In this document: piece after piece, positions 1-64,000 of the stretch
Layout: each line of letters opens with the position of its first letter
Numbering within the stretch: position 1 is the stretch's first letter
From: Flavobacterium eburneipallidum
GTDB taxonomy: Bacteria; Bacteroidota; Bacteroidia; Flavobacteriales; Flavobacteriaceae
Direction: 5' to 3'
DNA: 64,000 bases
NCBI RefSeq assembly: GCF_027111355.2
Contig: NZ_CP114291.2
Location: forward strand, 620,001-684,000
Notes under the pieces: generated by a model
Database searches by the model: none
Seen by the model: the letters and a program-made list of their open reading frames with translations, nothing else
What the model was told of the DNA's origin: nothing
Program-made: the position numbers and the translations under genes

Positions 1-1
1 T

Positions 2-1252
2 CATACTGTAGCTCCAACAAATGCTACTTGTGGTAGAGCCTGGAGAAATATTTTTCAGGAAATTGGTACGGCTAATGCTGTTTTAGAAAGTTTGCAGGCA
101 TCGCCAAATAGTGCCAATTTAAAAGGATTAATTGCTGAGGTAAGAGCCTTACGTGCCTACGGTTATTTCTATGCAATGGATTTTTGGGGTAATGTGCCTT
201 TGGTTACTGTAGCCAGAATTGATCCTAATAATTTGCCAAAGAATACGCCAAGAAAAGACGTATTTGCTTTTATAGAAACAGAAATGCTAGCCGCCATTCA
301 AGATTTACCTTCTATAACTACAGTTAATAAAACCAGTTATTATCCAAGGTTTACCAAAGAAGCTATTTATGGTGTTTTGGCAACTATGTATTTGAACGCT
401 CAAGTTTATACAGGAACGCCTAAATGGACAGAAGCTATTGCAATGTGTGATAAAATTATTGCTACAAATAAATATTCGTTGGAAGCCACTGTTGTAGATA
501 ATTTTAAATCCACCAACGAGCAAAATTCAAAAGAAATCATTTCTTCTTTCTCCATTGCACCAGCACAAAATGCAGGGAATAATCAGTTCATTTTATACAC
601 TCAAAACGGATTGGATAAATTAAAATACAATTTGCCTTTTACACCAGCCAATGGATACAGTACGTATCAAGAAGCTTTAGATCGCTACGAAAATCAGGAT
701 GTTCGTAAATCATTAATCGAATACGGACCTCAATTTTATTTAGATGGTGTTACGCCTTTACGCTATCCAAATGGAACACAATTGAATATTGTTGCTGTAA
801 AAAGTTTAATCAGTGCTGAAGATAATGAAGGCTATAAGGTCTTGAAATATACTCCAATTGGAACTTCTTGGTCTGGTTTTAATGCCGATAATGATTTGGT
901 TTTAATGCGTTATGCTGACATTTTATTAATCAAAGCGGAAGCACTATTTAGAGGTGGAACTACTACAATTCCAGATACTGCATTAGGTTTAGTAAATCAA
1001 GTAAGAGGCAGAAGTAATGCTTCGGTTTTAGCCAGTTTGACTTTAAAAAACATCGAAGACGAAAGAGCCAGAGAATTAATCTGGGAAGGACACCGCAGAA
1101 GAGATATGATTCGTTTTGGAACTTATTTTAATGGAACTTGGGCATTCAAAACCACCCAAACAGAAGCTTTTAGAGCCATATATCCTATTCCGCAAGAGCA
1201 ACGAACAGCGAATCCAAATTTGGAACAAAATCCAGGTTATCCGAATAATTAA
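2..1252 (+). CDS. SusD/RagB-family outer-membrane glycan-binding lipoprotein, 5' end cut by window
   Basis: C-terminal part (about 417 codons) of a SusD-like protein. The frame is open from base 2, so the signal peptide and lipobox lie outside the window. What is seen: the late SusD block LMRYADILLIKAEALF, then VNQVRGRSN, and the C-terminal ELIWEGHRRRDMIRFG followed by a short IYPIPQEQ tail, all typical of the family. SusD proteins sit on the cell surface and cover a SusC TonB-dependent transporter, handing it oligosaccharides. The SusC gene is expected upstream. The next four genes are pectin-active enzymes, so the likely ligand is a pectic oligosaccharide (inference). A terminator-like hairpin follows the stop codon. 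Confidence 0.93.
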   Translation, partial: HTVAPTNATCGRAWRNIFQEIGTANAVLESLQASPNSANLKGLIAEVRALRAYGYFYAMDFWGNVPLVTVARIDPNNLPKNTPRKDVFAFIETEMLAAIQDLPSITTVNKTSYYPRFTKEAIYGVLATMYLNAQVYTGTPKWTEAIAMCDKIIATNKYSLEATVVDNFKSTNEQNSKEIISSFSIAPAQNAGNNQFILYTQNGLDKLKYNLPFTPANGYSTYQEALDRYENQDVRKSLIEYGPQFYLDGVTPLRYPNGTQLNIVAVKSLISAEDNEGYKVLKYTPIGTSWSGFNADNDLVLMRYADILLIKAEALFRGGTTTIPDTALGLVNQVRGRSNASVLASLTLKNIEDERARELIWEGHRRRDMIRFGTYFNGTWAFKTTQTEAFRAIYPIPQEQRTANPNLEQNPGYPNN

Positions 1253-1273
1253 TTGTTTTTATAACGAATACTT

Positions 1274-1320
1274 ACCCATGCGTTTTTAGAATTTTCTATT
1301 TACGGATGGGTTTGTTTTTC
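1274..1320 (+). terminator. Probable intrinsic terminator after susD-like gene
   Basis: Imperfect stem ACCCATGCGT / ACGGATGGGT separated by 18 nt and followed by a T-rich run (TTTGTTTTTC). It lies between the SusD-like gene and the first esterase, so it may reduce readthrough rather than separate two independent units. Confidence 0.55.
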
Positions 1321-1344
1321 TTTAAATTTGATAAAATAATCTAA

Positions 1345-2325
1345 ATGAAAATTTCACTCTTTTTTTTATTGTATTTAGGATTTGTAGTTGGTATAAATGC
1401 ACAGTCTTACAAAGGGGTAACTGGAGTTAGAGATACGTCTTATTCAACTAAAAGCGCTTACAAATATGATGTGAAAAAACATCCATCGATTAAAATTGTT
1501 TCTGAATTTCAATTTCCTTCGGTTAAAGAAAAACGGAATATCGCCTATTGCGAAATCGGGAAACGAAAGTTGAATCTCGATGCTTTTTATAATACAAATA
1601 AAACAAATTCGAAACGAACAGCAATCATCATTATTCATGGTGGCGGCTGGCGTACCGGAAGTAGAGAGCAACATTATCCGATGGCACAAAAGTTGGCTAG
1701 TTTAGGTTATATTTGTTTCACACCAGAGTACCGACTCTCAACCGAGGCACTTTTTCCAGCTGCTATTTATGATCTAAAAGCAGTGATTCGTTGGGTTCGA
1801 CAAAATGCAGAAGCTTATAATTTTGATCCAAATAAAATTGCTGTTTTAGGCTTTTCAGCTGGCGGCGAAATGGCTTCTTTTATGGGAACAACGGGAAATA
1901 TGCCTTTATTCGAAGGGACTTCTTGTAATTTAGATACAAAATCGAATGCCAATGCCGTGGTGGATATTGACGGAACTTTATCTTTTGTCCATCCCGATGG
2001 TCGTGAAGGAGATGATAGCAAAGGAATTTCGGCAGGAACCTATTGGTTTGGTTATTCGAAAGCCGAAAATCCAAAATTATGGGAAGCTGCTTCGCCTTTG
2101 AGTTATGTAAGTGCTCAAACGCCACCAACACTTTTTATCAATAGCGCTGTGCCATGGATGCATGCGGGAAGGGAAGATTATATTAAGGTTTTGGATAAAA
2201 ACGGAATCTATTCGGAAGTCAAAGAATTTGAAGGCGCACCGCATTCTTTTTGTTTGTACGAGCCTTGGTTTAGTCCAACAATTGAACACATAAATAATTT
2301 TTTGACTAAAGTTTTTAAACAATAA
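1345..2325 (+). CDS. Secreted alpha/beta-hydrolase carbohydrate esterase (first of two paralogs)
   Basis: 326 residues with an N-terminal signal peptide (hydrophobic to about residue 18, then NAQ). The alpha/beta-hydrolase landmarks are visible: oxyanion motif HGGGW at 98-102, nucleophile elbow G-F-S-A-G with Ser171, and a C-terminal catalytic His near residue 300 (GAPHSF). This arrangement matches the acetyl-esterase/BD-FAE-like enzymes found in polysaccharide loci. From the context (SusD, GH105, CE8) the likely job is removing acetyl or other ester groups from pectic oligosaccharides in the periplasm; the exact substrate is inferred. The next gene is a clear paralog 12 nt downstream, so the two are probably co-transcribed. 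Confidence 0.85.
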   Translation: MKISLFFLLYLGFVVGINAQSYKGVTGVRDTSYSTKSAYKYDVKKHPSIKIVSEFQFPSVKEKRNIAYCEIGKRKLNLDAFYNTNKTNSKRTAIIIIHGGGWRTGSREQHYPMAQKLASLGYICFTPEYRLSTEALFPAAIYDLKAVIRWVRQNAEAYNFDPNKIAVLGFSAGGEMASFMGTTGNMPLFEGTSCNLDTKSNANAVVDIDGTLSFVHPDGREGDDSKGISAGTYWFGYSKAENPKLWEAASPLSYVSAQTPPTLFINSAVPWMHAGREDYIKVLDKNGIYSEVKEFEGAPHSFCLYEPWFSPTIEHINNFLTKVFKQ

Positions 2326-2337
2326 AATTTCAATACT

Positions 2338-3342
2338 ATGAAGCAGTTTTTTCAAAATATATTTGGGTTGATTCTTTTTGTTTCTTTTTGTACTCAAGCA
2401 CAACAAAAGACAATTACCATTCCCAAAGACACTTCTTTTACTGTCAAAAATGAATACAAGAAATACCTGAAAAAGTATCCGCAAATCACTCCTGCAAAAG
2501 ATTCTTTACCTGAAAATGTAAAAGAGAACAGGAATCTGGTTTACACGACATTAAAAAATACTCCTTATGGAGACAGAGATTTGCATTTGGATGTTTTTTC
2601 GCCAAAGAAAAAAGGAAAATATCCAGCCTTAATCATGGTTCACGGTGGCGGATGGAGAGCAGGAGATAAAGCACTAGAGGTACCAATGGCTCAAAAACTG
2701 GCAGCCAAAGGAATTGTAACCATTTGTGTCGAATACCAATTGTTGCAGGAAGCGCAATATCCAGCAGCGGTTTTTAATATAAAATCAGCAGTACGATGGG
2801 TGCGTGCCAATGCAGATAAATACGGAATTGATTCCAACAAAATAGCCATTTCTGGAGATTCAGCAGGAGGACAATTGGCTTTGTTGGTCGGACTCACAAA
2901 CGGAGTTCAGTCCAAAGAAGGAAATCAGCGGAATTTAGGTTTTTCAAGCGACATTCAGGCGATTATAGATTTAGATGGAGTAGTCGATTTTATGGCACCA
3001 TTGTCCCTTAATCTAAAGCGAGGTCCCGATTCACCAGATGTACAATGGTTGGGAGGTACTTTCTATGAAAAGCCAGAAATTTGGAAAGATGCTTCTCCTA
3101 TTTTTTGGGCTAATGAAAAATCATGTCCTATTTTATTTGTCAATAGTGGTTTTCCAAGATTTCATGCCGGACAGGACGAATTAATAGGAATGATGAAAGA
3201 TTGGGGTATTTACACAGAAGTTCATAAATTTGACATCCAATTGCATACATTTTGGTTATTTGATCCTTGGATTGACTCTACCGTAAATAACATGAATAAT
3301 TTTTTAATTAAAGTGTTTGATAATCAGTTGGTAAAAAAATAA
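2338..3342 (+). CDS. Secreted alpha/beta-hydrolase carbohydrate esterase (second paralog)
   Basis: 334 residues, signal peptide ending near TQAQ (residue 22). Oxyanion motif HGGGW at 102-106, nucleophile G-D-S-A-G-G with Ser175, and probable catalytic His303 (QLHTFW). Much of the chain lines up with the upstream esterase: PMAQKLA, YPAAVFNIKSAVRWVR, the aspartate-rich DLDG block and the final NNFL-KVF. This indicates an old tandem duplication. It differs in the elbow (GDSAGG versus GFSAGGE) and in the central substrate-facing region, so the pair may deacylate different positions of the same glycan (inference). Confidence 0.85.
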   Translation: MKQFFQNIFGLILFVSFCTQAQQKTITIPKDTSFTVKNEYKKYLKKYPQITPAKDSLPENVKENRNLVYTTLKNTPYGDRDLHLDVFSPKKKGKYPALIMVHGGGWRAGDKALEVPMAQKLAAKGIVTICVEYQLLQEAQYPAAVFNIKSAVRWVRANADKYGIDSNKIAISGDSAGGQLALLVGLTNGVQSKEGNQRNLGFSSDIQAIIDLDGVVDFMAPLSLNLKRGPDSPDVQWLGGTFYEKPEIWKDASPIFWANEKSCPILFVNSGFPRFHAGQDELIGMMKDWGIYTEVHKFDIQLHTFWLFDPWIDSTVNNMNNFLIKVFDNQLVKK

Positions 3343-3364
3343 AAACAACATTTAAAATACAATT

Positions 3365-4612
3365 ATGATGTCACGAATTAAAATTACCCGAATTTCTTTG
3401 ATTTCTTTAATAGCTTTTAGTTTATCTCTTGTAGCTTGTAAAAATGGCTACAATGCAACTACAAACAAAGAATCAGCAGGGAAAATTGTTCCTGAAAATT
3501 TAAAATGGTCAGAGAGAATGGTGCTGTCAGAAATGCATCGTTTTCCTGAAGCAACAAAATTAGATTTTTCTCCAGTACCTCAATGGGGCTACACTAACGG
3601 ATTAGTTTTAGGTGCTTGTGCGAAGGTTTATGAAAAAACCAAAAACCAAAAATATTATGACTATATCTATGCTTATGCCGATCAGATGATTGAGAAAACA
3701 GGAGAAATAAAAAGATACAAATTAGCGGATCAAAATTTGGATATGATAAAATCAGGCGATGTTCTACTTTATTTGTACCCAAAAACAAAGGAAGAGCGTT
3801 TTTTAAAGGCGATGCAAACCTTAAACAGCCAGTTAGAATCGCAGCCTAAAACATCAGATGGTGGGTATTGGCATAAAAAAATATATCCTTTTCAAATGTG
3901 GTTGGATGGTTTGTATATGGCAGAACCATTTCATGCTCGTTATATAAGAGAATATGAAAAAGATGCTTCTAAAGCTGAAAAGGTTTATGATGATGTAGTG
4001 CTTCAATTTGATTTAATTCAAAAGCACAGTCAAGATCAAAAAACTGGATTATTATTTCATGGTTGGGACGAGAGCAAAGAACAAAGTTGGGCTAACAAGC
4101 AAACTGGAAATTCACAGCATTTCTGGTCCAGAGGAATGGGTTGGTACGGAATGGCATTGGTAGATGTTTTAGATTTTTTACCTAAAAACCATCCAGGAAG
4201 AGAAAGACTGATTCAATATTTGAATGAATATGCAGAAGCTATTGTTAAGGTTCAGGATCAATCAGGATTATGGTGGCAGGTTTTAGATCAGGGAAACAGA
4301 CAAGGGAATTATTTAGAAGCCACAGGAACTGCTATGTTTGTTTATACATTGGCCAAAGCTGCTCATAAAGGTTATATTCCAAATAAGTATTTAAAAAATG
4401 CAAACCAAGGTTATGACGGACTCATTAAAAACCTAGTTACGGTTGAAGAAAATGGAGTGGTAAACTTAAATAAATGTTGTGCTGTAGCTGGTTTAGGTGG
4501 TAATCCATACAGAGATGGAACTTATGAATATTATATAGGTGAAAAAATCAGATCTAATGATCCTAAAGGAACTGGGCCTTTTATACTAGCCAGTTTAGAA
4601 TTAAATAAATAA
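3365..4612 (+). CDS. GH105 unsaturated rhamnogalacturonyl hydrolase, lipoprotein
   Basis: 415 residues with a lipoprotein signal peptide (LSLVAC, Cys25). The (alpha/alpha)6-barrel family motifs of YteR/YesR-type enzymes are visible: WGYTNG near 74-79, the catalytic-Asp block MWLDGLYMAEPF with Asp181, and HFWSRGMGWYGMAL later. GH105 enzymes hydrate and cleave the unsaturated galacturonyl residue left on oligosaccharides by pectate or rhamnogalacturonan lyases. Membrane-anchored in the periplasm, it would act on products imported through SusC/D. It lies between the esterase pair and the pectin methylesterase. Two adjacent ATG codons occur; the first is used here and the choice changes one residue. 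Confidence 0.92.
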   Translation: MMSRIKITRISLISLIAFSLSLVACKNGYNATTNKESAGKIVPENLKWSERMVLSEMHRFPEATKLDFSPVPQWGYTNGLVLGACAKVYEKTKNQKYYDYIYAYADQMIEKTGEIKRYKLADQNLDMIKSGDVLLYLYPKTKEERFLKAMQTLNSQLESQPKTSDGGYWHKKIYPFQMWLDGLYMAEPFHARYIREYEKDASKAEKVYDDVVLQFDLIQKHSQDQKTGLLFHGWDESKEQSWANKQTGNSQHFWSRGMGWYGMALVDVLDFLPKNHPGRERLIQYLNEYAEAIVKVQDQSGLWWQVLDQGNRQGNYLEATGTAMFVYTLAKAAHKGYIPNKYLKNANQGYDGLIKNLVTVEENGVVNLNKCCAVAGLGGNPYRDGTYEYYIGEKIRSNDPKGTGPFILASLELNK

Positions 4613-4619
4613 ACTATTA

Positions 4620-5606
4620 ATGAAAAACACGAACCAATTAAAATACCTTTTGTTTTTACTTTTGGTCACTCAATCTTTTTTTGCACAAACAGCTAACCCT
4701 GAAAAATACAAATACCAATTTGTGGTTGCCAAAGACGGTAGCGGCGATTATAAATACATTCAGGATGCGATAGATGCGATGCGAAAATTTCCGTTGGCAC
4801 CCATTACTTTGTATATCAAAAATGGAGTTTACAACGAAAAAATAGAATTGTCTGCTAATAATACCGATGTTGCTTTTATTGGCGAAAGCCTAGATAAAAC
4901 CATTATCACCTACAATGATTATTCGGGCAGAGGCAAAATGGGTACTTTCGATTCTTATACCGCCAAAATATCAGGAAATAGATTCAAGGCAGAGAATATT
5001 ACTTTCGAAAATTCCGCAGGGCGAGTAGGGCAGGCAGTGGCTTTGTATGTCGATGCTGATAAAGCCGTTTTTAAGAATTGTAAGTTTCTAGGCAATCAAG
5101 ATACTATATATTTGGGTGGCGAATATGCCAGACAGTTTTTTGTCGATTGTCATATCGAGGGAACTACGGATTTTATCTTTGGACCAGCAACAGCGGTTTT
5201 TAAAAACTGTACTATCTTGGCTAAAACCAATTCTTATATCACCGCTCCCAATACGCCAAAAGACAAAGAATTTGGTTTTGTTTTTATGGATTGCAAAGTG
5301 AATGTAACACCCGAAGTAGATAAGCTTTATCTGGGTCGTCCTTGGCGAGCGTGGGCAAAATCCGTGTTTATAAAATGCGAATTTCCCAAACAAATAGCAG
5401 TTGAAGGCTGGGACAATTGGGGAAATGTTGAGAATGAAAAAACCGCTTTTTTTGCAGAATACGAATGCAGCGGTGAAGGTTTTAAACCAAAAGAAAGAGC
5501 TTCTTGGACACATCAATTAAAAAAATCAGAATCCGAAAGATATACTTTGAAAACTATTTTAGGCAACAATTCAAAATCTTCTGAAAAAGAATGGTACGAA
5601 TTGTAG
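4620..5606 (+). CDS. Pectin methylesterase (carbohydrate esterase family 8)
   Basis: 328 residues, signal peptide ending near FFAQ (residue 23). The full CE8 signature set is visible: NGVYNEKI (GxYxE-type), GQAVAL with Gln138, NQDTIY with Gln160 and Asp161, GTTDFIFG with Asp184, and LGRPWRAW with Arg240 and Trp242. These supply the two catalytic aspartates, the oxyanion glutamines and the substrate-binding Arg/Trp of the right-handed beta-helix. It removes methyl esters from homogalacturonan, preparing it for lyases and GH105. It starts 7 nt after the GH105 stop, and a strong terminator follows, so this is the last gene of the pectin locus. Confidence 0.95.
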   Translation: MKNTNQLKYLLFLLLVTQSFFAQTANPEKYKYQFVVAKDGSGDYKYIQDAIDAMRKFPLAPITLYIKNGVYNEKIELSANNTDVAFIGESLDKTIITYNDYSGRGKMGTFDSYTAKISGNRFKAENITFENSAGRVGQAVALYVDADKAVFKNCKFLGNQDTIYLGGEYARQFFVDCHIEGTTDFIFGPATAVFKNCTILAKTNSYITAPNTPKDKEFGFVFMDCKVNVTPEVDKLYLGRPWRAWAKSVFIKCEFPKQIAVEGWDNWGNVENEKTAFFAEYECSGEGFKPKERASWTHQLKKSESERYTLKTILGNNSKSSEKEWYEL

Positions 5607-5628
5607 TTTTCTAGGTTTATTTTAACGT

Positions 5629-5660
5629 AAAAGCCATATCCGTAAAGATGTGGCTTTTTT
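5629..5660 (+). terminator. Intrinsic terminator ending the pectin locus
   Basis: Stem AAAAGCCATATC / GATGTGGCTTTT with an 8-nt loop and a T6 run, 23 nt after the pectin methylesterase stop codon. Confidence 0.8.
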
Positions 5661-5683
5661 GATTGGTTTTGCTTGTTTGACTT

Positions 5684-5722
5684 AATGGGGACGAAGTCGG
5701 AGACATTCGCCCAGCACGACCC
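5684..5722 (-). repeat. Degenerate copy (minus orientation) of the GTGCTG..CGAAGTCTCCCGACTTCG palindromic repeat
   Basis: Read on the minus strand this segment matches the copy at 17412-17447 over roughly 35 bp with a few substitutions and one or two indels: CGTGCTG, then CGAA, TCTCC, GACTTCGT, CCCATT. The palindromic core here is interrupted (ACGAAGTCGG AGAC ATTCGC), so this looks like a decayed member of a dispersed repeat family. Confidence 0.55.
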
Positions 5723-5771
5723 TGTATTTTAAGGTCCTTTGTTCTTTAAGAATATTTCGTGTAGATGGGTT

Positions 5772-6497
5772 TTATTCCCAATCTAGTGCTTCAGAAAAAT
5801 AAACATTTTCAGCACTCGAAGTATTATAATTCCATAAATCTAACTGTTGAGATAAACTATTAACACTGAACCCATTTGAGTTATGAGTGGCGTTTATAAT
5901 ATTAGTCATTAAGCTATTTCCTAAATTATTTTTACTAAATATTGCATTTAATTTTTGATAGTTAAATTTAAAAAAAGTCAGTGTATAATTCATTAATTCA
6001 GAATTTGTATCGTTAAATTCATTTACACGCAACCATTTATTGTTTTTGTTTATCATTAAGATAAATCCATAAGGTTTTTTTGTTGACATCGAATTATGAA
6101 AACTGTATTTTATATATTTATAATTTTCGTTTTTATAAGTGAAATTTATTACTTGAGCCAGTTGAAAGTAATTTAGATTCTTATCCAAAGCATTTTTTTG
6201 ATTCAAATCTTGAGTTGCATCTGCATCTAATTCACTTATTGGAGTATTGTTATTTAAGTTTATCCAAGCGAGAGAGTTTTCAGATAAAATAGAATTAATC
6301 AATAGTTCAGGACTATTGTTAGTTACTCCACTTATTGAACTTATTGTTCCTTTAACAATAATGTTATCAGGATACAACCCATAACTTAAATTTGTAATAT
6401 TAGGATCTGTACTATTTAAGTTTATCATTACTTGCGCATAACTAAAAAAGTTGATACTAAAGAATATACTTAAAATTATTAATTGTATTTTTTTCAT
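5772..6497 (-). CDS. Hypothetical secreted protein
   Basis: 241 residues with a clear N-terminal signal peptide (MKKIQLIILSIFFSINFFSYAQ). No catalytic motif or known fold was recognised. The mature chain is rich in Asn, Ser and aromatic residues, as is common for surface or periplasmic proteins of AT-rich Bacteroidota. It is the last of three minus-strand genes (7350 to 5772), separated from the 189-residue membrane protein by 45 nt. The cluster lies between the pectin locus and a MITE-like element and appears to be accessory DNA. Function unknown. Confidence 0.7.
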   Translation of the reverse strand: MKKIQLIILSIFFSINFFSYAQVMINLNSTDPNITNLSYGLYPDNIIVKGTISSISGVTNNSPELLINSILSENSLAWINLNNNTPISELDADATQDLNQKNALDKNLNYFQLAQVINFTYKNENYKYIKYSFHNSMSTKKPYGFILMINKNNKWLRVNEFNDTNSELMNYTLTFFKFNYQKLNAIFSKNNLGNSLMTNIINATHNSNGFSVNSLSQQLDLWNYNTSSAENVYFSEALDWE

Positions 6498-6542
6498 TTT
6501 TATAAAATTTATTATTGATTATTTTTTTTAAAAATTGAGAAA

Positions 6543-7112
6543 TTAATCTTTGAAAGAGTCTAAAAATTTGAACTGAAACTTTTCTTCTTTTAGACTTTTT
6601 ATTATTCGACTATTATAAACACGATAGGTAAAATATGTGATGCCGATAAAAACTAGAGCACCTAAAATAAGATAACCTAATTGTTTTTTTTTGTATGCTT
6701 CAGTAAAATTACATTTTCCGTTGGCATCACAAATAAAGCGGTCATCATATGTAAAATACACAGTGTTTTGAGGAAAAAAAGATTTGATTTTCTCTCTCTT
6801 TACTAAATTATATGTTCTGATATTATCATTAAAAAGTTGTCCTACAAGGTTTTTTTGTATTAAAGTATTTTCTTCAAGTAATAAACTAATCTTTTTATCA
6901 GAATCTTTAAAATTGATATAATGAGAATCTCCATTTCTATTGCCAGCATGTGAAACACTATAGATGGAATCTATTTTAACGTTTTGCATTAAAATATAAT
7001 CCTTTGACAAACAAATGTTTAATTGTTGCTTGTATATTAAAAGAAATACACTTAAAAGAAATATGTATAAAATTATAATTATCCCTTTTGCAAACATGCC
7101 TTTTTTTATCAT
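6543..7112 (-). CDS. Hypothetical membrane protein with two predicted TM segments
   Basis: 189 residues. There is an N-terminal hydrophobic helix (about residues 9-27), a soluble domain of about 110 residues containing a Cys pair (FICDANGKC), then a second hydrophobic helix (about 145-165) and a basic tail. The layout resembles a DUF3592-type or similar two-helix membrane protein, but no signature was clear enough to assign. Its start lies 1 nt after the stop of the upstream 78-codon frame, which supports translational coupling and an operon. Confidence 0.65.
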   Translation of the reverse strand: MIKKGMFAKGIIIILYIFLLSVFLLIYKQQLNICLSKDYILMQNVKIDSIYSVSHAGNRNGDSHYINFKDSDKKISLLLEENTLIQKNLVGQLFNDNIRTYNLVKREKIKSFFPQNTVYFTYDDRFICDANGKCNFTEAYKKKQLGYLILGALVFIGITYFTYRVYNSRIIKSLKEEKFQFKFLDSFKD

Positions 7113-7113
7113 G

Positions 7114-7350
7114 TTAGTTTAAATTAATTTCGAAATCTTTTACTAATTCAACAGGGTCAGAAAAGCCTACTTTCCTACTATAATTTATTAGATTTATTCC
7201 ACTAACTCTTGCCTTCACCACCATAACAAATGTTAATATTATTCCTGTTAAATTTAAAATAATTTTACCGTCTCTAGATTCACCTGAATCTTCTATACAT
7301 GAAACACTAGATCCAGAAACATTAAAATTAACAAAGTTATTATTTTGCAC
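7114..7350 (-). CDS. Hypothetical small protein, GTG start
   Basis: 78 codons read from a GTG at 7350-7348; no in-frame ATG lies nearby upstream. A hydrophobic stretch (GKIILNLTGIILTFVMVV) sits mid-protein. The stop codon lies 1 nt from the start of the following membrane-protein gene, the main argument that this is a real first gene of the cluster. It could instead be the 3' remnant of a longer gene whose 5' part was lost when the neighbouring inverted-repeat element inserted. No homology was recognised. Confidence 0.4.
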   Translation of the reverse strand: MQNNNFVNFNVSGSSVSCIEDSGESRDGKIILNLTGIILTFVMVVKARVSGINLINYSRKVGFSDPVELVKDFEINLN

Positions 7351-7384
7351 ATCCGTTTTTAGTTTAACTCCCCCCGACGTCCTA

Positions 7385-7612
7385 GATATGCAATAAACGT
7401 CCTAGTTTGGATAGCGCAGAATTGCATTCTGTGCCCACTCCAATGAGTCACTACAACAAATCTAATACAATTATTTGTACAAACTATTTTTTAAACAAAA
7501 AGCTATACCGTTTTATAAGTATAGCTTTTTTTTATTTGTATAACCTGCTCAACTTTGTGGGCCATAGAATGCAATTCTGCGCTATCCGTTGACGACAATA
7601 TTTATTGCATAT
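7385..7612. mobile_element. MITE-like element with about 50-bp imperfect terminal inverted repeats
   Basis: The left arm starts GATATGCAATAAA (7385-7397) and continues to GGATAGCGCAGAATTGCATTCT..CCCAC (7409-7437). The right arm is its inverse, GTGG..AGAATGCAATTCTGCGCTATCC (7557-7587) to TTTATTGCATATC (7600-7612). The 13-bp ends are perfect inverses and the inner 22-bp blocks are perfect too. The core (about 7438-7556) has no gene but holds a hairpin at 7496-7528. The 338-bp gap 7351-7688 contains this element and nothing else I can support. No transposase is encoded, so any mobility would need one in trans. Confidence 0.65.
7496..7528 (+). terminator. Terminator-like hairpin in the core of the MITE-like element
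   Basis: AAAAAGCTATAC and GTATAGCTTTTT are perfect 12-nt inverse arms around a 10-nt loop, followed by more T residues. With the reverse-strand T-run it could stop transcription from either side. Confidence 0.6.
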
Positions 7613-7688
7613 CCGAGCGATCGGGATATTTTCGGTGGCTGTTTTTGATTTAATTGTAAAAAGCGTATTGAAAAACTTTCAAATACAA

Positions 7689-9248
7689 TCAATTCACAAT
7701 AATAGTTTTCTGCCAAGACTGCCCTTTAGAATACAACTTTAAGATATAAACTCCTTTCGGAATATTATTGATTTTTAGTTCATTTACACCAGTTTTTAAG
7801 TCTGTAAATTCTCTTGTAACTTGTCCCAAAGAATTAATTAATTGGGCTTTTTCAACAAAATCTTTTAGTTCAATAAATAAAGTATGTGAGACAGGATTAG
7901 GCCATATTCTAAAAAAAGTTGCTGTTTCCTGCTGGGTAGAAAGATTTTCTTTCAGGGTGAATTTCAAAATAGCGCCAGGATTTGACATCGTACTTACAGT
8001 GTTCATACCTGATGCATCTGATGTTTTTCCAGAAGAATCGGTAATGATGTAAAAAGATTTTCCGTCGGGAGAAACTACAATATCGCGATACCGGTTTTGA
8101 GTATAAAACAATTGTGTAACATCATTTTGTTCTACTGCAGTTCCGTTCGCATTTAGTTTCACTCGGTAGATTCTACCTTTTTTTAAACTGGTCACTAATA
8201 ACGAATTTTTCCATGATGGGATGGCATCACTTTCGTAAATGGCGATACTGGACGGAGCGATATTGGGACGACACATCCAAGAATCTGTACAAGCAGGATC
8301 TTTATAGGAATTAGGCAGAAACATGGAGAGAATAGGATCCTGATAATTAGTAGCCGTAAAAGAAGTTTCATTGCCAGCCAGACAGCCATCAGTATCATAT
8401 TGTAAATTGTCTTTTATACCTGCTACAAAGGGCCAGCCATAATTTTTTCCTGAATTCATAATATTAATTTCATCATCGGAACTGGGGCCTTGTTCATCGG
8501 AATATAAAAGGCCATTGGTGCCAAAAACAAGCCCTTGCGGATTGCGATGTCCATACGTATAGATATGACTTTTAACACCGTTTATAGTTGGGTTGTCAGC
8601 AGGAATCGTTCCATCGGTATTCAATCGCAACAATTTTCCAGGATATTTTGCCCAGTTTTTGGCATCTATTTCTTGTTGAGTTGGTAGGAATTGAGCCAAA
8701 TTAGTATTACATGCTTTATTGGCTTGGTCACCAATAGTGTAATACAGTTTTTTATCTGGACCAAAAAGCAACCTGCCTGAATTGTGATCATTATAAGCAG
8801 GAAGATTGTCAATTAAAATCACTGGCGAAGACAAAGAGCCGTCATTTCCGTTCAAACTATAGGTGTAGCGAACCAATCTTTGTTTTTCGTTGGCAATGCT
8901 AGTTCCAACGGTATGAGATAAATATACATAAGGACTTCCTGTTAAGAATCCCTCGTCAAAGGCGAAACCCAGAAGTCCATCTTGACCACCTGAAGAGTAA
9001 GCACCTGCTATTTGTATTAATTCATCTCGCTGACCTGTAGTTGGGTTTATCCTAACCACTTTTCCTGCTGTTTTTTCAGTTACCCACAAATAATTATCAG
9101 GGCCATAATTCAAATCAAACGGAACACTTAATAAATTATTTGCGCCAATTTGGGTCATAGTAAAGGTTTCATTTTGTGCTTGAATTCTAGGACAGGATAG
9201 AATACAAAAAAGTAAAATGATAATAGGTAATCGATTACATAAGTTCAT
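7689..9248 (-). CDS. Secreted PQQ-type glucose/sorbosone dehydrogenase with T9SS C-terminal sorting domain
   Basis: 519 residues. Signal peptide to about residue 24 (PRIQAQ). The central about 400 residues are a glucose/sorbosone dehydrogenase beta-propeller: NGPD/GPDNYLWVTEK, the active-site block NDHNSGRLLFGPDKKLYYTIGDQ, YGHRNPQGL, SDEQGPSSDDEIN and GKNYGWPF. The last about 75 residues (FRIWPNPVSHTL to GVYILKLY..KTIIVN) form a Por-type (type A) sorting domain. Such proteins are exported by type IX secretion and attached to the surface or released. Family members oxidise aldose sugars with a PQQ cofactor; the sugar here is unknown. It lies downstream of the feo operon on the same strand with a 174-nt gap. 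Confidence 0.9.
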   Translation of the reverse strand: MNLCNRLPIIILLFCILSCPRIQAQNETFTMTQIGANNLLSVPFDLNYGPDNYLWVTEKTAGKVVRINPTTGQRDELIQIAGAYSSGGQDGLLGFAFDEGFLTGSPYVYLSHTVGTSIANEKQRLVRYTYSLNGNDGSLSSPVILIDNLPAYNDHNSGRLLFGPDKKLYYTIGDQANKACNTNLAQFLPTQQEIDAKNWAKYPGKLLRLNTDGTIPADNPTINGVKSHIYTYGHRNPQGLVFGTNGLLYSDEQGPSSDDEINIMNSGKNYGWPFVAGIKDNLQYDTDGCLAGNETSFTATNYQDPILSMFLPNSYKDPACTDSWMCRPNIAPSSIAIYESDAIPSWKNSLLVTSLKKGRIYRVKLNANGTAVEQNDVTQLFYTQNRYRDIVVSPDGKSFYIITDSSGKTSDASGMNTVSTMSNPGAILKFTLKENLSTQQETATFFRIWPNPVSHTLFIELKDFVEKAQLINSLGQVTREFTDLKTGVNELKINNIPKGVYILKLYSKGQSWQKTIIVN

Positions 9249-9422
9249 AAATTATTGGTTTTCGGTCTGTTAATTTTATAAAGTAACAAATAAAATACCA
9301 ATTTATCAAAAATATAAATCGTCTTATTCATCGAGGATTGATAAAGGGAAGATAAAAAAAGATGGTTTTTTGAATCAGAAAACAGCTTACAAAGAAGCTT
9401 GAAAATTGGGAAGAAAAATATT

Positions 9423-9551
9423 TTAATTACACCCACAATCTGTACCACTACAATTTTTATCTGATTTTTTCTTTTTTATAAAGAATTTTTTAATCAAAAA
9501 TCCAACGGCAATTCCTAGAATGGCAAATGCTATAATTTTCTGAAAATCCAT
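9423..9551 (-). CDS. FeoB-associated Cys-rich membrane peptide
   Basis: 42-residue ORF: a short hydrophobic helix (FQKIIAFAILGIAVGFLIKK) followed by a basic Lys run and a C-terminal Cys cluster (NCSGTDCGCN). This is the layout of the FeoB-associated Cys-rich peptides found beside feoB in many bacteria. It starts 14 nt after the PAS gene stop and ends the feo operon. The family is thought to assist ferrous-iron transport or metal handling; here that is inferred from layout and location. Confidence 0.85.
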   Translation of the reverse strand: MDFQKIIAFAILGIAVGFLIKKFFIKKKKSDKNCSGTDCGCN

Positions 9552-9565
9552 TTTTTTAGTTTGTT

Positions 9566-10087
9566 TTAGGATGCAATTTTCTCTAAAGCAATATAGTTCT
9601 GAAACGCTCCGTTTTTGTCAAACATCGGATAGGCTTCGATTTCGCACCAGTATGAATCGCCATTTTTTCGGTAATTTAAAATTACTTCTTTAAAGGGTTG
9701 CAACTGATTTAGAGCGGTTTTTATTTTTTTTCTAGTAGCTATAGAAGTGCCTTCGCCTTGAAACATAGCTGGAGATTTCCCTAGTATTTCATCGGGTTGA
9801 TAACCACTTATTTTAGCAATAGTATTGGATACAAATACAATTTTGAAATTTTTATCAGTAACAATAAGTTCTCTGTTTTCTTTTCGGGCTTGTTTCAAAT
9901 AATCTTGTTTGATATTCCAATTCGATTGTAATTTTTTAAACAAAACAACATCCGAAAAAGAGTCTTTTCGAAATTCCCAAGTAGTCAAGGGTAAGGATTG
10001 CAATTTAAGTTTGCTGTAATTTAGAGCACAAGCATTTTCATAATTTCTCATAATACAACTATTTATTTCTGAAACTGTAAAATTCAA
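9566..10087 (-). CDS. PAS-domain protein in the feo operon (LOV-like fold without the photoactive Cys)
   Basis: 173 residues with a single C-terminal PAS domain (about 70-170): ELIVTDKNFKIVFVSNTIAKISGYQPDEILGKSP, then NYRKNGDSYWCEIEAYPMFDKNGAFQNYIALEK. This resembles LOV-type PAS domains, but the photoactive GxNCRFLQ motif reads GKSPAMFQG, so the flavin-adduct cysteine is absent. There is no kinase, cyclase or DNA-binding output. It starts 16 nt downstream of feoB and is probably co-transcribed. Inference: a redox, metal or small-ligand sensor that modulates FeoB by protein contact; the partner is unknown. Confidence 0.8.
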   Translation of the reverse strand: MNFTVSEINSCIMRNYENACALNYSKLKLQSLPLTTWEFRKDSFSDVVLFKKLQSNWNIKQDYLKQARKENRELIVTDKNFKIVFVSNTIAKISGYQPDEILGKSPAMFQGEGTSIATRKKIKTALNQLQPFKEVILNYRKNGDSYWCEIEAYPMFDKNGAFQNYIALEKIAS

Positions 10088-10103
10088 CGGAAAGATACTC
10101 TTT

Positions 10104-12203
10104 TTATTTTAAAATCTGAAAAGCAATCAATGCTACAAAATAAGCTAATCCGCTCATTAGAAACAACTGCATCGCTGGCCATTTCCAAGAATTAGTTTCT
10201 TTTTTAGTAATCGCTAGCGTACTGGCACATTGCATAGCAAAAGCGTAAAAAAGCATCAAGGATATTCCAGAAGCAAAATTGAATATTTTTTTACCCGTCA
10301 CTGGGTGAATTTCTTCTTGCATTTTATTTTTGATAGTGGCTTCATTATCACTGCTTCCCACACTATAAATAGTGGCTAATGTGCCCACAAAAACTTCTCT
10401 AGCAGCAAACGAACTGATAATGGCAATGCCTATTTTCCAGTCATAACCTAGTGGAGAAATGGCAGGTTCGATGGCTTTGCCCATAATTCCGATATACGAA
10501 TTCTCCAGTTTTTGAGAAGCTACTGCGTTTTCAAATTCCGTTTCGTTTAATGGCTTTTCAATGGTTCTTTCTTTGACGATAGTTTCGGCTTCATTGAAAT
10601 CTTTTCCGGGGCCGGAAGAAGCTAAAAACCATAAAATAATAGAGATTGCTAAAATGATTTTACCCGCACCAACAACGAATGCTTTTGTTTTTTCGACTAC
10701 ATTGATAGCAACGTTTTTGAAAAGCGGTAGTTTATAGCTTGGCATTTCGACTACAAAATAGGTTTTGGTATCTAGTTTTAAGACTTTGTTCAAAATATAA
10801 GCCGACAAAATCGCTGTTCCAAATCCTAAAAGATACAACAACATCAATGATAATCCCTGCATATTTAAAATACCAAAAACACGTTCGTTAGGAATTACCA
10901 ATGAAATGATGATGGCATAAACGGGCAATCTCGCCGAGCAAGTCGTGAAAGGAGTTACTAAAATGGTAATCAACCGTTCTTTCCAGTTTTCGATATTTCG
11001 AGTAGCCATAATCGCTGGAATAGCACAAGCCGTTCCCGAAATTAAGGGCACGACACTTTTGCCTGAAAGTCCAAATCGGCGCATGATTTTATCCATCAAA
11101 AAGACCACACGACTCATATAACCGCTTTCTTCGAGTATGGAAATGAATAGAAAAAGAAATGCAATTTGTGGAATAAATATCAAAATCCCTCCAATTCCAG
11201 GAATAATTCCCTGCGAAAGCAAATCGGTTAAAATTCCGCTAGGTAATTTTTCGGAAGCCCAGCTGCTCAAAGAGGCAAAAGTGCTGTCAATAAAATCCAT
11301 AGGAATGGTTGACCAACTAAATATTGATTGGAAAATTATAAATAAAATGGCTAAAAAGATACAATAACCCCAAAATTTATGAGTTAGAATATTATCCAAT
11401 CGGGTTCTAAAATCGGTTGCTGTTGAAGCATCTACTTTCAAACCTTCTTTGAGAACATCATTGATAAATTGGTAGCGTTTTATGGTTTCTTTTTGTTGTA
11501 AACGTTTCAGTTCCGAATGCGGTTTGGTAAATGTACTTCGGATTTCATTGCGTTCTAAATTCAAAAAATTGACATCTTGCGTAATCACCAACCATAATTT
11601 GTACAACAACTGGTTGGGAAATGCTTTTTGTAAATTTTCAAAATAAGGAGAATCAATTACTGACGCATTCAAGCAGGGTTCATGCGAAATGATTTTATAA
11701 GAAACAATCAGCTCTTTTAATTCTTCAATTCCAGAACCTTTTCTGGAACTGACTAAAGCAATCTTGGTTTTTAATTTTTCTTCTAAATATGGAATATCAA
11801 GCGAAATCCCTTTTCGTTCCATTCGATCCGCCATATTGATGACTAATATCGTTGGAATTTCAAGGTCTTTTATTTGAGTGTACAGCAGTAAATTTCGTTT
11901 CAAATTCTCCACATCAGTGACCACAATAGCTACATCGGGAAACAATTTGTCATTTTTGTTCAGCAACAATTCAATAACGACACTTTCGTCCATCGAGCTG
12001 GCATTCAAACTATAAGTTCCAGGTAAATCGAGAATATTGGCTTTAATATTATGGGGTAATTTGCAAAAACCCATTTTTTTCTCAACCGTAATTCCGGGAT
12101 AATTCCCCACTTGCTGGTTCAAACCCGTAAGTTGATTAAAAACAGAAGTTTTCCCCACATTTGGATTTCCAATAAGAGCGACATTGATATTTTGCTGAAT
12201 CAT
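10104..12203 (-). CDS. feoB: Ferrous iron transporter FeoB
   Basis: 699 residues. N-terminal G domain: G1 GNPNVGKTS (12-20), G3 DLPG (59-62), G4 NMAD (123-126), and a G5-like VSSRKGSG. The membrane part holds the FeoB gate repeats, with conserved cysteines in SGTACAIPAIMATR and TPFTTCSARLPVYA, and a C-terminal FAAREVFVGTLATIY block. It imports Fe2+ across the inner membrane under control of GTP binding. It overlaps feoA by one base (TAATG), implying translational coupling. Length and motifs are normal for the family. Confidence 0.97.
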   Translation of the reverse strand: MIQQNINVALIGNPNVGKTSVFNQLTGLNQQVGNYPGITVEKKMGFCKLPHNIKANILDLPGTYSLNASSMDESVVIELLLNKNDKLFPDVAIVVTDVENLKRNLLLYTQIKDLEIPTILVINMADRMERKGISLDIPYLEEKLKTKIALVSSRKGSGIEELKELIVSYKIISHEPCLNASVIDSPYFENLQKAFPNQLLYKLWLVITQDVNFLNLERNEIRSTFTKPHSELKRLQQKETIKRYQFINDVLKEGLKVDASTATDFRTRLDNILTHKFWGYCIFLAILFIIFQSIFSWSTIPMDFIDSTFASLSSWASEKLPSGILTDLLSQGIIPGIGGILIFIPQIAFLFLFISILEESGYMSRVVFLMDKIMRRFGLSGKSVVPLISGTACAIPAIMATRNIENWKERLITILVTPFTTCSARLPVYAIIISLVIPNERVFGILNMQGLSLMLLYLLGFGTAILSAYILNKVLKLDTKTYFVVEMPSYKLPLFKNVAINVVEKTKAFVVGAGKIILAISIILWFLASSGPGKDFNEAETIVKERTIEKPLNETEFENAVASQKLENSYIGIMGKAIEPAISPLGYDWKIGIAIISSFAAREVFVGTLATIYSVGSSDNEATIKNKMQEEIHPVTGKKIFNFASGISLMLFYAFAMQCASTLAITKKETNSWKWPAMQLFLMSGLAYFVALIAFQILK

Positions 12204-12442
12204 TATAAGTTGTTTTTGATGAGTTCAACTTCAATGTCACGGGCAGTTTCTAAACGAATGGCAAGATGCGAACCGTTGATATCCAAAAACAAAGGATCGC
12301 CAAAAGGGGCAATTTGAAGTAATTCGACCATATTCCCCGGCAAACAACCCATTTCGAGTAGTTTAAGCGGAATAATATCAGCATCAAAATCTTTGATCAA
12401 GGCTTTCTCTCCTTTTTTTAAGTTGGCTATTGTAGTTTGCAA
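12203..12442 (-). CDS. feoA: FeoA-type ferrous iron transport accessory protein
   Basis: 79-residue SH3-like FeoA domain: LKKGEKALIKDF, LLEMGCLPGNMVELLQIAPFGDPLFLDINGSHLAIRLETA. It is a cytoplasmic partner of FeoB. First gene of the operon, overlapping feoB by one base. A Bacteroidota promoter with an overlapping inverted repeat lies just upstream (12465-12497), consistent with iron-responsive control. Confidence 0.95.
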   Translation of the reverse strand: MQTTIANLKKGEKALIKDFDADIIPLKLLEMGCLPGNMVELLQIAPFGDPLFLDINGSHLAIRLETARDIEVELIKNNL

Positions 12443-12464
12443 TTCTTATTTAGATTGATTTTAG

Positions 12465-12497
12465 ATTGTAAAAATAGACAATTATTCTTTATTGCAA
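12465..12497 (-). promoter_or_regulatory. feoA promoter with overlapping candidate metal-regulator operator
   Basis: On the minus strand, TTG (12497-12495), an 18-nt spacer, then TATTTTTA (12476-12469), one mismatch from TAnnTTTG. The inverted repeat ATTGT-N8-ACAAT (12465-12482) covers the -7 element, where a repressor would block RNA polymerase. Fur- or DtxR-type control is expected for feoAB, but the motif is not a recognised Fur consensus, so the regulator identity is inferred. Confidence 0.5.
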
Positions 12498-12535
12498 GAC
12501 ATTTATGTTTTCAGTTGTGTTAAAATAGGTCTAAT

Positions 12536-13201
12536 TTATTCTTCACACAAGAAATTAATATCCTCAATCAACTTTTGAATATCTTCTTTTTTGGTTCCGT
12601 CATAAAAACCACGAACTCGTTTTTTGGTATCCACCAGAACAAAGTTTTCGGTATGCACCATATCGTATTGTTCTTCGGGTTTTCCTTGTTTTACGGCCAG
12701 ATAGGATTTTCTTGCCATGGTGTAAATGGCTTTTTTGTCGCCAGTAACCAAGTTCCATTTGCTGTCAATAACACCATTTATTTTGGCATATTCTTTCAAA
12801 ACCGAAACGCTGTCCACATCAGGCATAACGCTAAAAGATAGAATTTTGACTTTGGGGTTGTTCAGAAATGCCTTTTGAACATCGACCAAATTAGTGGTCA
12901 TTTTGGGGCAAATTGATCCGCAAGTCGTGAAGAAAAAATCGGCTACATAGACTTTGCCCTCGTAATCTTTTTGGGTAATGGTTTTGCCATTCTGATTGGT
13001 AAACGAGAAGTCGGCAATGCGATGTTTATTGGCAATATATTGCACCGTTGTATCCACTAATTCAGGATTTACGTCAGCAGGATTGTATATCGGCAGTGAT
13101 TTTTTTGGCTTCAATGCGGTGTAAAAAAGCGAAATCACAATGATAGAAAACACGAATAACACTCCAAAGAATTTTCGATACTTATAGAAAAAAGATTTCA
13201 T
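12536..13201 (-). CDS. Sco1/SenC-family copper-binding thioredoxin-fold protein
   Basis: 221 residues from the ATG at 13201; an upstream in-frame ATG at 13219 would add six residues but leaves the TM helix less well placed. One N-terminal TM anchor (about 11-30), then a thioredoxin-like domain with the copper/redox motif C94-GSI-C98 and the distal ligand His183 (MVHTENF). Sco proteins deliver copper to the CuA site of cytochrome oxidase or serve as thiol-disulfide reductases on the outer face of the inner membrane. No oxidase genes are adjacent here. Confidence 0.92.
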   Translation of the reverse strand: MKSFFYKYRKFFGVLFVFSIIVISLFYTALKPKKSLPIYNPADVNPELVDTTVQYIANKHRIADFSFTNQNGKTITQKDYEGKVYVADFFFTTCGSICPKMTTNLVDVQKAFLNNPKVKILSFSVMPDVDSVSVLKEYAKINGVIDSKWNLVTGDKKAIYTMARKSYLAVKQGKPEEQYDMVHTENFVLVDTKKRVRGFYDGTKKEDIQKLIEDINFLCEE

Positions 13202-13469
13202 AAAAATAATTTGGTACAAAAGTACAAAATGCGTGTTTTAAAAAAGGATAGATGATTTTATTTTAATTATATTTTAAAAAGAAATAACATCTTAAAAATT
13301 ACAGTATTGATTTTTTTTTCTTTATTTTTATTAGATTCTTTCGGAGTGGACACTAATTTTAATTTAAAATTATTGTTTTAAGTAAGTATAAATCAGTTTA
13401 TTGTCATAATAAATGCCAAGCATAATTATAATTTATTTAAAAAAAATATTAATAGAATAGAAAATCAAG

Positions 13470-15806
13470 ATGGTAAATTCGAGATCCATAAACGTAAACT
13501 CTTCAAGAATTTCAAGTCCTATCTGGATTTCCTTGATAGTGCTACTGCTTGGTCTTATAGTTACTTTTTGCTTCTCTAATTACTTCTATCAAGAGGAAGA
13601 AACTCAATCTAAAAAAGATTTTATTCAAGTTTGCAATGAGATAAGATCAAAAATAATTACTCGAATTAATATTCAAACAGAGTTTTTAATTAGTGGTTCG
13701 TCTTTTTTTGAAGCTTCGAAAACAGTAACACGAGAGGAATGGAAGTCTTTTAATAAATTCTCTACTGACAATGTCAAGTTTATAGGTGTTCAAGGGTTGG
13801 GTTTTTCGACTGTTATAAAAAGAAAACAGCTTGAAAAACACATTTTAGCCATTCGCAAAGAAGGATTTCCAGAGTATAAAATTTTTCCAGAAGGGGAACG
13901 TACAGCTTATACATCTATAATTTACATCGAACCTCACGACAGAAACAAAGCCGCTTTTGGTTATGATATGTTTTCAGATTCAGTAAGACGCCAAGCGATG
14001 GAAATGGCTAGAGATAGAAATAAACCAGTACTTTCCGGAAAGGTTTTTTTGCGTCAAGAAACAAATAAGAACATTCAAGCCGGCACATTATTGTATGTTC
14101 CGGTCTATGATGAAGTAAGTGTAAATACGATAGAAGCTCGTCGGGATGCTATTGTAGGTTGGGTTTTTAGTGCTTTTCGAATGGACGATTTGATGAATAG
14201 TATTTTAGGAAATGTTCATATAAGAAATAAAGCAAACATAGGTTTACAAATTTATGATAATGGCAGTGTTCAACAAAAAGCACTGTTATTTGATAGTCAT
14301 AAAAGTCAAAAAATTGAAGATCAAGCCAAAATTTCAACTCGAACAATACCTGTTTTTTTGAACAACAGAAAATGGACTTTGGTTTTTTCTCAATCTTCCG
14401 AAAACGCATTTTTTTCTACCAAAATAGTATTTATATCCATAGGAGGAATTGTAATAAGCCTGTTGCTATCTGCCTTGTCCTACTCGTTACTTATCACCAA
14501 ACAACGTGCAAAAAGTATTGCAGAACGATTGAGTTATGACTTGTCAGTTAAAAACCAAGAGTATGAAAGCATTAACAAAACACTCCATAAAAACTACAAA
14601 AAATTAATTTCATCCAGAGAAAAATTAAAAAAAGCCAATGATCAATTAGAAAAGGCCTTGATGAAAGCCAAAGAAAGTGATCAGTTGAAATCGGCTTTTC
14701 TGGCTAATATGAGTCACGAAATTCGAACTCCCATGAACGGAATTATGGGCTTTACGGAATTGCTAAAAGAAACCGATTTTAGTAGCGAAGAACATCAAAA
14801 TTATATTGAAATTATCGAAAAAAGTGGTACTCGACTGCTCAATATCATCAACGATATTGTCGATGTTTCTAAAATTGAAGCAGGTCAAATGAATGTCAGT
14901 CTTTCGGCAACAAATATTGACGAGCAAATGCAGTACATACAAACTTTTTTTAAACCCGAAACTCATGACAAAGGAATTGAATTGGTTGTGAAAAGTTACT
15001 CAAACATGCAGCAAACAGTTATCACTACTGATAAAGAAAAACTATATGCTATTCTGCTCAATTTGGTCAAAAATGCTATAAAATATACCGTTAGAGGCAC
15101 CATCGAGTTTGGGTATGAAATAAAAGGAGATTTCATAGAATTCTTTGTAAAAGATACCGGAATTGGAATTTCAAAAGACAGGCAAAAAGCTATATTCGAG
15201 CGTTTTATTCAAGCTGATTTCAATGATAAAATGGCTAGACAAGGAGCTGGTTTAGGTTTGTCTATTGCAAAAGCTTATGTAGAGTTACTTGGTGGCAAAA
15301 TATGGGTTGAAAGCGAACTTCAAAAAGGGTCAACATTTTATTTTACGCTTCCAAATCATGCCGCTTCAAAGCTAGTTGATGAATCTCAAAAAGGCTTGGC
15401 AGTTCCTCCTGATGACTGGCAATTTCAAAAACTAAAAATACTGGTAACAGAAGATGATGCCATATCCAAGATGTTAATTCTAAAAGCGGTTGAGCCGTTT
15501 AGTAAAGAAATTCTAACGGCTCAAACAGGTTTAGAAGCTATAGAACTGTGTCATAATCATCCTGATATCGATTTGATTTTGATGGATATTCAAATGCCTC
15601 AAATGAACGGTTATGAAGCTATTAAAGAGATAAGAAAGTTCAATAAAAAAGTAATTATTTTGGCTCAAACCGCTTTTGCGCTTGAGGGTGATAAAGAAAA
15701 AACAATAGCTGCAGGATGCAATGGTTATATCTCTAAACCCATCAAAAAACAAGAATTAGCCATTATGATTCAGCATTATTTTGGCAATCGACCTAGTTTG
15801 AACTAG
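13470..15806 (+). CDS. Hybrid histidine kinase with CHASE sensor domain
   Basis: 778 residues: TM1 about 18-38; extracytoplasmic CHASE domain about 70-300 (FIGVQGLGFS, YTSIIYIEPHDRNKAAFGYDMFSD); TM2 about 318-342; coiled coil about 360-405; HisKA with phosphoacceptor His416 (FLANMSHEIRTPMNG); HATPase with N535, DTGIG and GAGLGLSIAKAY; receiver domain with acidic E661-D662-D663, phosphoacceptor Asp706 (LMDIQMP) and Lys756. CHASE domains sense small extracellular molecules. No separate output gene is adjacent, so the phosphate may go to a distant HPt or regulator (inference). Confidence 0.95.
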   Translation: MVNSRSINVNSSRISSPIWISLIVLLLGLIVTFCFSNYFYQEEETQSKKDFIQVCNEIRSKIITRINIQTEFLISGSSFFEASKTVTREEWKSFNKFSTDNVKFIGVQGLGFSTVIKRKQLEKHILAIRKEGFPEYKIFPEGERTAYTSIIYIEPHDRNKAAFGYDMFSDSVRRQAMEMARDRNKPVLSGKVFLRQETNKNIQAGTLLYVPVYDEVSVNTIEARRDAIVGWVFSAFRMDDLMNSILGNVHIRNKANIGLQIYDNGSVQQKALLFDSHKSQKIEDQAKISTRTIPVFLNNRKWTLVFSQSSENAFFSTKIVFISIGGIVISLLLSALSYSLLITKQRAKSIAERLSYDLSVKNQEYESINKTLHKNYKKLISSREKLKKANDQLEKALMKAKESDQLKSAFLANMSHEIRTPMNGIMGFTELLKETDFSSEEHQNYIEIIEKSGTRLLNIINDIVDVSKIEAGQMNVSLSATNIDEQMQYIQTFFKPETHDKGIELVVKSYSNMQQTVITTDKEKLYAILLNLVKNAIKYTVRGTIEFGYEIKGDFIEFFVKDTGIGISKDRQKAIFERFIQADFNDKMARQGAGLGLSIAKAYVELLGGKIWVESELQKGSTFYFTLPNHAASKLVDESQKGLAVPPDDWQFQKLKILVTEDDAISKMLILKAVEPFSKEILTAQTGLEAIELCHNHPDIDLILMDIQMPQMNGYEAIKEIRKFNKKVIILAQTAFALEGDKEKTIAAGCNGYISKPIKKQELAIMIQHYFGNRPSLN

Positions 15807-15817
15807 TAAAATTGGAA

Positions 15818-16627
15818 TCACAAATTGGGTTTTACAAAAGTATAGCTTAAAATAGTTTCAATTTTAGTGCTCGAAATTGTTTTGCCAAAAGAACTGTTTT
15901 CGTCATTAAATTGAGGAAGTTCCAAATTCAAATCAATCGCTTTTTGAGTGTAATATTCCTTTCGACTCGGATGAAAAGGAGTTACGGCATTCAGTGTTTC
16001 GTTCCAGAAATTCAGTTCTATAATTTTCAGCATAATGCCAATGCAATCCTCCTGATGAATGAGATTGATAGGAGCGTTTGGGTTTTCTAAATTCGTTTTT
16101 CCAGCCAAGAATTTTATCGGATTTCGGTCTTCGCCAATTAATCCGCCAAAGCGTAGAATGGTAGTTTCAAAATTGGAATTGTTTTGCAAAAGCTGTTCGG
16201 TTTCCAGTAATTGCTTGCCACTTTCAGTTTGAGGATATGCAGCGGTTTCTTCTGTCACATCAAGCGCAGTCGAAGTATCGCCATAAACTGATGTGGAACT
16301 AACGAAAAGCACCTTCTCAACAGCAGATTTTTCTATAAATGGAACAGTGTTTTTAATCTTGGCTACAAAATTTTCTTTGGATAAGCCACGCAATTTAGGT
16401 GGAATATCAATGATTAGAATCTTCGAATGGTCTAAAAAATTCTCAAAATTTCCAGTTGTTTTGTCTTCTGAAAGTGTAATCACAAAAGGTTGAATTCCTG
16501 AATTTTCTAAAACAGAAAGTTTATCAACAGAAGTTGTCGAACCTTTTATTGAAAACCCTTTATTAAGTAAGGCTTTCGCCAATGGCAAACCCAACCAGCC
16601 ACAACCTAAAATGCTAATTTGTGTCAT
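15818..16627 (-). CDS. NAD(P)-dependent epimerase/dehydratase-like (SDR, YeeZ-type) protein
   Basis: 269 residues, Rossmann fold with the dinucleotide-binding start ILGCGWLGLPLAKALLNKGF and the downstream VLFVSSTSVYGD block with the SDR Tyr. The short C-terminal region and absence of sugar-nucleotide motifs place it with the YeeZ-like extended-SDR group of unknown substrate. It converges on the CHASE kinase with an 11-nt gap and no evident terminator. Confidence 0.85.
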   Translation of the reverse strand: MTQISILGCGWLGLPLAKALLNKGFSIKGSTTSVDKLSVLENSGIQPFVITLSEDKTTGNFENFLDHSKILIIDIPPKLRGLSKENFVAKIKNTVPFIEKSAVEKVLFVSSTSVYGDTSTALDVTEETAAYPQTESGKQLLETEQLLQNNSNFETTILRFGGLIGEDRNPIKFLAGKTNLENPNAPINLIHQEDCIGIMLKIIELNFWNETLNAVTPFHPSRKEYYTQKAIDLNLELPQFNDENSSFGKTISSTKIETILSYTFVKPNL

Positions 16628-16831
16628 TATATAAAAAATTGAATGCTCAAAAGTAGATTAAATTATTGCTATAACTACTTGAAAAGTGAAGAAATGATGA
16701 CTTTGCAACCCACAAAATTAATCAAGCAAAACAAATGCTTATTTGTAATAAAAGACTATTATATTTGGATAATTTTACAAAAAATAAGGAGTATTGATTT
16801 TTTGAAAGTTAGAACTGTATATTGTAAAAGG

Positions 16832-16855
16832 GTACGAAGTCTCCCGACTTCGTAC
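16832..16855. repeat. Perfect 10-bp palindrome, dispersed repeat copy 1
   Basis: GTACGAAGTC, loop TCCC, GACTTCGTAC. A closely related copy lies at 17418-17441 on the other side of the lipoprotein gene, and a decayed copy at 5684-5722. The 270-nt gap 16628-16897 shows no supported gene; the reading frame there crosses this repeat. Confidence 0.8.
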
Positions 16856-16897
16856 AGTGTTATTCTCCTTAATGTTAACCCAGAAAAAAAATAAATT

Positions 16898-17389
16898 ATG
16901 AAAAGCGTACTGTTTATTAGCCTAATTCTTTTGACTTCTTGTATTTCCAGACAAGCAGATTATTCTGACGTTCAAATTGAAACCTTCAAAAAAAACATAA
17001 TGAACAATAAAGACATCAATAGTTATGAAGATTATAGTTTGTATGTTATTAATGGGGAGGCGCCATGTGATATTTTGCCTTATGCCTTGAGAATGAAAGA
17101 TGTTTATCCTGATGCGTATTATAATCTTTTTTATGCTTTTTTAAAAATAGATAATAAGGGGGAATATAGTATTCATAACCTTCTAAAACTCCAAAAACCA
17201 GAACAAGATTTACTTGTACACTATTTAGAAGAGGGAGCAAGAAAGGAATCTAGTTTATGTTTAGGTGTGTTAATAGAACTTTATAAAAATGAAATTTATT
17301 TCGAAAAAAACACCAAAAAATTAGATAGTTTAGAGTTCGTTGCAGACAGTCTTTCTAAAGATTTTGTTGAAAATCCAAAGTTTGAATAA
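16898..17389 (+). CDS. Hypothetical lipoprotein
   Basis: 163 residues with a lipoprotein signal peptide (MKSVLFISLILLTSC, Cys15). The mature part has no recognised motif; it is helical-looking and rich in Asp, Glu, Lys and Leu. It is unusual in being bracketed by two near-identical palindromes (16832-16855 and 17418-17441), and it stands between unrelated housekeeping genes, which suggests it arrived as an insertion (inference). Function unknown. Confidence 0.7.
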   Translation: MKSVLFISLILLTSCISRQADYSDVQIETFKKNIMNNKDINSYEDYSLYVINGEAPCDILPYALRMKDVYPDAYYNLFYAFLKIDNKGEYSIHNLLKLQKPEQDLLVHYLEEGARKESSLCLGVLIELYKNEIYFEKNTKKLDSLEFVADSLSKDFVENPKFE

Positions 17390-17417
17390 AATCAAGATAG
17401 GCAGGAAACGAGGTGCT

Positions 17418-17441
17418 GTGCGAAGTCTCCCGACTTCGTAC
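17418..17441. repeat. Near-perfect 10-bp palindrome, dispersed repeat copy 2
   Basis: GTGCGAAGTC, loop TCCC, GACTTCGTAC: identical to copy 1 except for one base in the left arm. The flanks GGTGCTG and CCCATT are shared with the decayed copy at 5684-5722 (opposite strand), so the repeat unit is about 40 bp rather than only the hairpin. Confidence 0.75.
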
Positions 17442-17570
17442 CCATTCCAATAGGCAACTTACGATGGCAACCAAAACAAAGAATTAAGATGAAAAATAAA
17501 GTAGGAATGGCATATAGAGATATTAAAGTAGGTTAAATCACTTCAATAATAATTTTTGTTCTAATAAAAA

Positions 17571-17592
17571 AACCACGCCAAATAGCGTGGTT
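17571..17592 (-). terminator. Intrinsic terminator of the BI-1 family gene
   Basis: AACCACGC CAAATA GCGTGGTT, with an A-run on the plus-strand left side that becomes a T-run after the hairpin on the minus strand. Confidence 0.8.
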
Positions 17593-17614
17593 CTAATTTC
17601 GTTAATCTTTATTT

Positions 17615-18382
17615 TTAATCTCTACTCGAAAGTTTAGAAAGCAATCTTAAAAACTCGATGTACAACCAAACCAAGGTAATCATCAAGCCCATTGCACCAA
17701 ACCATTCCATGTATTTAGGCATTTTTTGTTGAACTCCTTTTTCGATGCTGTCAAAATCCAAGAATAGGTTTAAAGCTGCAATTACAATCACAAAAACACT
17801 AATTCCAATACTCATCATCGAACTACCGTGATGAACTGGAGTGAAGCTGGTAAACATAGAAACAACCCATGAAATAAGATAATATGTAGCAATGGCCAAT
17901 GTCGCCGCCACAACTACTGATTTGAACTGTTCGGTCACTTTTACAATTTTAAATCGGTACAATCCCAAGCAAACCGCAAAGGTTACAAAGGTAGCTCCCA
18001 CTGCCTGAATAACAATGCCAGGATATTTAATTTCAAAAATAGCAGATACTCCACCAATGAATAAACCTTCAAACAAGGCATAACCTGGTGCTAAATAACC
18101 CGAAAGTTGTGGTTTGAAAGAAGCAACTACCACTAAAATCAATCCTATAATCGCTCCGCCAATAGCAGGAACAATTGGATTCAATCCATTAAAAGCCATC
18201 CACCAAACTACAATAGCCGATGCACAAAGCAATAAAAATAAGATTAAAGTTTTGTTGATAGTTCCCGCAAGACTCATTTCTTGGTCGTGACCAATAACGG
18301 TAGCTTCGTGTACTTGTTCTGCTCTTGAAGTAGCTGAAAATGATTTATTAGTTAAAAACGGATTTTTCGATTCGAAAGCCAT
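17615..18382 (-). CDS. Bax inhibitor-1/YccA-like integral membrane protein
   Basis: 255 residues with a hydrophilic N-terminus of about 40 residues and about seven hydrophobic segments. The sequence pattern (NPIVPAIGGAIIGLILVVVASFKPQLSGYLAPGYALFEGLFIGGVSAIFE and the final LVWLYIEFLRLLSKL) matches the Bax1-I/YccA bacterial branch with a Pro-rich first loop. Some family members are pH-sensitive calcium-leak channels; the bacterial role of this branch is not settled. Monocistronic, with its own terminator. Confidence 0.88.
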   Translation of the reverse strand: MAFESKNPFLTNKSFSATSRAEQVHEATVIGHDQEMSLAGTINKTLILFLLLCASAIVVWWMAFNGLNPIVPAIGGAIIGLILVVVASFKPQLSGYLAPGYALFEGLFIGGVSAIFEIKYPGIVIQAVGATFVTFAVCLGLYRFKIVKVTEQFKSVVVAATLAIATYYLISWVVSMFTSFTPVHHGSSMMSIGISVFVIVIAALNLFLDFDSIEKGVQQKMPKYMEWFGAMGLMITLVWLYIEFLRLLSKLSSRD

Positions 18383-18473
18383 AGTTTATTATGTTTAATT
18401 TATTCAAATGTAAAATATTTTGAGCAGAAGATTGTTTATTTATTCTTAAAATTTTTCAATCCAATTAGAAACA

Positions 18474-18507
18474 AAAAATCCGTGTCATTATAAAACGACA
18501 CGGATTT
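18474..18507 (-). terminator. Intrinsic terminator of the pyk operon
   Basis: AAATCCGTGTC / GACACGGATTT arms around a 10-nt loop; on the minus strand it is followed by a T-run. It ends the minus-strand unit acpP-fabF-rnc-IPExxxVDY-pyk. Confidence 0.8.
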
Positions 18508-18528
18508 AATATTCTTGAATATTATGAA

Positions 18529-19959
18529 TTATTCTATTTCAGAAACTCTCAAGGTGTTTACCATTCCTTTGTCTAAAAGAGGCATTGCCGAAAGGTTTAC
18601 AACAAAATCACCTTTAGTAACATATCCTTTTTGTCTAGCAATTTCATTTACATCCGAAACGGTGTCATCTGTACTTACTGAACTGTCATAATAGAATGTT
18701 TTTACTCCCCATAATAAGTTCAAACGAGTTAAAATTCTTTTGTTAGAAGTAAATACTAAAATATGAGATTGTGGTCTCCAAGCCGAAATCTGGAAAGCCG
18801 TGTAACCACTGTTGGTCAATGTGCTAATGGCTTTGGCTTTAATTCCGTTAGCCATTTGTGTAGCGTGATGACAAACAATTTTAGTAATAAAACGATTGGT
18901 TTTAATCTGTGGTGTGTTTTGTGGTACTTGAATTAGCGGAGAATCTTCTACTGCCTCAAGAATTTTTGTCATTTGCTGAATTACCTGAACAGGATAATTA
19001 CCTGCAGCTGTTTCTCCGGAAAGCATTACAGCATCCGCACCATCCATAACAGAGTTGGCAACGTCGTTTACTTCGGCTCTGGTTGGAGTCAAACTTGTAA
19101 TCATTGTTTCCATCATTTGAGTCGCTACAATAACAGGAATTCTAGCAGTTTTTGCTCTACGAATCAAGTCTTTTTGTACCAATGGTACTTCGTGTGCAGG
19201 AAGTTCTACCCCTAAATCACCACGGGCTACCATCAAAGCGTCAGAATAAGCAATGATTTTGTCAATGTTTTCTAATGCTTCTGGCATTTCGATTTTGGCA
19301 ACGATTGGAATTTTAAATTCCGAATGCTCTTCGATTAATTCCTGAAGATCTTGTAGGTCTCTTGGTGTTTTTACGAATGAAAGCGCAATCCAATCTACTT
19401 TTTGACCAATAGCAAAAATCGCATCGGCAATATCTTTTTCTGTTAAAGCAGGTAAAGAAATTTTTGTATTAGGTAGGTTTACTCCTTTTTTAGATTTCAA
19501 TTCACCTCCTTGAAGTACTCTTGCTAAAACTTCGGTTTTTTTGTCTGTTTCAACAATTTCGAAGATTAATTTACCATCGTCAAGTAATATTTTTTCTCCA
19601 GGATTCACATCATTTGGAAAATTTTGATACTTCATGAAAACTTTTTTGGCAGTACCAATAATGTCTTCAGCAGTTGTAAAGGTGATTAAATCGCCATCAT
19701 TTACAACTACACCATCTTCCATTACACCTACACGAAGTTTAGGCCCTTGTAAGTCTCCAAGAATAGCGGTTGTGTATCCGAATTCATCGTTTAGACCTCT
19801 AATTATATTGATTTTATTTTTAACATCTTCGTAGTCTGCGTGCGAAAAATTTATTCTAAACACATTTACACCTGCTTCGACCATGTCTTTTATGATCTCT
19901 TTAGTACTACATGCAGGCCCTAGTGTGGCTACAATTTTTGTTTTTTTCTTTGTAATCAT
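18529..19959 (-). CDS. pyk: Pyruvate kinase
   Basis: 476 residues, full length. Family motifs visible: N-terminal TKIVATLGPA, NFSH, GDLQGPKLRVG, the catalytic KIEMPEALENID (catalytic Lys), MVARGDLGVELP metal/phosphate loop, MMETMI, AEVNDVANSVMDGADAVMLSGETAAG. Converts phosphoenolpyruvate and ADP to pyruvate and ATP. It starts 5 nt after the IPExxxVDY-family gene, so it is probably co-transcribed. Confidence 0.97.
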   Translation of the reverse strand: MITKKKTKIVATLGPACSTKEIIKDMVEAGVNVFRINFSHADYEDVKNKINIIRGLNDEFGYTTAILGDLQGPKLRVGVMEDGVVVNDGDLITFTTAEDIIGTAKKVFMKYQNFPNDVNPGEKILLDDGKLIFEIVETDKKTEVLARVLQGGELKSKKGVNLPNTKISLPALTEKDIADAIFAIGQKVDWIALSFVKTPRDLQDLQELIEEHSEFKIPIVAKIEMPEALENIDKIIAYSDALMVARGDLGVELPAHEVPLVQKDLIRRAKTARIPVIVATQMMETMITSLTPTRAEVNDVANSVMDGADAVMLSGETAAGNYPVQVIQQMTKILEAVEDSPLIQVPQNTPQIKTNRFITKIVCHHATQMANGIKAKAISTLTNSGYTAFQISAWRPQSHILVFTSNKRILTRLNLLWGVKTFYYDSSVSTDDTVSDVNEIARQKGYVTKGDFVVNLSAMPLLDKGMVNTLRVSEIE

Positions 19960-19964
19960 TGGTA

Positions 19965-20453
19965 TTAAAAAATTAAATTGTTTTTTGCTTTTATTTTATT
20001 AATGTCAATTTGATAAGCTGTTGATAAGTTATCAATTGTATTTAATTGCGTTAGTATTGCTTCTAAATTCTTGGTTTCGTCTAAATTTTCTATTTTTAAA
20101 AAATAATCTACTTTCTTAAATTCTGAAAGTAAATAAACTTTTGTAGCCACCTCCATGGTTACATTCGAAAATAGATTTTGGCTATTGTTATTCTTTTGTT
20201 GAATGACTTCGTTTTTGTTTTGAATTAAATTCCAAGAGATTCCTTTTTCGACGTCGAAAGAATAAAATCTTGTGAATTTTGTTTCTCCTTCTTTTATATT
20301 AATCAAAATTTCATTTTCATTTTTACTCAAATTGATGAATAATTTCTGATTGATGAAATAAGCTAATCTGTAGTCTTCTAACGACGTGTGAATAGCGATA
20401 AGTTGATAATCAATTTCGTCAAATTCGCCAAAATCCAGTTTATGAATAGCCAT
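19965..20453 (-). CDS. IPExxxVDY-family protein
   Basis: 162 residues. Its position immediately upstream of pyk and downstream of rnc matches the conserved neighbourhood of the IPExxxVDY family of Bacteroidota, as does the opening HKLDFGEFDEIDYQLIAIHTSLEDYRLAYFIN. The function of the family is not known. No signal peptide or membrane segment; probably cytoplasmic. The name-giving motif is degenerate here (the region reads FDEIDY), so assignment leans on context. Confidence 0.75.
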   Translation of the reverse strand: MAIHKLDFGEFDEIDYQLIAIHTSLEDYRLAYFINQKLFINLSKNENEILINIKEGETKFTRFYSFDVEKGISWNLIQNKNEVIQQKNNNSQNLFSNVTMEVATKVYLLSEFKKVDYFLKIENLDETKNLEAILTQLNTIDNLSTAYQIDINKIKAKNNLIF

Positions 20454-20567
20454 TTATGAAACAAATAAGTTGTAAATATAGCATTTCTATTGAAGCAGAA
20501 ATGCCTCAAAATAAATGATTTTGTTATTTTTATAAACGAAAACGTTATAGGATAGAGTGTATTCTGA

Positions 20568-21314
20568 TTATTTGTTGTCTATTTTATTTTGAAATGCAAA
20601 ATAAGCTCGTTGAGATGCTTTTTCTTCGGCTTTCTTTTTTGAGGTAGCTCTTGCTTTAGCAATCACTTTGTCGTCGATACTTAATTTTACACCAAATAAG
20701 CGTTGACCGTCTATTCCGTTATCGTCAAAAATGTCGTAGTGAAATTGTCTTTTTTCTTTTTGACACCATTCTATTAGTAAACTTTTGTAGCTAATGACTT
20801 TTCCTTCCAGTCGAGCAATATCTACATAAGGAATTACTACTCTCTTTTGAATGAATTTTTCGCAAAATTCATATCCTTTGTCTAAATAAATAGCGCCAAC
20901 TAAAGATTCGAAAATATTGCCATGAATGTTGTCGCCAAAATGCTGTACAGGCACTTTGCTTTCTATAAATCGAACCAAATTCAAATCCTTGCCAAGTTCA
21001 TTCAGGTGTTCTCTACTAACAATTTTGGATCTCATTTTGGTAAGATAACCTTCGTCACCTGCTGGAGCTTTGTCAAATAAATGAGCAGCAATTACAGCGC
21101 TTAACATAGCATCGCCCAAAAACTCAAGTCGTTCGTAATTGACAGGATTGCCTTGTTGGTCTTGCTTGTTTGAAGAACGATGGGTGAATGCTTTTTTGTA
21201 ATATTCTAGCGTTTTTGGTTCGAAACCCAAGATTTCGTGCATAGCATCAAAAAAAATCCCGTCTTCAAGAGAACGGGATTTTGAAAATATTTTTTTAATT
21301 ATACGCATTTGCAC
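20568..21314 (-). CDS. rnc: Ribonuclease III
   Basis: 248 residues. Catalytic RNase III domain with the signature NYERLEFLGDAML (residues 59-71) and the second metal-site block NIFESLVGAIYLDKG; C-terminal double-stranded RNA-binding domain (YKSLLIEWCQ to ASQRAYFAF). Processes rRNA and other structured RNAs. It starts 8 nt after the fabF stop; the first two possible starts (Met1 and Met3) cannot be separated from sequence. Confidence 0.97.
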   Translation of the reverse strand: MQMRIIKKIFSKSRSLEDGIFFDAMHEILGFEPKTLEYYKKAFTHRSSNKQDQQGNPVNYERLEFLGDAMLSAVIAAHLFDKAPAGDEGYLTKMRSKIVSREHLNELGKDLNLVRFIESKVPVQHFGDNIHGNIFESLVGAIYLDKGYEFCEKFIQKRVVIPYVDIARLEGKVISYKSLLIEWCQKEKRQFHYDIFDDNGIDGQRLFGVKLSIDDKVIAKARATSKKKAEEKASQRAYFAFQNKIDNK

Positions 21315-21322
21315 AAATATAA

Positions 21323-22576
21323 TTAGTAACCTAATTTTTTAACTAACACGCAAGCATTATGTCCACCAAAACCAAAAGTGTTACTCATCAAAACATTTAC
21401 TTCTCTTTTTTGAGCTACATTAAAGGTAAAGTTTAGTTTAGGATTAATGCTTTCATCATCAGTAAAATGATTGATTGTTGGAGGAATAATTCCATGTTGT
21501 ATAGAAAGAATCGCCGAGATAGTTTCTACTGCTCCAGCTGCTCCAAGCAAGTGTCCTGTCATTGATTTTGTTGAATTCAAATTCATTGTGTAGGCGTGTT
21601 CTCCAAAAACATGTTCAATAGCTTTCGATTCGGCTAAATCTCCAAGAGGTGTTGAAGTTCCGTGCATGTTTACACCATCAACATCTGTTGGTTTTAGTCC
21701 AGCATCACGCAAGCAGTTCAACATTACATTTTTTGCTCCCAATCCTTCTGGATGGGGTGCTGTAATATGATGCGCATCTGCTGACATTCCGCCACCACCA
21801 ATTTCGCAATAGATTTTGGCTCCACGAGCTACTGCATGTTCATATTCTTCTAGGATTAAAGCTCCTGCACCTTCACCTAAAACAAAACCATCGCGTTCTT
21901 TGTCCATAGGTCTGGATGCGGTTTTAGGATCGTCATTTCTGGTAGAAAGGGCGTGCATTGCATTAAATCCGCCCATTCCTGCAATGGTTACAGCTGCCTC
22001 TGAACCTCCAGTCACCATAATGTCAGCATGACCTAATCTAATGTAATTGAAAGCATCAATAATAGCATTTGTAGATGATGCGCAAGCCGAGACAGTACCA
22101 AAATTAGGGCCTCTAAATCCATATTTTATAGAAATATGTCCACAGGCTATGTCTCCAATCATTTTTGGAATAAAGAAAGGATTGAATTTTGGTGTTCCGT
22201 CACCTGCTGCAAAATTAAGAACCTCTATTTGAAAAGTTTCTAATCCTCCAATTCCTGAACCCCAGATTACTCCAGCACGATCTTTGTCAATTGTATCTAA
22301 ATCAAAATTAGCGTCTTTCATTGCTTCTTCTGAAGAAACCATGGCGTATTGAGCATAACGATCCATTTTTCGAGCTTCTTTTCTTTCGACGAAATCTTCA
22401 ATATTAAAATTTTTCAGTTCGCAAGCAAACTGTGTTTTAAATTTTGAAGCATCAAAATAAGTTATCGGAGCAGCCCCGCTAACGCCGTTAATAAGACTAT
22501 TCCAGTATTCTTGAATGTTATTTCCAATAGGAGTAAGAGCACCCAAGCCTGTTACAACAACTCGTCTTAATTCCAT
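21323..22576 (-). CDS. fabF: Beta-ketoacyl-ACP synthase II
   Basis: 417 residues. Catalytic triad visible: Cys in VSACASSTNAI, His in NMHGTSTPLGD, His in STKSMTGHLLGAAG; typical N-terminal VVVTGLGALTPIGNN and C-terminal SNTFGFGGHNACVLVK. Condenses malonyl-ACP with growing acyl-ACP in fatty-acid synthesis. It lies 237 nt downstream of acpP, a gap occupied by two hairpins that may tune fabF relative to acpP expression. Confidence 0.98.
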   Translation of the reverse strand: MELRRVVVTGLGALTPIGNNIQEYWNSLINGVSGAAPITYFDASKFKTQFACELKNFNIEDFVERKEARKMDRYAQYAMVSSEEAMKDANFDLDTIDKDRAGVIWGSGIGGLETFQIEVLNFAAGDGTPKFNPFFIPKMIGDIACGHISIKYGFRGPNFGTVSACASSTNAIIDAFNYIRLGHADIMVTGGSEAAVTIAGMGGFNAMHALSTRNDDPKTASRPMDKERDGFVLGEGAGALILEEYEHAVARGAKIYCEIGGGGMSADAHHITAPHPEGLGAKNVMLNCLRDAGLKPTDVDGVNMHGTSTPLGDLAESKAIEHVFGEHAYTMNLNSTKSMTGHLLGAAGAVETISAILSIQHGIIPPTINHFTDDESINPKLNFTFNVAQKREVNVLMSNTFGFGGHNACVLVKKLGY

Positions 22577-22608
22577 AATTTTTTAGATTAGTATTTTTAA
22601 ACAAATAA

Positions 22609-22652
22609 AACCCATGCTTTCTTGCTGTTTTAGTCACAAAAGAGCTATGGGT
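22609..22652 (-). terminator. Terminator/attenuator-like hairpin upstream of fabF
   Basis: On the minus strand: ACCCATAGCT, 24-nt loop, AGCATGGGTT followed by TTATTTG. One bulge in the stem. It sits between acpP and fabF and could end a fraction of acpP transcripts. Confidence 0.5.
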
Positions 22653-22710
22653 ATTCTATTATATATTTTTTGATTGAAATTCAATCTGGAATTTAATTTT
22701 TTAAAATAAT

Positions 22711-22808
22711 AACACCCGATTTTTATTAAATTCCAATTTTCAAAAAACAAATTCCAATTTTTGGAATTCGGAATTTCTATAATTTGAGATTTTTAAAGAT
22801 CGGGTGTT
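22711..22808 (-). other. Long-range inverted repeat in the acpP-fabF intergenic region
   Basis: Perfect 10-bp arms AACACCCGAT (22711-22720) and ATCGGGTGTT (22799-22808) enclose 78 nt that contain a further AATTCCAA..TTGGAATT hairpin. In the acpP message this folds directly after the stop codon and may stabilise the 3' end or partially terminate. Confidence 0.55.
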
Positions 22809-22813
22809 TTTTA

Positions 22814-23050
22814 TTATTTCTTAGCTTCTTCGATATAAGAAATTGCTTGACCTACAGTAGCGATATTTTCGGCTTGATCGTCTGGAATTTGAATATCAAA
22901 TTCTTTTTCGAATTCCATAATAAGCTCTACAGTGTCTAATGAGTCAGCTCCTAAATCATTAGTGAAGCTAGCTTCTGTTACAACTTCGTTTTCGTCAACA
23001 CCTAATTTGTCTACGATAATCGCTTTTACTCTTGATGCAATGTCTGACAT
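22814..23050 (-). CDS. acpP: Acyl carrier protein
   Basis: 78 residues with the phosphopantetheine attachment site GADSLDTVE (Ser37) and the usual acidic composition. Carries acyl intermediates in fatty-acid and lipid synthesis. A good Bacteroidota promoter lies upstream (23081-23109). It heads the minus-strand unit acpP-fabF-rnc. Confidence 0.98.
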
Positions 23051-23080
23051 AATCTTTAAATTTTAAATTTTAATTGTTGG

Positions 23081-23109
23081 CAAAAATAAAAAACTTTATT
23101 TGAAAACAA
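23081..23109 (-). promoter_or_regulatory. acpP promoter
   Basis: On the minus strand: TTG (23109-23107), 18-nt spacer, TATTTTTG (23088-23081), matching the Bacteroidota primary-sigma consensus; the start codon of acpP follows about 30 nt downstream. Confidence 0.7.
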
Positions 23110-23225
23110 CTATTTAGTTAATAAATGTGACTGCTAATTTATAAAATAAATTTCATAAAGACTCTCGAATACTATTTATTATGAGTTTTTATTCTTTTTT
23201 TTGCAGTATTGAAATCTGTTTGAAT

Positions 23226-23792
23226 ATGAAAAAAATTGTAATTTTTGCTTCTGGATCGGGTACTAATGCCGAAAATATTATAAGACATTTTAAAAACACG
23301 AGCATAGGAAATGTGGTTGCTGTATTTACTAATAACCCAAAGGCTTATGTGATTGAAAGAGCTAAAAACTTTCAAATCCCTGCAGAAATTTTCTCTAAAG
23401 ATGAATTAAATACTAGTAAAATACTACAAAAATTAAATGCTATTCAGCCTGATTTAATCGTTTTGGCTGGATTTTTATTGAAATTTCCCGAAAATATTAT
23501 TGAACAGTTTCCCGATAAAATAATAAATGTGCATCCTGCTTTGTTACCGAAGTATGGCGGAAAGGGAATGTACGGTATGAATGTACACAAAGCCATTGTC
23601 GAAAATAAAGAAAAGGAAACTGGAATTACCATTCATTACGTCAATGAAAATTACGACGAGGGAAATATTATTTTTCAAAAGAAAGTAACCGTTTTAATTA
23701 CTGACACTCCAGAAGTGGTGGCCGAAAAAATACACGAGTTGGAGCAAAAATATTTTCCAGCGATCGTTGAAGACGTTTTAAATCTTAAATAA
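23226..23792 (+). CDS. purN: Phosphoribosylglycinamide formyltransferase
   Basis: 188 residues from the ATG at 23226 (MKKIVIFASGSGTN, the conserved start). An upstream in-frame ATG at 23181 would add 15 unconserved residues and is rejected. GART motifs: GSGTNAENI phosphate loop, VLAGFLLKFP, catalytic Asn-His in NVHPALLPKYGG, and Asp in YDEGNIIFQ. Transfers formyl from 10-formyl-THF to GAR in purine synthesis. Its stop overlaps the next start by one base (TAATG). Confidence 0.96.
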   Translation: MKKIVIFASGSGTNAENIIRHFKNTSIGNVVAVFTNNPKAYVIERAKNFQIPAEIFSKDELNTSKILQKLNAIQPDLIVLAGFLLKFPENIIEQFPDKIINVHPALLPKYGGKGMYGMNVHKAIVENKEKETGITIHYVNENYDEGNIIFQKKVTVLITDTPEVVAEKIHELEQKYFPAIVEDVLNLK

Positions 23793-24394
23793 TGAAAAGG
23801 TATTTGATTGTATTAGTAACTGTATTATCAATTTCAAACGGATTTTGTCAGGAAAGATTTGAAGTTAAAAAAATTGGATTTTCTATTGATGTTCCTGAAA
23901 ATTGGATTTCAATGGAAAACGAAGCCATTCTGAAAAACTTAAATCAGTATGATTTTACAGACAAGCAAATAGAAGAATTGTTAAAGTCTAATAATTCAGC
24001 CGTAGATCTTGCTACTTATACTAAATATGATCCTAAAAAACACAGAGGAATAATTCCAACCATAAAAATTAGAACGCATAGTAATCAAACCGATAATATC
24101 AATGATTTTAAAACGGTTATCGAAAAATCTACTGAAAACGTCAAAAAAGCATTAACAAATTTTAGATTTATAAATCCACCAGTTATTACTGAAATAGCAA
24201 AACAAAAAGCAGTTCAGTTTTTGGCTCAATTCACACTCAAAAACGGAGGTGTTGATTATGAGATAATTAGTAAGACCTGTTACATTCCAAAAAAAGGCTA
24301 TTTCATTTCTTTAAATTTTATTGAAGAAGTAGGAAAAGAAGATAATCAACTGTTATTTGAAACATTAATCAAGAGCATACAATTGACTAATTAA
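23792..24394 (+). CDS. Hypothetical secreted protein
   Basis: 200 residues, signal peptide ending near NGFCQ (residue 20). The mature chain (FEVKKIGFSIDVPENWISMENE, later AVQFLAQFTLKNGGVDYEIISKTCYIPKKGYFISLNF) resembles small PsbP/DcrB-like periplasmic proteins, but I cannot assign it confidently. It overlaps purN by one base and is followed 2 nt later by rnhA, so all three are probably co-transcribed although not obviously related in function. Confidence 0.75.
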   Translation: MKRYLIVLVTVLSISNGFCQERFEVKKIGFSIDVPENWISMENEAILKNLNQYDFTDKQIEELLKSNNSAVDLATYTKYDPKKHRGIIPTIKIRTHSNQTDNINDFKTVIEKSTENVKKALTNFRFINPPVITEIAKQKAVQFLAQFTLKNGGVDYEIISKTCYIPKKGYFISLNFIEEVGKEDNQLLFETLIKSIQLTN

Positions 24395-24396
24395 AT

Positions 24397-24876
24397 TTGG
24401 AACACGAAGTACATATATATACTGACGGCGCAGCCAAGGGAAATCCTGGTCGCGGTGGTTATGGCGTTGTGATGGAATTAGTAGGTACGCCACATAAAAA
24501 AGAATTCTACGAAGGTTTTCGCCATACTACTAATAATAGAATGGAATTGTTAGCAGTAATTGTGGGTCTCGAAAAACTAAAAAATCCAAATATGAAGGTT
24601 TTAGTTATTTCAGATTCTAAATATGTGGTGGATTCTGTTTTGAAAAAATGGGTTTTTGGCTGGGAGAAAAAAGGTTTTGCCGACAAAAAAAATCCTGATT
24701 TATGGAAACGCTTTCTAATCGTTTACCGAAAACACAAAGTAGATTTCAAATGGATAAAAGGACACAACAATCACCCTCAAAATGAACGTTGCGATGAATT
24801 GGCGGTTTTTGCTTCTAGTCAAAAGGAGCTTTCTGTAGATGCTTTTTATGAAAAAGAAGAAGCTAAACTTTTGTGA
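24397..24876 (+). CDS. rnhA: Ribonuclease HI, TTG start
   Basis: 159 residues. Catalytic acidic residues visible in YTDGAAKGNPG, MELLAV, ISDSKYV and NERCDELAV; the handle region KKWVFGWEKKGF is present. Degrades RNA of RNA:DNA hybrids. No ATG is available before the conserved block; the TTG at 24397, 2 nt after the previous stop, gives the standard N-terminus (EHEVHIYTDG), so translation is probably coupled. Confidence 0.93.
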   Translation: MEHEVHIYTDGAAKGNPGRGGYGVVMELVGTPHKKEFYEGFRHTTNNRMELLAVIVGLEKLKNPNMKVLVISDSKYVVDSVLKKWVFGWEKKGFADKKNPDLWKRFLIVYRKHKVDFKWIKGHNNHPQNERCDELAVFASSQKELSVDAFYEKEEAKLL

Positions 24877-24896
24877 AAACTTTGAGTGCATCATCC

Positions 24897-24928
24897 TTTG
24901 CAACTCTAAAACTTATGAACTATCTTTG
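24897..24928 (+). promoter_or_regulatory. Promoter of the PfkB kinase gene
   Basis: TTTG (24897-24900), 20-nt spacer, TATCTTTG (24921-24928): a close match to the Bacteroidota consensus, 25 nt upstream of the start codon. The -33 element lies just past the rnhA stop. Confidence 0.7.
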
Positions 24929-24952
24929 CACCTTTAATTCGAAAAACATATA

Positions 24953-25876
24953 ATGAATAAATTATTGATTGTTGGAACCGTTGCTTTCGACGCTATCGAA
25001 ACCCCTTTTGGTAAAACAGATAAAATTTTGGGTGGAGCAGGAACTTATATAGGACTTTCTGCAGCTCATTTTAAATTACAATCTGCAATCGTTTCTGTTG
25101 TTGGTGATGATTTTCCACAAGAATATTTAGATTTATTAACGGATAGAAATATTGATATTTCAGGTCTTGAAGTGGTCAAAGGTGGAAAAACATTCTTTTG
25201 GAGTGGTTTGTACCACAACGATTTGAATTCCAGAGATACATTGGCAACCGAATTGAATGTATTGGCGGATTTTCAGCCAAAAGTGCCTCAAAATTTCAAA
25301 AATGCTGATGTTGTAATGCTTGGAAACTTGCATCCATTAGTACAAAGTAGCGTTTTAGATCAAATGGAAACCAAACCTAAATTAGTAGTTTTGGATACCA
25401 TGAATTTTTGGATGGATTGTGCTTTGTCAGAATTATTAGATGTAATCAAACGTGTGGATGTTATTACAATTAATGATGAAGAAGCTAGACAATTGTCAGG
25501 AGAATATTCATTAGTAAAAGCTGCTGCAAAAATCCATGCTATGGGACCAAAATACATAGTGATTAAAAAAGGAGAACACGGGGCTTTATTGTTTCATGAT
25601 AAAGAAATTTTCTTTGCACCAGCCTTGCCATTAGAAGAAGTTTTTGATCCAACAGGAGCAGGAGATACTTTTGCAGGCGGATTTGCGGGGTACATCACAC
25701 AAAGTGGTGACATTTCCTTTGAGAATATGAAAAATGCCATTATTTATGGATCTAATTTAGCTTCATTCTGTGTAGAAAAATTTGGAACTGAAAGAATGGT
25801 CTCACTTGAAAAAGACGAAGTGGTGTCGAGATTGAAGCAATTCAAGTCATTGACCCAATTTGATATAGAATTATAA
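24953..25876 (+). CDS. PfkB-family carbohydrate/nucleoside kinase
   Basis: 307 residues of the ribokinase/PfkB fold. N-terminal GGAGTYIGLSAAHF block and C-terminal ATP-binding and catalytic-Asp motif DPTGAGDTFAGGFAGY. The substrate cannot be read from sequence; the next gene is a PurF-type amidotransferase and purN is two genes upstream, so a nucleoside or ribose substrate is plausible (inference). Terminated by a short hairpin at 25889-25912. Confidence 0.92.
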   Translation: MNKLLIVGTVAFDAIETPFGKTDKILGGAGTYIGLSAAHFKLQSAIVSVVGDDFPQEYLDLLTDRNIDISGLEVVKGGKTFFWSGLYHNDLNSRDTLATELNVLADFQPKVPQNFKNADVVMLGNLHPLVQSSVLDQMETKPKLVVLDTMNFWMDCALSELLDVIKRVDVITINDEEARQLSGEYSLVKAAAKIHAMGPKYIVIKKGEHGALLFHDKEIFFAPALPLEEVFDPTGAGDTFAGGFAGYITQSGDISFENMKNAIIYGSNLASFCVEKFGTERMVSLEKDEVVSRLKQFKSLTQFDIEL

Positions 25877-25888
25877 TGCAAAATTATG

Positions 25889-25912
25889 AAGCCTCGGAAA
25901 CGGGGCTTTTTT
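25889..25912 (+). terminator. Short terminator between the PfkB kinase and amidophosphoribosyltransferase genes
   Basis: GCCTCG GAAA CGGGGC with one G-T pair, followed by T6. Confidence 0.7.
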
Positions 25913-25944
25913 GATATAAACAACAACTACATAACTACTTTACG

Positions 25945-27843
25945 ATGAGCGACGCAATTAAACACGAATGTGGTATTGCCCTTTTAAGATTGAAAAAACC
26001 GTTAGAATTCTACAAAGAAAAATACGGAACAGCTTTTTACGGAATACAAAAAATGTATCTCTTGATGGAAAAGCAACACAATCGTGGGCAGGATGGAGCA
26101 GGTTTTGCCAGTATCAAATTGGATGTTGAACCAGGTGAGAGATACATCAGCCGTGTGAGATCTAATCAAGCACAGCCTATTCAAGATGTATTTGCTCAAA
26201 TCAATGATAGAATCAATGAAGAAATGGCGGCTCATCCTGAATATGCGGATAATGTAGCTTTGCAGAAAAAAGAGCTTCCTTATTTGGGGGAGTTGTTTTT
26301 AGGTCATGTCCGTTATGGAACCTTTGGGAAAAACAGTATCGAAAGTGTTCATCCATTTTTACGTCAGAACAACTGGATGCACCGAAACTTGATTTTGGCC
26401 GGAAATTTTAATATGACCAATGTAAAAGAACTTTTTCAAAATCTTATTGATTTAGGACAGCATCCAAAAGAAATGGCGGATACTGTAACGGTTATGGAAA
26501 AAATCGGACACTTCCTAGACAATGCAGTTACTGATTTATATCAGGAATGTAAAAATGAAGGTTTAAATAAAAGAGAAGCATCACCTGTAATTGCCGAAAG
26601 ATTGGATGTGGGTAAGATATTAAGAAGAGCTTCTAAAAATCTCGACGGAGGTTATGCTATGGCAGGGCTTCTAGGTCACGGAGACGCTTTTGTTTTTAGA
26701 GATCCAGCAGGAATTCGTCCGGCTTATTTTTATGAAGATGATGAAATTGTTGTAGTAGCATCAGAACGCCCAGTTATCCAAACGGTTTTCAATGTTGATT
26801 TTGATAAAGTGCAGGAATTACAGCCTGGTAATGCTTTGATCATAAAGAAAAACGGACTGGTAACCGAACAGCAAATTCTAGAACCAACTGTTAAAAAAGC
26901 CTGTTCTTTCGAAAGAATATATTTCTCTCGTGGAAGTGATGCAGAGATATATCAAGAAAGAAAAAATCTTGGTAAATTAATTCTTCCAGCGGTTTTGGAT
27001 GCTATTGAAAGTGATACTGATAATACTGTTTTTTCTTATATTCCAAATACAGCCGAAACATCATTCTACGGAATGGTCGAAGCAGCACAGGATTTCCTGA
27101 ATCAAAGAAAAAACAATTATATCCTAGAAAACAGAAATACATTAACCAAAGAAACGCTTCAAGAGCTTTTGGCAGTTAAGATTAGAACCGAAAAAGTAGC
27201 CATCAAAGATGCGAAATTAAGGACTTTCATCACCGAAGACAGTAGTCGTGATGATTTGGTTGCACACGTGTATGATGTAACTTATGGTGTGATAAAACCA
27301 ACGGATAATTTGGTAATCATTGACGATAGTATTGTTCGTGGAACGACGCTTAAAAAGAGTATCATTAAAATGATGGATCGCTTGAAACCAAAGCGTATTG
27401 TTATTGTTTCATCGGCTCCACAAATTCGTTTTCCTGATTGTTATGGAATCGATATGGCAAAACTAGAAGGTTTAATTGCTTTTCAGGCGGCATTAGAATT
27501 GCTAAAAGAAAGAAACCTGTATCATATCGTTGACGAGGTTTACGCCAAGTGTAAAAAACAAGAGGATTTCCAAGATACCGAAGTAGTGAATTTTGTAACC
27601 GAAATTTACGCACCATTCCAACCGCAGGAAGTTTCAGATAAAATATCAGAATTGTTAAGTTCGCCAGAAATCAATGCCGAAGTGAAAATTATTTTCCAAA
27701 CGGTTGAAGATTTACACATTGCTTGTCCTAAAAACCTAGGCGATTGGTACTTTACAGGAGATTATCCAACTCCTGGAGGTAATCGTGTGGTAAACAGAGC
27801 GTTTATGAATTTTTATGAAGGAAAAGATGCTAGAGCCTATTAA
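25945..27843 (+). CDS. purF: PurF-type amidophosphoribosyltransferase, long form
   Basis: 632 residues, about 130 longer than typical PurF. N-terminal glutaminase (Ntn) domain with the nucleophile Cys9 (HECGIALLRL), later GHVRYGTFGKNS; C-terminal phosphoribosyltransferase with the PRPP loop LVIIDDSIVRGTTLKK. The first step of de novo purine synthesis (PRPP + Gln to phosphoribosylamine) is the expected reaction. Extra length is spread through inserts in both domains and a C-terminal extension. The nucleophile follows eight residues, so processing of a short propeptide would be needed. It may be a second, divergent PurF of the organism. Confidence 0.88.
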   Translation: MSDAIKHECGIALLRLKKPLEFYKEKYGTAFYGIQKMYLLMEKQHNRGQDGAGFASIKLDVEPGERYISRVRSNQAQPIQDVFAQINDRINEEMAAHPEYADNVALQKKELPYLGELFLGHVRYGTFGKNSIESVHPFLRQNNWMHRNLILAGNFNMTNVKELFQNLIDLGQHPKEMADTVTVMEKIGHFLDNAVTDLYQECKNEGLNKREASPVIAERLDVGKILRRASKNLDGGYAMAGLLGHGDAFVFRDPAGIRPAYFYEDDEIVVVASERPVIQTVFNVDFDKVQELQPGNALIIKKNGLVTEQQILEPTVKKACSFERIYFSRGSDAEIYQERKNLGKLILPAVLDAIESDTDNTVFSYIPNTAETSFYGMVEAAQDFLNQRKNNYILENRNTLTKETLQELLAVKIRTEKVAIKDAKLRTFITEDSSRDDLVAHVYDVTYGVIKPTDNLVIIDDSIVRGTTLKKSIIKMMDRLKPKRIVIVSSAPQIRFPDCYGIDMAKLEGLIAFQAALELLKERNLYHIVDEVYAKCKKQEDFQDTEVVNFVTEIYAPFQPQEVSDKISELLSSPEINAEVKIIFQTVEDLHIACPKNLGDWYFTGDYPTPGGNRVVNRAFMNFYEGKDARAY

Positions 27844-27968
27844 ATTTGTTTTTGGTACTTTAACGACTATTTAGGCATTTCGTCTATTAAGTTTTTGGAT
27901 AGTACATTACATAGATACCTTTACAGAACCATAATATTAGTAGGTTAAGTTTATGGTAGATTTGGGGC

Positions 27969-27998
27969 AAAAAAGGTGGAAGCAATTCCACCTTTTTT
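27969..27998 (+). terminator. Strong intrinsic terminator after purF
   Basis: Perfect 12-bp arms AAAAAAGGTGGA / TCCACCTTTTTT with a 6-nt loop. The remainder of the 27844-28133 gap holds a short degenerate TTCAGA-type tandem repeat (about 28020-28055) and the sod terminator. Confidence 0.85.
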
Positions 27999-28064
27999 AT
28001 TGGAATAAACTCCCTAAAAAGATTTCAGACTTCAGATTGTAGATTTCAGATTTATGAAGTGTAC

Positions 28065-28106
28065 AAAAAAAATAGACGAACAAACTTTTCAGTCTATTCG
28101 TCTATT
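28065..28106 (-). terminator. Terminator of the superoxide dismutase gene
   Basis: AATAGACGAA (28071-28080) and TTCGTCTATT (28097-28106) form perfect 10-bp arms; on the minus strand the hairpin is followed by a run of eight T. Confidence 0.75.
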
Positions 28107-28133
28107 ATCTAAAAGTCTATTTTCTTAAAAAGA

Positions 28134-28739
28134 CTATTTTGCCGCAGCATATCTTTTTGCTACTTCATCCCAGTTAATTACATTAAAGAAAGCTTCAATA
28201 TAATCTGGTCTTCTGTTTTGGTAGTTCAAGTAGTAAGCGTGCTCCCAAACATCCATTCCCAAGATTGGAGTTCCACCACAACCTACACCTGGCATCAAAG
28301 TATTATCTTGGTTTGGAGTTCCACAAACTTCTAATTTTCCGTCTTTCACACACAACCAAGCCCATCCAGAACCAAATTGAGTTGCTCCAGCTTTTGCAAA
28401 AGCCGCTTTAAAAGCATCAAAAGAACCAAAAGCACTGTCAATAGCAGCAGCTACTTCTCCTGTTGGTAATCCGCCACCGTTTGGAGACATTACAGTCCAA
28501 AATAAATTGTGATTAAAAAAACCACCACCGTTGTTACGAACAGCACCATTTTTCAAATCCAAATTGGATAATATTTCTTCGATAGTTTTACCTTCTAATT
28601 CTGTTCCTGCAATAGCAGCATTCAAGTTAGTAGTATAAGCATTATGATGTTTAGAATGGTGGATTTCCATTGTTCTAGCATCAATATGTGGTTCTAATGC
28701 ATCGTAAGCATAAGGTAATTGTGGTAATTCAAAAGCCAT
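28134..28739 (-). CDS. sod: Superoxide dismutase, Mn/Fe family
   Basis: 201 residues from the ATG at 28739 ([17 protein letters not shown], the conserved N-terminus). A longer frame from 28778 is rejected because a -7 promoter element (28783-28776) overlaps it. Metal ligands sit in [18 protein letters not shown] and [18 protein letters not shown]. The residue before the aspartate in TPNQDNTLM is Gln, as in Mn-type enzymes, so Mn or cambialistic use is likely (inference). Cytoplasmic; no signal peptide. Confidence 0.96.
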
Positions 28740-28886
28740 AATATTGTTGTTTAAATGATTTATAAAAATTTTATTCAAAAATAAACAATTAACTTTGAAA
28801 AGGAAATTCTATTTTGTTATAATTCTATTAAATAAATGGGGGGTGTGTTTTTAGCAACGTAACCAACGTTGTTAAGGAACTAATCG

Positions 28887-29099
28887 TTAAAACTTAAATA
28901 ATTCAATTACTTCTATTTCCAAAGCTTTTGATACTATCTCCAAAGTAGAAAGTGTTGCATTTGCTCTACCAGCTTCTAACCTAGACATATTACTTTTCTC
29001 AAAATTACATTTGGCAGCCAAATCCTGTTGAGAGATATTTTTCTCATTTCGGATTTTCTGAATGCGTTTGCCAACCTGTATTTGTATTGATTCTTCCAA
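28887..29099 (-). CDS. XRE-family transcriptional regulator
   Basis: 70-residue single-domain Cro/CI-type HTH protein (GKRIQKIRNEKNISQQDLAAKCNFEKSNMSRLEAGRANATLSTLEIVSKALEI). The size and form fit the controller (C) proteins of restriction-modification systems. It is divergent from the HsdR_N-type nuclease at 29284, and two mirror-image palindromes lie in the shared intergenic region. Inference: it represses its own gene and times expression of the nuclease. Confidence 0.9.
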   Translation of the reverse strand: MEESIQIQVGKRIQKIRNEKNISQQDLAAKCNFEKSNMSRLEAGRANATLSTLEIVSKALEIEVIELFKF

Positions 29100-29104
29100 A
29101 CTCT

Positions 29105-29124
29105 ACTTATCATTTACGATAAGT
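29105..29124. promoter_or_regulatory. Operator palindrome OL of the XRE/nuclease divergon
   Basis: ACTTATC-ATTTAC-GATAAGT: perfect 7-bp arms around a 6-nt spacer, 6 bp from the XRE start codon. The reverse complement of its 16-bp core appears again at 29155-29170. Placement suggests autorepression of the XRE gene. Confidence 0.75.
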
Positions 29125-29136
29125 CAAAATTTGTTT

Positions 29137-29144
29137 TATATTTG
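29137..29144 (+). promoter_or_regulatory. -7 element for the HsdR_N nuclease gene
   Basis: TATATTTG matches TAnnTTTG exactly and lies between the two operators, so a regulator bound at either could control it. No clear -33 element was found. Confidence 0.45.
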
Positions 29145-29153
29145 CTCAATACG

Positions 29154-29171
29154 GTTATCGTAAATGATAAC
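29154..29171. promoter_or_regulatory. Operator palindrome OR of the XRE/nuclease divergon
   Basis: GTTATC-GTAAAT-GATAAC, 6-bp perfect arms, centre 48 bp from the OL centre. Its 16-bp core is the exact reverse complement of the core of OL. It lies just downstream of the TATATTTG element, where binding would block the nuclease transcript. Confidence 0.75.
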
Positions 29172-29283
29172 TATAAAAATATTTTGCTCAAATGTGGAAA
29201 CCCGTAAAGTAATGCGTTTTTTCCTTGATAGATTTGGTGGGAAATAAAAATAGAAAGTAACAATTTAAACTAAACAACAAATT

Positions 29284-30351
29284 ATGGATTTAAAAGACCA
29301 ACTTAAATTAATTGCTGACCGAACAAAACACAAAGACAATATTCAAACCGAAGAAGCTACAAAAAACGCATTCGTAATGCCATTTTTGCAAAGTTTAGGT
29401 TACGATGTTTTTAATCCATTAGAAGTTGTTCCTGAATTTATTGCAGATATTGGGATTAAAAAAGGAGAGAAAATTGATTACGCCATTTTTAAAGATGGAA
29501 ATCCGACGATTTTAGTCGAATGTAAAGATTGGAGACAAAATTTGAATGTTCACGACGGTCAGCTTTTAAGGTATTTTCACGTTTCAAAAGCAAAGTTTGG
29601 TTTGTTGACAAACGGAATAGTTTATCGGTTTTATTCGGATCTAGTAATGCCAAATAAAATGGACGAAAAACCATTTTTAGAATTTAATATTACCGAAATC
29701 AAAGACAATCAAATTGAGGAATTGAAAAAATTTCACAAAGCCAATTTTGATGCCGAAAGCATTGTTAATACGGCTAGTGAAATGAAATTTATGAATGAAC
29801 TCAAACATTTATTGAACAAAGAACTTACAGAACCAACTCCGGAGTTTGTAAAGCATTTTGCAAAACAAGTTTATCCAAGTGTTGTAACGGCTAAAGTTCT
29901 AGAGCAATTCACAGAATTGACTAAAAAATCTATTCAGCATTATATTAGTGATTTAATTACTGATAGGTTGAAAACTGCCTTGTCTAAAGAGGATGAGAAA
30001 AATAAACCTGAAAATTCAAATGAAATTTCAGCCGAACAAAATCTGGAAGATATTAGCAAAATAAATACGACTGAAGAGGAGCTTGAAGGATTTTTGATTG
30101 TTAAAACTATTTTGAGACAAAACATTCCAGCAACAAGAGTGACTTATAGAGATGCACAATCGTATTTTGCCATTTTTCTGGATGATAATAATCGAAAAGC
30201 AGTTTGCAGATTGTATTTAAACGGCGGAAAAAAATGGATTGGATTATTTGACGAAAACAAAAAAGAAACAAAAAATGAAATAGAAACTTTGGATGATATT
30301 TTTAAATATTCAGTAGAATTATTGAAGACTATCGAAATGTACGAAAAGTAA
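29284..30351 (+). CDS. HsdR N-terminal-domain endonuclease (stand-alone, COG4748-like)
   Basis: 355 residues. A PD-(D/E)XK nuclease core of the type I HsdR N-terminal kind is intact: Asp65 (KIDYAI), Glu79-x-Lys81 (LVECKDW), then the QxxxY motif Gln93 to Tyr97 (GQLLRYF). Helicase motifs of a full HsdR are absent. A charged linker (about 240-265) leads to a C-terminal domain (LEGFLIVKTIL to LLKTIEMYEK) shared by similar orphan proteins. No methyltransferase or specificity gene is near. Inference: a modification-dependent or accessory nuclease under XRE control. Confidence 0.85.
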   Translation: MDLKDQLKLIADRTKHKDNIQTEEATKNAFVMPFLQSLGYDVFNPLEVVPEFIADIGIKKGEKIDYAIFKDGNPTILVECKDWRQNLNVHDGQLLRYFHVSKAKFGLLTNGIVYRFYSDLVMPNKMDEKPFLEFNITEIKDNQIEELKKFHKANFDAESIVNTASEMKFMNELKHLLNKELTEPTPEFVKHFAKQVYPSVVTAKVLEQFTELTKKSIQHYISDLITDRLKTALSKEDEKNKPENSNEISAEQNLEDISKINTTEEELEGFLIVKTILRQNIPATRVTYRDAQSYFAIFLDDNNRKAVCRLYLNGGKKWIGLFDENKKETKNEIETLDDIFKYSVELLKTIEMYEK

Positions 30352-30382
30352 AAAATACATTCTGCTTCAATATTTTGAATTG

Positions 30383-30410
30383 CCTTTGGCTTTATCCAAA
30401 GGTTTTTTTG
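30383..30410 (+). terminator. Terminator of the HsdR_N nuclease gene
   Basis: CCTTTGG CTTTAT CCAAAGG followed by T7. Confidence 0.85.
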
Positions 30411-30503
30411 TTGAATTTATTGGCTTCAACTATTAAGATTATAAAACAATAGAAAGTTAGAAATCTTTGTATTACTTTTAATCCTGATTAATCAAAAATC
30501 AAA

Positions 30504-33500
30504 ATGCAAAGACCCTCATTCTCCATATATGACGCATCCGCGGGTTCGGGAAAAACCTATGCACTTGTCAAAGAATACCTTAAAATTATTCTTGTTGCTA
30601 ATAAAAATGATGCCTATCGCAACATTCTCGCCATTACGTTTACCAACAAAGCGGTTCACGAAATGAAAAGTAGAATCGTGGGTAATTTATCTGAATTTGC
30701 CAAAGACGAACCGAGTCAAAAAGCACAGGATTTAATGAGGGATTTGGCAAAAGACACGGAGCTTTCCATCATTCAAATCAAAACCAAATCACAGCAAATC
30801 ATCAAACACATCATTCATAATTATGCGGCTTTTGATATTTCTACGATTGATAAATTCACGCACAAAGTCATTCGGGCTTTTGCTCACGATTTAGGTTTGC
30901 CAATGACTTTTGAAGTGACTTTGGATACTGAAAACTTGCTCATTGAAGCGGTCGATGCCATCATTGCGCAAGCGGGTGAAGACGAAACTTTGACCAAATT
31001 ACTCATCGATTTCACGATGGAAAAAACCGATGATGACAAATCCTGGGATATTTCCAGAGAAATTTTAGAAACGGGTCGTTTGGTTCTCAATGAAAACAAT
31101 CGGAATGAAATTACTCATTTTCAAGACAAAACTATTGCTGAATTTGTCGAAATAAAAAATAAACTCGCCGAAGCCTGTAAAGTTCTGGAAAAAGAAAACA
31201 CAGTATTTGCCGAAAACGCTTTGGGATTAATCGAAAAAAACAGAATTGATTTAAAATCCTTTTCAAGAGGAACGTTTCCAAATCATCTTCAAAGTATAGT
31301 GGATGGAAAATTCAATCCAAAAAATAAAATGTTTCGGGAATTTGAGGATATTTCTATCAACAAAACTGCCAAAGACGGAGCAATTATCGAAAGTATTATC
31401 CCTGAATTATTACAAATTCTCGGCACAATTTATAAAAACTTCGAAAAGCGGGATTTCTACAAAGCTTTCCTGAAAAACATTACGCCATTATCTTTGTTAA
31501 ATACCGTCAGCAATGAATTGGCCAAGATTCAGGAGGAACAAAACGTGCTTTCCATTTCGGAATTCAATGCTATTATTCATCGGGAGATTCAAAACCAGCC
31601 AGCTCCTTTTATTTATGAAAGATTGGGCGAACGTTACCGTCATTTTTTTATTGACGAATTTCAGGATACTTCCGAAATGCAGTGGCAAAATTTGATTCCG
31701 TTGATTGACAACGCTACATCTAGTGAAATTGATGGCGAAAAAGGAACTCTAATGATTGTGGGCGACCCGAAACAATCCATTTACCGTTGGCGTGGCGGAA
31801 AAGCCGAGCAATTTATAGAATTGAGTAAAGAGCACAATCCGTTCAATAATCCCGAGAAAGTTTTAGAACATTTAGACAAAAATTACCGTTCGTATTCGCA
31901 AATAATCGAATTCAACAATGACTTTTTTCAGTTGTTGTCCAATGAATTCGAACATGAAGATTACAAAGATTTGTATCAAAATCATAGCCATCAGAAAACG
32001 AATGCGAAAACAGGTGGTTACGTCAATATTTCTTTCATCCCAAAAATAGAAGAAAGCGAAGAAGATGAAGAGGCATTGGACAAAACCGAATTGTATTTAT
32101 TGGCGACATTAAATACCATTTTAAAAGTAAAACAGCACCGTTTTGAATACAAAGACATCGTAATTTTGACCCGAAAACGCAGTCACGGAATTGCCGTTGC
32201 CAATTATTTGACTGAGCAGGGAATTCCGCTTTTATCATCGGAAACCTTGATGATTCAAAATGCAACTGAAGTTCGATTTATTATTCATTTATTGAAATAC
32301 CTGAAAAATAGCTCCGATTTAGAAGCTAAAGCGCATTTCCTTCATTATGTTGCCGATAATATTCAGGATCAATTGCCTGTTCACGATTTTATTGCGCAAG
32401 GAATGGATAAAAAACAGGAAGCTGAATTTGAAAATTGGCTAACAAATTTTGATATTTCACTTTCCTTTCAAGACATTCGAAAAAAATCTTTGTATGAATC
32501 GGTGGAACTTATAGTGAGTAAATTCCTGAATTCACAAAGCGGCAATGCTTATATTCAATATTTCTTGGATATTGTTTTGGAGCGAGATGTTCGCAACCAA
32601 GCGGGTATTTCGGATTTCTTGAATTTTTGGAACAAGAATGGGGAGAAATTCAGCATTCCGTCTCCCGAAGGTAAAAATGCAGTTCGAATTATGACTATTC
32701 ATAAATCGAAAGGATTGGAGTTTCCGGTCGTGATTATGCCTTTTGCTGATGAAGATTATGCCAAAAGTCCAAAAAGTAAATTATGGATTGATGCCGAAGC
32801 TGATGATTTTGGTTTACCTAAAGTTTTAGTAGATAATAGCAAAGCCGTTGAGGGTTTTGGAGAATCCGCAAAAACGGTTTACGTTCAAAAATCGCAGGAA
32901 GAATTATTGGACAATATTAATGTTCTGTATGTGGCTTTGACTCGTGCCGAAGAGCAGTTGTTTGTGATTTCGGATATGAATTTAGATGCTAAAGGAATTC
33001 CAGGAAAGAACAAAATGTCCACTTTTTTTGTTAATTATTTAGACAGTAAAGGGAAATTCAACGAAGGTCAATCAGAGTACGAATTTGGAGTTTCAAGCAA
33101 ATTATCTTCCGAAAGCGACACAACCGAAGAAGTTCAATTGATTCAATCTGTTAGCGAAGTTTTGAATCCAAAAAACATTAAAATTGCCCAAAGGGAATCA
33201 GTAATGTGGGGAACGCACCAGCAAGAAGCTATAGAATACGGAAATGTAGTTCACGAGATTTTATCTTTTGTAAAAACTAAGGACGATATTGATATGGCAA
33301 TTACAAAAGCCGTCGAAAGTGGATTGATTAATTACGCTCAAAAAGAGGCTGTTTATAAAACCATTCAAGAAATTGTAAATCATCCTGAACTTTCAATTTG
33401 TTTTGAAGAAGGAAATCAAGTCTTGAATGAACAAACTATTATTCAAAAAGAAGGTCGAACCATTAAACCGGATCGAATGGTTGTGAATATTGTAAATGAA

Positions 33501-33653
33501 GTCTATTTATTAGATTATAAAACAGGAATACACAATCCAAAATACGAATTACAATTAGAGAATTACCAAAAAGCCATTGAATTGATGGGTTATAAGGTTG
33601 TAAAAAAGGCTCTGATATATATTGGACAGCAAATAAGAGTAGTGAATTTTTGA
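30504..33653 (+). CDS. AddA/RecB-like UvrD-family helicase-nuclease
   Basis: 1049 residues. Superfamily-1 helicase motifs: Walker A ASAGSGKT (11-18), AITFTNKA, motif II FFIDEFQDTS (381-390), motif III GDPKQSIYRWRGG (420-432), VRIMTIHKSKGLEFPVV, and NVLYVALTRAEEQL. The C-terminus carries a RecB-type nuclease: VVHEIL, PDRMVV, and LLDYKTG (Asp1004, Lys1006) with YELQLENYQKAI. Works with an AddB-like partner to resect double-strand breaks; that partner is two genes downstream at 35380. Cytoplasmic. Confidence 0.92.
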   Translation: MQRPSFSIYDASAGSGKTYALVKEYLKIILVANKNDAYRNILAITFTNKAVHEMKSRIVGNLSEFAKDEPSQKAQDLMRDLAKDTELSIIQIKTKSQQIIKHIIHNYAAFDISTIDKFTHKVIRAFAHDLGLPMTFEVTLDTENLLIEAVDAIIAQAGEDETLTKLLIDFTMEKTDDDKSWDISREILETGRLVLNENNRNEITHFQDKTIAEFVEIKNKLAEACKVLEKENTVFAENALGLIEKNRIDLKSFSRGTFPNHLQSIVDGKFNPKNKMFREFEDISINKTAKDGAIIESIIPELLQILGTIYKNFEKRDFYKAFLKNITPLSLLNTVSNELAKIQEEQNVLSISEFNAIIHREIQNQPAPFIYERLGERYRHFFIDEFQDTSEMQWQNLIPLIDNATSSEIDGEKGTLMIVGDPKQSIYRWRGGKAEQFIELSKEHNPFNNPEKVLEHLDKNYRSYSQIIEFNNDFFQLLSNEFEHEDYKDLYQNHSHQKTNAKTGGYVNISFIPKIEESEEDEEALDKTELYLLATLNTILKVKQHRFEYKDIVILTRKRSHGIAVANYLTEQGIPLLSSETLMIQNATEVRFIIHLLKYLKNSSDLEAKAHFLHYVADNIQDQLPVHDFIAQGMDKKQEAEFENWLTNFDISLSFQDIRKKSLYESVELIVSKFLNSQSGNAYIQYFLDIVLERDVRNQAGISDFLNFWNKNGEKFSIPSPEGKNAVRIMTIHKSKGLEFPVVIMPFADEDYAKSPKSKLWIDAEADDFGLPKVLVDNSKAVEGFGESAKTVYVQKSQEELLDNINVLYVALTRAEEQLFVISDMNLDAKGIPGKNKMSTFFVNYLDSKGKFNEGQSEYEFGVSSKLSSESDTTEEVQLIQSVSEVLNPKNIKIAQRESVMWGTHQQEAIEYGNVVHEILSFVKTKDDIDMAITKAVESGLINYAQKEAVYKTIQEIVNHPELSICFEEGNQVLNEQTIIQKEGRTIKPDRMVVNIVNEVYLLDYKTGIHNPKYELQLENYQKAIELMGYKVVKKALIYIGQQIRVVNF

Positions 33654-33810
33654 AATTCAAGTAAATTCGGGGTAATTTCATTAAGAAAAAACTTTCAATC
33701 ATTAATTGTGATGAATAATATAAATTTTAGAATCCTTAATTATAGGTAGAGAAAGGGAGCGAATATGGTTATTTTTAATCAATTGGTTGTATTTTTTTTA
33801 ACGTTTCGTT

Positions 33811-33840
33811 TTGTAGTTAAAAAAGTACACATTATATTTG
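33811..33840 (+). promoter_or_regulatory. Strong promoter of the OmpA-family gene
   Basis: TTG (33811-33813), exactly 19 nt, then TATATTTG (33833-33840): a textbook Bacteroidota primary-sigma promoter, 34 nt upstream of the chosen start. It makes the porin gene independent of addA. Confidence 0.8.
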
Positions 33841-33873
33841 TATCTTAAAAATAGTAATCTAACAAAATTAAGT

Positions 33874-35316
33874 ATGAAACATCTTAACAAACTTTTATTT
33901 GCTGGAATGATGCTGATGACCATGGGTTCTCAAGCACAAGACAGTAACAATCCATGGGCATTGTCTTTTGGAGTTAATGCCGTTGACACAAGAACTAGTG
34001 CTGGAGGAGGGAAAAATTTCTTTAATTCACACGTATCACAGCCATTCAATGTAAGTGAAAATTGGAATATTCTTCCATCTGTATCTTACTTAAGTATTGC
34101 TAGATCAGTAGGAAATAATTTTTCTGTTGGTATTCAAGGATCTATTAACAAAATTGAAAAATTTGTTGTTTTTAATCCAAGTTCTCCATTGGCAAACTCT
34201 GCTGGTTATGCTGTAGTTAACCCTGGAGATTTGATGTACTACGGTATTGATGGAAATGTTAAATACAGTTTTAAAAATGCAATTAAATCTAAAGTAATTG
34301 ATCCTTCTGTACACGTAGGTGGAGGTTATACTTTCCTAGGAGATAATAGCTTTGGAACTGCAAATGTTGGATTTGGTTTAACTTTATGGTTTACTGATAA
34401 TGTTGGTTTAGCTTTGGCTTCAACTTTCAAATCTGCAGTTGGTAATGATAGAAATGTTGCTGGAGATATCAATACTCCTAAAGCTCCTTCTCATTTACAA
34501 CACACTGTAGGTATTACTTTCCAATTTGGAGGAAAAGATACTGATGGAGACGGAATTTATGACAAAGATGATGCTTGTCCAGAAGTTGCTGGTTTAAAGC
34601 AATTCAACGGATGTCCTGATACTGACGGAGACGGAATTATCGACGGAAGCGATGCTTGTCCAGAAGTTGCTGGTTTAGCTGCTTTAAACGGATGTCCTGA
34701 TACTGACGGAGATGGTATTGCTGATAAAGATGATGCTTGTCCAGAAGTTGCTGGTTTAGCTGCTTTCAAAGGTTGTCCAGATACTGATAAAGATGGAATC
34801 GCTGACAAAGATGACAAATGTCCTACTGTAGCTGGTCCTAAATCTAACGGTGGTTGTCCAATCGTTGACACTGATAAAGATGGTGTTGAAGATAAAGATG
34901 ACGCTTGTCCTACTGTAGCTGGTCCTGCTAGCAACAAAGGTTGTCCTGAAGTAACTCCTGAAACTATCAAACAATTAAACGAATATGGTAAAACTATTTT
35001 GTTTGATTCTGGAAAATCTTCTTTCAAAACTCAATCTTTCGCAGTATTACAATCAATTGCTGGAATCTTAAAAGAGTATCCTAACTCAAACTTTATGATC
35101 GAAGGTCATACTGATAGCGATGGTAGTAACCAATTAAACCAAACTTTATCTGAAAACAGAGCTGCAGCGGTTAAAAATTACTTAATCGAAAAAGGTATTG
35201 CTACAGAAAGATTGAAATCTACTGGTTTTGGTGAAACTAAACCACTTGATACTAACAAAACTGCTAAAGGTAAAGCAAACAATAGAAGAGTAGAAGTTTC
35301 TTTAATTAAAGAATAA
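33874..35316 (+). CDS. OmpA-family outer-membrane protein with thrombospondin type-3 repeats
   Basis: 480 residues from the ATG at 33874; the longer frame from 33838 begins inside the promoter and is rejected. Signal peptide ends near SQAQ. An N-terminal beta-barrel (about 25-215) is followed by five Asp-rich calcium-binding type-3 repeats ([19 protein letters not shown], about 220-325) and a C-terminal peptidoglycan-binding OmpA domain ([43 protein letters not shown]). Codon use is strongly biased to a few codons, as in highly expressed genes. It tethers the outer membrane to peptidoglycan. Confidence 0.95.
34535..34940 (+). repeat. In-gene tandem repeats encoding TSP type-3 modules
   Basis: Five imperfect units of about 75-87 bp encoding [22 protein letters not shown]. 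They bind calcium in known homologs. Units 1-3 share long identical stretches, so copy-number change by recombination is plausible. Confidence 0.8.
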
Positions 35317-35337
35317 TTTACTTTCAAATAATTTTTC

Positions 35338-35368
35338 AAAAGCCATTCTTAATTGAATGGCTTTTTTT
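35338..35368 (+). terminator. Terminator of the OmpA-family gene
   Basis: AAAAGCCATTC TTAATT GAATGGCTTTT plus further T residues. The candidate TTG start of the next reading frame (35353) lies inside this hairpin, which argues for the later ATG at 35380. Confidence 0.85.
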
Positions 35369-35379
35369 ATTTTTATAAA

Positions 35380-38142
35380 ATGATAGATACTTCATTTTTA
35401 GATAAAATTGCTCAAGTTTTAATTGAGAACTATTCACAGAAACTTTCGAATACTATTGTGGTTTTGCCCAACAAGCGAGCCAAAATATTTTTGATTGAAG
35501 CCTTAAAAAAACAAGTTTCAACTAATATTCTATCTCCAGAGATTATTAGTATTGAGGATTTTATTCAGGATATTGCCAACATTCGTACTATCGACCCCAT
35601 AGAATTATTATTTGAATTCTATGAAGTTTATCTGTCTATTACTGAAAAACCAAATCAGCAATCCTTTGAACTTTTTGCCAATTGGGCTAAAACATTACTA
35701 CAGGATTTCAACGAGATTGATCGCTATTTATTAGATCCGTCACATGTGCTTTCTTATTTAAAAGATATTGAAGACATCAAAAAATGGGGAATTGAAGTTG
35801 AGAACAAAACACAATTACTCGAAAATTATATTGATTTTTGGAAATTACTACCCAATTACTATCAATCACTTTACAGTCATTTATTGAACAAAGGAATTGG
35901 TTACCAAGGTTTGATTTATCGAGAAGCCGTAAACAACCTTAATCATTTTTCGGATTCCATAAAAGAGAAACAATTCCTTTTTGCGGGTTTTAATGCCTTG
36001 AATGCTGCCGAAGAACGAATCATTCAACATCTGATAGCTTCTGATCAAGCTGCCATTTATTGGGATATTGATCAAACTTTTTTAAACGATCCCTATCACG
36101 ATGCTGGATTGTTTGTGAGACGTTTCAAATCGAGTTGGAAACACTATAAATCCAATCCTTTTGAATGGATTGTGGACGATTTTTCGCAATCGAAAAACAT
36201 ACAAGTTATAGGTACTCCTAAAAGTATTGGTCAAGCCAAAATTGCGGGCAGTATCATAGAAAACATAGTTACTGATAATCCTAATACAACACTCGACAAA
36301 GTGGCTGTAGTGCTGGGAGAAGAAAATTTATTAGTTCCACTTTTATATTCTTTGCCTTCCACAGTTGGTGCTTTGAATATTACGATGGGCTATTCGAGCA
36401 AGAACAATCCAGCTCAGATTTTGATTGCCAAATTGTTTAAAATGCACACCAATGCCTTGTCCCGGAATGCTAAAAGTTATGTGTTATATTACAAAGATGT
36501 TTTGGATATTTTAACGCATCCTTTGGTTGAACCTTATGCCAAAACCAATGCTTTGGTGAATCTAATCAATAAAAATAACTATACATTTATTTCGCATCAG
36601 AAATTAATGGAATTGAATCCCAATCCAACGGATTTGTTCTTGTTGTTGTTCCAAAAATGGGAGAATGGTTCGATGGAAGTTTTGGAAACCATTTCGAGTT
36701 TATTGCAAACCATTAAAACGAATTTGAGCAACGACAACGAAGAAGAAAAAATCACCAAAGCCTTTGTTTATGCTATTTTTAAAGTAATCAACAAATTGAT
36801 TAATTACTATTCACAGCATTCCCATATCGAAAAAATTGAAACGCTTTATGCCATTTACAAACAAGTAATTGATTTGGCCGAAGTGTCTTTTGAAGGAGAA
36901 CCTTTGAATGGTTTGCAAATAATGGGAGTATTGGAAAGTCGGGTTTTGGATTTTGAAACCGTGATTGTCACTTCAATGAATGAAGGAAAATTTCCGGCGG
37001 GAAAATCGCAGAATTCGTTTATTCCGTATGATGTTAAAAGGGAATTGGGCTTGCCTACTTTCAAGGAAAAAGATGCTATTTATACCTATCATTTCTATCA
37101 TTTATTGCAACGAGCCAAGAATATTTATTTGATTTACAACACCGAAAGTGAAGGTTTGGATGCAGGCGAAAAAAGTCGTTTCATTACCCAATTGGAAGTC
37201 GAAAAACAAGCCAAACATACATTAACCCACGAAATCTACAATGCTGTTTTACCCGAAACCGCTTATCAGCCAATTGTCGTTCCAAAGTCGGAATCGGTGA
37301 TGATACGATTAAAGGAAATTGCCGAAAAAGGATTTTCACCTTCGGCATTGACGAGTTATATCCGAAATCCGATTGATTTTTATTTCCAAAAAATTCTCCG
37401 AATTAGCGAAGTCGAAGAAGTGGAAGAAAACATTGCCCTGAATACTTTGGGAACTATTATTCACGAAACTTTAGAAGATTTATATACGCCTTTTATTGGG
37501 AAATTTTTGTCTGAAAATGATATTTTGGGTTGCTTCAAATTGTTGGATGCCGAAGTGTTGAAACAATTCAAGTTGGTTTATAAAGAAGGCGAAATCAAAA
37601 AAGGACGCAATCTGTTGGCTTTTGAAGTAGCGAAACGCAACGTTTCTAATTTCTTGAAAGTCGAATTGGAAAGCATTAAAAATGGCGATGCGATAAAAAT
37701 ACTTCATTTAGAAAAAGCTTGTGAAGCAATTTTGGAACATACGAGTTTGCCTTTTCCAATAAAAATTGCTGGAAAAGTGGACAGAATAGAAGAACGCAAC
37801 GGAATTATCCGAATTATAGATTATAAAACCGGAAAAGTGGATAAGCCAAACGTTACCTTGAAATCGTGGAAAGGATTAACGGACGAAATCAAAAACGACA
37901 AAATTATTCAGGTTTTGGCGTATGCTTATATGTATGAAAAGGAAGCCAACGGAAAACCGATGGAAGCTGGAATCATTTCGTTCAAAAACTTGAAATCGGG
38001 TTTTTTACCTTTCAGTTTTAAAGAAGGAAAAGAAGAAAATACAACAATTGATACCGCTATTTTAAATGATTATCTGGAGCAAATGGTTTTGTTGCTGAAT
38101 GAGATTTTGGATGTGACAAAAGATTTTGTGGAGAAAGTTTAA
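35380..38142 (+). CDS. AddB-like PD-(D/E)XK nuclease/inactivated-helicase protein
   Basis: 920 residues from ATG 35380; a TTG at 35353 lies within the upstream terminator. The N-terminal part resembles an AddB/RecC-type helicase fold without a Walker A (IVVLPNKRAKIFLIEAL), a later VTSMNEGKFPAGKSQNSFIPYDVKRELGL block is typical, and the C-terminus has a RecB-type nuclease: LGTIIHETLEDLY, KVDRIEERNGIIRIIDYKTGK. Probable partner of the AddA-like protein in double-strand-break processing. Its separation from addA by a porin gene is unusual. Confidence 0.88.
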   Translation: MIDTSFLDKIAQVLIENYSQKLSNTIVVLPNKRAKIFLIEALKKQVSTNILSPEIISIEDFIQDIANIRTIDPIELLFEFYEVYLSITEKPNQQSFELFANWAKTLLQDFNEIDRYLLDPSHVLSYLKDIEDIKKWGIEVENKTQLLENYIDFWKLLPNYYQSLYSHLLNKGIGYQGLIYREAVNNLNHFSDSIKEKQFLFAGFNALNAAEERIIQHLIASDQAAIYWDIDQTFLNDPYHDAGLFVRRFKSSWKHYKSNPFEWIVDDFSQSKNIQVIGTPKSIGQAKIAGSIIENIVTDNPNTTLDKVAVVLGEENLLVPLLYSLPSTVGALNITMGYSSKNNPAQILIAKLFKMHTNALSRNAKSYVLYYKDVLDILTHPLVEPYAKTNALVNLINKNNYTFISHQKLMELNPNPTDLFLLLFQKWENGSMEVLETISSLLQTIKTNLSNDNEEEKITKAFVYAIFKVINKLINYYSQHSHIEKIETLYAIYKQVIDLAEVSFEGEPLNGLQIMGVLESRVLDFETVIVTSMNEGKFPAGKSQNSFIPYDVKRELGLPTFKEKDAIYTYHFYHLLQRAKNIYLIYNTESEGLDAGEKSRFITQLEVEKQAKHTLTHEIYNAVLPETAYQPIVVPKSESVMIRLKEIAEKGFSPSALTSYIRNPIDFYFQKILRISEVEEVEENIALNTLGTIIHETLEDLYTPFIGKFLSENDILGCFKLLDAEVLKQFKLVYKEGEIKKGRNLLAFEVAKRNVSNFLKVELESIKNGDAIKILHLEKACEAILEHTSLPFPIKIAGKVDRIEERNGIIRIIDYKTGKVDKPNVTLKSWKGLTDEIKNDKIIQVLAYAYMYEKEANGKPMEAGIISFKNLKSGFLPFSFKEGKEENTTIDTAILNDYLEQMVLLLNEILDVTKDFVEKV

Positions 38143-38170
38143 TTATTGAGTTTAGCAGAAACTGTTATTT

Positions 38171-38240
38171 TGTCATTTCGACGAAGGAGAAATCACATAA
38201 CGAGAGCAACTAATGTGATTTCTCCTTCGTCGAAATGACA
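38171..38240. repeat. 28-bp perfect inverted repeat (REP/MITE-like hairpin)
   Basis: The left arm 38171-38198 (begins TGTCATTTCGACGAAGGAGA) and right arm 38213-38240 are perfect inverse complements of 28 bp, separated by a 14-nt loop. It lies between the convergent addB-like and hydrolase genes. Such elements occur repeatedly in Flavobacterium intergenic regions. It could act as a bidirectional terminator or mRNA stabiliser, or be a relic of transposition. Confidence 0.85.
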
Positions 38241-38260
38241 AATTGAATTCATTAAAAATT

Positions 38261-39043
38261 TTAAACTCCTTTGAAAAAGTCCAATAAAACGGTTTTCAAT
38301 TCGTCTCGATTTTCAATATGGCTCATGTGTCCGTCTGCGAATGTAACGAGTTCTACAGTAGTGTCTTCAATTTGATCTAGGGAATCTTCATAATTCAAAA
38401 CAGGATCTTTTTCTCCCAAAATCAGCATTTTTGGATAGGGAGTAAGATGCAATAAAACCTCTCGATCTTTGCGGATTTTCATTCCTTCGAGTGAAGCCAC
38501 AACGCCTTGTAGTGGAGTTTTCAATGCTTCGATTTTTACCTTTTCGATTTCGTCAATTAATCGTTCGCGATTGTCGGGACTAAAAAGATTGGCAATAGAA
38601 AGTCTAATAAATGTAGTATAATCTTTCTTCACCGCTTTGATGGCGCGATCTCGATTGGCTTTTCGTTCGTCGCTGTCGGCTTTGGAAGTGGAATTCAGTA
38701 AAACCAAAGCTCTCACATTTTCAGGATACAATTCGGCGAAAGCCAAAGCTACATAACCACCCATAGAATGCCCGACAAAAACCGCTTTTCGGATTCGTAA
38801 TTTGGACAAAACGGCCTGAACTATTTCGGCGTTGTCTTCCATAGAATGAACGTAACCCAAACATTCTGTTTCACCGTGACCCAATAAATCGATGGTGATA
38901 ATACGATGTTTTTTGCTCAATTCCGGAACTAAATCTTCCCACATTGTTTGGTTTTCTAAAAAACCGTGAAGCAACACAACGGCATTACCTTTTCCTGTAT
39001 CGGAATACGAGATATTCGTGTTTTTGTAGAGGATTTGATTCAT
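38261..39043 (-). CDS. Alpha/beta-hydrolase
   Basis: 260 residues. Oxyanion block VLLHGFLENQTMWEDLVPEL, nucleophile GHSMGGYVAL (Ser), catalytic acid near ILGEKDPVLN, and catalytic His in FADGHMSHIENRDE. No signal peptide, so cytoplasmic. The family spans esterases, lactonases and haloperoxidase-like enzymes; the substrate is not predictable from sequence. Confidence 0.9.
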   Translation of the reverse strand: MNQILYKNTNISYSDTGKGNAVVLLHGFLENQTMWEDLVPELSKKHRIITIDLLGHGETECLGYVHSMEDNAEIVQAVLSKLRIRKAVFVGHSMGGYVALAFAELYPENVRALVLLNSTSKADSDERKANRDRAIKAVKKDYTTFIRLSIANLFSPDNRERLIDEIEKVKIEALKTPLQGVVASLEGMKIRKDREVLLHLTPYPKMLILGEKDPVLNYEDSLDQIEDTTVELVTFADGHMSHIENRDELKTVLLDFFKGV

Positions 39044-39238
39044 TGGTTTAAACTTGGAGCAAAAATAAGGCTAATTTTTTTTTAAATCATTTAAGTAATA
39101 TGAAAAATATTTTAAAGTAGTTAACCCAAAAAATGGACTGAAAATGTTACGGTAATAATACAAGTTTTACAAAGAATAGTATAACAAATTAAATGAGTAA
39201 GATTATAAATTTGTTAGTAACTTTTAAATACAGAAATT

Positions 39239-39433
39239 ATGAATCTAAAAAGATTTTTCGGAGGATTGCTAACCATTTTGGGAATTGTTGGACTTATTTA
39301 TACAGCAGTTATATTTGCTGGTACATCTGGCGAAACAAGAGATATTAAGTCATTAATTATTTATGGAATATTAGGAATCGTGTTTTTTATGTCTGGAATT
39401 AGTTTGGTTCGTGGCACAAAAGATGAATCATAG
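39239..39433 (+). CDS. Small membrane protein with two TM segments
   Basis: 64 residues: TM1 about 8-26 (GGLLTILGIVGLIYTAVIFAG), a short charged loop, TM2 about 38-56 (LIIYGILGIVFFMSGISLV). Good codon use, a consistent A-rich leader and a following terminator support it as a real gene. Conserved small proteins of this shape occur in flavobacteria; function unknown. Confidence 0.75.
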   Translation: MNLKRFFGGLLTILGIVGLIYTAVIFAGTSGETRDIKSLIIYGILGIVFFMSGISLVRGTKDES

Positions 39434-39463
39434 ATTTTAGTTACACAAATGATTATTGTACTG

Positions 39464-39497
39464 AAAAACGGCTCACAATCCTGCAAGCCGTCTTTTC
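39464..39497. terminator. Bidirectional terminator
   Basis: ACGGCT (39468-39473) and AGCCGT (39486-39491) with a run of A upstream and T downstream; serves the small membrane protein gene and the convergent aminopeptidase gene. Confidence 0.7.
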
Positions 39498-39523
39498 TCT
39501 TTATTCTTGAATCTTTTTTCTAA

Positions 39524-40825
39524 TCAAGAATTCATAAGCGTTTCAATTTCCTCAATTTCAATCGGAATATTGCGCATCAAATTGAACGGCTCGCCAGTTT
39601 CCTGAATGACCACATTGTCTTCTAACCTAATTCCGAAACCTTCTGCTGGAATGTAGATTCCGGGCTCGACGGTGAAAACCATATTGGCTTGCATTGGTTC
39701 GGTTAGAATTCCGTAATCATGAGTGTCTAATCCCATGTGGTGGGAAGTTCCGTGCATGAAATATTTTTTGTAGGCTGGCCAATCCGGGTTTTCGTTTTGT
39801 ATATCGGCTTTGTCCAAAAGTCCCAAGCCTAGCAATTCCGAAGTCATTATTTTGCCCACTTCAGCCTGATATTGTTTCCAAAGAGTTCCTGGAGTCAGCA
39901 TTTTGGTGGCTTCGTTTTTTACTCGTAAAACAGCATTGTAAACCGCTTTTTGTCTGTCGGAATAACGACCAGAAACAGGAATGGTTCTCGTTAAATCGCT
40001 GGAATAATTAGCATATTCTGCAGCGACATCAAGCAGAATCAAATCACCAGCTTTGCATTGTTGGTTGTTTTCGATGTAATGCAACACATTGGCATTATTT
40101 CCGGAAGCGATAATGGGTGTGTAGGCAAAACCTTTGGAACGATTGCGGATGAATTCGTGAATCAATTCGGCTTCGATTTCGTATTCCATTACGTTGGGTT
40201 TTACAAAAGAGAGAATTCTTCTAAAACCTTTTTCGGTAATGTTACAGGCGTTCTGAATTAAATCCAATTCTTCACTTTCCTTGACAGAACGTAATCTTTG
40301 CAAAATCGGATTGCTTTTGGCAACCTGATGAGCAGGATATTTATCTTTCCACCATTTCACAAAACGTGCTTCTCGGGTTTCGGTTTCTACAGTGGCGCGA
40401 TAATGCTCGTTGGTGTTGATGTAAATCGTTTCGGAATAACTCATTATTTCGGCTAAAACCTTTTCAAAATCTTGCAACCAATGCACGGTTTTGATTCCCG
40501 AAACTTCAAAAGCTCGGTCTTTAGTCAGTTTTTCACCTTCCCAAATGGCAATGTGTTCACTGGTTTCTTTCAGGAACAACATTTCTTTTTGGTTTTCATA
40601 AGGTGCATCAGGAAAAAGCAATAATATACTTTCTTCCTGATCTACGCCCGATAAATAGAAGATATCACGGTGTTGTGCAAAAGGCAAAGTGCTGTCGGCA
40701 GAAACAGGATAAATATCGTTGGAGTTGAAAACCGCCACACTTTTCGGCTTCATTTGAGCCGTGAATTTTGTGCGGTTTTTTATAAAAAGTTGGCGGTCTA
40801 TTGGATAGTATTTCATTTTGTGCAA
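39524..40825 (-). CDS. pepP: Xaa-Pro aminopeptidase (M24B)
   Basis: 433 residues. N-terminal creatinase-like domain (FTAQMKPKSVAVFNSND to FYLSGVDQEESILLLF) and C-terminal pita-bread domain with the two-metal ligands: Asp in LLDVAAEYANYSSDLTRTIP (two Asp), His in HGTSHHMGLDTHD, Glu in FTVEPGIYI and Glu in IRLEDNVVI. Removes N-terminal residues preceding proline. Start at Met1 or Met4; the difference is three residues. Confidence 0.95.
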   Translation of the reverse strand: MHKMKYYPIDRQLFIKNRTKFTAQMKPKSVAVFNSNDIYPVSADSTLPFAQHRDIFYLSGVDQEESILLLFPDAPYENQKEMLFLKETSEHIAIWEGEKLTKDRAFEVSGIKTVHWLQDFEKVLAEIMSYSETIYINTNEHYRATVETETREARFVKWWKDKYPAHQVAKSNPILQRLRSVKESEELDLIQNACNITEKGFRRILSFVKPNVMEYEIEAELIHEFIRNRSKGFAYTPIIASGNNANVLHYIENNQQCKAGDLILLDVAAEYANYSSDLTRTIPVSGRYSDRQKAVYNAVLRVKNEATKMLTPGTLWKQYQAEVGKIMTSELLGLGLLDKADIQNENPDWPAYKKYFMHGTSHHMGLDTHDYGILTEPMQANMVFTVEPGIYIPAEGFGIRLEDNVVIQETGEPFNLMRNIPIEIEEIETLMNS

Positions 40826-40956
40826 AATTTTTTTGAATACTCAAAAGTAAATACTTTGAAGGCAAAAAAGGAAAAATAACATTTTAATTTTTCTTTGTTT
40901 AAAAAAATAATTTTTTTGAAGAATCAAAACGAAATTTCAGATTGAGATAATTCGAA

Positions 40957-40996
40957 TAATACGTAAAAATACGTAATAATGTAAAAATACGTATTT
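40957..40996. promoter_or_regulatory. Tandem CGTA-AAAA-TACG palindromes upstream of sdhCAB
   Basis: Two related sites 18 bp apart: CGTAAAAATACG (40962-40973) and TGTAAAAATACG (40980-40991). They lie about 95 bp upstream of the -33 element of sdhC. The rest of the 328-nt gap 40826-41153 is AT-rich leader. The same 12-bp pattern occurs at 47036-47047. This looks like a binding site of a LuxR/NarL-type activator (inference). Confidence 0.5.
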
Positions 40997-41090
40997 AATA
41001 ATGATAATAGTTCAATGTTTTGCTCCTGAAAAGGGTAAAATAGTTCTCTTAAAAATCACTTTAGATTTATTATAAATAGTAACGAAAAGG

Positions 41091-41121
41091 TTGTAGTTCA
41101 TTACTATTTGGTTTATTTTTG
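41091..41121 (+). promoter_or_regulatory. sdhCAB promoter
   Basis: TTG (41091-41093), 20-nt spacer, TATTTTTG (41114-41121), 33 nt before the sdhC start: a good match to the Bacteroidota consensus. Confidence 0.7.
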
Positions 41122-41153
41122 CCTAAATTTTATAAATAATTTATTCAAATCTT

Positions 41154-41822
41154 ATGGCAAAATCTACGTTGTTGAAGTCGTCAATAGCAAAAAAAGTGGC
41201 TATGGCACTTTCTGGAGTTTTTCTGATTTCGTTTCTAGCTTTACATTTCTTTATCAATTTTGTTTCTGTTTTTAGTGCAGAGGCTTTCAATGAAATGTCT
41301 CATTTTATGGGGTATAATCCTGTAATACAATATGTAATGCAGCCTGTTTTAGTAGCTGGAGTTGTTTTTCATTTTGTGATGGGATTTGTATTAGAACTCA
41401 AAAATAGAAATGCAAGACCAATTGCTTATGTAAAATTCGATGGTGGCGCAAATTCTACTTGGGCATCAAGAAATATGATTATTTCTGGTTTGGTAATTTT
41501 GGCATTTTTAGGATTACACATGTATGATTTTTGGTTTCACGAAATGGTTTACAAATATGTAGAAGTAAATGCAATTGATGAAACTAGATATTTCCACGAA
41601 TTGGTGGCTAAATTTGAAAGTCCAGTTCGTACAGGTTTGTATAGCCTTTCTTTCGTGTTACTAGCATTGCACTTGTGGCATGGTTTTACGTCGTCTTTGC
41701 AATCCATTGGATTTGATAACAAAATTGGAAAATCATTGCATACCATCTGTTATTCATTTGCGGTAATAGTTCCTGCTGGATTTATTTTCATTGCAATTTT
41801 TCACCATTTTATTAATAATTAA
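41154..41822 (+). CDS. sdhC: Succinate dehydrogenase cytochrome b subunit
   Basis: 222 residues with five hydrophobic segments and conserved histidines for heme (LALHFFINFVSVF, VFHFVMGF, FLGLHMYDFWFHEM, LLALHLWHGFTSSLQSIG, IFHHF). This is the di-heme cytochrome b of Bacteroidota-type succinate dehydrogenase/fumarate reductase, anchoring SdhA and SdhB in the inner membrane and passing electrons to quinone. First gene of sdhCAB, 15 nt before sdhA. Confidence 0.95.
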   Translation: MAKSTLLKSSIAKKVAMALSGVFLISFLALHFFINFVSVFSAEAFNEMSHFMGYNPVIQYVMQPVLVAGVVFHFVMGFVLELKNRNARPIAYVKFDGGANSTWASRNMIISGLVILAFLGLHMYDFWFHEMVYKYVEVNAIDETRYFHELVAKFESPVRTGLYSLSFVLLALHLWHGFTSSLQSIGFDNKIGKSLHTICYSFAVIVPAGFIFIAIFHHFINN

Positions 41823-41837
41823 TATCAATCTATCATA

Positions 41838-43847
41838 ATGAAACTAGATTCTAAAATACCAGAAGGTCACATTTCACAAAAATGGACTGATTATAAAGAT
41901 CACTTAAGGTTAGTTGCTCCAAACAACCGACCAAAAATAGATATTATCGTAGTAGGAACAGGATTAGCTGGTGCTTCGGCAGCTGCTTCTTTTGCCGAAA
42001 TGGGTTATAATGTAAAAGCATTTTGTTACCAAGATTCACCACGTCGTGCGCACTCAATCGCTGCACAAGGAGGTATAAATGCTGCAAAAAATTATCAAAA
42101 TGATGGTGATAGTACTTTCCGTTTGTTTTATGACACTATCAAAGGTGGAGATTACAGAGCACGTGAAGCAAACGTACACCGTTTAGCTGAAGTTTCTGGA
42201 AACATCATCGACCAATGTGTGGCTCAAGGAGTTCCTTTTGCTCGTGATTATGGTGGAAATTTAGATAACCGTTCTTTTGGTGGTACTCAAGTACAACGTA
42301 CTTTTTACGCTGCAGGACAAACAGGGCAACAACTGTTATTAGGGGCTTATTCTGCTTTGTCAAGACAAATTGGTTTAGGAAGAATCGATATGTACAACCG
42401 TCACGAAATGTTGGAACTGGTAAAAGTTGACGGAAAAGCTCGTGGAATCATTGCTCGTAACTTGGTTACAGGAGAGTTAGAAAGACATTCTGCTCACGCT
42501 GTAATTATTGCAACGGGAGGATACGGAAACGTATATTTCCTTTCTACTAATGCCATGGGATCGAATGTAACTGCTGGTTGGAAAATTCACAAACAAGGAG
42601 CTTATTTTGCAAATCCTTGTTATGTTCAAATTCATCCAACTTGTATCCCAGTTCACGGAACCAATCAATCGAAATTGACCTTGATGTCAGAGTCGTTAAG
42701 AAACTCTGGACGTATTTGGGTTCCAAAGAAAAAAGAAGATGCAGAAGCTATTAGAGCAGGAAAATTAAAACCAGTTCAAATTGCTGAAGAAGACAGAGAT
42801 TATTACCTAGAAAGAAAATATCCTGCATTTGGTAACTTGGTTCCTCGTGATGTGGCTTCAAGAGCAGGAAAAGAAGTTTGTGACGCAGGTCACGGAATTG
42901 AAGCGAATGATACCAATGAAGGAGTTTATTTGGATTTCTCTACAGAGATTCAAAATAAAGGAAAACAAACGGCTTACGCCAAAGGAAACCACAATCCTTC
43001 TCAAGAAGAAATTCTTACTTTAGGAAAAAAATGGTTGGAGGAAAAATACGGTAACTTGTTTACCATGTACCAAAAAATCACGGACGAGAATCCTTATGAA
43101 ACTCCAATGAAAATTTACCCTGCAGTTCACTACACCATGGGTGGAGTTTGGGTTGATTATAACTTACAATCTACTATTCCAGGTTGTTTCGTTGCAGGAG
43201 AGGCTAACTTCTCTGACCACGGAGCGAACCGTCTAGGAGCTTCTGCTTTGATGCAAGGTTTGGCTGATGGATATTTTGTATTACCTTACACTGTTTCTAA
43301 TTATTTAGCGGACGATATTCGTACTGGAAAAATTTCTACAGATTTGCCAGAATTCGTAGCTGCTGAAAATAGTGTAAAAGAGCAAATCAACAAATTCTTA
43401 TCTAATAATGGATCTAAAACGGTGGATCATTTCCACAAACGTTTAGGACACATTATGTGGAATAAAGTGGGTATGGGTCGTAATGAGAAAGGTTTAACTG
43501 AAGCCATTTCTGAAATTGCAGCTTTAAAAGAAGAATTCTACAAAGACGTTTATGTTCCTGGTAGTGCAGACGAATTGAATCCTGAATTAGAAAAAGCGCT
43601 TCGTGTTGCCGATTTCATCGAATTAGGACAATTGATGGCTATGGATGCTTTACAGCGTAAAGAATCTTGTGGAGGTCACTTCCGTGAAGAGTATCAGGAT
43701 GCTGAAGGAGAAACACTTCGTGATGACGAAAACTTCTCTTTTGTAGGAGCTTGGGAAAACAAAGGATACGATGTTACAAAATCGGAACTTCACAAAGAGG
43801 AATTGAAATACGAGTTTATTAAAATAGCCGCAAGAAATTACAAATAA
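41838..43847 (+). CDS. sdhA: Succinate dehydrogenase flavoprotein subunit
   Basis: 669 residues. FAD-binding [22 protein letters not shown] and the covalent-flavin region [24 protein letters not shown] (His before Ser). Catalytic regions [19 protein letters not shown] and [28 protein letters not shown]. Oxidises succinate to fumarate in the TCA cycle, or the reverse. The length is typical of the Bacteroidota/epsilon-type enzyme. Confidence 0.98.
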
Positions 43848-43854
43848 AAAAATT

Positions 43855-44616
43855 ATGAGCGCAGCAAAAAATATCAATATAAGCCTTCAAATTTGGCGTC
43901 AAAAAAACTCCAAAGAAAAAGGAAAAATGGAAACATACAAATTGAACGATGTCTCTACGGCTAGTTCATTTTTGGAAATGTTAGACCAATTGAACGAACA
44001 ATTAGTAAACGAAAGAAAAGAGCCAATCGCATTTGATCACGACTGTCGTGAAGGAATCTGCGGAATGTGTTCTTTGTATATTAACGGACGTGCACACGGA
44101 CCAGATACAGGAATCACTACTTGTCAATTGCATATGAGAATGTTCAACGATGGAGATACAATTGTTATCGAGCCATGGCGTTCTGCAGCTTTTCCTGTAA
44201 TTAAGGATTTAGTAGTAGATAGAAGTGCCTTTGATAGAATTCAGCAAGCAGGAGGTTTCGTTTCTGTGAATACTTCTGGAAACACTATTGATGCAAATGC
44301 AACTCCAATTAACAAACAAGATGCAGACAAAGCTTTTGAAGCAGCAGCTTGTATTGGTTGTGGAGCTTGTGTAGCGACTTGTAAAAATGGTTCAGCCATG
44401 TTATTCGTTGGAGCAAAAGTATCTCAATACGCATTGTTGCCACAAGGAAGAATTGAAGCTACAGACCGTGTACTAAATATGGTGCGTCAAATGGATGAAG
44501 AAGGTTTTGGTAACTGTACCAATACTGGAGCTTGCGAAGTAGAATGTCCTAAAGGAATTTCTTTGGAAAACATCGCTCGTATGAACAGAGAATTTTTATC
44601 AGCCAGTTTGAAATAA
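43855..44616 (+). CDS. sdhB: Succinate dehydrogenase iron-sulfur subunit
   Basis: 253 residues. [2Fe-2S] ligands in [16 protein letters not shown] and TTCQLH, and the [4Fe-4S]/[3Fe-4S] cysteines in [14 protein letters not shown] and [16 protein letters not shown]. Transfers electrons from SdhA to the cytochrome b subunit. It starts 7 nt after sdhA; a terminator follows at 44639. Confidence 0.98.
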
Positions 44617-44638
44617 TATTTCAAAAAAATTATATCAT

Positions 44639-44667
44639 AAACGTCTCGAGCAATCGGGACGTTTTTT
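44639..44667 (+). terminator. Terminator of sdhCAB
   Basis: ACGTCTCGA GCAA TCGGGACGT followed by a T6 run. Confidence 0.8.
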
Positions 44668-44729
44668 GTTTGTAAAAGTTTACCTCTTCTGGGATAAAAC
44701 AGTTATATTTAGACTTTAAAATAGATTTA

Positions 44730-46385
44730 ATGAACATTAAAACATTAATACTAATTATAATCAATAGCTTGATCGCACTGGTAATTGCTTTGTTGTCTTT
44801 TTCTTCATACAAGCAATTTTCAAACGTTTTAAATGATCGTATTTTGTTGCAATTAAATTCTATTAAAACCCTAAAGCAAAACCAGATTGAGCATTTGTTA
44901 AAATCAGAATGGGAACGATTTGAGGCTTCTGAATTGTACAATCAAAATATTGACACTACTGTATTAAAGCTTCCAGACAGCATTAAAAAAATAAATGGAA
45001 TTCACGATTTTACAGGTTTTCAGATTGATAATAAAACAACAATAGGTTTTATATCGAATTCGGAAAGAGGTACAAAAATTAAAATTTTAGATTACAATAA
45101 AATAAAAAAAATACTCCTAGAACGAACAGGAATGGGTGACAGTGGCGAATCCTATCTTGTTGGCGAAGATTTCCGAATGCGTTCTCAATCTCGTTTTTAT
45201 CCCAATAAAATTCCATATACCTTATTTGTTAAAACAAAAGGAGTCACCAATGCTTTTAAAGGTATAAATGGCAGAGGCGTTTTTGAAGACTATAGAGGAA
45301 TTGATGTATATAGCGTTTATAGTCTCATGATAGTTGGGAAATTAAAATTGGTTATTCTATCTGAAATAGATGTTGATGAGGTTACTCTACCTTTAAAAGA
45401 ACTAAAGGAAAGACTTGCAGCTTTAACTCTTGGAATTTTTTTACTGGCTGTTATGCTTTCTCTTTTCCTGACAAGAATTATTACCAACCCCATTAAAAAT
45501 ATGCAAAAAAGTCTCCGAATTATGGCAGAAGGAGACTACAACCAAACCAATGAATTTATAAAAAATTCGAAGGAAATAAAGGAAATGTTTGACGCCTTGG
45601 CTAATTTGAAAGCTTCTTTGCAAGGTGCCGTAAAATTCTCTGATGATATTGGAAAAATGAATTTACATAGCGATTTTAAACCTAAAAGTTCTAATGATTT
45701 GCTTGGAAAAAGCCTTTTAGCAATGAGAGATAAGTTGATAGAGTTTAGAAATAATGAAGAAAATACCCGAATACTATCCAAACGAATGCTGGTAAACGGT
45801 ATGGAAGATGAAAGGCGCCGACTTTCGCGAGAGCTCCATGATGGTGTAGGCCCTTATTTAACATCATTAAAACACTATATTGAGAATAGGGTTCAAAATG
45901 AATCGAAAAAAGCAGAAATGAAAAAAATAGTGGACGATACCATTGCTGAAATCAGATTGATGTCAAATGCCTTGATGCCTGCCTCAATAGATGATTTTGG
46001 AATTGGAGTCACCTTAACCAACTTTATCGAAAGCCTAAAAAAATCAACAACGGTAACTATTGAATACGAAGATTTAACCCAACAGGAAAATTCTAATATT
46101 ACAAACCATCAGGCGATTAATCTTTTTAGAATAAGCCAGGAACTGATTAATAATTCATTAAAACATGCTAATGCAAAAAATATCAGGATTACACTTTCGG
46201 AATTTGATGAATTTATTTCTCTTTTTTATTTTGATGATGGTATTGGTTTTGATATCAAAACTGTTAAATTAGGTTTAGGAATTACTAACATCAAAGAACG
46301 TGTAGAAATTTGCAATGGTACAATTACCATCAATGCAAATCCCGGAAATACAACTTTTGAAATTGAATTACCCGTAGAATTATGA
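44730..46385 (+). CDS. Cache-domain sensor histidine kinase (HisKA_3/HPK7)
   Basis: 551 residues: TM1 about 5-25; extracytoplasmic Cache domain about 30-215 with the signature RTGMGDSGESYLVGED (132-147); TM2 about 231-250; HAMP about 248-305; HisKA_3 with phosphoacceptor His370 (RRLSRELHDGVGP); HATPase with ELINNSLKHA, DDGIGFD and GLGITNIKERVEI. It senses an extracellular small molecule and phosphorylates the NarL-type regulator whose gene overlaps it by 4 nt (ATGA). Confidence 0.95.
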   Translation: MNIKTLILIIINSLIALVIALLSFSSYKQFSNVLNDRILLQLNSIKTLKQNQIEHLLKSEWERFEASELYNQNIDTTVLKLPDSIKKINGIHDFTGFQIDNKTTIGFISNSERGTKIKILDYNKIKKILLERTGMGDSGESYLVGEDFRMRSQSRFYPNKIPYTLFVKTKGVTNAFKGINGRGVFEDYRGIDVYSVYSLMIVGKLKLVILSEIDVDEVTLPLKELKERLAALTLGIFLLAVMLSLFLTRIITNPIKNMQKSLRIMAEGDYNQTNEFIKNSKEIKEMFDALANLKASLQGAVKFSDDIGKMNLHSDFKPKSSNDLLGKSLLAMRDKLIEFRNNEENTRILSKRMLVNGMEDERRRLSRELHDGVGPYLTSLKHYIENRVQNESKKAEMKKIVDDTIAEIRLMSNALMPASIDDFGIGVTLTNFIESLKKSTTVTIEYEDLTQQENSNITNHQAINLFRISQELINNSLKHANAKNIRITLSEFDEFISLFYFDDGIGFDIKTVKLGLGITNIKERVEICNGTITINANPGNTTFEIELPVEL

Positions 46386-47014
46386 ACGAAATCAAATTAA
46401 TAATAGCTGATGATCATGAGCTTTTTAGAAACGGACTTGCAGAACTGTTAAGAAAACATGACGATATAAAAATAGTTAAAAGTGTTGGGGATGGCATTGA
46501 GTTTATGGAGCTTATCAACAGCCTATTTGAGGCTGATATTGTATTGCTGGACATTACTATGCCCAAAATGGATGGTTTTCAGGTTTTAAAAGAATTAAAA
46601 ACTTTAAATTCTGATATAAAACCTATTGTAATTTCGATGCACAATGATGGAAATTACATTGCAAAATGCGCTAAAATGGGTGCTTTCGGATATCTATTAA
46701 AAAACACAGATGAAGCCGAATTAATCCTTGCAATAAGGAGCGTTTATAATGGAAAAAAATATTTTAGTGCTGAAATTTCTGAAAAAATGATAAACTTTAT
46801 GTCAACACAAAGCATCAGTGAAAATGTTTTATCCAATAAAGAAACCGAAGTTTTAGGATTAATTGCTAAAGGCTTAACAACTAAAGAAATTGCTGAAAAA
46901 CTATTTGTGAGTTCGCGCACCATAGAAACCCATCGTGCCAATATTTTAAAAAAACTAGAAGTAAAAAATACCGCCGAACTCATTAAAAAAGCAGCAAAAA
47001 TGAATTTAGTATAA
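46382..47014 (+). CDS. NarL/FixJ-family response regulator
   Basis: 210 residues. Receiver with Asp10/Asp11, phosphoacceptor Asp57 (VLLDITMPKMDG) and conserved Lys in LLKNTDE; C-terminal LuxR-type HTH (LSNKETEVLGLIAKGLTTKEIAEKLFVSSRTIETHRANILKKL). Overlaps its kinase by 4 nt, so it is the cognate regulator. Inferred targets: the gene at 47130, whose upstream region has an 18-bp palindrome, and possibly sdhCAB. Confidence 0.95.
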   Translation: MNEIKLIIADDHELFRNGLAELLRKHDDIKIVKSVGDGIEFMELINSLFEADIVLLDITMPKMDGFQVLKELKTLNSDIKPIVISMHNDGNYIAKCAKMGAFGYLLKNTDEAELILAIRSVYNGKKYFSAEISEKMINFMSTQSISENVLSNKETEVLGLIAKGLTTKEIAEKLFVSSRTIETHRANILKKLEVKNTAELIKKAAKMNLV

Positions 47015-47032
47015 CACATTAAAAACATCAAT

Positions 47033-47050
47033 ATCCGTATAAATACGGAT
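47033..47050. promoter_or_regulatory. Palindrome ATCCGTAT-AA-ATACGGAT, candidate NarL-type regulator site
   Basis: Perfect 8-bp arms with a 2-nt spacer, containing CGTA-TAAA-TACG (47036-47047), the same 12-bp pattern as at 40962-40973. It lies 54 bp upstream of the last base of a TAACTTTG -7 element (47097-47104), a position suited to an activator. Confidence 0.6.
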
Positions 47051-47096
47051 GCAAATTGGGTAGATTCACATAATCCTAGAAGCCTATTACTGATTG

Positions 47097-47104
47097 TAAC
47101 TTTG
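47097..47104 (+). promoter_or_regulatory. -7 element for the LxGPxYKN repeat-protein gene
   Basis: TAACTTTG matches TAnnTTTG; no -33 TTG is found at the usual spacing, which fits an activator-dependent promoter using the palindrome upstream. Confidence 0.5.
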
Positions 47105-47129
47105 AAAAAACAATAAAAAAGTAATAGCC

Positions 47130-47453
47130 ATGAAAAAAATAGCATTGATTTTAGGAGTTTTATTAGTATCTTTAGGTGCATTTGCACAAGAAAAAAGTAA
47201 TATGAAACAAAGTGATTTAACAGGTCCAGATTATAAAAATTATAAACACTGGATGCATAAAACAGAACCTGTAAAAATATATTCAGAAACCAATACTACT
47301 ACACTCCAAGGCCCAGCCTATAAAAACCAACAGCCAGGTACAAACAATTCTAAAAAAGAATTAGTTGAAGTGAAGATAGGCGGTAGTGAAAGACAAAAGT
47401 TAACTGGACCAGCATACAAAAACCATGGTCCATGGAATGCAAAAACAAAATAG
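47130..47453 (+). CDS. Small secreted protein with LxGPxYKN repeats
   Basis: 107 residues, signal peptide ending LGAFAQ. The mature 88 residues contain three copies of an L-x-G-P-x-Y-K-N motif: LTGPDYKNYKHW, LQGPAYKNQQPG and LTGPAYKNHGPW, the first and third followed by a His/Trp-containing segment. The gene directly follows the Cache kinase/NarL regulator pair, behind a candidate regulator site, and has its own terminator. No known family was recognised. It may be a small periplasmic or surface effector of this two-component pathway (inference). Confidence 0.85.
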   Translation: MKKIALILGVLLVSLGAFAQEKSNMKQSDLTGPDYKNYKHWMHKTEPVKIYSETNTTTLQGPAYKNQQPGTNNSKKELVEVKIGGSERQKLTGPAYKNHGPWNAKTK

Positions 47454-47500
47454 AGATAATTTCTAGTCTAGTTATTAGAAGTGGTATCTATCAAATGGAA

Positions 47501-47530
47501 AAAAAATCTCGCGAATTAGCGAGATTTTTT
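47501..47530 (+). terminator. Terminator of the LxGPxYKN repeat-protein gene
   Basis: Perfect 12-bp arms AAAAAATCTCGC / GCGAGATTTTTT with a 6-nt loop. Confidence 0.9.
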
Positions 47531-47607
47531 GTTTTTACAAAATAAGAATCCGTGTAAATCTGTTTGATCCGTGTTATCTGCGTTCCATTTTTTATTAATT
47601 TTATAAA

Positions 47608-48375
47608 ATGAAAATCGCCATAATCCAATCTTCGTTATCTTGGGAAAACCCAAAAACTAACCGAAATCATTTCGAAGAAAAAATCAATTCTATTTCTGAA
47701 AAAGTAGATTTAATTGTGTTTCCTGAAATGTTCTCAACTGGTTTCACGATGAGTCCTGAAGTTGTTGCAGAAACTATGGATGGCGAAACGGTTTTGTGGC
47801 TACAATCTTTGGCGAAAGCCCAAAAAACAGCTATTACAGGAAGTTTAGTAATCAAAGAAAACGATAATTTTTATAACCGATTGGTATTTGTTTTTCCGTC
47901 AGGTGAAATCCAATTTTATGATAAACGACATTTGTTTACTTTGGCTGGAGAAGATAAAGTATATACTTCTGGAAAGCAAAAATTGATTGTTGATTATCTA
48001 GGTTGGAAAATTTGTCCTTTGATTTGCTATGATTTGCGTTTCCCTGTTTTTGCCCGAAATAATGAAGAATACGATGCGTTGCTTTATGTTGCCAATTGGC
48101 CAAAAGTGAGAATTCAAGCTTGGGATATTTTGCTCAAAGCGCGGTCGGTCGAGAATTTGTGTTATACTGTTGGTGTGAATAGAGTGGGCTTTGATGGAAA
48201 TAATTTAGAATATAACGGACATTCGCAAACAGTCGATTTTCTTGGAAATTATATGCTCGAACCACAAGAGTCTGATGCTATTTTTATCGTTGAATTAAAT
48301 AAAGAAAAACTGTTAGAAACTAGAAACAGATTAGGTTTTCTTAAAGATAAAGATATTTTTGAATTAAAATCTTGA
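47608..48375 (+). CDS. Nitrilase-superfamily amidohydrolase (omega-amidase YafV-like)
   Basis: 255 residues. Nitrilase catalytic triad: Glu in FPEMFSTGF, Lys in YDKRHLFTLAGED, Cys in PLICYDLRFP. Sequence blocks (FPEMFSTGFTMSP, CYDLRFPVFARN, YVANWPKVR) resemble YafV/omega-amidase, which hydrolyses 2-oxoglutaramate-type amides in metabolite repair. It overlaps the convergent lipoprotein gene by 12 nt. Confidence 0.9.
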   Translation: MKIAIIQSSLSWENPKTNRNHFEEKINSISEKVDLIVFPEMFSTGFTMSPEVVAETMDGETVLWLQSLAKAQKTAITGSLVIKENDNFYNRLVFVFPSGEIQFYDKRHLFTLAGEDKVYTSGKQKLIVDYLGWKICPLICYDLRFPVFARNNEEYDALLYVANWPKVRIQAWDILLKARSVENLCYTVGVNRVGFDGNNLEYNGHSQTVDFLGNYMLEPQESDAIFIVELNKEKLLETRNRLGFLKDKDIFELKS

Positions 48376-50040
48376 TTTTTTTTCAAGCTTCTTTTTATTG
48401 TCTTCTTTCTTTTTAGGTTCAGGTGTGTACGGAATACTCAAATCGAAAACCTGATCCACATCCCAATTGGCTCTGACATCAATGGCTTTTGATAAATAAA
48501 TAATTTCTTCGGCTTGGCGTTTTTCTAAATAATTTCCTGAATCCCATTCCTTGTTTTTGTTATCATCATAAATAGCTCGAAGCCATAATAGTGCAGGTTC
48601 AATAAGATTAAATTCAATTTTAGAAGTGCTGTTTTCTGCATATTGTGAGGTCAGAACTTCTCCTTTTTCATTAGTTAGCTCTACAATTACTGGAAACTGT
48701 TTTGCATTTTGTAAGTTCACTTTCAAATTACCGTAATCGGCTAAATCTTTAGTCGAAAAACTATAGTTTAAAGTGTCGTTTGATTGTTCTAAATAATCGG
48801 TCAAAGCACCCGGTAAAATTTGAAAAGTATATCTTTCTTGAGGAACTTTTTTAAAATCAAAAAACAATTCTTGGTTGAACTCGTCATATTCTGTTTTGAA
48901 GGCTACTACAGTAGAATCTTTGGTAATCAGTTTCATTTTAGAATTGTCAAATTTGTTTAGAGGTGTACTGCTGGTCAACGTAAAACGTTCATTCAAATGC
49001 AATGTGCCTGATTGAATTGAAGTAATATTCAAACTATCTTTTTTCTGATCTTTAACTTTAATGGTATAATTTTTATTGTATTTTTCTTGAGAAACAGCTA
49101 CTGACAAGGAATCTACCTTCAGTGGTTTGTACCAAATTTGGAGTGAGTCTTTTTTAGGGAATTTAGTGATAATCGTTTGTAGCTCCTCTGTGCCATTTTT
49201 AATTGTGATTTTAGTGTTTTTTGCAACGCCTTCATAAGGGAGAACGAGTCTGTTTTTAGAAACTTGAAAAGGTCTTGTTGTTTTAAAGGCTTGTTTTTCT
49301 TTAAATAATTTCAACTCATAAACCGTATCGCCAGGAATGGTGATAAACTCTTTGTGAAAACCAATTTTGTCTTTTTTAGAACTGAATTTATTATTAGAAT
49401 CATAATCTTTCATAGCTACTAAAAGATACTTTCCTGCTTTTAAATTTTCTATTTTAAAAGTCTTCAAACTGTCTAATGTATTGGTGATATATCTTGGATT
49501 TTCTTTATAAACTACAGAATCTTTAAATTTGTCATTTACATCATAGAGCATAATTGAAACGAAAGATTCTACGTCTTTGCTGTATGCGTCTTTTACTGTT
49601 CCGCCAATGCTTAAAGAATCGATAAAGCTTCCTGTAGAAAAAACATATTTGAATTGGTTTAGCGGATTTCCTTCATTATTATCAGTAATACTTTGACCGA
49701 AATTAAAACTGTAAGTAGTATTTTCTTGTAGCGTGTCTAGCAATTTTATGGAGATGTATTTACTAACATTCGTTGGTAAAATAGCGGGGTCATATTTCAT
49801 TGGAGGAGAAATAATCAATTGCTTGTTCATGTCTTTCAACTTAATATATTCGTCAAAAGTTAATTTGATTTCTTTTGTTTTAAAATTGGTGCTATAATTT
49901 TTAGGAAAACTATTGATTAAAATAGGAGCTAGAGTATCTTTTAAACCACCAGTAATACTGCCTCTTTTGGCGCAACTTGTTAGTATTAAAATCAGCAGAA
50001 ACAAAATATAGTTACAGTTGTTTTTCAACATAGTCATCAT
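48364..50040 (-). CDS. Ig-like-domain lipoprotein
   Basis: 558 residues (or 555 from the ATG at 50031). Lipoprotein signal with Cys23 (LILTSC). The first domain, DTLAPILINSFPKNYSTNFKTKEIKLTFDEYIKLKD, is an Ig-like (Big_5/SbsA) module common in flavobacterial surface lipoproteins; the rest is beta-rich. The C-terminus is basic and Lys-rich (EPKKKEDNKKKLEKKSRF). Its role is unknown; location is the outer or inner membrane. It converges with the omega-amidase gene with a 12-nt overlap and no terminator between. Confidence 0.85.
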   Translation of the reverse strand: MMTMLKNNCNYILFLLILILTSCAKRGSITGGLKDTLAPILINSFPKNYSTNFKTKEIKLTFDEYIKLKDMNKQLIISPPMKYDPAILPTNVSKYISIKLLDTLQENTTYSFNFGQSITDNNEGNPLNQFKYVFSTGSFIDSLSIGGTVKDAYSKDVESFVSIMLYDVNDKFKDSVVYKENPRYITNTLDSLKTFKIENLKAGKYLLVAMKDYDSNNKFSSKKDKIGFHKEFITIPGDTVYELKLFKEKQAFKTTRPFQVSKNRLVLPYEGVAKNTKITIKNGTEELQTIITKFPKKDSLQIWYKPLKVDSLSVAVSQEKYNKNYTIKVKDQKKDSLNITSIQSGTLHLNERFTLTSSTPLNKFDNSKMKLITKDSTVVAFKTEYDEFNQELFFDFKKVPQERYTFQILPGALTDYLEQSNDTLNYSFSTKDLADYGNLKVNLQNAKQFPVIVELTNEKGEVLTSQYAENSTSKIEFNLIEPALLWLRAIYDDNKNKEWDSGNYLEKRQAEEIIYLSKAIDVRANWDVDQVFDLSIPYTPEPKKKEDNKKKLEKKSRF

Positions 50041-50110
50041 AATTTAGAAGCTACAAAATAACAATTATATTCGCTGTAAAAGAAATGTTTTAAATTTTAA
50101 TTAAGAGCTA

Positions 50111-50794
50111 TTAGCTATGCGCCATCGCCATGCAAACAATGCTGATTTTTATCTTTGGAATTTTCAGTAAAGCGTTTGAGCAAGCTTCTAGTGTAGAACC
50201 AGTAGTAAGTACATCATCAATCAACAAGAAATGTTTGCTGTGGTCTTTTTCAGTAAAAACAACATCAAAAACAGTATCGATGCCTTCGCTTCGATTTAAA
50301 AAACTTTTTCTCGATTGAGTTTTTGAGTAAATGTTTCGAACCAGTAGATTGGAATTATATGGAATCTTCAATTCCTTGGAAAGCATTGTCCCAAAATTAG
50401 TTAACTGATTAAAACCTCGTTCACGAAGTTTTCTTTTGTGTAAAGGCACAGGAATAATTTCATCAACCGATTGCAGTATTTCTAATTTTTTTAAATCTTC
50501 AGCGTACCATTCGCCAAGGACAGTTCCAATTTCTTCTTGTTTTCTGTATTTTAGACCATGAATCATTTCCTGAACAATTCCCTTTTTATGAAAATACAAT
50601 AATGCCGATGCGTATTCGACAGGAATTCGTCCGTAAAACTTTTTGAAAGCTTCATTTTCAGGGTTCAAATGATGATTCGTTAGCGGAATATGGTGTCGGC
50701 AAACGGTACAAATCACATTTTCATTTGATACCAAAAACGAATGACAACCAGCACAAACGGGAGGAAAAAAGAGATTGATAATGCTTTTGAACAT
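50111..50794 (-). CDS. ComF-family amidophosphoribosyltransferase-like protein
   Basis: 227 residues. N-terminal zinc-ribbon-like cysteines (PVCAGCHSFL and ICTVCRHH), and a C-terminal phosphoribosyltransferase fold with the PRPP loop LLIDDVLTTGSTLEAC. ComF proteins act in the cytoplasm and support DNA uptake or recombination with ComFA-type helicases; none is adjacent here. No function beyond the family can be assigned. Confidence 0.92.
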   Translation of the reverse strand: MFKSIINLFFPPVCAGCHSFLVSNENVICTVCRHHIPLTNHHLNPENEAFKKFYGRIPVEYASALLYFHKKGIVQEMIHGLKYRKQEEIGTVLGEWYAEDLKKLEILQSVDEIIPVPLHKRKLRERGFNQLTNFGTMLSKELKIPYNSNLLVRNIYSKTQSRKSFLNRSEGIDTVFDVVFTEKDHSKHFLLIDDVLTTGSTLEACSNALLKIPKIKISIVCMAMAHS

Positions 50795-50877
50795 AAATAA
50801 GGAGATATTATTTATAAAAATAAGAAAATCAATGCTTCAAACTTCAACTATTTTCTTTTTTTTATGTTCACTTTTTA

Positions 50878-50885
50878 TATTTTTG
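50878..50885 (+). promoter_or_regulatory. -7 element for glyS (possible leaderless transcript)
   Basis: TATTTTTG lies only 7 nt before the ATG at 50893. With the usual start-site spacing the transcript would begin at or almost at the start codon. No -33 TTG is seen at 18-20 nt, so the call is tentative. Confidence 0.4.
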
Positions 50886-50892
50886 CACCACT

Positions 50893-52434
50893 ATGGCAAA
50901 ACAAGAAGATTTATTTAAGAATGTAGTTTCGCACGCAAAAGAGTACGGATTTATTTTTCCGTCAAGCGAAATATACGATGGTTTAAGTGCAGTTTACGAT
51001 TATGCACAAAACGGAGTAGAATTAAAAAAGAACATACGCGAATATTGGTGGAAATCAATGGTTCAGATGAACGATAACATCGTTGGATTAGACGCAGCTA
51101 TATTGATGCATCCAACGACTTGGAAAGCATCTGGTCACGTTGACGCCTTCAACGATCCATTGATTGACAACAAAGATTCTAAAAGAAGATACAGAGCTGA
51201 CGTTTTGATTGAAGATTACGCCGAAAAGCTGAATCTAAAAGCAAAAAAAGAAATCGAAAAAGCGAAAGTTCGTTTTGGAGACGCTTTCAACGAACAAGAA
51301 TTCATCACAACCAACACAAGAGTGGTAGAATATCTAGCCAAAGAAAGAGAAATTCTGGAAAGAATGGGGCGTTCTTTGGGTTCTGGCGACTTGGAAGACG
51401 TAAAAGCATTAATCGAAGAATTGGAAATTGCTTGTCCGGAATCGGGTTCCAGAAATTGGACAGAAGTACGTCAATTCAACCTGATGTTCGGTACTAAACT
51501 TGGAGCTTCTGCAGATACGGCAATGGATTTATATTTGCGTCCAGAAACTGCTCAAGGTATTTTTGTGAACTTCTTGAATGTTCAAAAGTCGGGAAGAATG
51601 AAAGTTCCTTTCGGAATTGCCCAAACGGGTAAAGCGTTTAGAAATGAAATCGTTGCCAGACAATTCATCTTCCGTATGCGTGAATTCGAACAAATGGAAA
51701 TGCAATTTTTTGTACGTCCAGGTGAAGAAATGCAATGGTACGAACATTGGAAAACCACTCGTTTGAACTGGCACTTATCTCTTGGTTTAGGAAAAGAAAA
51801 ATACCGTTTTCACGATCACGAAAAATTAGCACATTATGCCAATGCTGCTGCTGATATTGAGTTTGATTTCCCTTTCGGATTCAAAGAATTAGAAGGAATT
51901 CACTCTCGTACGGACTTTGATTTGAAAGCACACGAACAATATTCAGGTAGAAAATTACAGTATTTTGATGCTGAATTGAATCAGAATTATGTTCCTTATG
52001 TGGTAGAAACTTCAGTAGGTTTGGATAGAATGTTTTTGGCAGTTTTCGCCACTTCATTAAAAGAAGAAACTTTGGAAGATGGTTCAACCAGAACAGTTCT
52101 AAAATTACCCGCAGTTTTAGCGCCAACAAAAGCGGCTATTTTACCATTGGTAAAGAAAGATGGATTACCAGAAATTGCTAATAAAATCATTGACGATTTG
52201 CGTTGGGATTTCAACGTGGCCTATGATGAAAAGGATGCAGTTGGAAGACGTTATAGAAGACAAGATGCTTTGGGAACTCCTTTCTGTATCACGGTGGATC
52301 ACCAAACTATCGATGATCAAACGGTAACGATTCGTCATAGAGACACCATGAAACAAGACCGTGTTGCTATTGCAGATTTGAAATCAATTATCGAAAATGA
52401 AGTTTCGATGAAAAATTGGTTGATGAAAATGTAA
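50893..52434 (+). CDS. glyS: Glycyl-tRNA synthetase (single-subunit, dimeric class II type)
   Basis: 513 residues. Class II motifs visible: N-terminal GFIFPSSEIYDGLSAVYDYAQNGVELK, motif 2 region GRMKVPFGIAQTGKAFRNEIVARQFIFRMREFEQMEMQFF, motif 3 near VETSVGLDRMFLAVFATSL, and the C-terminal anticodon-binding domain. This is the alpha2 form related to eukaryotic/archaeal GlyRS, not the alpha2beta2 bacterial form. Charges tRNA-Gly with glycine. Confidence 0.97.
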   Translation: MAKQEDLFKNVVSHAKEYGFIFPSSEIYDGLSAVYDYAQNGVELKKNIREYWWKSMVQMNDNIVGLDAAILMHPTTWKASGHVDAFNDPLIDNKDSKRRYRADVLIEDYAEKLNLKAKKEIEKAKVRFGDAFNEQEFITTNTRVVEYLAKEREILERMGRSLGSGDLEDVKALIEELEIACPESGSRNWTEVRQFNLMFGTKLGASADTAMDLYLRPETAQGIFVNFLNVQKSGRMKVPFGIAQTGKAFRNEIVARQFIFRMREFEQMEMQFFVRPGEEMQWYEHWKTTRLNWHLSLGLGKEKYRFHDHEKLAHYANAAADIEFDFPFGFKELEGIHSRTDFDLKAHEQYSGRKLQYFDAELNQNYVPYVVETSVGLDRMFLAVFATSLKEETLEDGSTRTVLKLPAVLAPTKAAILPLVKKDGLPEIANKIIDDLRWDFNVAYDEKDAVGRRYRRQDALGTPFCITVDHQTIDDQTVTIRHRDTMKQDRVAIADLKSIIENEVSMKNWLMKM

Positions 52435-52453
52435 TTCTTTCATAATAGATAAC

Positions 52454-52483
52454 AAAAAGCTTTCCATTTTGGAAAGCTTTTTT
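52454..52483 (+). terminator. Terminator of glyS
   Basis: AAAAAGCTTTCC ATTTT GGAAAGCTTTTT. The remaining gap to 52780 shows no gene; a TATTTTTG box lies at 52541-52548. Confidence 0.85.
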
Positions 52484-52789
52484 AGTTTTTAACACTATTA
52501 AATGAAGAATTAGTGTAAAATTTCAATCCAAATAAGTAAGTATTTTTGTTCTTAATCGGATTTATTTACCCTTTGTCAATTAGTATTTACTCTTCGTCGA
52601 TTTGTCTTATTAATTAAATAATAAAATAAGTTAAATGTTTATTTTTAGCACGTTAAAAATGTTATTTTTTAATCAATAAGACAAGATTTTAATTAGTTTC
52701 CCCCAAACTACTATTTTCTTATTTATAGTTGAAAGATTTTCAGCTGCTGCTAATGTTGTGCTATCTAATTTAATTAGGCAGTGCCGCAA

Positions 52790-53626
52790 ATGAATTACCC
52801 GTATATTGTAATTGACGATAATCAAGAAAGTGTCTTAAAAACTAAAGCTATTGCTGATGGTTTTTCGGAGCTTGTCTTCGTGGCTTCGGCTAATAACTAT
52901 ACGGATGGTTTGAATCTAATATTAGAACACACTCCCAAAATAGTTTTTCTCGAAATTGATCCAGCCGATAAAACCAGTAATCTGTCCTTGCAACTTATCA
53001 ATGAATTGTATCGGTATTTGAAGGTGGTTCCAAAAATTATTGTTACAACTACTAAAAAGGAGTTGGCTTTTGATGCGATACAATTTGAAGTAGCAGACTA
53101 TTTAATCAAGCCTGTTCAACGTGTAGATTTGGTTAAAACGCTTTTAAAATTAAAGAAAGCCATTGGAGAAGATGAAGTTTTTTTGTCTCAATCGCCAATG
53201 TTAGATGCTTCCTCAAAATTTGTTGGAGAGCCACAAGTCATAGTTTCAGAGCAAGCTAGTGTTTCAAAAAAAGAACAACCTCTAGTGTTGTGTATCAAAT
53301 CGTATGGCGATTATCGTTATATTGACGCAAGAGATATTTGTTATTTCCAAGCTGATAATAATTCTACTGATATTCATCTTAATAATGGTGAAATGATTAC
53401 GGCTTTCAAAACATTGAAGCATTTTGAGAGCGTTTTGCCTCATCCTTTTTCTAGAATTCACAACAGTTATATTGTAAACCGCCATTACATTTCCCGAATA
53501 CATACAGGAAATGCAGTGTGTTATATTAAAAACTCTACTACAAAGCTACCTTTTTCTAAATCTTATAAGGAAAATGTAGATCTTATAATATCCGAATTTG
53601 CCAATGGTAATTATCTGGAAATTTAA
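52790..53626 (+). CDS. LytTR-domain response regulator with Glu at the phosphoacceptor position
   Basis: 278 residues from the ATG at 52790; a GTG at 52781 could add three. A receiver-like domain (about 1-120) keeps the acidic pair Asp9-Asp10 (VIDDNQ), a Thr run TTT near 86-88 and the Lys107 (LIKP), but the phosphoacceptor position reads VFLEID with Glu55 instead of Asp. The C-terminal LytTR DNA-binding domain is intact (CYFQADNNSTDIHLNNGEMITAFKTLKHFE to YIVNRHYISRIHTGN). No kinase is paired. Inference: a constitutively active-like regulator, possibly of the downstream 53805 gene. Confidence 0.85.
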   Translation: MNYPYIVIDDNQESVLKTKAIADGFSELVFVASANNYTDGLNLILEHTPKIVFLEIDPADKTSNLSLQLINELYRYLKVVPKIIVTTTKKELAFDAIQFEVADYLIKPVQRVDLVKTLLKLKKAIGEDEVFLSQSPMLDASSKFVGEPQVIVSEQASVSKKEQPLVLCIKSYGDYRYIDARDICYFQADNNSTDIHLNNGEMITAFKTLKHFESVLPHPFSRIHNSYIVNRHYISRIHTGNAVCYIKNSTTKLPFSKSYKENVDLIISEFANGNYLEI

Positions 53627-53804
53627 AAAAATACCATCTACCATGATTTGATAGTCATTCACTATCAAACGACCACATTCTACCAAATACGCCCAGTTTT
53701 ACTACAAATTTAGACAATGCTGTCCTAGATTTGCAATGTGATTATGATGTACATAACTCACGAAAACAAACAAAAAACGTATAACAATATAAAACCCCCA
53801 AATT

Positions 53805-54104
53805 ATGAAAAAGTCAATTTTTACTATCGGATTGTTGTCATTAGTAATGATATTAACTTCATTTACTACTCCAGAAGTAACAACTCTTAATGGTTCAGGA
53901 AATACAAGTGTTGGAGGAAACGTAAGATTACAAGGTTCAGGAAATACAAGTGTTGGAGGTAACGTAAGATTAGATGGTTCAGGAAACACAAGTGTTGGAG
54001 GTAATGTAAGATTAGATGGTTCAGGAAATACAAGTGTTGGAGGAAATGTAAGATTACAAGGTTCAGGAAACACAAGTGTTGGAAGAAACGTGAGATTAGA
54101 TTAA
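53805..54104 (+). CDS. Secreted 5 x 14-residue repeat protein (GSGNTSVGGNVRL)
   Basis: 99 residues: a signal-like hydrophobic N-terminus (MKKSIFTIGLLSLVMILTSFT) and then five tandem copies of GSGNTSVGGNVRL-Q/D running exactly to the stop codon. Copy 5 has one Gly-to-Arg change (VGRNVRL). The repeat period of 14 and the NTSV/GGNV pattern suggest a beta-solenoid or beta-roll that polymerises or self-associates (inference). No family was recognised. It has its own terminator and lies between the LytTR regulator and the TPR kinase, which suggests regulated expression of a surface-matrix component. Confidence 0.85.
   Translation: MKKSIFTIGLLSLVMILTSFTTPEVTTLNGSGNTSVGGNVRLQGSGNTSVGGNVRLDGSGNTSVGGNVRLDGSGNTSVGGNVRLQGSGNTSVGRNVRLD
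53892..54101 (+). repeat. Five tandem 42-bp coding repeats
   Basis: Units start at 53892, 53934, 53976, 54018 and 54060, each exactly 42 bp with only a few silent or conservative changes. High DNA-level identity indicates recent expansion, so slipped-strand copy-number variation is likely. Confidence 0.95.
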
Positions 54105-54130
54105 ATTTAATTATTATTTTAAATAATATT

Positions 54131-54159
54131 AGGCTGTCAATATTTTGACAGCCTTTTTT
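54131..54159 (+). terminator. Terminator of the repeat-protein gene
   Basis: AGGCTGTCAA TATT TTGACAGCCT followed by T5. It separates the repeat gene from the downstream kinase. Confidence 0.9.
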
Positions 54160-54208
54160 ATGTTAGTGGTTTTATTTTACTATTTTTGATGAAATTCAAA
54201 AGATAGTA

Positions 54209-56233
54209 TTGAAACCCTATTATTATATAGCTGTTCTACTGATTGTTTTTTTTGCATGTACAAAAAATAATTCAGTAAATAAAATGTCTTCCTCTTCGGA
54301 AGATAGTTTGTCTATATATATGACAAAGGCTAATGATTTTAGTTCAAATACCAAAAAAAGAAAAGAATATACAGAAAAATCGTTTGATATTGTAATGAAT
54401 CAATCAGATGATTCGTTACAAAGAGCTAATTTGTTTCGAATCGCCAATAGGTATTACAATTTGAATGATTGGACAAATTATCGAAAAATTGCATTAATTG
54501 TTTTAGAAAAAGCAGAGGCTAATAGTGATACATTGAGTAAAGCTAAAGCTTATTCTTATTTGGGGGATTATTATGGTTCCCAAAGAATATCTGATAGTGC
54601 CTTTTTGTATTATTATAAAGCTGAAAAACTATACTCTCAACTTGGTGATAATTATGATCTTGCTACAACAAGATTGAATAAAGCTTTACTACAATATAAT
54701 GAAAGTGATTTTTCAGGTAGTGAAAATTCAGTTTTTAAAGCTTTAAGGGTTGTTAAAGGAAAGCAATTTTATGATATTGAATATGAATCTTATAATCTTT
54801 TAGGGTCAATTTATAGTGAACTAGGAGAGCATGATAAATCATTAGAATATCATACTAAAGCATCAAATAGTGAGTATAGTAAAACATCTCCAGTAGAATT
54901 TCAATCTAGAGCTACTTCTTTAAATAATGTAGGTTTTGTTTATCAAAATTTGAATCAACATAAAAAGGCTATACCCTATTTTGAAGAAGGACTCAAACAA
55001 AAGAAAGATTTAATTCTGTATAAAATATCATTATATGCGATGTTGTTGGATAATTTAGGTTATTCTAGACTAAAAATTAAAGAAGACAAAGGTTTGCCTG
55101 AACTGTTTTATGAATCTCTAAAGATTAAAGACAGTTTGCAATTAACGTCAAGTATGATTACCACAAAGATTCATTTATCTGAATATTTTGCTTATAAAAA
55201 AGATACAGTAAGAGCTACGCATTATTCAAAAGAAGCTTTGGCTACAGCTCGGAAGTCAAGGAATTCAAGAAATATATTGTTGCTTCTAAAACAATTAGCT
55301 TTGATAGAGCCAAATAAAGCCGCCATTTACAACAAAGAATACATTCGTCTTAACGACAGTTTGCAAAAAGCAGATCGGAATATTGCTGAAAAATTCTCTC
55401 GCATAGAATATGAAACCGATGAGATCAAACAAGAAAATACAGACTTAACAGCCAAAAACAGGAATTTAGTTTATATTTTTGGCTCTGTTTTGATACTTGG
55501 TATGTTTATGTATATCATCAAAGCGCAAAAATCCAAAAATAGAGAATTATTATTCAAGCAAGAACAACAAAAAGCCAACGAGGAAATTTATAACTTAATG
55601 ATTTCTCAACAAATTGATGTTGAGTCAATTAGGGTTAAAGAGAAAAAGCGTGTTGCACAAGAATTGCATGATGGTGTCCTCGGAAGAATGTTTGGTGTGA
55701 GAATGAATCTGGATAGTTTGAATAAAATAAACGACGAAAGTGCTTCTGTTCAGAGAAATAGTTATTTAACAGAATTAAAAAATATAGAACAAGATATTCG
55801 TGAAATTTCACATGATTTGAATAGGGAAAAATCAGAATTAATTAATAACTTCGTTGCTATCGTAGAAAATTTGTTTGAAGATCAAAAAAAGACCTTTCCT
55901 GTTAAATTGATTTCCAGTATTGATTCTACTATAAAATGGGACAAAATAAGCAATGCTACTAAGATTAATTTGTACAGAATTATTCAAGAATCGCTACAGA
56001 ATTGTAACAAATATGCCAAAGCCAAGAACGTTAAAATAGAATTCAAAAAAGGGGTTGAAGACAACATACTTTTAGAGATAAGTGATGACGGAATTGGGTT
56101 TAATTTAAACAAAGGAAAGAAAGGAATTGGCATACAAAATATGATTTCTAGAATCAAAGAATGCCAAGGAACATTTGACATAAAATCAAAAAAAGGAGAA
56201 GGAACCTCAATTGTGGTTTCTGTCCCAACCTAA
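54209..56233 (+). CDS. TPR-domain lipoprotein sensor histidine kinase (HisKA_3), TTG start
   Basis: 674 residues from a TTG start; there is no ATG upstream in frame. Lipoprotein signal with Cys17 (VFFAC). An extracytoplasmic TPR-like solenoid about 60-380 (KAYSYLGDYYGSQRISDSAFLYYYKAEKLY; NNVGFVYQNLNQHKKAIPYFEEGLK), one TM helix about 419-437, then HisKA_3 with phosphoacceptor His487 (RVAQELHDGVLG) and a HATPase domain (NLYRIIQESLQNCNKYAKAKN, DDGIGF, GIGIQNMISRIKE). It senses a periplasmic protein or peptide (inference). Its regulator gene follows 12 nt downstream. Confidence 0.93.
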   Translation: MKPYYYIAVLLIVFFACTKNNSVNKMSSSSEDSLSIYMTKANDFSSNTKKRKEYTEKSFDIVMNQSDDSLQRANLFRIANRYYNLNDWTNYRKIALIVLEKAEANSDTLSKAKAYSYLGDYYGSQRISDSAFLYYYKAEKLYSQLGDNYDLATTRLNKALLQYNESDFSGSENSVFKALRVVKGKQFYDIEYESYNLLGSIYSELGEHDKSLEYHTKASNSEYSKTSPVEFQSRATSLNNVGFVYQNLNQHKKAIPYFEEGLKQKKDLILYKISLYAMLLDNLGYSRLKIKEDKGLPELFYESLKIKDSLQLTSSMITTKIHLSEYFAYKKDTVRATHYSKEALATARKSRNSRNILLLLKQLALIEPNKAAIYNKEYIRLNDSLQKADRNIAEKFSRIEYETDEIKQENTDLTAKNRNLVYIFGSVLILGMFMYIIKAQKSKNRELLFKQEQQKANEEIYNLMISQQIDVESIRVKEKKRVAQELHDGVLGRMFGVRMNLDSLNKINDESASVQRNSYLTELKNIEQDIREISHDLNREKSELINNFVAIVENLFEDQKKTFPVKLISSIDSTIKWDKISNATKINLYRIIQESLQNCNKYAKAKNVKIEFKKGVEDNILLEISDDGIGFNLNKGKKGIGIQNMISRIKECQGTFDIKSKKGEGTSIVVSVPT

Positions 56234-56245
56234 AAATAAGAAATA

Positions 56246-56938
56246 ATGAATGAGTCTATTGATACAGCATTAATTAAAAAAAACATATTAATTATTGATG
56301 ACCATCCCTTTATAATTGAAGGTTATAAAAACGGCATTACGAGGTATAAACCCACTCAATATGAGTATTCTATCTCGCAAGCTGTGGATTGTAAATCTGG
56401 CTATGAACTTATTACTAATCCCAATACAGTGGCTTTTGATATCGCTTTTTTAGATATAAGTATGCCAACTTATGAAGAAAAAGGACTCCGATCAGGCGAA
56501 GATTTGGCTAGATTATTGAAAGAATACATGCCCAATTGCCAAATTATTTTACTCACAATGTACACCGAAGAGTTAAAAATAAAAAATATCATTGACACTA
56601 TAAATCCTAGTGGATTAGTAATAAAAAATGATCTAACATTTGAAGAACTTCTTTTTGGATTTGATAAAGTAATCAATAATGAAATTTATTACAGTCAATC
56701 CATTCAAAAAATGCTAGATTTAGCACAGCAGGAAACCATAGAAATTGATGTTTTCGATAAGCAGATTCTTTTTCATATATCCAAAGGAACCAGAACGATA
56801 GATATTCCGCAATATGTACCCATATCGCTCGAGGCTATCGAGAAAAGAAAACTAAACCTAAAAAAAATATTAAACGTACATGATCAAACGGATACTGAAT
56901 TAGTACGAGAAGCTAAAAATAAAGGCTTACTTTTTTAA
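56246..56938 (+). CDS. Response regulator with degenerate LuxR-like output domain
   Basis: 230 residues. Receiver with Asp18/Asp19 (IIDDHPF), phosphoacceptor Asp70 (IAFLDISMP) and Lys in VIKNDL. The C-terminal third (VFDKQILFHISKGTRTIDIPQYVPISLEAIEKRKLNLKKIL) has the spacing of a LuxR-type HTH, but many of the usual conserved residues are replaced. Cognate to the TPR kinase immediately upstream. Target promoters are unknown. Confidence 0.9.
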   Translation: MNESIDTALIKKNILIIDDHPFIIEGYKNGITRYKPTQYEYSISQAVDCKSGYELITNPNTVAFDIAFLDISMPTYEEKGLRSGEDLARLLKEYMPNCQIILLTMYTEELKIKNIIDTINPSGLVIKNDLTFEELLFGFDKVINNEIYYSQSIQKMLDLAQQETIEIDVFDKQILFHISKGTRTIDIPQYVPISLEAIEKRKLNLKKILNVHDQTDTELVREAKNKGLLF

Positions 56939-56963
56939 TCCGTTGGCAATATTTGTTAGAAGT

Positions 56964-57000
56964 AAAACCCTGTAAATCATTAATGTTTACAGGGTTTTTT
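56964..57000 (+). terminator. Terminator of the TPR kinase/regulator unit
   Basis: AACCCTGTAAA / TTTACAGGGTT arms with a 9-nt loop, followed by T4. Confidence 0.85.
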
Positions 57001-57072
57001 GGTTTGATTATTGTTAGTTTACCATCCAGAAATTCTTTATTTTTGTGATACCTCATACACAAACCATTACCA

Positions 57073-59175
57073 ATGAAAAAAATAATATTTACACTAGTTA
57101 CAATGACTGCAATAGCATCCTACGGACAACAAAACCTAAAATACCCAATAACCCAAAAAGGAGAAACAGTAGATACTTATTTCGATACGAAAGTTAGCGA
57201 TCCCTACCGTTGGTTAGAAGATGACAAATCCGAGGCAACTGCTGCTTGGGTCAAAGCAGAAAATGAAGTGACTTATGATTATTTGTCGAAAATTCCGTTT
57301 AGAGCAGCTCTCAAAAATCGAATGCAAAAACTTTGGAATTACGAAAAAATAGAAGAGCCTTCAATAGAAGGAGATTTTACCTATTATCTTAAGAATAATG
57401 GTTTGCAAAATCAATCGGTTTTATATCGAAAAGATCGTACTGGAAAAGAAGAAATTTTCTTGGATCCGAATACTTTTTCCAAAGACGGAACAACTTCTTT
57501 GGGTGAAATCGATTTTTCGAAAGACGGTTCCATGTTGGCTTATTCTATTTCAGAAGGCGGAAGCGATTGGCGAAAAGTGGCGATTATGAATGTTCTTACC
57601 AAAAAAATTACTGAAGACACTTTGGTCGATGTCAAATTCAGCGGATTGTCTTGGCGAGGAAACGAAGGCTTTTATTACTCTAGTTACGACAAGCCCAAAG
57701 GCAGTCAATTATCCGCAAAAACCGATCAACACAAATTATATTTTCATAAGTTAGGAACGGCTCAAAAAGAAGATCAGATTATTTTTGGCGCAGACCAAAA
57801 GCGAAGATACGTAAGAGGAAGCGTTACTCAAGATGGTAGGTTTTTAATCATCACAGCAGCTAACACAACCTATGGAAACGAGTTGTATTTCAAGAATTTG
57901 ACTAAAAACAATAGCCCGATTGTTTGTGTCGTGGATCATTTCAAAAGCGATAGTGATGTTTTAGACAGTCAAGGCAATACATTATATATCAAAACCGATT
58001 GGAATGCGCCCAACAAACGCATCGTTACTGTGGATATAAAAAATCCAAAACCTGAAAATTGGAAAGACTTTATTCCTGAAACCAACAATGTTTTAACACC
58101 TACTACTGCTGCGGGTTTTATTTTTGCCAATTATATGAAAGATGCCGTTTCGTTCATCCAGCAGTATGATTATTCAGGAAAATTAATTCGTAACATTCAA
58201 CTACCAGGATTGGGTACAGCAAAAGGTTTTGCTGGTGGTAATAAGGAATCAATAGTGTATTATTCGTTTGCTAATTATACCTCGCCGCTAACCATTTATG
58301 CGCTAGAACCAAAATCAGGAAAATCAACACTGTATCAAAAACCAAAAGTAGGTTTCAATAGTGAAGATTATGTTTCCAATCAAGTTTTTTATACTTCCAA
58401 AGACGGTACCAAAATCCCGATGATGATTACCCACAAAAAAGGATTGAAACTCGATGGTAAAAATCCAACAATTCTCTATGGTTATGGCGGTTTCAATATC
58501 AGTTTGACGCCAAGTTTTAATATTACCAATGCCGTTTGGATGGAAAACGGAGGGATTTATGCCGTAGCCAATTTGCGAGGCGGAGGCGAATACGGCAAAA
58601 AATGGCATGATGCAGGAACCCAAATGCAAAAACAAAATGTGTTCGATGATTTTATCGCAGCAGCCGAATATTTGATTACCAACAACTATACTGCTTCTGA
58701 TTTTCTAGCCGTTCGTGGCGGGTCTAACGGAGGTTTGCTAGTTGGAGCTGTGATGACGCAACGTCCTGATTTGATGAAAGTCGCTTTGCCAGCCGTTGGT
58801 GTTTTGGATATGTTGCGCTACCACACCTTTACTTCAGGAGCAGGTTGGGCTTATGATTATGGAACTTCTCAAGACAGCAAGGAAATGTTTGAGTATATCA
58901 AGAAATATTCTCCTGTGCATAACGTAAAAAAAGGAATCCAATATCCAGCCACGATCGTCACCACAGGCGATCACGACGATAGAGTAGTACCCGCACACAG
59001 TTTTAAATTTGCTGCCGAATTGCAAGAAAAACAAAGTGGAACCAATCCTGTTTTGATCCGTATTGATGTCAAAGCGGGTCACGGTGCCGGAAAATCAGTA
59101 GAAGCTACCATTCAGGAAAATGCCGATATTCAGGCTTTTACTTTGTATAATATGGGATTTAAAGAATTGCCGTAG
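57073..59175 (+). CDS. Prolyl oligopeptidase (S9A)
   Basis: 700 residues, signal peptide ending ASYGQ (residue 19), so periplasmic or secreted. N-terminal beta-propeller (about 30-430) and C-terminal hydrolase domain with catalytic Ser551 (RGGSNGGLLVG), Asp635 (GDHDDRVVP) and His670 (AGHGAGK). Cleaves short proline-containing peptides after Pro. Length and motifs are standard for the family. Confidence 0.97.
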   Translation: MKKIIFTLVTMTAIASYGQQNLKYPITQKGETVDTYFDTKVSDPYRWLEDDKSEATAAWVKAENEVTYDYLSKIPFRAALKNRMQKLWNYEKIEEPSIEGDFTYYLKNNGLQNQSVLYRKDRTGKEEIFLDPNTFSKDGTTSLGEIDFSKDGSMLAYSISEGGSDWRKVAIMNVLTKKITEDTLVDVKFSGLSWRGNEGFYYSSYDKPKGSQLSAKTDQHKLYFHKLGTAQKEDQIIFGADQKRRYVRGSVTQDGRFLIITAANTTYGNELYFKNLTKNNSPIVCVVDHFKSDSDVLDSQGNTLYIKTDWNAPNKRIVTVDIKNPKPENWKDFIPETNNVLTPTTAAGFIFANYMKDAVSFIQQYDYSGKLIRNIQLPGLGTAKGFAGGNKESIVYYSFANYTSPLTIYALEPKSGKSTLYQKPKVGFNSEDYVSNQVFYTSKDGTKIPMMITHKKGLKLDGKNPTILYGYGGFNISLTPSFNITNAVWMENGGIYAVANLRGGGEYGKKWHDAGTQMQKQNVFDDFIAAAEYLITNNYTASDFLAVRGGSNGGLLVGAVMTQRPDLMKVALPAVGVLDMLRYHTFTSGAGWAYDYGTSQDSKEMFEYIKKYSPVHNVKKGIQYPATIVTTGDHDDRVVPAHSFKFAAELQEKQSGTNPVLIRIDVKAGHGAGKSVEATIQENADIQAFTLYNMGFKELP

Positions 59176-59204
59176 TTGTAGCCTAGTTTTACTTTAAATT
59201 TTAT

Positions 59205-59235
59205 AAACGTCAATCGAGAGATTGGCGTTTTTTTT
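59205..59235 (+). terminator. Terminator of the prolyl oligopeptidase gene
   Basis: AAACGTCAATC GAGA GATTGGCGTTT followed by a T run. Confidence 0.85.
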
Positions 59236-59260
59236 ATGCTAAAAATTATTTATTAATGAT

Positions 59261-59285
59261 GACAATTGTAAGCAGGTCAATTGTC
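59261..59285. promoter_or_regulatory. Candidate operator (C-box) of the XRE-Dcm operon
   Basis: GACAATTG (59261-59268) and CAATTGTC (59278-59285): perfect 8-bp inverted arms around 9 nt, 24 nt before the XRE start codon. Each arm contains the palindrome CAATTG. Position and symmetry match controller-protein operators of restriction-modification systems. Confidence 0.6.
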
Positions 59286-59309
59286 CGCACAAAACTACAT
59301 TTATAGGTT

Positions 59310-59525
59310 ATGAATCTGAAAGAAAAATTTGGACATAAAATAAAATTCTTACGAGAACAAAAAGAATACTCCATTGAGTATTTGGCAAATATTGCCAACA
59401 TCGACAGAACTTACATTTCTGATATTGAAAAAGGTAAAAGAAATGTTTCACTACTAATTATTGAAAAACTTGCGAAAGCACTTGAAGTAACTATTCAAGA
59501 CTTATTCGATTATGAAAAATCTTAA
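59310..59525 (+). CDS. XRE-family regulator (controller-like protein)
   Basis: 71-residue single-domain HTH protein (FGHKIKFLREQKEYSIEYLANIANIDRTYISDIEKGKRNVSLLIIEKLAKAL). First gene of a tightly overlapping operon; its 3' end overlaps the methyltransferase start by 14 nt. By analogy with C proteins of restriction-modification systems it probably binds the inverted repeat just upstream and sets the order of expression. Confidence 0.9.
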   Translation: MNLKEKFGHKIKFLREQKEYSIEYLANIANIDRTYISDIEKGKRNVSLLIIEKLAKALEVTIQDLFDYEKS

Positions 59526-60738
59526 CTTTATTGATTTATTTGCTGGGGCATCTGGTATGTCTGAAGGCTTTATAAAGGCAGGATTTAATCCAATATCTCA
59601 TATTGAAATGAATCCTGAAGCGTGTCTAACCATAAAAACACGAGCAGCTTATCATTATTTGAAATCAAAAAAGAAGCTTGAATTATATTATCAATATATT
59701 AAAGGAGAAATAACACAAGAAGCTTTTTATAAAGAAATTCCAAATAAAATCCTTAATTCTGTTTTGAATGTTGAAATTAATGATGATACAATCACTGGTC
59801 TTTTCGAAAAAATAAAACAATCAGGAAAGCAAATAGATTTAATTATTGGCGGACCACCTTGTCAAGCTTATTCTTTATTAAGGAGGCATCAAGATAAAAT
59901 TGAAGAAGATCCAAGAAATAAATTATACATTCAATACGGAAGATTTCTTGAAGAATTTGAACCAAAAGCATTTGTGTTCGAAAATGTTCCTGGTTTATTG
60001 AGTGCTCACAAAGGGCAACATTTTGAAAATCTTAAAATTTATTTCAAAGAACTTGGTTATGAAGTATATCCAAAAACTTTAATTGCTTCTGATTTTGGAG
60101 TTTTACAAGCCCGTAAAAGAATTATTATTGTGGGTTGGAAAAAAGAAAATGATTTTGGATTTCCAGAATTTGAAAAGATAATCCAAGAATTCAAAGTTAA
60201 TGATGCTTTTCAAGATTTGCCTAAATTAAAGCCTGGAGAAGGTTTTAAAACTACAAATTATACTCAAAGCAAAAATGAATATCTAGAGAAATTTGAATTG
60301 AGAAATGGTGTTGATTTTGTGACGCAACATATTTCAAGACCACACAATACAAGAGATTTGGCTATTTATAAAACAGCTATTGAACTTTGGAATAAAGGAA
60401 AAGAACGATTGAGATATCCAGATTTGCCCGAAGAATTAAAAACACACAAAAATGTAACCTCTTTCAATGACCGATACAAAGTAGTTGATGGACTTGGAAT
60501 ATCACATACTGTTGTAGCCCACATTGCCAAAGATGGTCATTATTATATTCATCCCGATGTAAAACAATGTCGCTCTATATCTGTTCGCGAAGCAGCAAGA
60601 TTACAATCCTTTCCAGATGATTTCTTTTTTGAAGGATCACGTTCAGCAGCATTTAAACAAATAGGTAATGCAGTTCCACCATTAATGGCTAATGCAATTG
60701 CTAAAAAAATGAAAGAATTATTATGTCAGAAATCTTAA
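59512..60738 (+). CDS. DNA (cytosine-5-)-methyltransferase
   Basis: 408 residues. C5-methyltransferase motifs: I NFIDLFAGASGMSEGF (5-20), IV GGPPCQAYSLL with catalytic Cys117, VI FENVPGL (156-162), VIII QARKRIIIVGW (199-209), IX RSISVREAARLQSFPD, X GNAVPPLMANAIAKKM. The target-recognition region lies between about 210 and 355. It overlaps the XRE gene by 14 nt and the next gene by 16 nt. It likely protects host DNA from, or marks it for, the downstream system; target sequence unknown. Confidence 0.96.
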   Translation: MKNLNFIDLFAGASGMSEGFIKAGFNPISHIEMNPEACLTIKTRAAYHYLKSKKKLELYYQYIKGEITQEAFYKEIPNKILNSVLNVEINDDTITGLFEKIKQSGKQIDLIIGGPPCQAYSLLRRHQDKIEEDPRNKLYIQYGRFLEEFEPKAFVFENVPGLLSAHKGQHFENLKIYFKELGYEVYPKTLIASDFGVLQARKRIIIVGWKKENDFGFPEFEKIIQEFKVNDAFQDLPKLKPGEGFKTTNYTQSKNEYLEKFELRNGVDFVTQHISRPHNTRDLAIYKTAIELWNKGKERLRYPDLPEELKTHKNVTSFNDRYKVVDGLGISHTVVAHIAKDGHYYIHPDVKQCRSISVREAARLQSFPDDFFFEGSRSAAFKQIGNAVPPLMANAIAKKMKELLCQKS

Positions 60739-62939
60739 AAGAAAAACATTTTAATCCAAAAGCACATATTTTAACTTTATTAGGAAATGAACTTATAAAG
60801 AGCCCAGTTATGGCTATTTATGAGCTTGTTAAAAACAGTTATGATGCTGATGCAAAAAAAGTTGATGTTAGGTTTAGAGATATAGAAAAATTAGACGAAG
60901 CAGTAATTATTATTGAAGATGACGGAATTGGAATGACTTCTGAAATAATTGAGGATGTTTGGTTAGAACCAGGCTCCGATTTTAGAAAACCAATTGATAA
61001 AATAACAGGGGAAAGACAAATTATCAAATCTCCCATATTTGAAAGAGTTCCAATGGGTGAAAAAGGAGTTGGAAGATTTGCTGTTCACAAATTAAGCAGT
61101 CAAATTTTACTTATTACAAGACCAACTTTAATAAAGTTTAAACCCAATTCAAGAGAAATAGAAAGTACTGAATTAGCAAATTACGAAATTCAACTTTATA
61201 TTGATTGGAAAGATTTTAATCAATCGAAACACTTGTCTGATGTTCCTATTAAATGGAAAATCAAAAGTGATCTTGAAAGTTTTAGATTCAAGGAAAAAGG
61301 AGGTACATATATTCGTTTAAGTGGGTTAAAGGAGACTTGGACAAAAGGAATGGCAAGAGATTTAAAAGGTCAAACACTCTCTATGTTATCACCTAAAGTA
61401 AGAGAAGTTGATTTTAAAATCAACTTAAACTTTAATAATCAATGGCTTGTTGATTTTCCATCAGTTGAAAAAATTTTAAACGAAGCTCCATTCAATATGA
61501 CAGCTTTGATAGATAAAGATTATAATTTAGATTTTGAATATGGGTTTTCTCTTAAAAATAATAATAATATTGGACAAAGAATTATAAAGAATAATCCAGA
61601 TTTTAATAAAAACATAAGAGGTTTAGTAAAGAAAGAGTTGATTAAAGTTTTAGAAAAAAAGGAACTTGAACAAGATAAAATAGATGAAGTTTTAAAAGAT
61701 TTTGACAATAAACCATTGCCATTCGGGGATTTAATTATTGAATTATATACTTTCGATTTAGACTCTTATTCAATGAGGGATTATACTGCTGATGCTGATC
61801 TTGTTAAAAAAGTTTTAAAAGAACATTCTGGAATAAAAGTTTTCAAAAATGATTTAAGAATTTACGACTATGGTAGTCCAAGTAATGATTGGCTAGGTTT
61901 GGATTTAGAGAGAATTCAAAACAAAATGTGGTTCTCAAATAACAATAGTATTGGATATGTTTTTTTAGATGCTGAAACTTCAAATAGTTTGACTGAAAAA
62001 ACAAATAGAGAAGGATTTGTTGAAAACGAAGCATATTTAAGCTTTTATATGGTTTTAAAAGCAATTTTACGTGAATTTGCTGCAACTAGGTTTTCTGATA
62101 GAACAAAATGGTTAAAACTTAATCAAAAATCTTCTTCTAATTTATTTGATTCTAAAGTAAGTGCGTTTAAAACTCTTTTAGAATCTTCCGATCTAGATAA
62201 TGAAGAAAAGAAAAAGAAATTACTTGAAGAAGCTGAAAAGTTAGAAGAAAAATATGAGGAAGATAAAAAAATATTATTAATTCCAGCAGGTGTTGGGATG
62301 ACCGCGTCTGTAGCTTTACACGAAATCGAAAAGCTTGTTCCTCGAATGGAGGAAACTATAAAATCTGAACCATTCAAAAAAGATATTATTACAGAACAAG
62401 TTGATGAGTTAAGACAATATACAGATGGAATTATATCAGTTTTAAGGAAAGGTGGAGATAAACCAATTGATATTAAAGAATCAATAAATAGAGCTTTTAA
62501 TAATTATAAATTGAAATTATTAAACAGGAATATTACTACCATAATAGAAATTGATGATAATGTTACGTTGATGAATTGTGATAAAAGATTTTTTATTACA
62601 ATGCTTATGAATATTATTGATAACAGTATTTATTGGTTAGAAACGGTTTATAAAGAAGAAAAAATAATTTTTCTAAAATGCTCGAAGATTAATGATATAG
62701 TTACAATTATTATTGCAGATAATGGCCCTGGATTTAAAGATGATATTTCGGAATTAATTCGCCCATTTTTCACAAGAAAATCAGATGGAATTGGAATTGG
62801 AATGTATTTGATTGATACTATTATGATGAAATATGGAAAATTGGATATAATTACAGGTGGAAATGAATTTTTAGAATTAGGAATTCCTGAAAAGTTTGAT
62901 GGAGCAATTGTGAAATTAGTATTTAATAAGAATCAATAA
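60723..62939 (+). CDS. Dual-ATPase protein: N-terminal Hsp90/MORC-like GHKL domain plus C-terminal histidine-kinase core
   Basis: 738 residues, two separate GHKL ATPase signatures. N-terminal domain: E34LVKNSYDADAKK (N38), EDDGIGM (65-71), GEKGVGRFA (112-120), the set seen in MutL/Hsp90/MORC proteins, followed by a middle region to about 480. A coiled coil (about 490-516) leads to a HK core: candidate phosphoacceptor His533 (VALHEIEKL), N box NIIDNSIYWL (630-639), G1 DNGPG (666-670), F box PFFTRK, G2 DGIGIG (688-693). No TM segment, so cytoplasmic. Start overlaps dcm by 16 nt. Inference: a nucleotide-driven sensor kinase that signals to the receiver protein encoded next. Confidence 0.88.
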   Translation: MSEILKEKHFNPKAHILTLLGNELIKSPVMAIYELVKNSYDADAKKVDVRFRDIEKLDEAVIIIEDDGIGMTSEIIEDVWLEPGSDFRKPIDKITGERQIIKSPIFERVPMGEKGVGRFAVHKLSSQILLITRPTLIKFKPNSREIESTELANYEIQLYIDWKDFNQSKHLSDVPIKWKIKSDLESFRFKEKGGTYIRLSGLKETWTKGMARDLKGQTLSMLSPKVREVDFKINLNFNNQWLVDFPSVEKILNEAPFNMTALIDKDYNLDFEYGFSLKNNNNIGQRIIKNNPDFNKNIRGLVKKELIKVLEKKELEQDKIDEVLKDFDNKPLPFGDLIIELYTFDLDSYSMRDYTADADLVKKVLKEHSGIKVFKNDLRIYDYGSPSNDWLGLDLERIQNKMWFSNNNSIGYVFLDAETSNSLTEKTNREGFVENEAYLSFYMVLKAILREFAATRFSDRTKWLKLNQKSSSNLFDSKVSAFKTLLESSDLDNEEKKKKLLEEAEKLEEKYEEDKKILLIPAGVGMTASVALHEIEKLVPRMEETIKSEPFKKDIITEQVDELRQYTDGIISVLRKGGDKPIDIKESINRAFNNYKLKLLNRNITTIIEIDDNVTLMNCDKRFFITMLMNIIDNSIYWLETVYKEEKIIFLKCSKINDIVTIIIADNGPGFKDDISELIRPFFTRKSDGIGIGMYLIDTIMMKYGKLDIITGGNEFLELGIPEKFDGAIVKLVFNKNQ

Positions 62940-62942
62940 GAT

Positions 62943-64000
62943 ATGAAATTTTTAGAACCTAACATTGTTGTAGTTGATGATAAAATTGACGAGATTCAAG
63001 GAATAATTAAACATTTTAATGATTTAGGATTAGGTTGTAAATATTTCAATTCTGATTTAATTGAAGGAGATAATCATCCGGAAAAAGAATATTCAGATGT
63101 AAATCTCTTTTTCTTGGATTTGTTTTATTCTGACAATCCATTTGATGCGGAATTATGTGCAAATTGGGTTCAAGCTGTTATTCCTGAAAAATCATTTTAT
63201 ATATTAATCCTCTGGACAAAAGATGTTGCAAAAGCAACTGAAGTTTTAGAACAATTAAAAAAAGTAAACAGAAATCCTTTTATTTGCCTAATAGAAAGTA
63301 AAATTGATTATACTATTCAAAGTGACGAAAAATATGATTTTACTAAACTTTTTGAAAATATAAACAGTGAATTAGACAAAGTATCTGGGTTGTCAGAAAT
63401 TCAACTTTGGAAAAAAAATATTAAATTTTCGTATAATAAAATTATTGGTAATTTGACAAAAACTACAGATTCAAAAGCTTTTAATAATAAATTAAAAAAA
63501 ATTATTATTAGTCACGGAGGAACTGCAATAAAATCTGAAGTAGATAGTAAACGCAAACGGTCAATTTTATTTGATGCTCTAGATAGTGTTCTAGTTTCAA
63601 ATAGAAGCGATTTTCAAGAAGAAATAAGTGAAATTAACAATCAAAATTTATATAACTTAAATGAAATTGTAGAGCCAATTATAGATAAAGAATTAAATAG
63701 CTGGTTTCATTTCAAAATTGATAAAAAAGATTTAAAAGGAAAAATTTTACCAGGTCTAATTGCCTACAATAATCATAGTTTATTTAGAAAATTATATTCT
63801 ATTCAAGACGACCCTAAACTTGAAAAAATATTATTAAAACAAAAAGAAGAAAATGTTATAATTCAAGATGTTGTTTTAGTACTATCAAGACCTTGTGATA
63901 TTGCTCAAAATAAATTTGGAAAAAACATCAAATTATTAAGTGGTGTAATTCTTAAAAAAGCATTTCGCAATCAAAAAGGAAAAATTCATTTTAATGAAAC
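62943..64000 (+). CDS. Receiver-domain-like protein of the Dcm/GHKL operon, 3' end cut by window
   Basis: Open frame of 352 codons to the window edge; the stop lies outside. It starts 3 nt after the preceding stop. Residues 1-125 fit a response-regulator receiver: Asp12-Asp13 (VVVDDKID), phosphoacceptor Asp59 (NLFFLDLFY), Thr92 (ILWTKD), Lys120 (CLIESK). The remaining part is helical and charged and later contains a VLVLSRPCDIAQNKFG block with a Cys-Asp pair, of no family I recognise. No DNA-binding domain is seen in the visible part. Inference: partner and possibly effector of the upstream kinase. Confidence 0.8.
   Translation, partial: MKFLEPNIVVVDDKIDEIQGIIKHFNDLGLGCKYFNSDLIEGDNHPEKEYSDVNLFFLDLFYSDNPFDAELCANWVQAVIPEKSFYILILWTKDVAKATEVLEQLKKVNRNPFICLIESKIDYTIQSDEKYDFTKLFENINSELDKVSGLSEIQLWKKNIKFSYNKIIGNLTKTTDSKAFNNKLKKIIISHGGTAIKSEVDSKRKRSILFDALDSVLVSNRSDFQEEISEINNQNLYNLNEIVEPIIDKELNSWFHFKIDKKDLKGKILPGLIAYNNHSLFRKLYSIQDDPKLEKILLKQKEENVIIQDVVLVLSRPCDIAQNKFGKNIKLLSGVILKKAFRNQKGKIHFNE

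Follow-up and report, generated by a model that had tools for sequence, protein, structure and literature searches.

A candidate restriction-like cassette with a two-component pair beside a C5 methylase in Flavobacterium eburneipallidum

Introduction

What does a C5-cytosine methylase do when the genes that follow it encode a histidine kinase and a receiver instead of a restriction enzyme? The question is raised by a locus at the end of a 64,000-nucleotide stretch of Flavobacterium eburneipallidum DNA (NZ_CP114291.2, positions 620,001 to 684,000), the window of this analysis. Four forward-strand genes, overlapping or abutting, follow each other there in the order XRE controller, C5 methylase, GHKL-ATPase/histidine kinase and receiver. 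The reading pursued here, to which we give close to an even chance, is that they form a complete, restriction-like cassette where the restriction enzyme's place is taken by a two-component pair, the kinase sensing unmodified sites and the receiver executing the response. The gene order, the methylase and ATPase domains and the near-invariant phosphorelay residues are read from the sequence itself.

Layout and flanks of the cassette

The first gene encodes a 71-residue XRE/Cro-type controller (59310..59525) that matches HTH_3 (5.2e-15) and the PADLOC Control_protein model (5.6e-22), a C-protein type of controller as in type II restriction-modification. It is followed by a 408-residue C5-cytosine DNA methyltransferase (59512..60738; PF00145, 2.5e-66; PADLOC DrmMII, 8.6e-169), also as in type II systems, by a 738-residue GHKL ATPase fused to a histidine-kinase core (60723..62939), identified from profile matches and conserved residues, and by a 425-residue receiver protein (62943..64000), whose open reading frame continues for 220 bp beyond the window edge (G000:C1:682943-684220). 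The initial annotation had given 14-nt and 16-nt overlaps and a 3-nt gap between these genes, which is correct, and the components it described are supported as well: a controller, a C5 methylase, a MutL/paraMORC-like GHKL ATPase joined to a kinase core that is intact, and a partnering receiver. The palindromic element that it placed ahead of the four genes is a perfect inverted repeat, GACAATTG-N9-CAATTGTC (59261..59285), which is unique within the window (0.03 expected by chance) and is a putative operator of the XRE controller. Conservation of this operator among relatives was rejected, as the identical repeat is absent upstream of 10 XRE genes from relatives (0/10); the XRE gene of locus L065 is preceded by a repeat whose arms are 8 nt long and whose core is similar.

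The upstream neighbour is a prolyl-oligopeptidase-like gene, and a consensus scan places between it and the cassette a terminator-like hairpin with a T-run on the forward strand (59205..59230; L002 1205-1230), which is weak evidence, the region giving 2 against 1.4 expected. In an insertion-site comparison, the AsmA gene was matched in 9 of the 16 genomes searched, the organism's own genome counted, and near full length in six relatives, in none of which does the window's upstream neighbour lie within 1.5 kb of it. On the downstream side a nuclease had been expected, but no restriction enzyme was seen by eye among the open reading frames of the next 13.8 kb, the genes that follow the receiver look housekeeping-like, and no restriction endonuclease was recognised in the four cassette proteins, the ATPase part of the kinase excepted. 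Housekeeping genes at this place had been named beforehand as grounds for giving up a defence role. Genes of that look are indeed present, but operons with no recognised restriction nuclease recur among relatives (16 of 57 evaluable, 6 of these 16 including a Vsr repair endonuclease; also L166, L167 and L170, three of six new loci), so that the absent downstream nuclease argues for a complete four-gene unit and not against the idea. The cassette looks complete on this sequence comparison.

Kinase and receiver

Phosphorelay residues are almost invariant across 80 kinases, namely 79 relatives and the window kinase, and 77 receivers. As claimed earlier, the N-terminal domain of the kinase is of the GHKL type, its residues 29-133 (60807..61121) matching HATPase_c_3 (PF13589) at 2.6e-13; N38, D66, G68, G70 and G117 are kept in 80/80 kinases, and K426, within a KTNREG motif, in 79/80. 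K426 may correspond to the conserved Lys of the S5 domain that follows GHKL in paraMORC ATPases. The putative phospho-acceptor of the DHp helix is His533 (62319..62321; H533 in 80/80, E534 in 79/80), and the C-terminal catalytic domain, residues 620-709 (62580..62849), matches HATPase_c (PF02518) at 8.9e-16, with N630, D666, G668, G670 and G689 kept throughout (80/80). The kinase gene is followed by a receiver gene in all 77 of the 79 loci whose contig continues; 59 of these receivers were recognised by profile and 18 by position, mutual similarity and the same residues. The window receiver domain (approx. 62943-63347) carries a putative phospho-acceptor, Asp59 (63117..63119), and among the relatives this Asp and the first acidic residue are found in 77/77, the Lys in 76/77, and Asp as the second acidic residue in 70/77.

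Beyond the receiver domain lies a C-terminal output domain, marked by the motif CD-x-A-Q-x-K (63681..64000, to the equivalent of 64214). Its profile, A5, matches G000:C1:683681-684214 at 4.6e-38, and the motif keeps its Cys in 63/63 and its Asp in 61/63 long receivers. The domain has zero matches among solved structures, and for 76 receivers NCBIfam gives none, while Pfam and PADLOC give scattered weak single or double matches. An output domain with no solved or curated match could be a transcriptional or regulatory one, and response regulators usually act on transcription. These points favour a different role for the pair, which we regard as unlikely although it is the strongest rival: a regulator or checkpoint of restriction-modification that detects when host-chromosome methylation is lost or out of balance and tunes the expression or activity of restriction enzymes, whether linked or not. 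Against it, the 76 receivers between them match nine Pfam families (E<=0.01), none of them of the helix-turn-helix type, and the output domain is exchanged for another protein in part of the family. It is missing in 14 of the 77 receivers, and in exactly those 14 a separate MBL-fold protein is encoded next door, with HxHxDH intact in 14/14. When two of them were scanned with PADLOC, the one from L024 matched RTasMBL, LmuA, Avs1a and PDC-M48B and the one from L013 PDC-M48B alone; by sequence, then, one of the two tested resembles Avs1/Lamassu effector models, an immune-effector type. On the receiver tree the short receivers group in a single clade, but the kinase tree needs three changes to account for them; the receiver–MBL unit thus looks exchanged as a module. 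This swap was not found in print.

Neighbourhoods of relatives

A C5 methylase lies at most five genes from the kinase homologue in 70 of 79 loci, often with restriction genes too, and this supports the initial annotation. Homologues are also present on viral-collection contigs, where the methylase is at most two genes away in 15/16 loci, opposite strand included and some loci being near-duplicates. Relatives of one EcoRII-N kinase (P0239) were absent from viral contigs; in known phages there were zero receiver matches, and the kinase was found in two short unannotated records.

Ordinary restriction enzymes of the EcoRII-C, EcoO109I, HaeII, HNH and Mrr/AspBHI types occur near many relatives, and for this reason a regulator of restriction-modification fits equally well. 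Such a role is further favoured by the XRE controller, which already implies timing control, and by five further C5 methyltransferase frames elsewhere in the window genome; it is also the reading favoured in the available text of PMC8011034. The operons that recur with no recognised restriction nuclease count against it, as do the receiver features given above.

An orphan epigenetic module, whose methylase alone marks the host while the pair controls unrelated genes, the linkage reflecting hitch-hiking in defence islands, seems to us improbable. The housekeeping-like flanks of the window would suit it, as would the 9 of 79 loci with no methyltransferase within five genes, some of them ended by contig edges, but the tight overlaps and the methyltransferase linkage across many lineages and on both strands speak against it, as does a correlation between sensor domain and methyltransferase type.

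Methylase type and the EcoRII-N domain

This correlation concerns EcoRII-N, a domain that is absent from the window kinase. In a tree of 47 kinases from selected loci, with two rows lacking a methyltransferase left out, 12 of 13 EcoRII-N kinases are paired with a Dcm/M.EcoRII-type methyltransferase, against 2 of 32 other kinases. Five independent contrasts are available, of which a mean of 4.7 point in the same direction (one opposite in 8/200 pairings), and the sign test gives a median p=0.0625, with a range to 0.375. The misfits are L048, which has EcoRII-N with no Dcm-type methyltransferase, and L063 and L070, which have the reverse; in L014, L015, L019 and L020 the methyltransferase counted is three to five genes distant, and long branches were flagged for kinases L089 and L170 and several methyltransferases. 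L167, with both EcoRII-N and a Dcm-type methyltransferase, was found after the idea had been recorded and sits on a distant kinase branch. Pfam EcoRII-N matches range from 1.5e-19 to 1e-10 in the 5 kinases scanned of the first 12, with 4.1e-18 for L167, and the domain is precomputed for 10 among 120 listed kinase homologues. The pairing of EcoRII-N with GHKL had no match in open-licence PMC papers, and the match between EcoRII-N kinases and Dcm/M.EcoRII-type methylases was not found in print.

As for the window methylase, its best solved relative is M.HaeIII. CCWGG, suggested as its target by the DrmMII label and EcoRII-type relatives, was set aside as the leading candidate, since the enzyme stands well apart from Dcm (28% over 225 residues) and since its target-recognition region, of a kind extractable for 56 of 67 methyltransferases, resembles that of the L082 enzyme (83% identity), which adjoins an EcoO109I-type enzyme. 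EcoO109I recognises RGGNCCY, and an RGGNCCY-like site is the better guess.

Least probable of all is that the GHKL protein itself restricts DNA in an ATP-dependent way, like the BbrUII/HgiDII enzymes, its kinase-like half being purely structural: residues 17-215 match that NCBIfam family model at 1.2e-17, and PADLOC REase_II matches at 1.7e-06, but the family match spans the ATPase part only and fails the whole-protein cut-off (63.7 vs 550 bits), and a structural role would call for invariance neither of the kinase His and ATP-binding residues (80/80) nor of the receiver Asp (77/77).

Comparison with known systems

Phosphorelay serves as immune signalling in Detocs, a relay of three genes whose receiver bears an effector, to our knowledge with no methylase involved; Detocs was set beside the cassette by description, and PADLOC, whatever its coverage of Detocs, gave no such match for kinase or receiver. 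With DISARM the cassette shares a DrmMII-type methyltransferase, the match to that model being full-length, but PADLOC gives no Drm match for kinase, receiver or XRE protein, and inspection by eye of the downstream open reading frames showed none that looks like a helicase. R.EcoRII shares its EcoRII-N domain with some related kinases, where it is fused to a kinase and not to the EcoRII-C nuclease.

Kinase–receiver pairs beside C5 methylases have already been published as Response_reg_2 (PF19192)/HEF_HK (PF19191) (Bellieny-Rabelo et al. 2021, PMC8011034). According to the available part of that paper, they combine a HATPase_c_3, H-box and HATPase_c kinase with an adjacent receiver-like protein and a C5 methylase upstream, with Vsr, HNH_2 or EcoRII-C in the neighbourhood; the window likewise has a GHKL kinase gene next to a receiver-like gene, downstream of a C5 methylase. 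Membership by the Pfam models was rejected: PF19192 does not match the window receiver (E<=10), its single genomic match lying elsewhere (E 0.17), nor any of 76 related receivers (E<=0.01), and it also fails on the 632-637-residue receivers L101 and L102, found with the output-domain profile; PF19191 matches nothing in the genome (E<=10) and is not among the kinase Pfam matches at E<=1. The ortholog groups of that paper, as far as its available text goes, may still include the window branch, and the same text does not mention the EcoRII-N fusion, the methylase-type matching or the receiver-output/MBL swap.

The paraMORC ATPases, in the available text of Iyer, Abhiman and Aravind 2008 (PMC2292703), share an N-terminal GHKL beside C5 methylases and Vsr nucleases, and a DNA-looping role was proposed for them; they differ in having nuclease or helicase partners and no kinase core or receiver there. 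AVAST, Lamassu, DRT and Hachiman have MBL-fold nuclease effectors that are likewise encoded beside a sensor module and are described in the available part of PMC12799240 as protease-activated, whereas the partner here is a receiver and no protease was noticed by eye in the cassettes; the MBL protein occurs in 14/77 relatives, the window not among them. PorX combines a receiver with an enzymatic output that does not bind DNA, a PglZ phosphodiesterase, but a methylase link is not stated in the available text of PMC12839542, and PglZ was not recognised in the output domain of the window receiver. In the open-licence PMC literature, no title was found on experiments with the methylase–kinase–receiver trio.

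Proposed mechanism and significance

It is a tentative proposal, somewhat short of an even chance, that these genes constitute a two-component restriction system in which the C5 methylase writes a mark, a DNA-binding kinase reads the same site when unmethylated, and a phosphorylated receiver with an exchangeable effector executes. With equal reserve, that effector may be either the output domain of the receiver itself or an immune nuclease of the MBL fold, and phosphotransfer would replace direct cleavage. The XRE protein would time expression so that methylation comes first, and the methylase would place its mark on the host genome at some short sequence. The kinase would clamp DNA with its GHKL half, and at unmodified sites, for instance on phage or plasmid DNA, the activated kinase would autophosphorylate on His533 and pass the phosphate to Asp59 of the receiver. 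The target of the receiver's output domain might then be DNA or the infected cell, and in relatives the same step could fall to a separately encoded, nuclease-like protein of the MBL fold. Where the methylase is of the Dcm/M.EcoRII type, the added EcoRII-N domain would read the site; as the window kinase has no EcoRII-N, site reading there is proposed by analogy only.

If this holds, kinase activity should depend on whether one short DNA site is methylated. A function would be provided for the published, unexplained Response_reg_2/HEF_HK-like pairs beside methylases, and MBL-fold immune nucleases, protease-gated in the available text of PMC12799240, would have a kinase-gated activation route. 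Site methylation, a classical form of self-marking, would be coupled to a phosphorelay; restriction would then be inducible and possibly abortive, its sensors and effectors open to exchange, and invading DNA would be recognised in a manner unusual among bacteria.

Organization of the cassette

The cassette begins with an XRE controller gene (59310-59525), followed by a C5 methyltransferase (MTase) gene (59512-60738), a GHKL ATPase/histidine kinase gene (60723-62939) and a receiver gene starting at 62943, whose product has 425 aa. The gene anatomy proposed in the initial annotation is exact, with overlaps of 14 and 16 nt and then a 3-nt gap before the receiver, and the palindrome it placed before the XRE gene is a perfect inverted repeat with 8-nt arms (59261-59285), found once in the window against 0.03 expected by chance. 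As the window (G000:C1:620001-684000) lies within a one-contig genome of 3.85 Mb, the sequence beyond its edge could be read. The receiver gene ends there, at 684220 in contig numbering, and 3' of it lie ORFs resembling, by eye, an AsmA-like gene, a ketoacyl synthase, bioA/D/F-like genes and others, which delimits a four-gene unit. No restriction enzyme was seen past the window edge either, among the ORFs inspected by eye; the cassette is therefore a unit of about 4.9 kb that comprises four genes and, as far as seen, no restriction enzyme.

A prolyl-oligopeptidase-like gene, identified by eye, lies 5' of the cassette, and 5' of this gene, at window 54209-56938, lies what by eye looks like an ordinary two-component pair, made up of a receiver-type regulator and a histidine-kinase-like protein. 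In another genome of the genus, a different R-M system (L164, G1113:C3, 4982-7765) adjoins the AsmA orthologue. It consists of an XRE protein, 64% identical to that of the window over 67 residues, a Dcm-type MTase and an MvaI/BcnI-family enzyme. The surroundings of AsmA may serve as a site where R-M systems insert.

The kinase–receiver pair and its relatives

Profile searches upheld the proposed fusion of an N-terminal GHKL domain (kinase residues 29-133, HATPase_c_3) to a histidine-kinase core (HATPase_c at residues 620-709). The kinase N-terminus also resembles BbrUII/HgiDII restriction enzymes, at 63.7 bits, far below the family cut-off of 550, and for the receiver such searches gave no convincing family match. 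The part of PMC8011034 consulted describes kinase domains paired with receiver-like ones in association with C5 methylases and R-M genes, with 91.6% linkage across 644 regions, and proposes a regulatory link. The window kinase and receiver fail both Pfam models of that pair, so they would represent at least a divergent sister of it.

A kinase-profile scan of species genomes matched at least 591 stretches, 506 of those listed encoding relatives, and the best 80 loci of these at least 506 relatives were surveyed, which covers the nearest members of a larger family. A kinase ORF was called in 79, L088 being left out. The receiver lies directly 3' of the kinase in 77 of these 79 best loci, the remaining two stopping at a contig edge; 59 receivers were recognized by the receiver profile and 18 by position, mutual similarity and conserved residues. 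A C5 MTase is found within five genes of the kinase in 70/79 and is adjacent in 50. By record titles, the best 80 loci include Bacteroidota, Acinetobacter, Bradyrhizobium, Paenibacillus, Chlorobiaceae, Leucobacter and others. Among 16 loci from viral collections, some near-identical, an MTase is at most two genes away in 15 and a receiver with an output domain lies 3' of the kinase in 14. The kinase is uncommon, being found in 14 of 395 genomes of a phylum sample at E<=1e-30 and, at E<=1e-60 and counting its own genome, in 6/395 (class) and 6/397 (family).

In the alignment of 80 kinases (79 relatives and the window), H533 is invariant, E534 and K426 are each kept in 79, and both ATP-binding sites (N38, D66, G68, G70 and N630, D666, G668, G670) are intact in all 80. 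The 77 receivers all retain the phospho-acceptor Asp and the first acidic residue, and most the second Asp (70) and the Lys (76). Judged by this conservation, the phosphorelay is constrained, and a decorative kinase or receiver half is disfavoured.

Several loci show additional features. Two kinases (L021, L076) have weak, under-cut-off Ig-like (Big_9/cadherin) matches at the N-terminus, possibly other sensor domains. A conjugative Campylobacter jejuni plasmid (L132) carries a more divergent MTase/receiver/kinase trio, its MTase convergent to the pair. In L170 (G850:C11, 2-5882), type I restriction-like specificity, modification and restriction subunit genes, assigned by eye, lie on the opposite strand just 5' of an MTase-kinase-receiver-Vsr operon. 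In L011 (11518-11670) the receiver is followed by 50 aa that resemble the beginning of AspBHI-type enzymes, perhaps a decayed restriction gene.

Exchange of the output module

A C-terminal output domain of about 180 aa is present in 63 of the 77 receivers, with a conserved Cys (63/63) and Asp (61/63), and absent from 14. In all 14 short-receiver loci an MBL-fold gene (318-361 aa) lies directly 3' of the receiver, versus 0/63 long-receiver loci by clustering of same-strand neighbours (Fisher p 1e-15, kinship ignored). HxHxDH is intact in the 14 MBL proteins; the one scanned against Pfam (L024) matched Lactamase_B at 5e-07. Of the two scanned with PADLOC, that of L024 matched PDC-M48B, RTasMBL, LmuA and Avs1a, and that of L013 only PDC-M48B. 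In these cassettes the MBL proteins would act as nucleases. The short/long state requires three changes on the kinase tree but one on the receiver-domain tree (36 rows), where short receivers form one clade (99/99), so the receiver–MBL unit seems to have been swapped onto different kinases.

Of 395 genomes searched, 13 gave a match to the output domain, ten with a kinase match alongside and two in receivers of 632-637 aa beside a kinase; the thirteenth match, weak and with stops, was discounted. In two loci (L126, L127), a kinase of about 790 aa is paired with a receiver of 632-637 aa to which the output-domain profile gave a weak match, possibly a further branch.

Methyltransferases and EcoRII-N kinases

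The window MTase matches PF00145 (2.5e-66) and PADLOC DrmMII (8.6e-169), and its translation contains the PPCQ and ENV motifs. In the recognition region it shares 83% identity with the MTase of L082, which adjoins an EcoO109I-type enzyme. The site of EcoO109I is RGGNCCY, which suggests an RGGNCCY-like target, a guess from one neighbour. Five more C5-MTase frames occur at four places of the contig outside the window, two of them next to each other at 3.71 Mb.

An EcoRII-N domain is present at the N-terminus of 12 of the 79 kinases of the best 80 loci, called by Pfam in the five scanned and in the others by alignment together with a profile made from the same twelve. A Dcm/M.EcoRII-type MTase (42-52% to Dcm) is near 11 of them, three to five genes away in L014, L015, L019 and L020; the exception, L048, has a window-type MTase. 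Conversely, L063 and L070 have Dcm-type MTases and kinases without EcoRII-N.

The idea that the sensor follows the methylase was recorded before additional genomes were searched. This search gave six new non-duplicate loci (L166, L167, L169-L172; L165, L168 and L173 repeat earlier ones), among which both the Dcm-type MTase and EcoRII-N occur only in L167. L172 has no MTase nearby and L171 is not a minimal operon. The L167 kinase belongs to a distant clade, and both features are missing in the neighbouring L049, L052 and L057. On the kinase tree (47 rows, with 41 kinases from the 79 loci and five from the six new loci besides that of the window), with L027 and L029 left out of the test as having no MTase, a Dcm-type MTase accompanies 12/13 EcoRII-N kinases versus 2/32 others (Fisher p 4e-8, uncorrected). 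Five phylogenetically independent contrasts gave a mean of 4.7 in the same direction, with one opposite in 8 of 200 pairings; the sign test has a median p of 0.0625, ranging to 0.375, 0.05 being out of reach with five pairs. As the EcoRII-N domain of R.EcoRII binds the recognition site, EcoRII-N kinases probably read the site of their own methylase.

A literature search for EcoRII-N together with GHKL found no paper among those with an open licence in PMC. Neither the EcoRII-N kinase fusion nor the output/MBL swap is described in the parts consulted of PMC8011034, PMC2292703 (on paraMORCs), PMC12799240 (on MBL nuclease effectors) and PMC12839542 (on PorX, a receiver with enzymatic output).

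Proposed mechanism

The gene unit, its conserved residues and the swaps of its modules are established by these comparisons. The strongest rival to the mechanism proposed here is that the kinase–receiver pair is a regulator of R-M. In the proposed mechanism, unmodified cognate sites would activate the kinase, which would transfer a phosphoryl group to Asp59 of the receiver, and the output domain would then execute the response.
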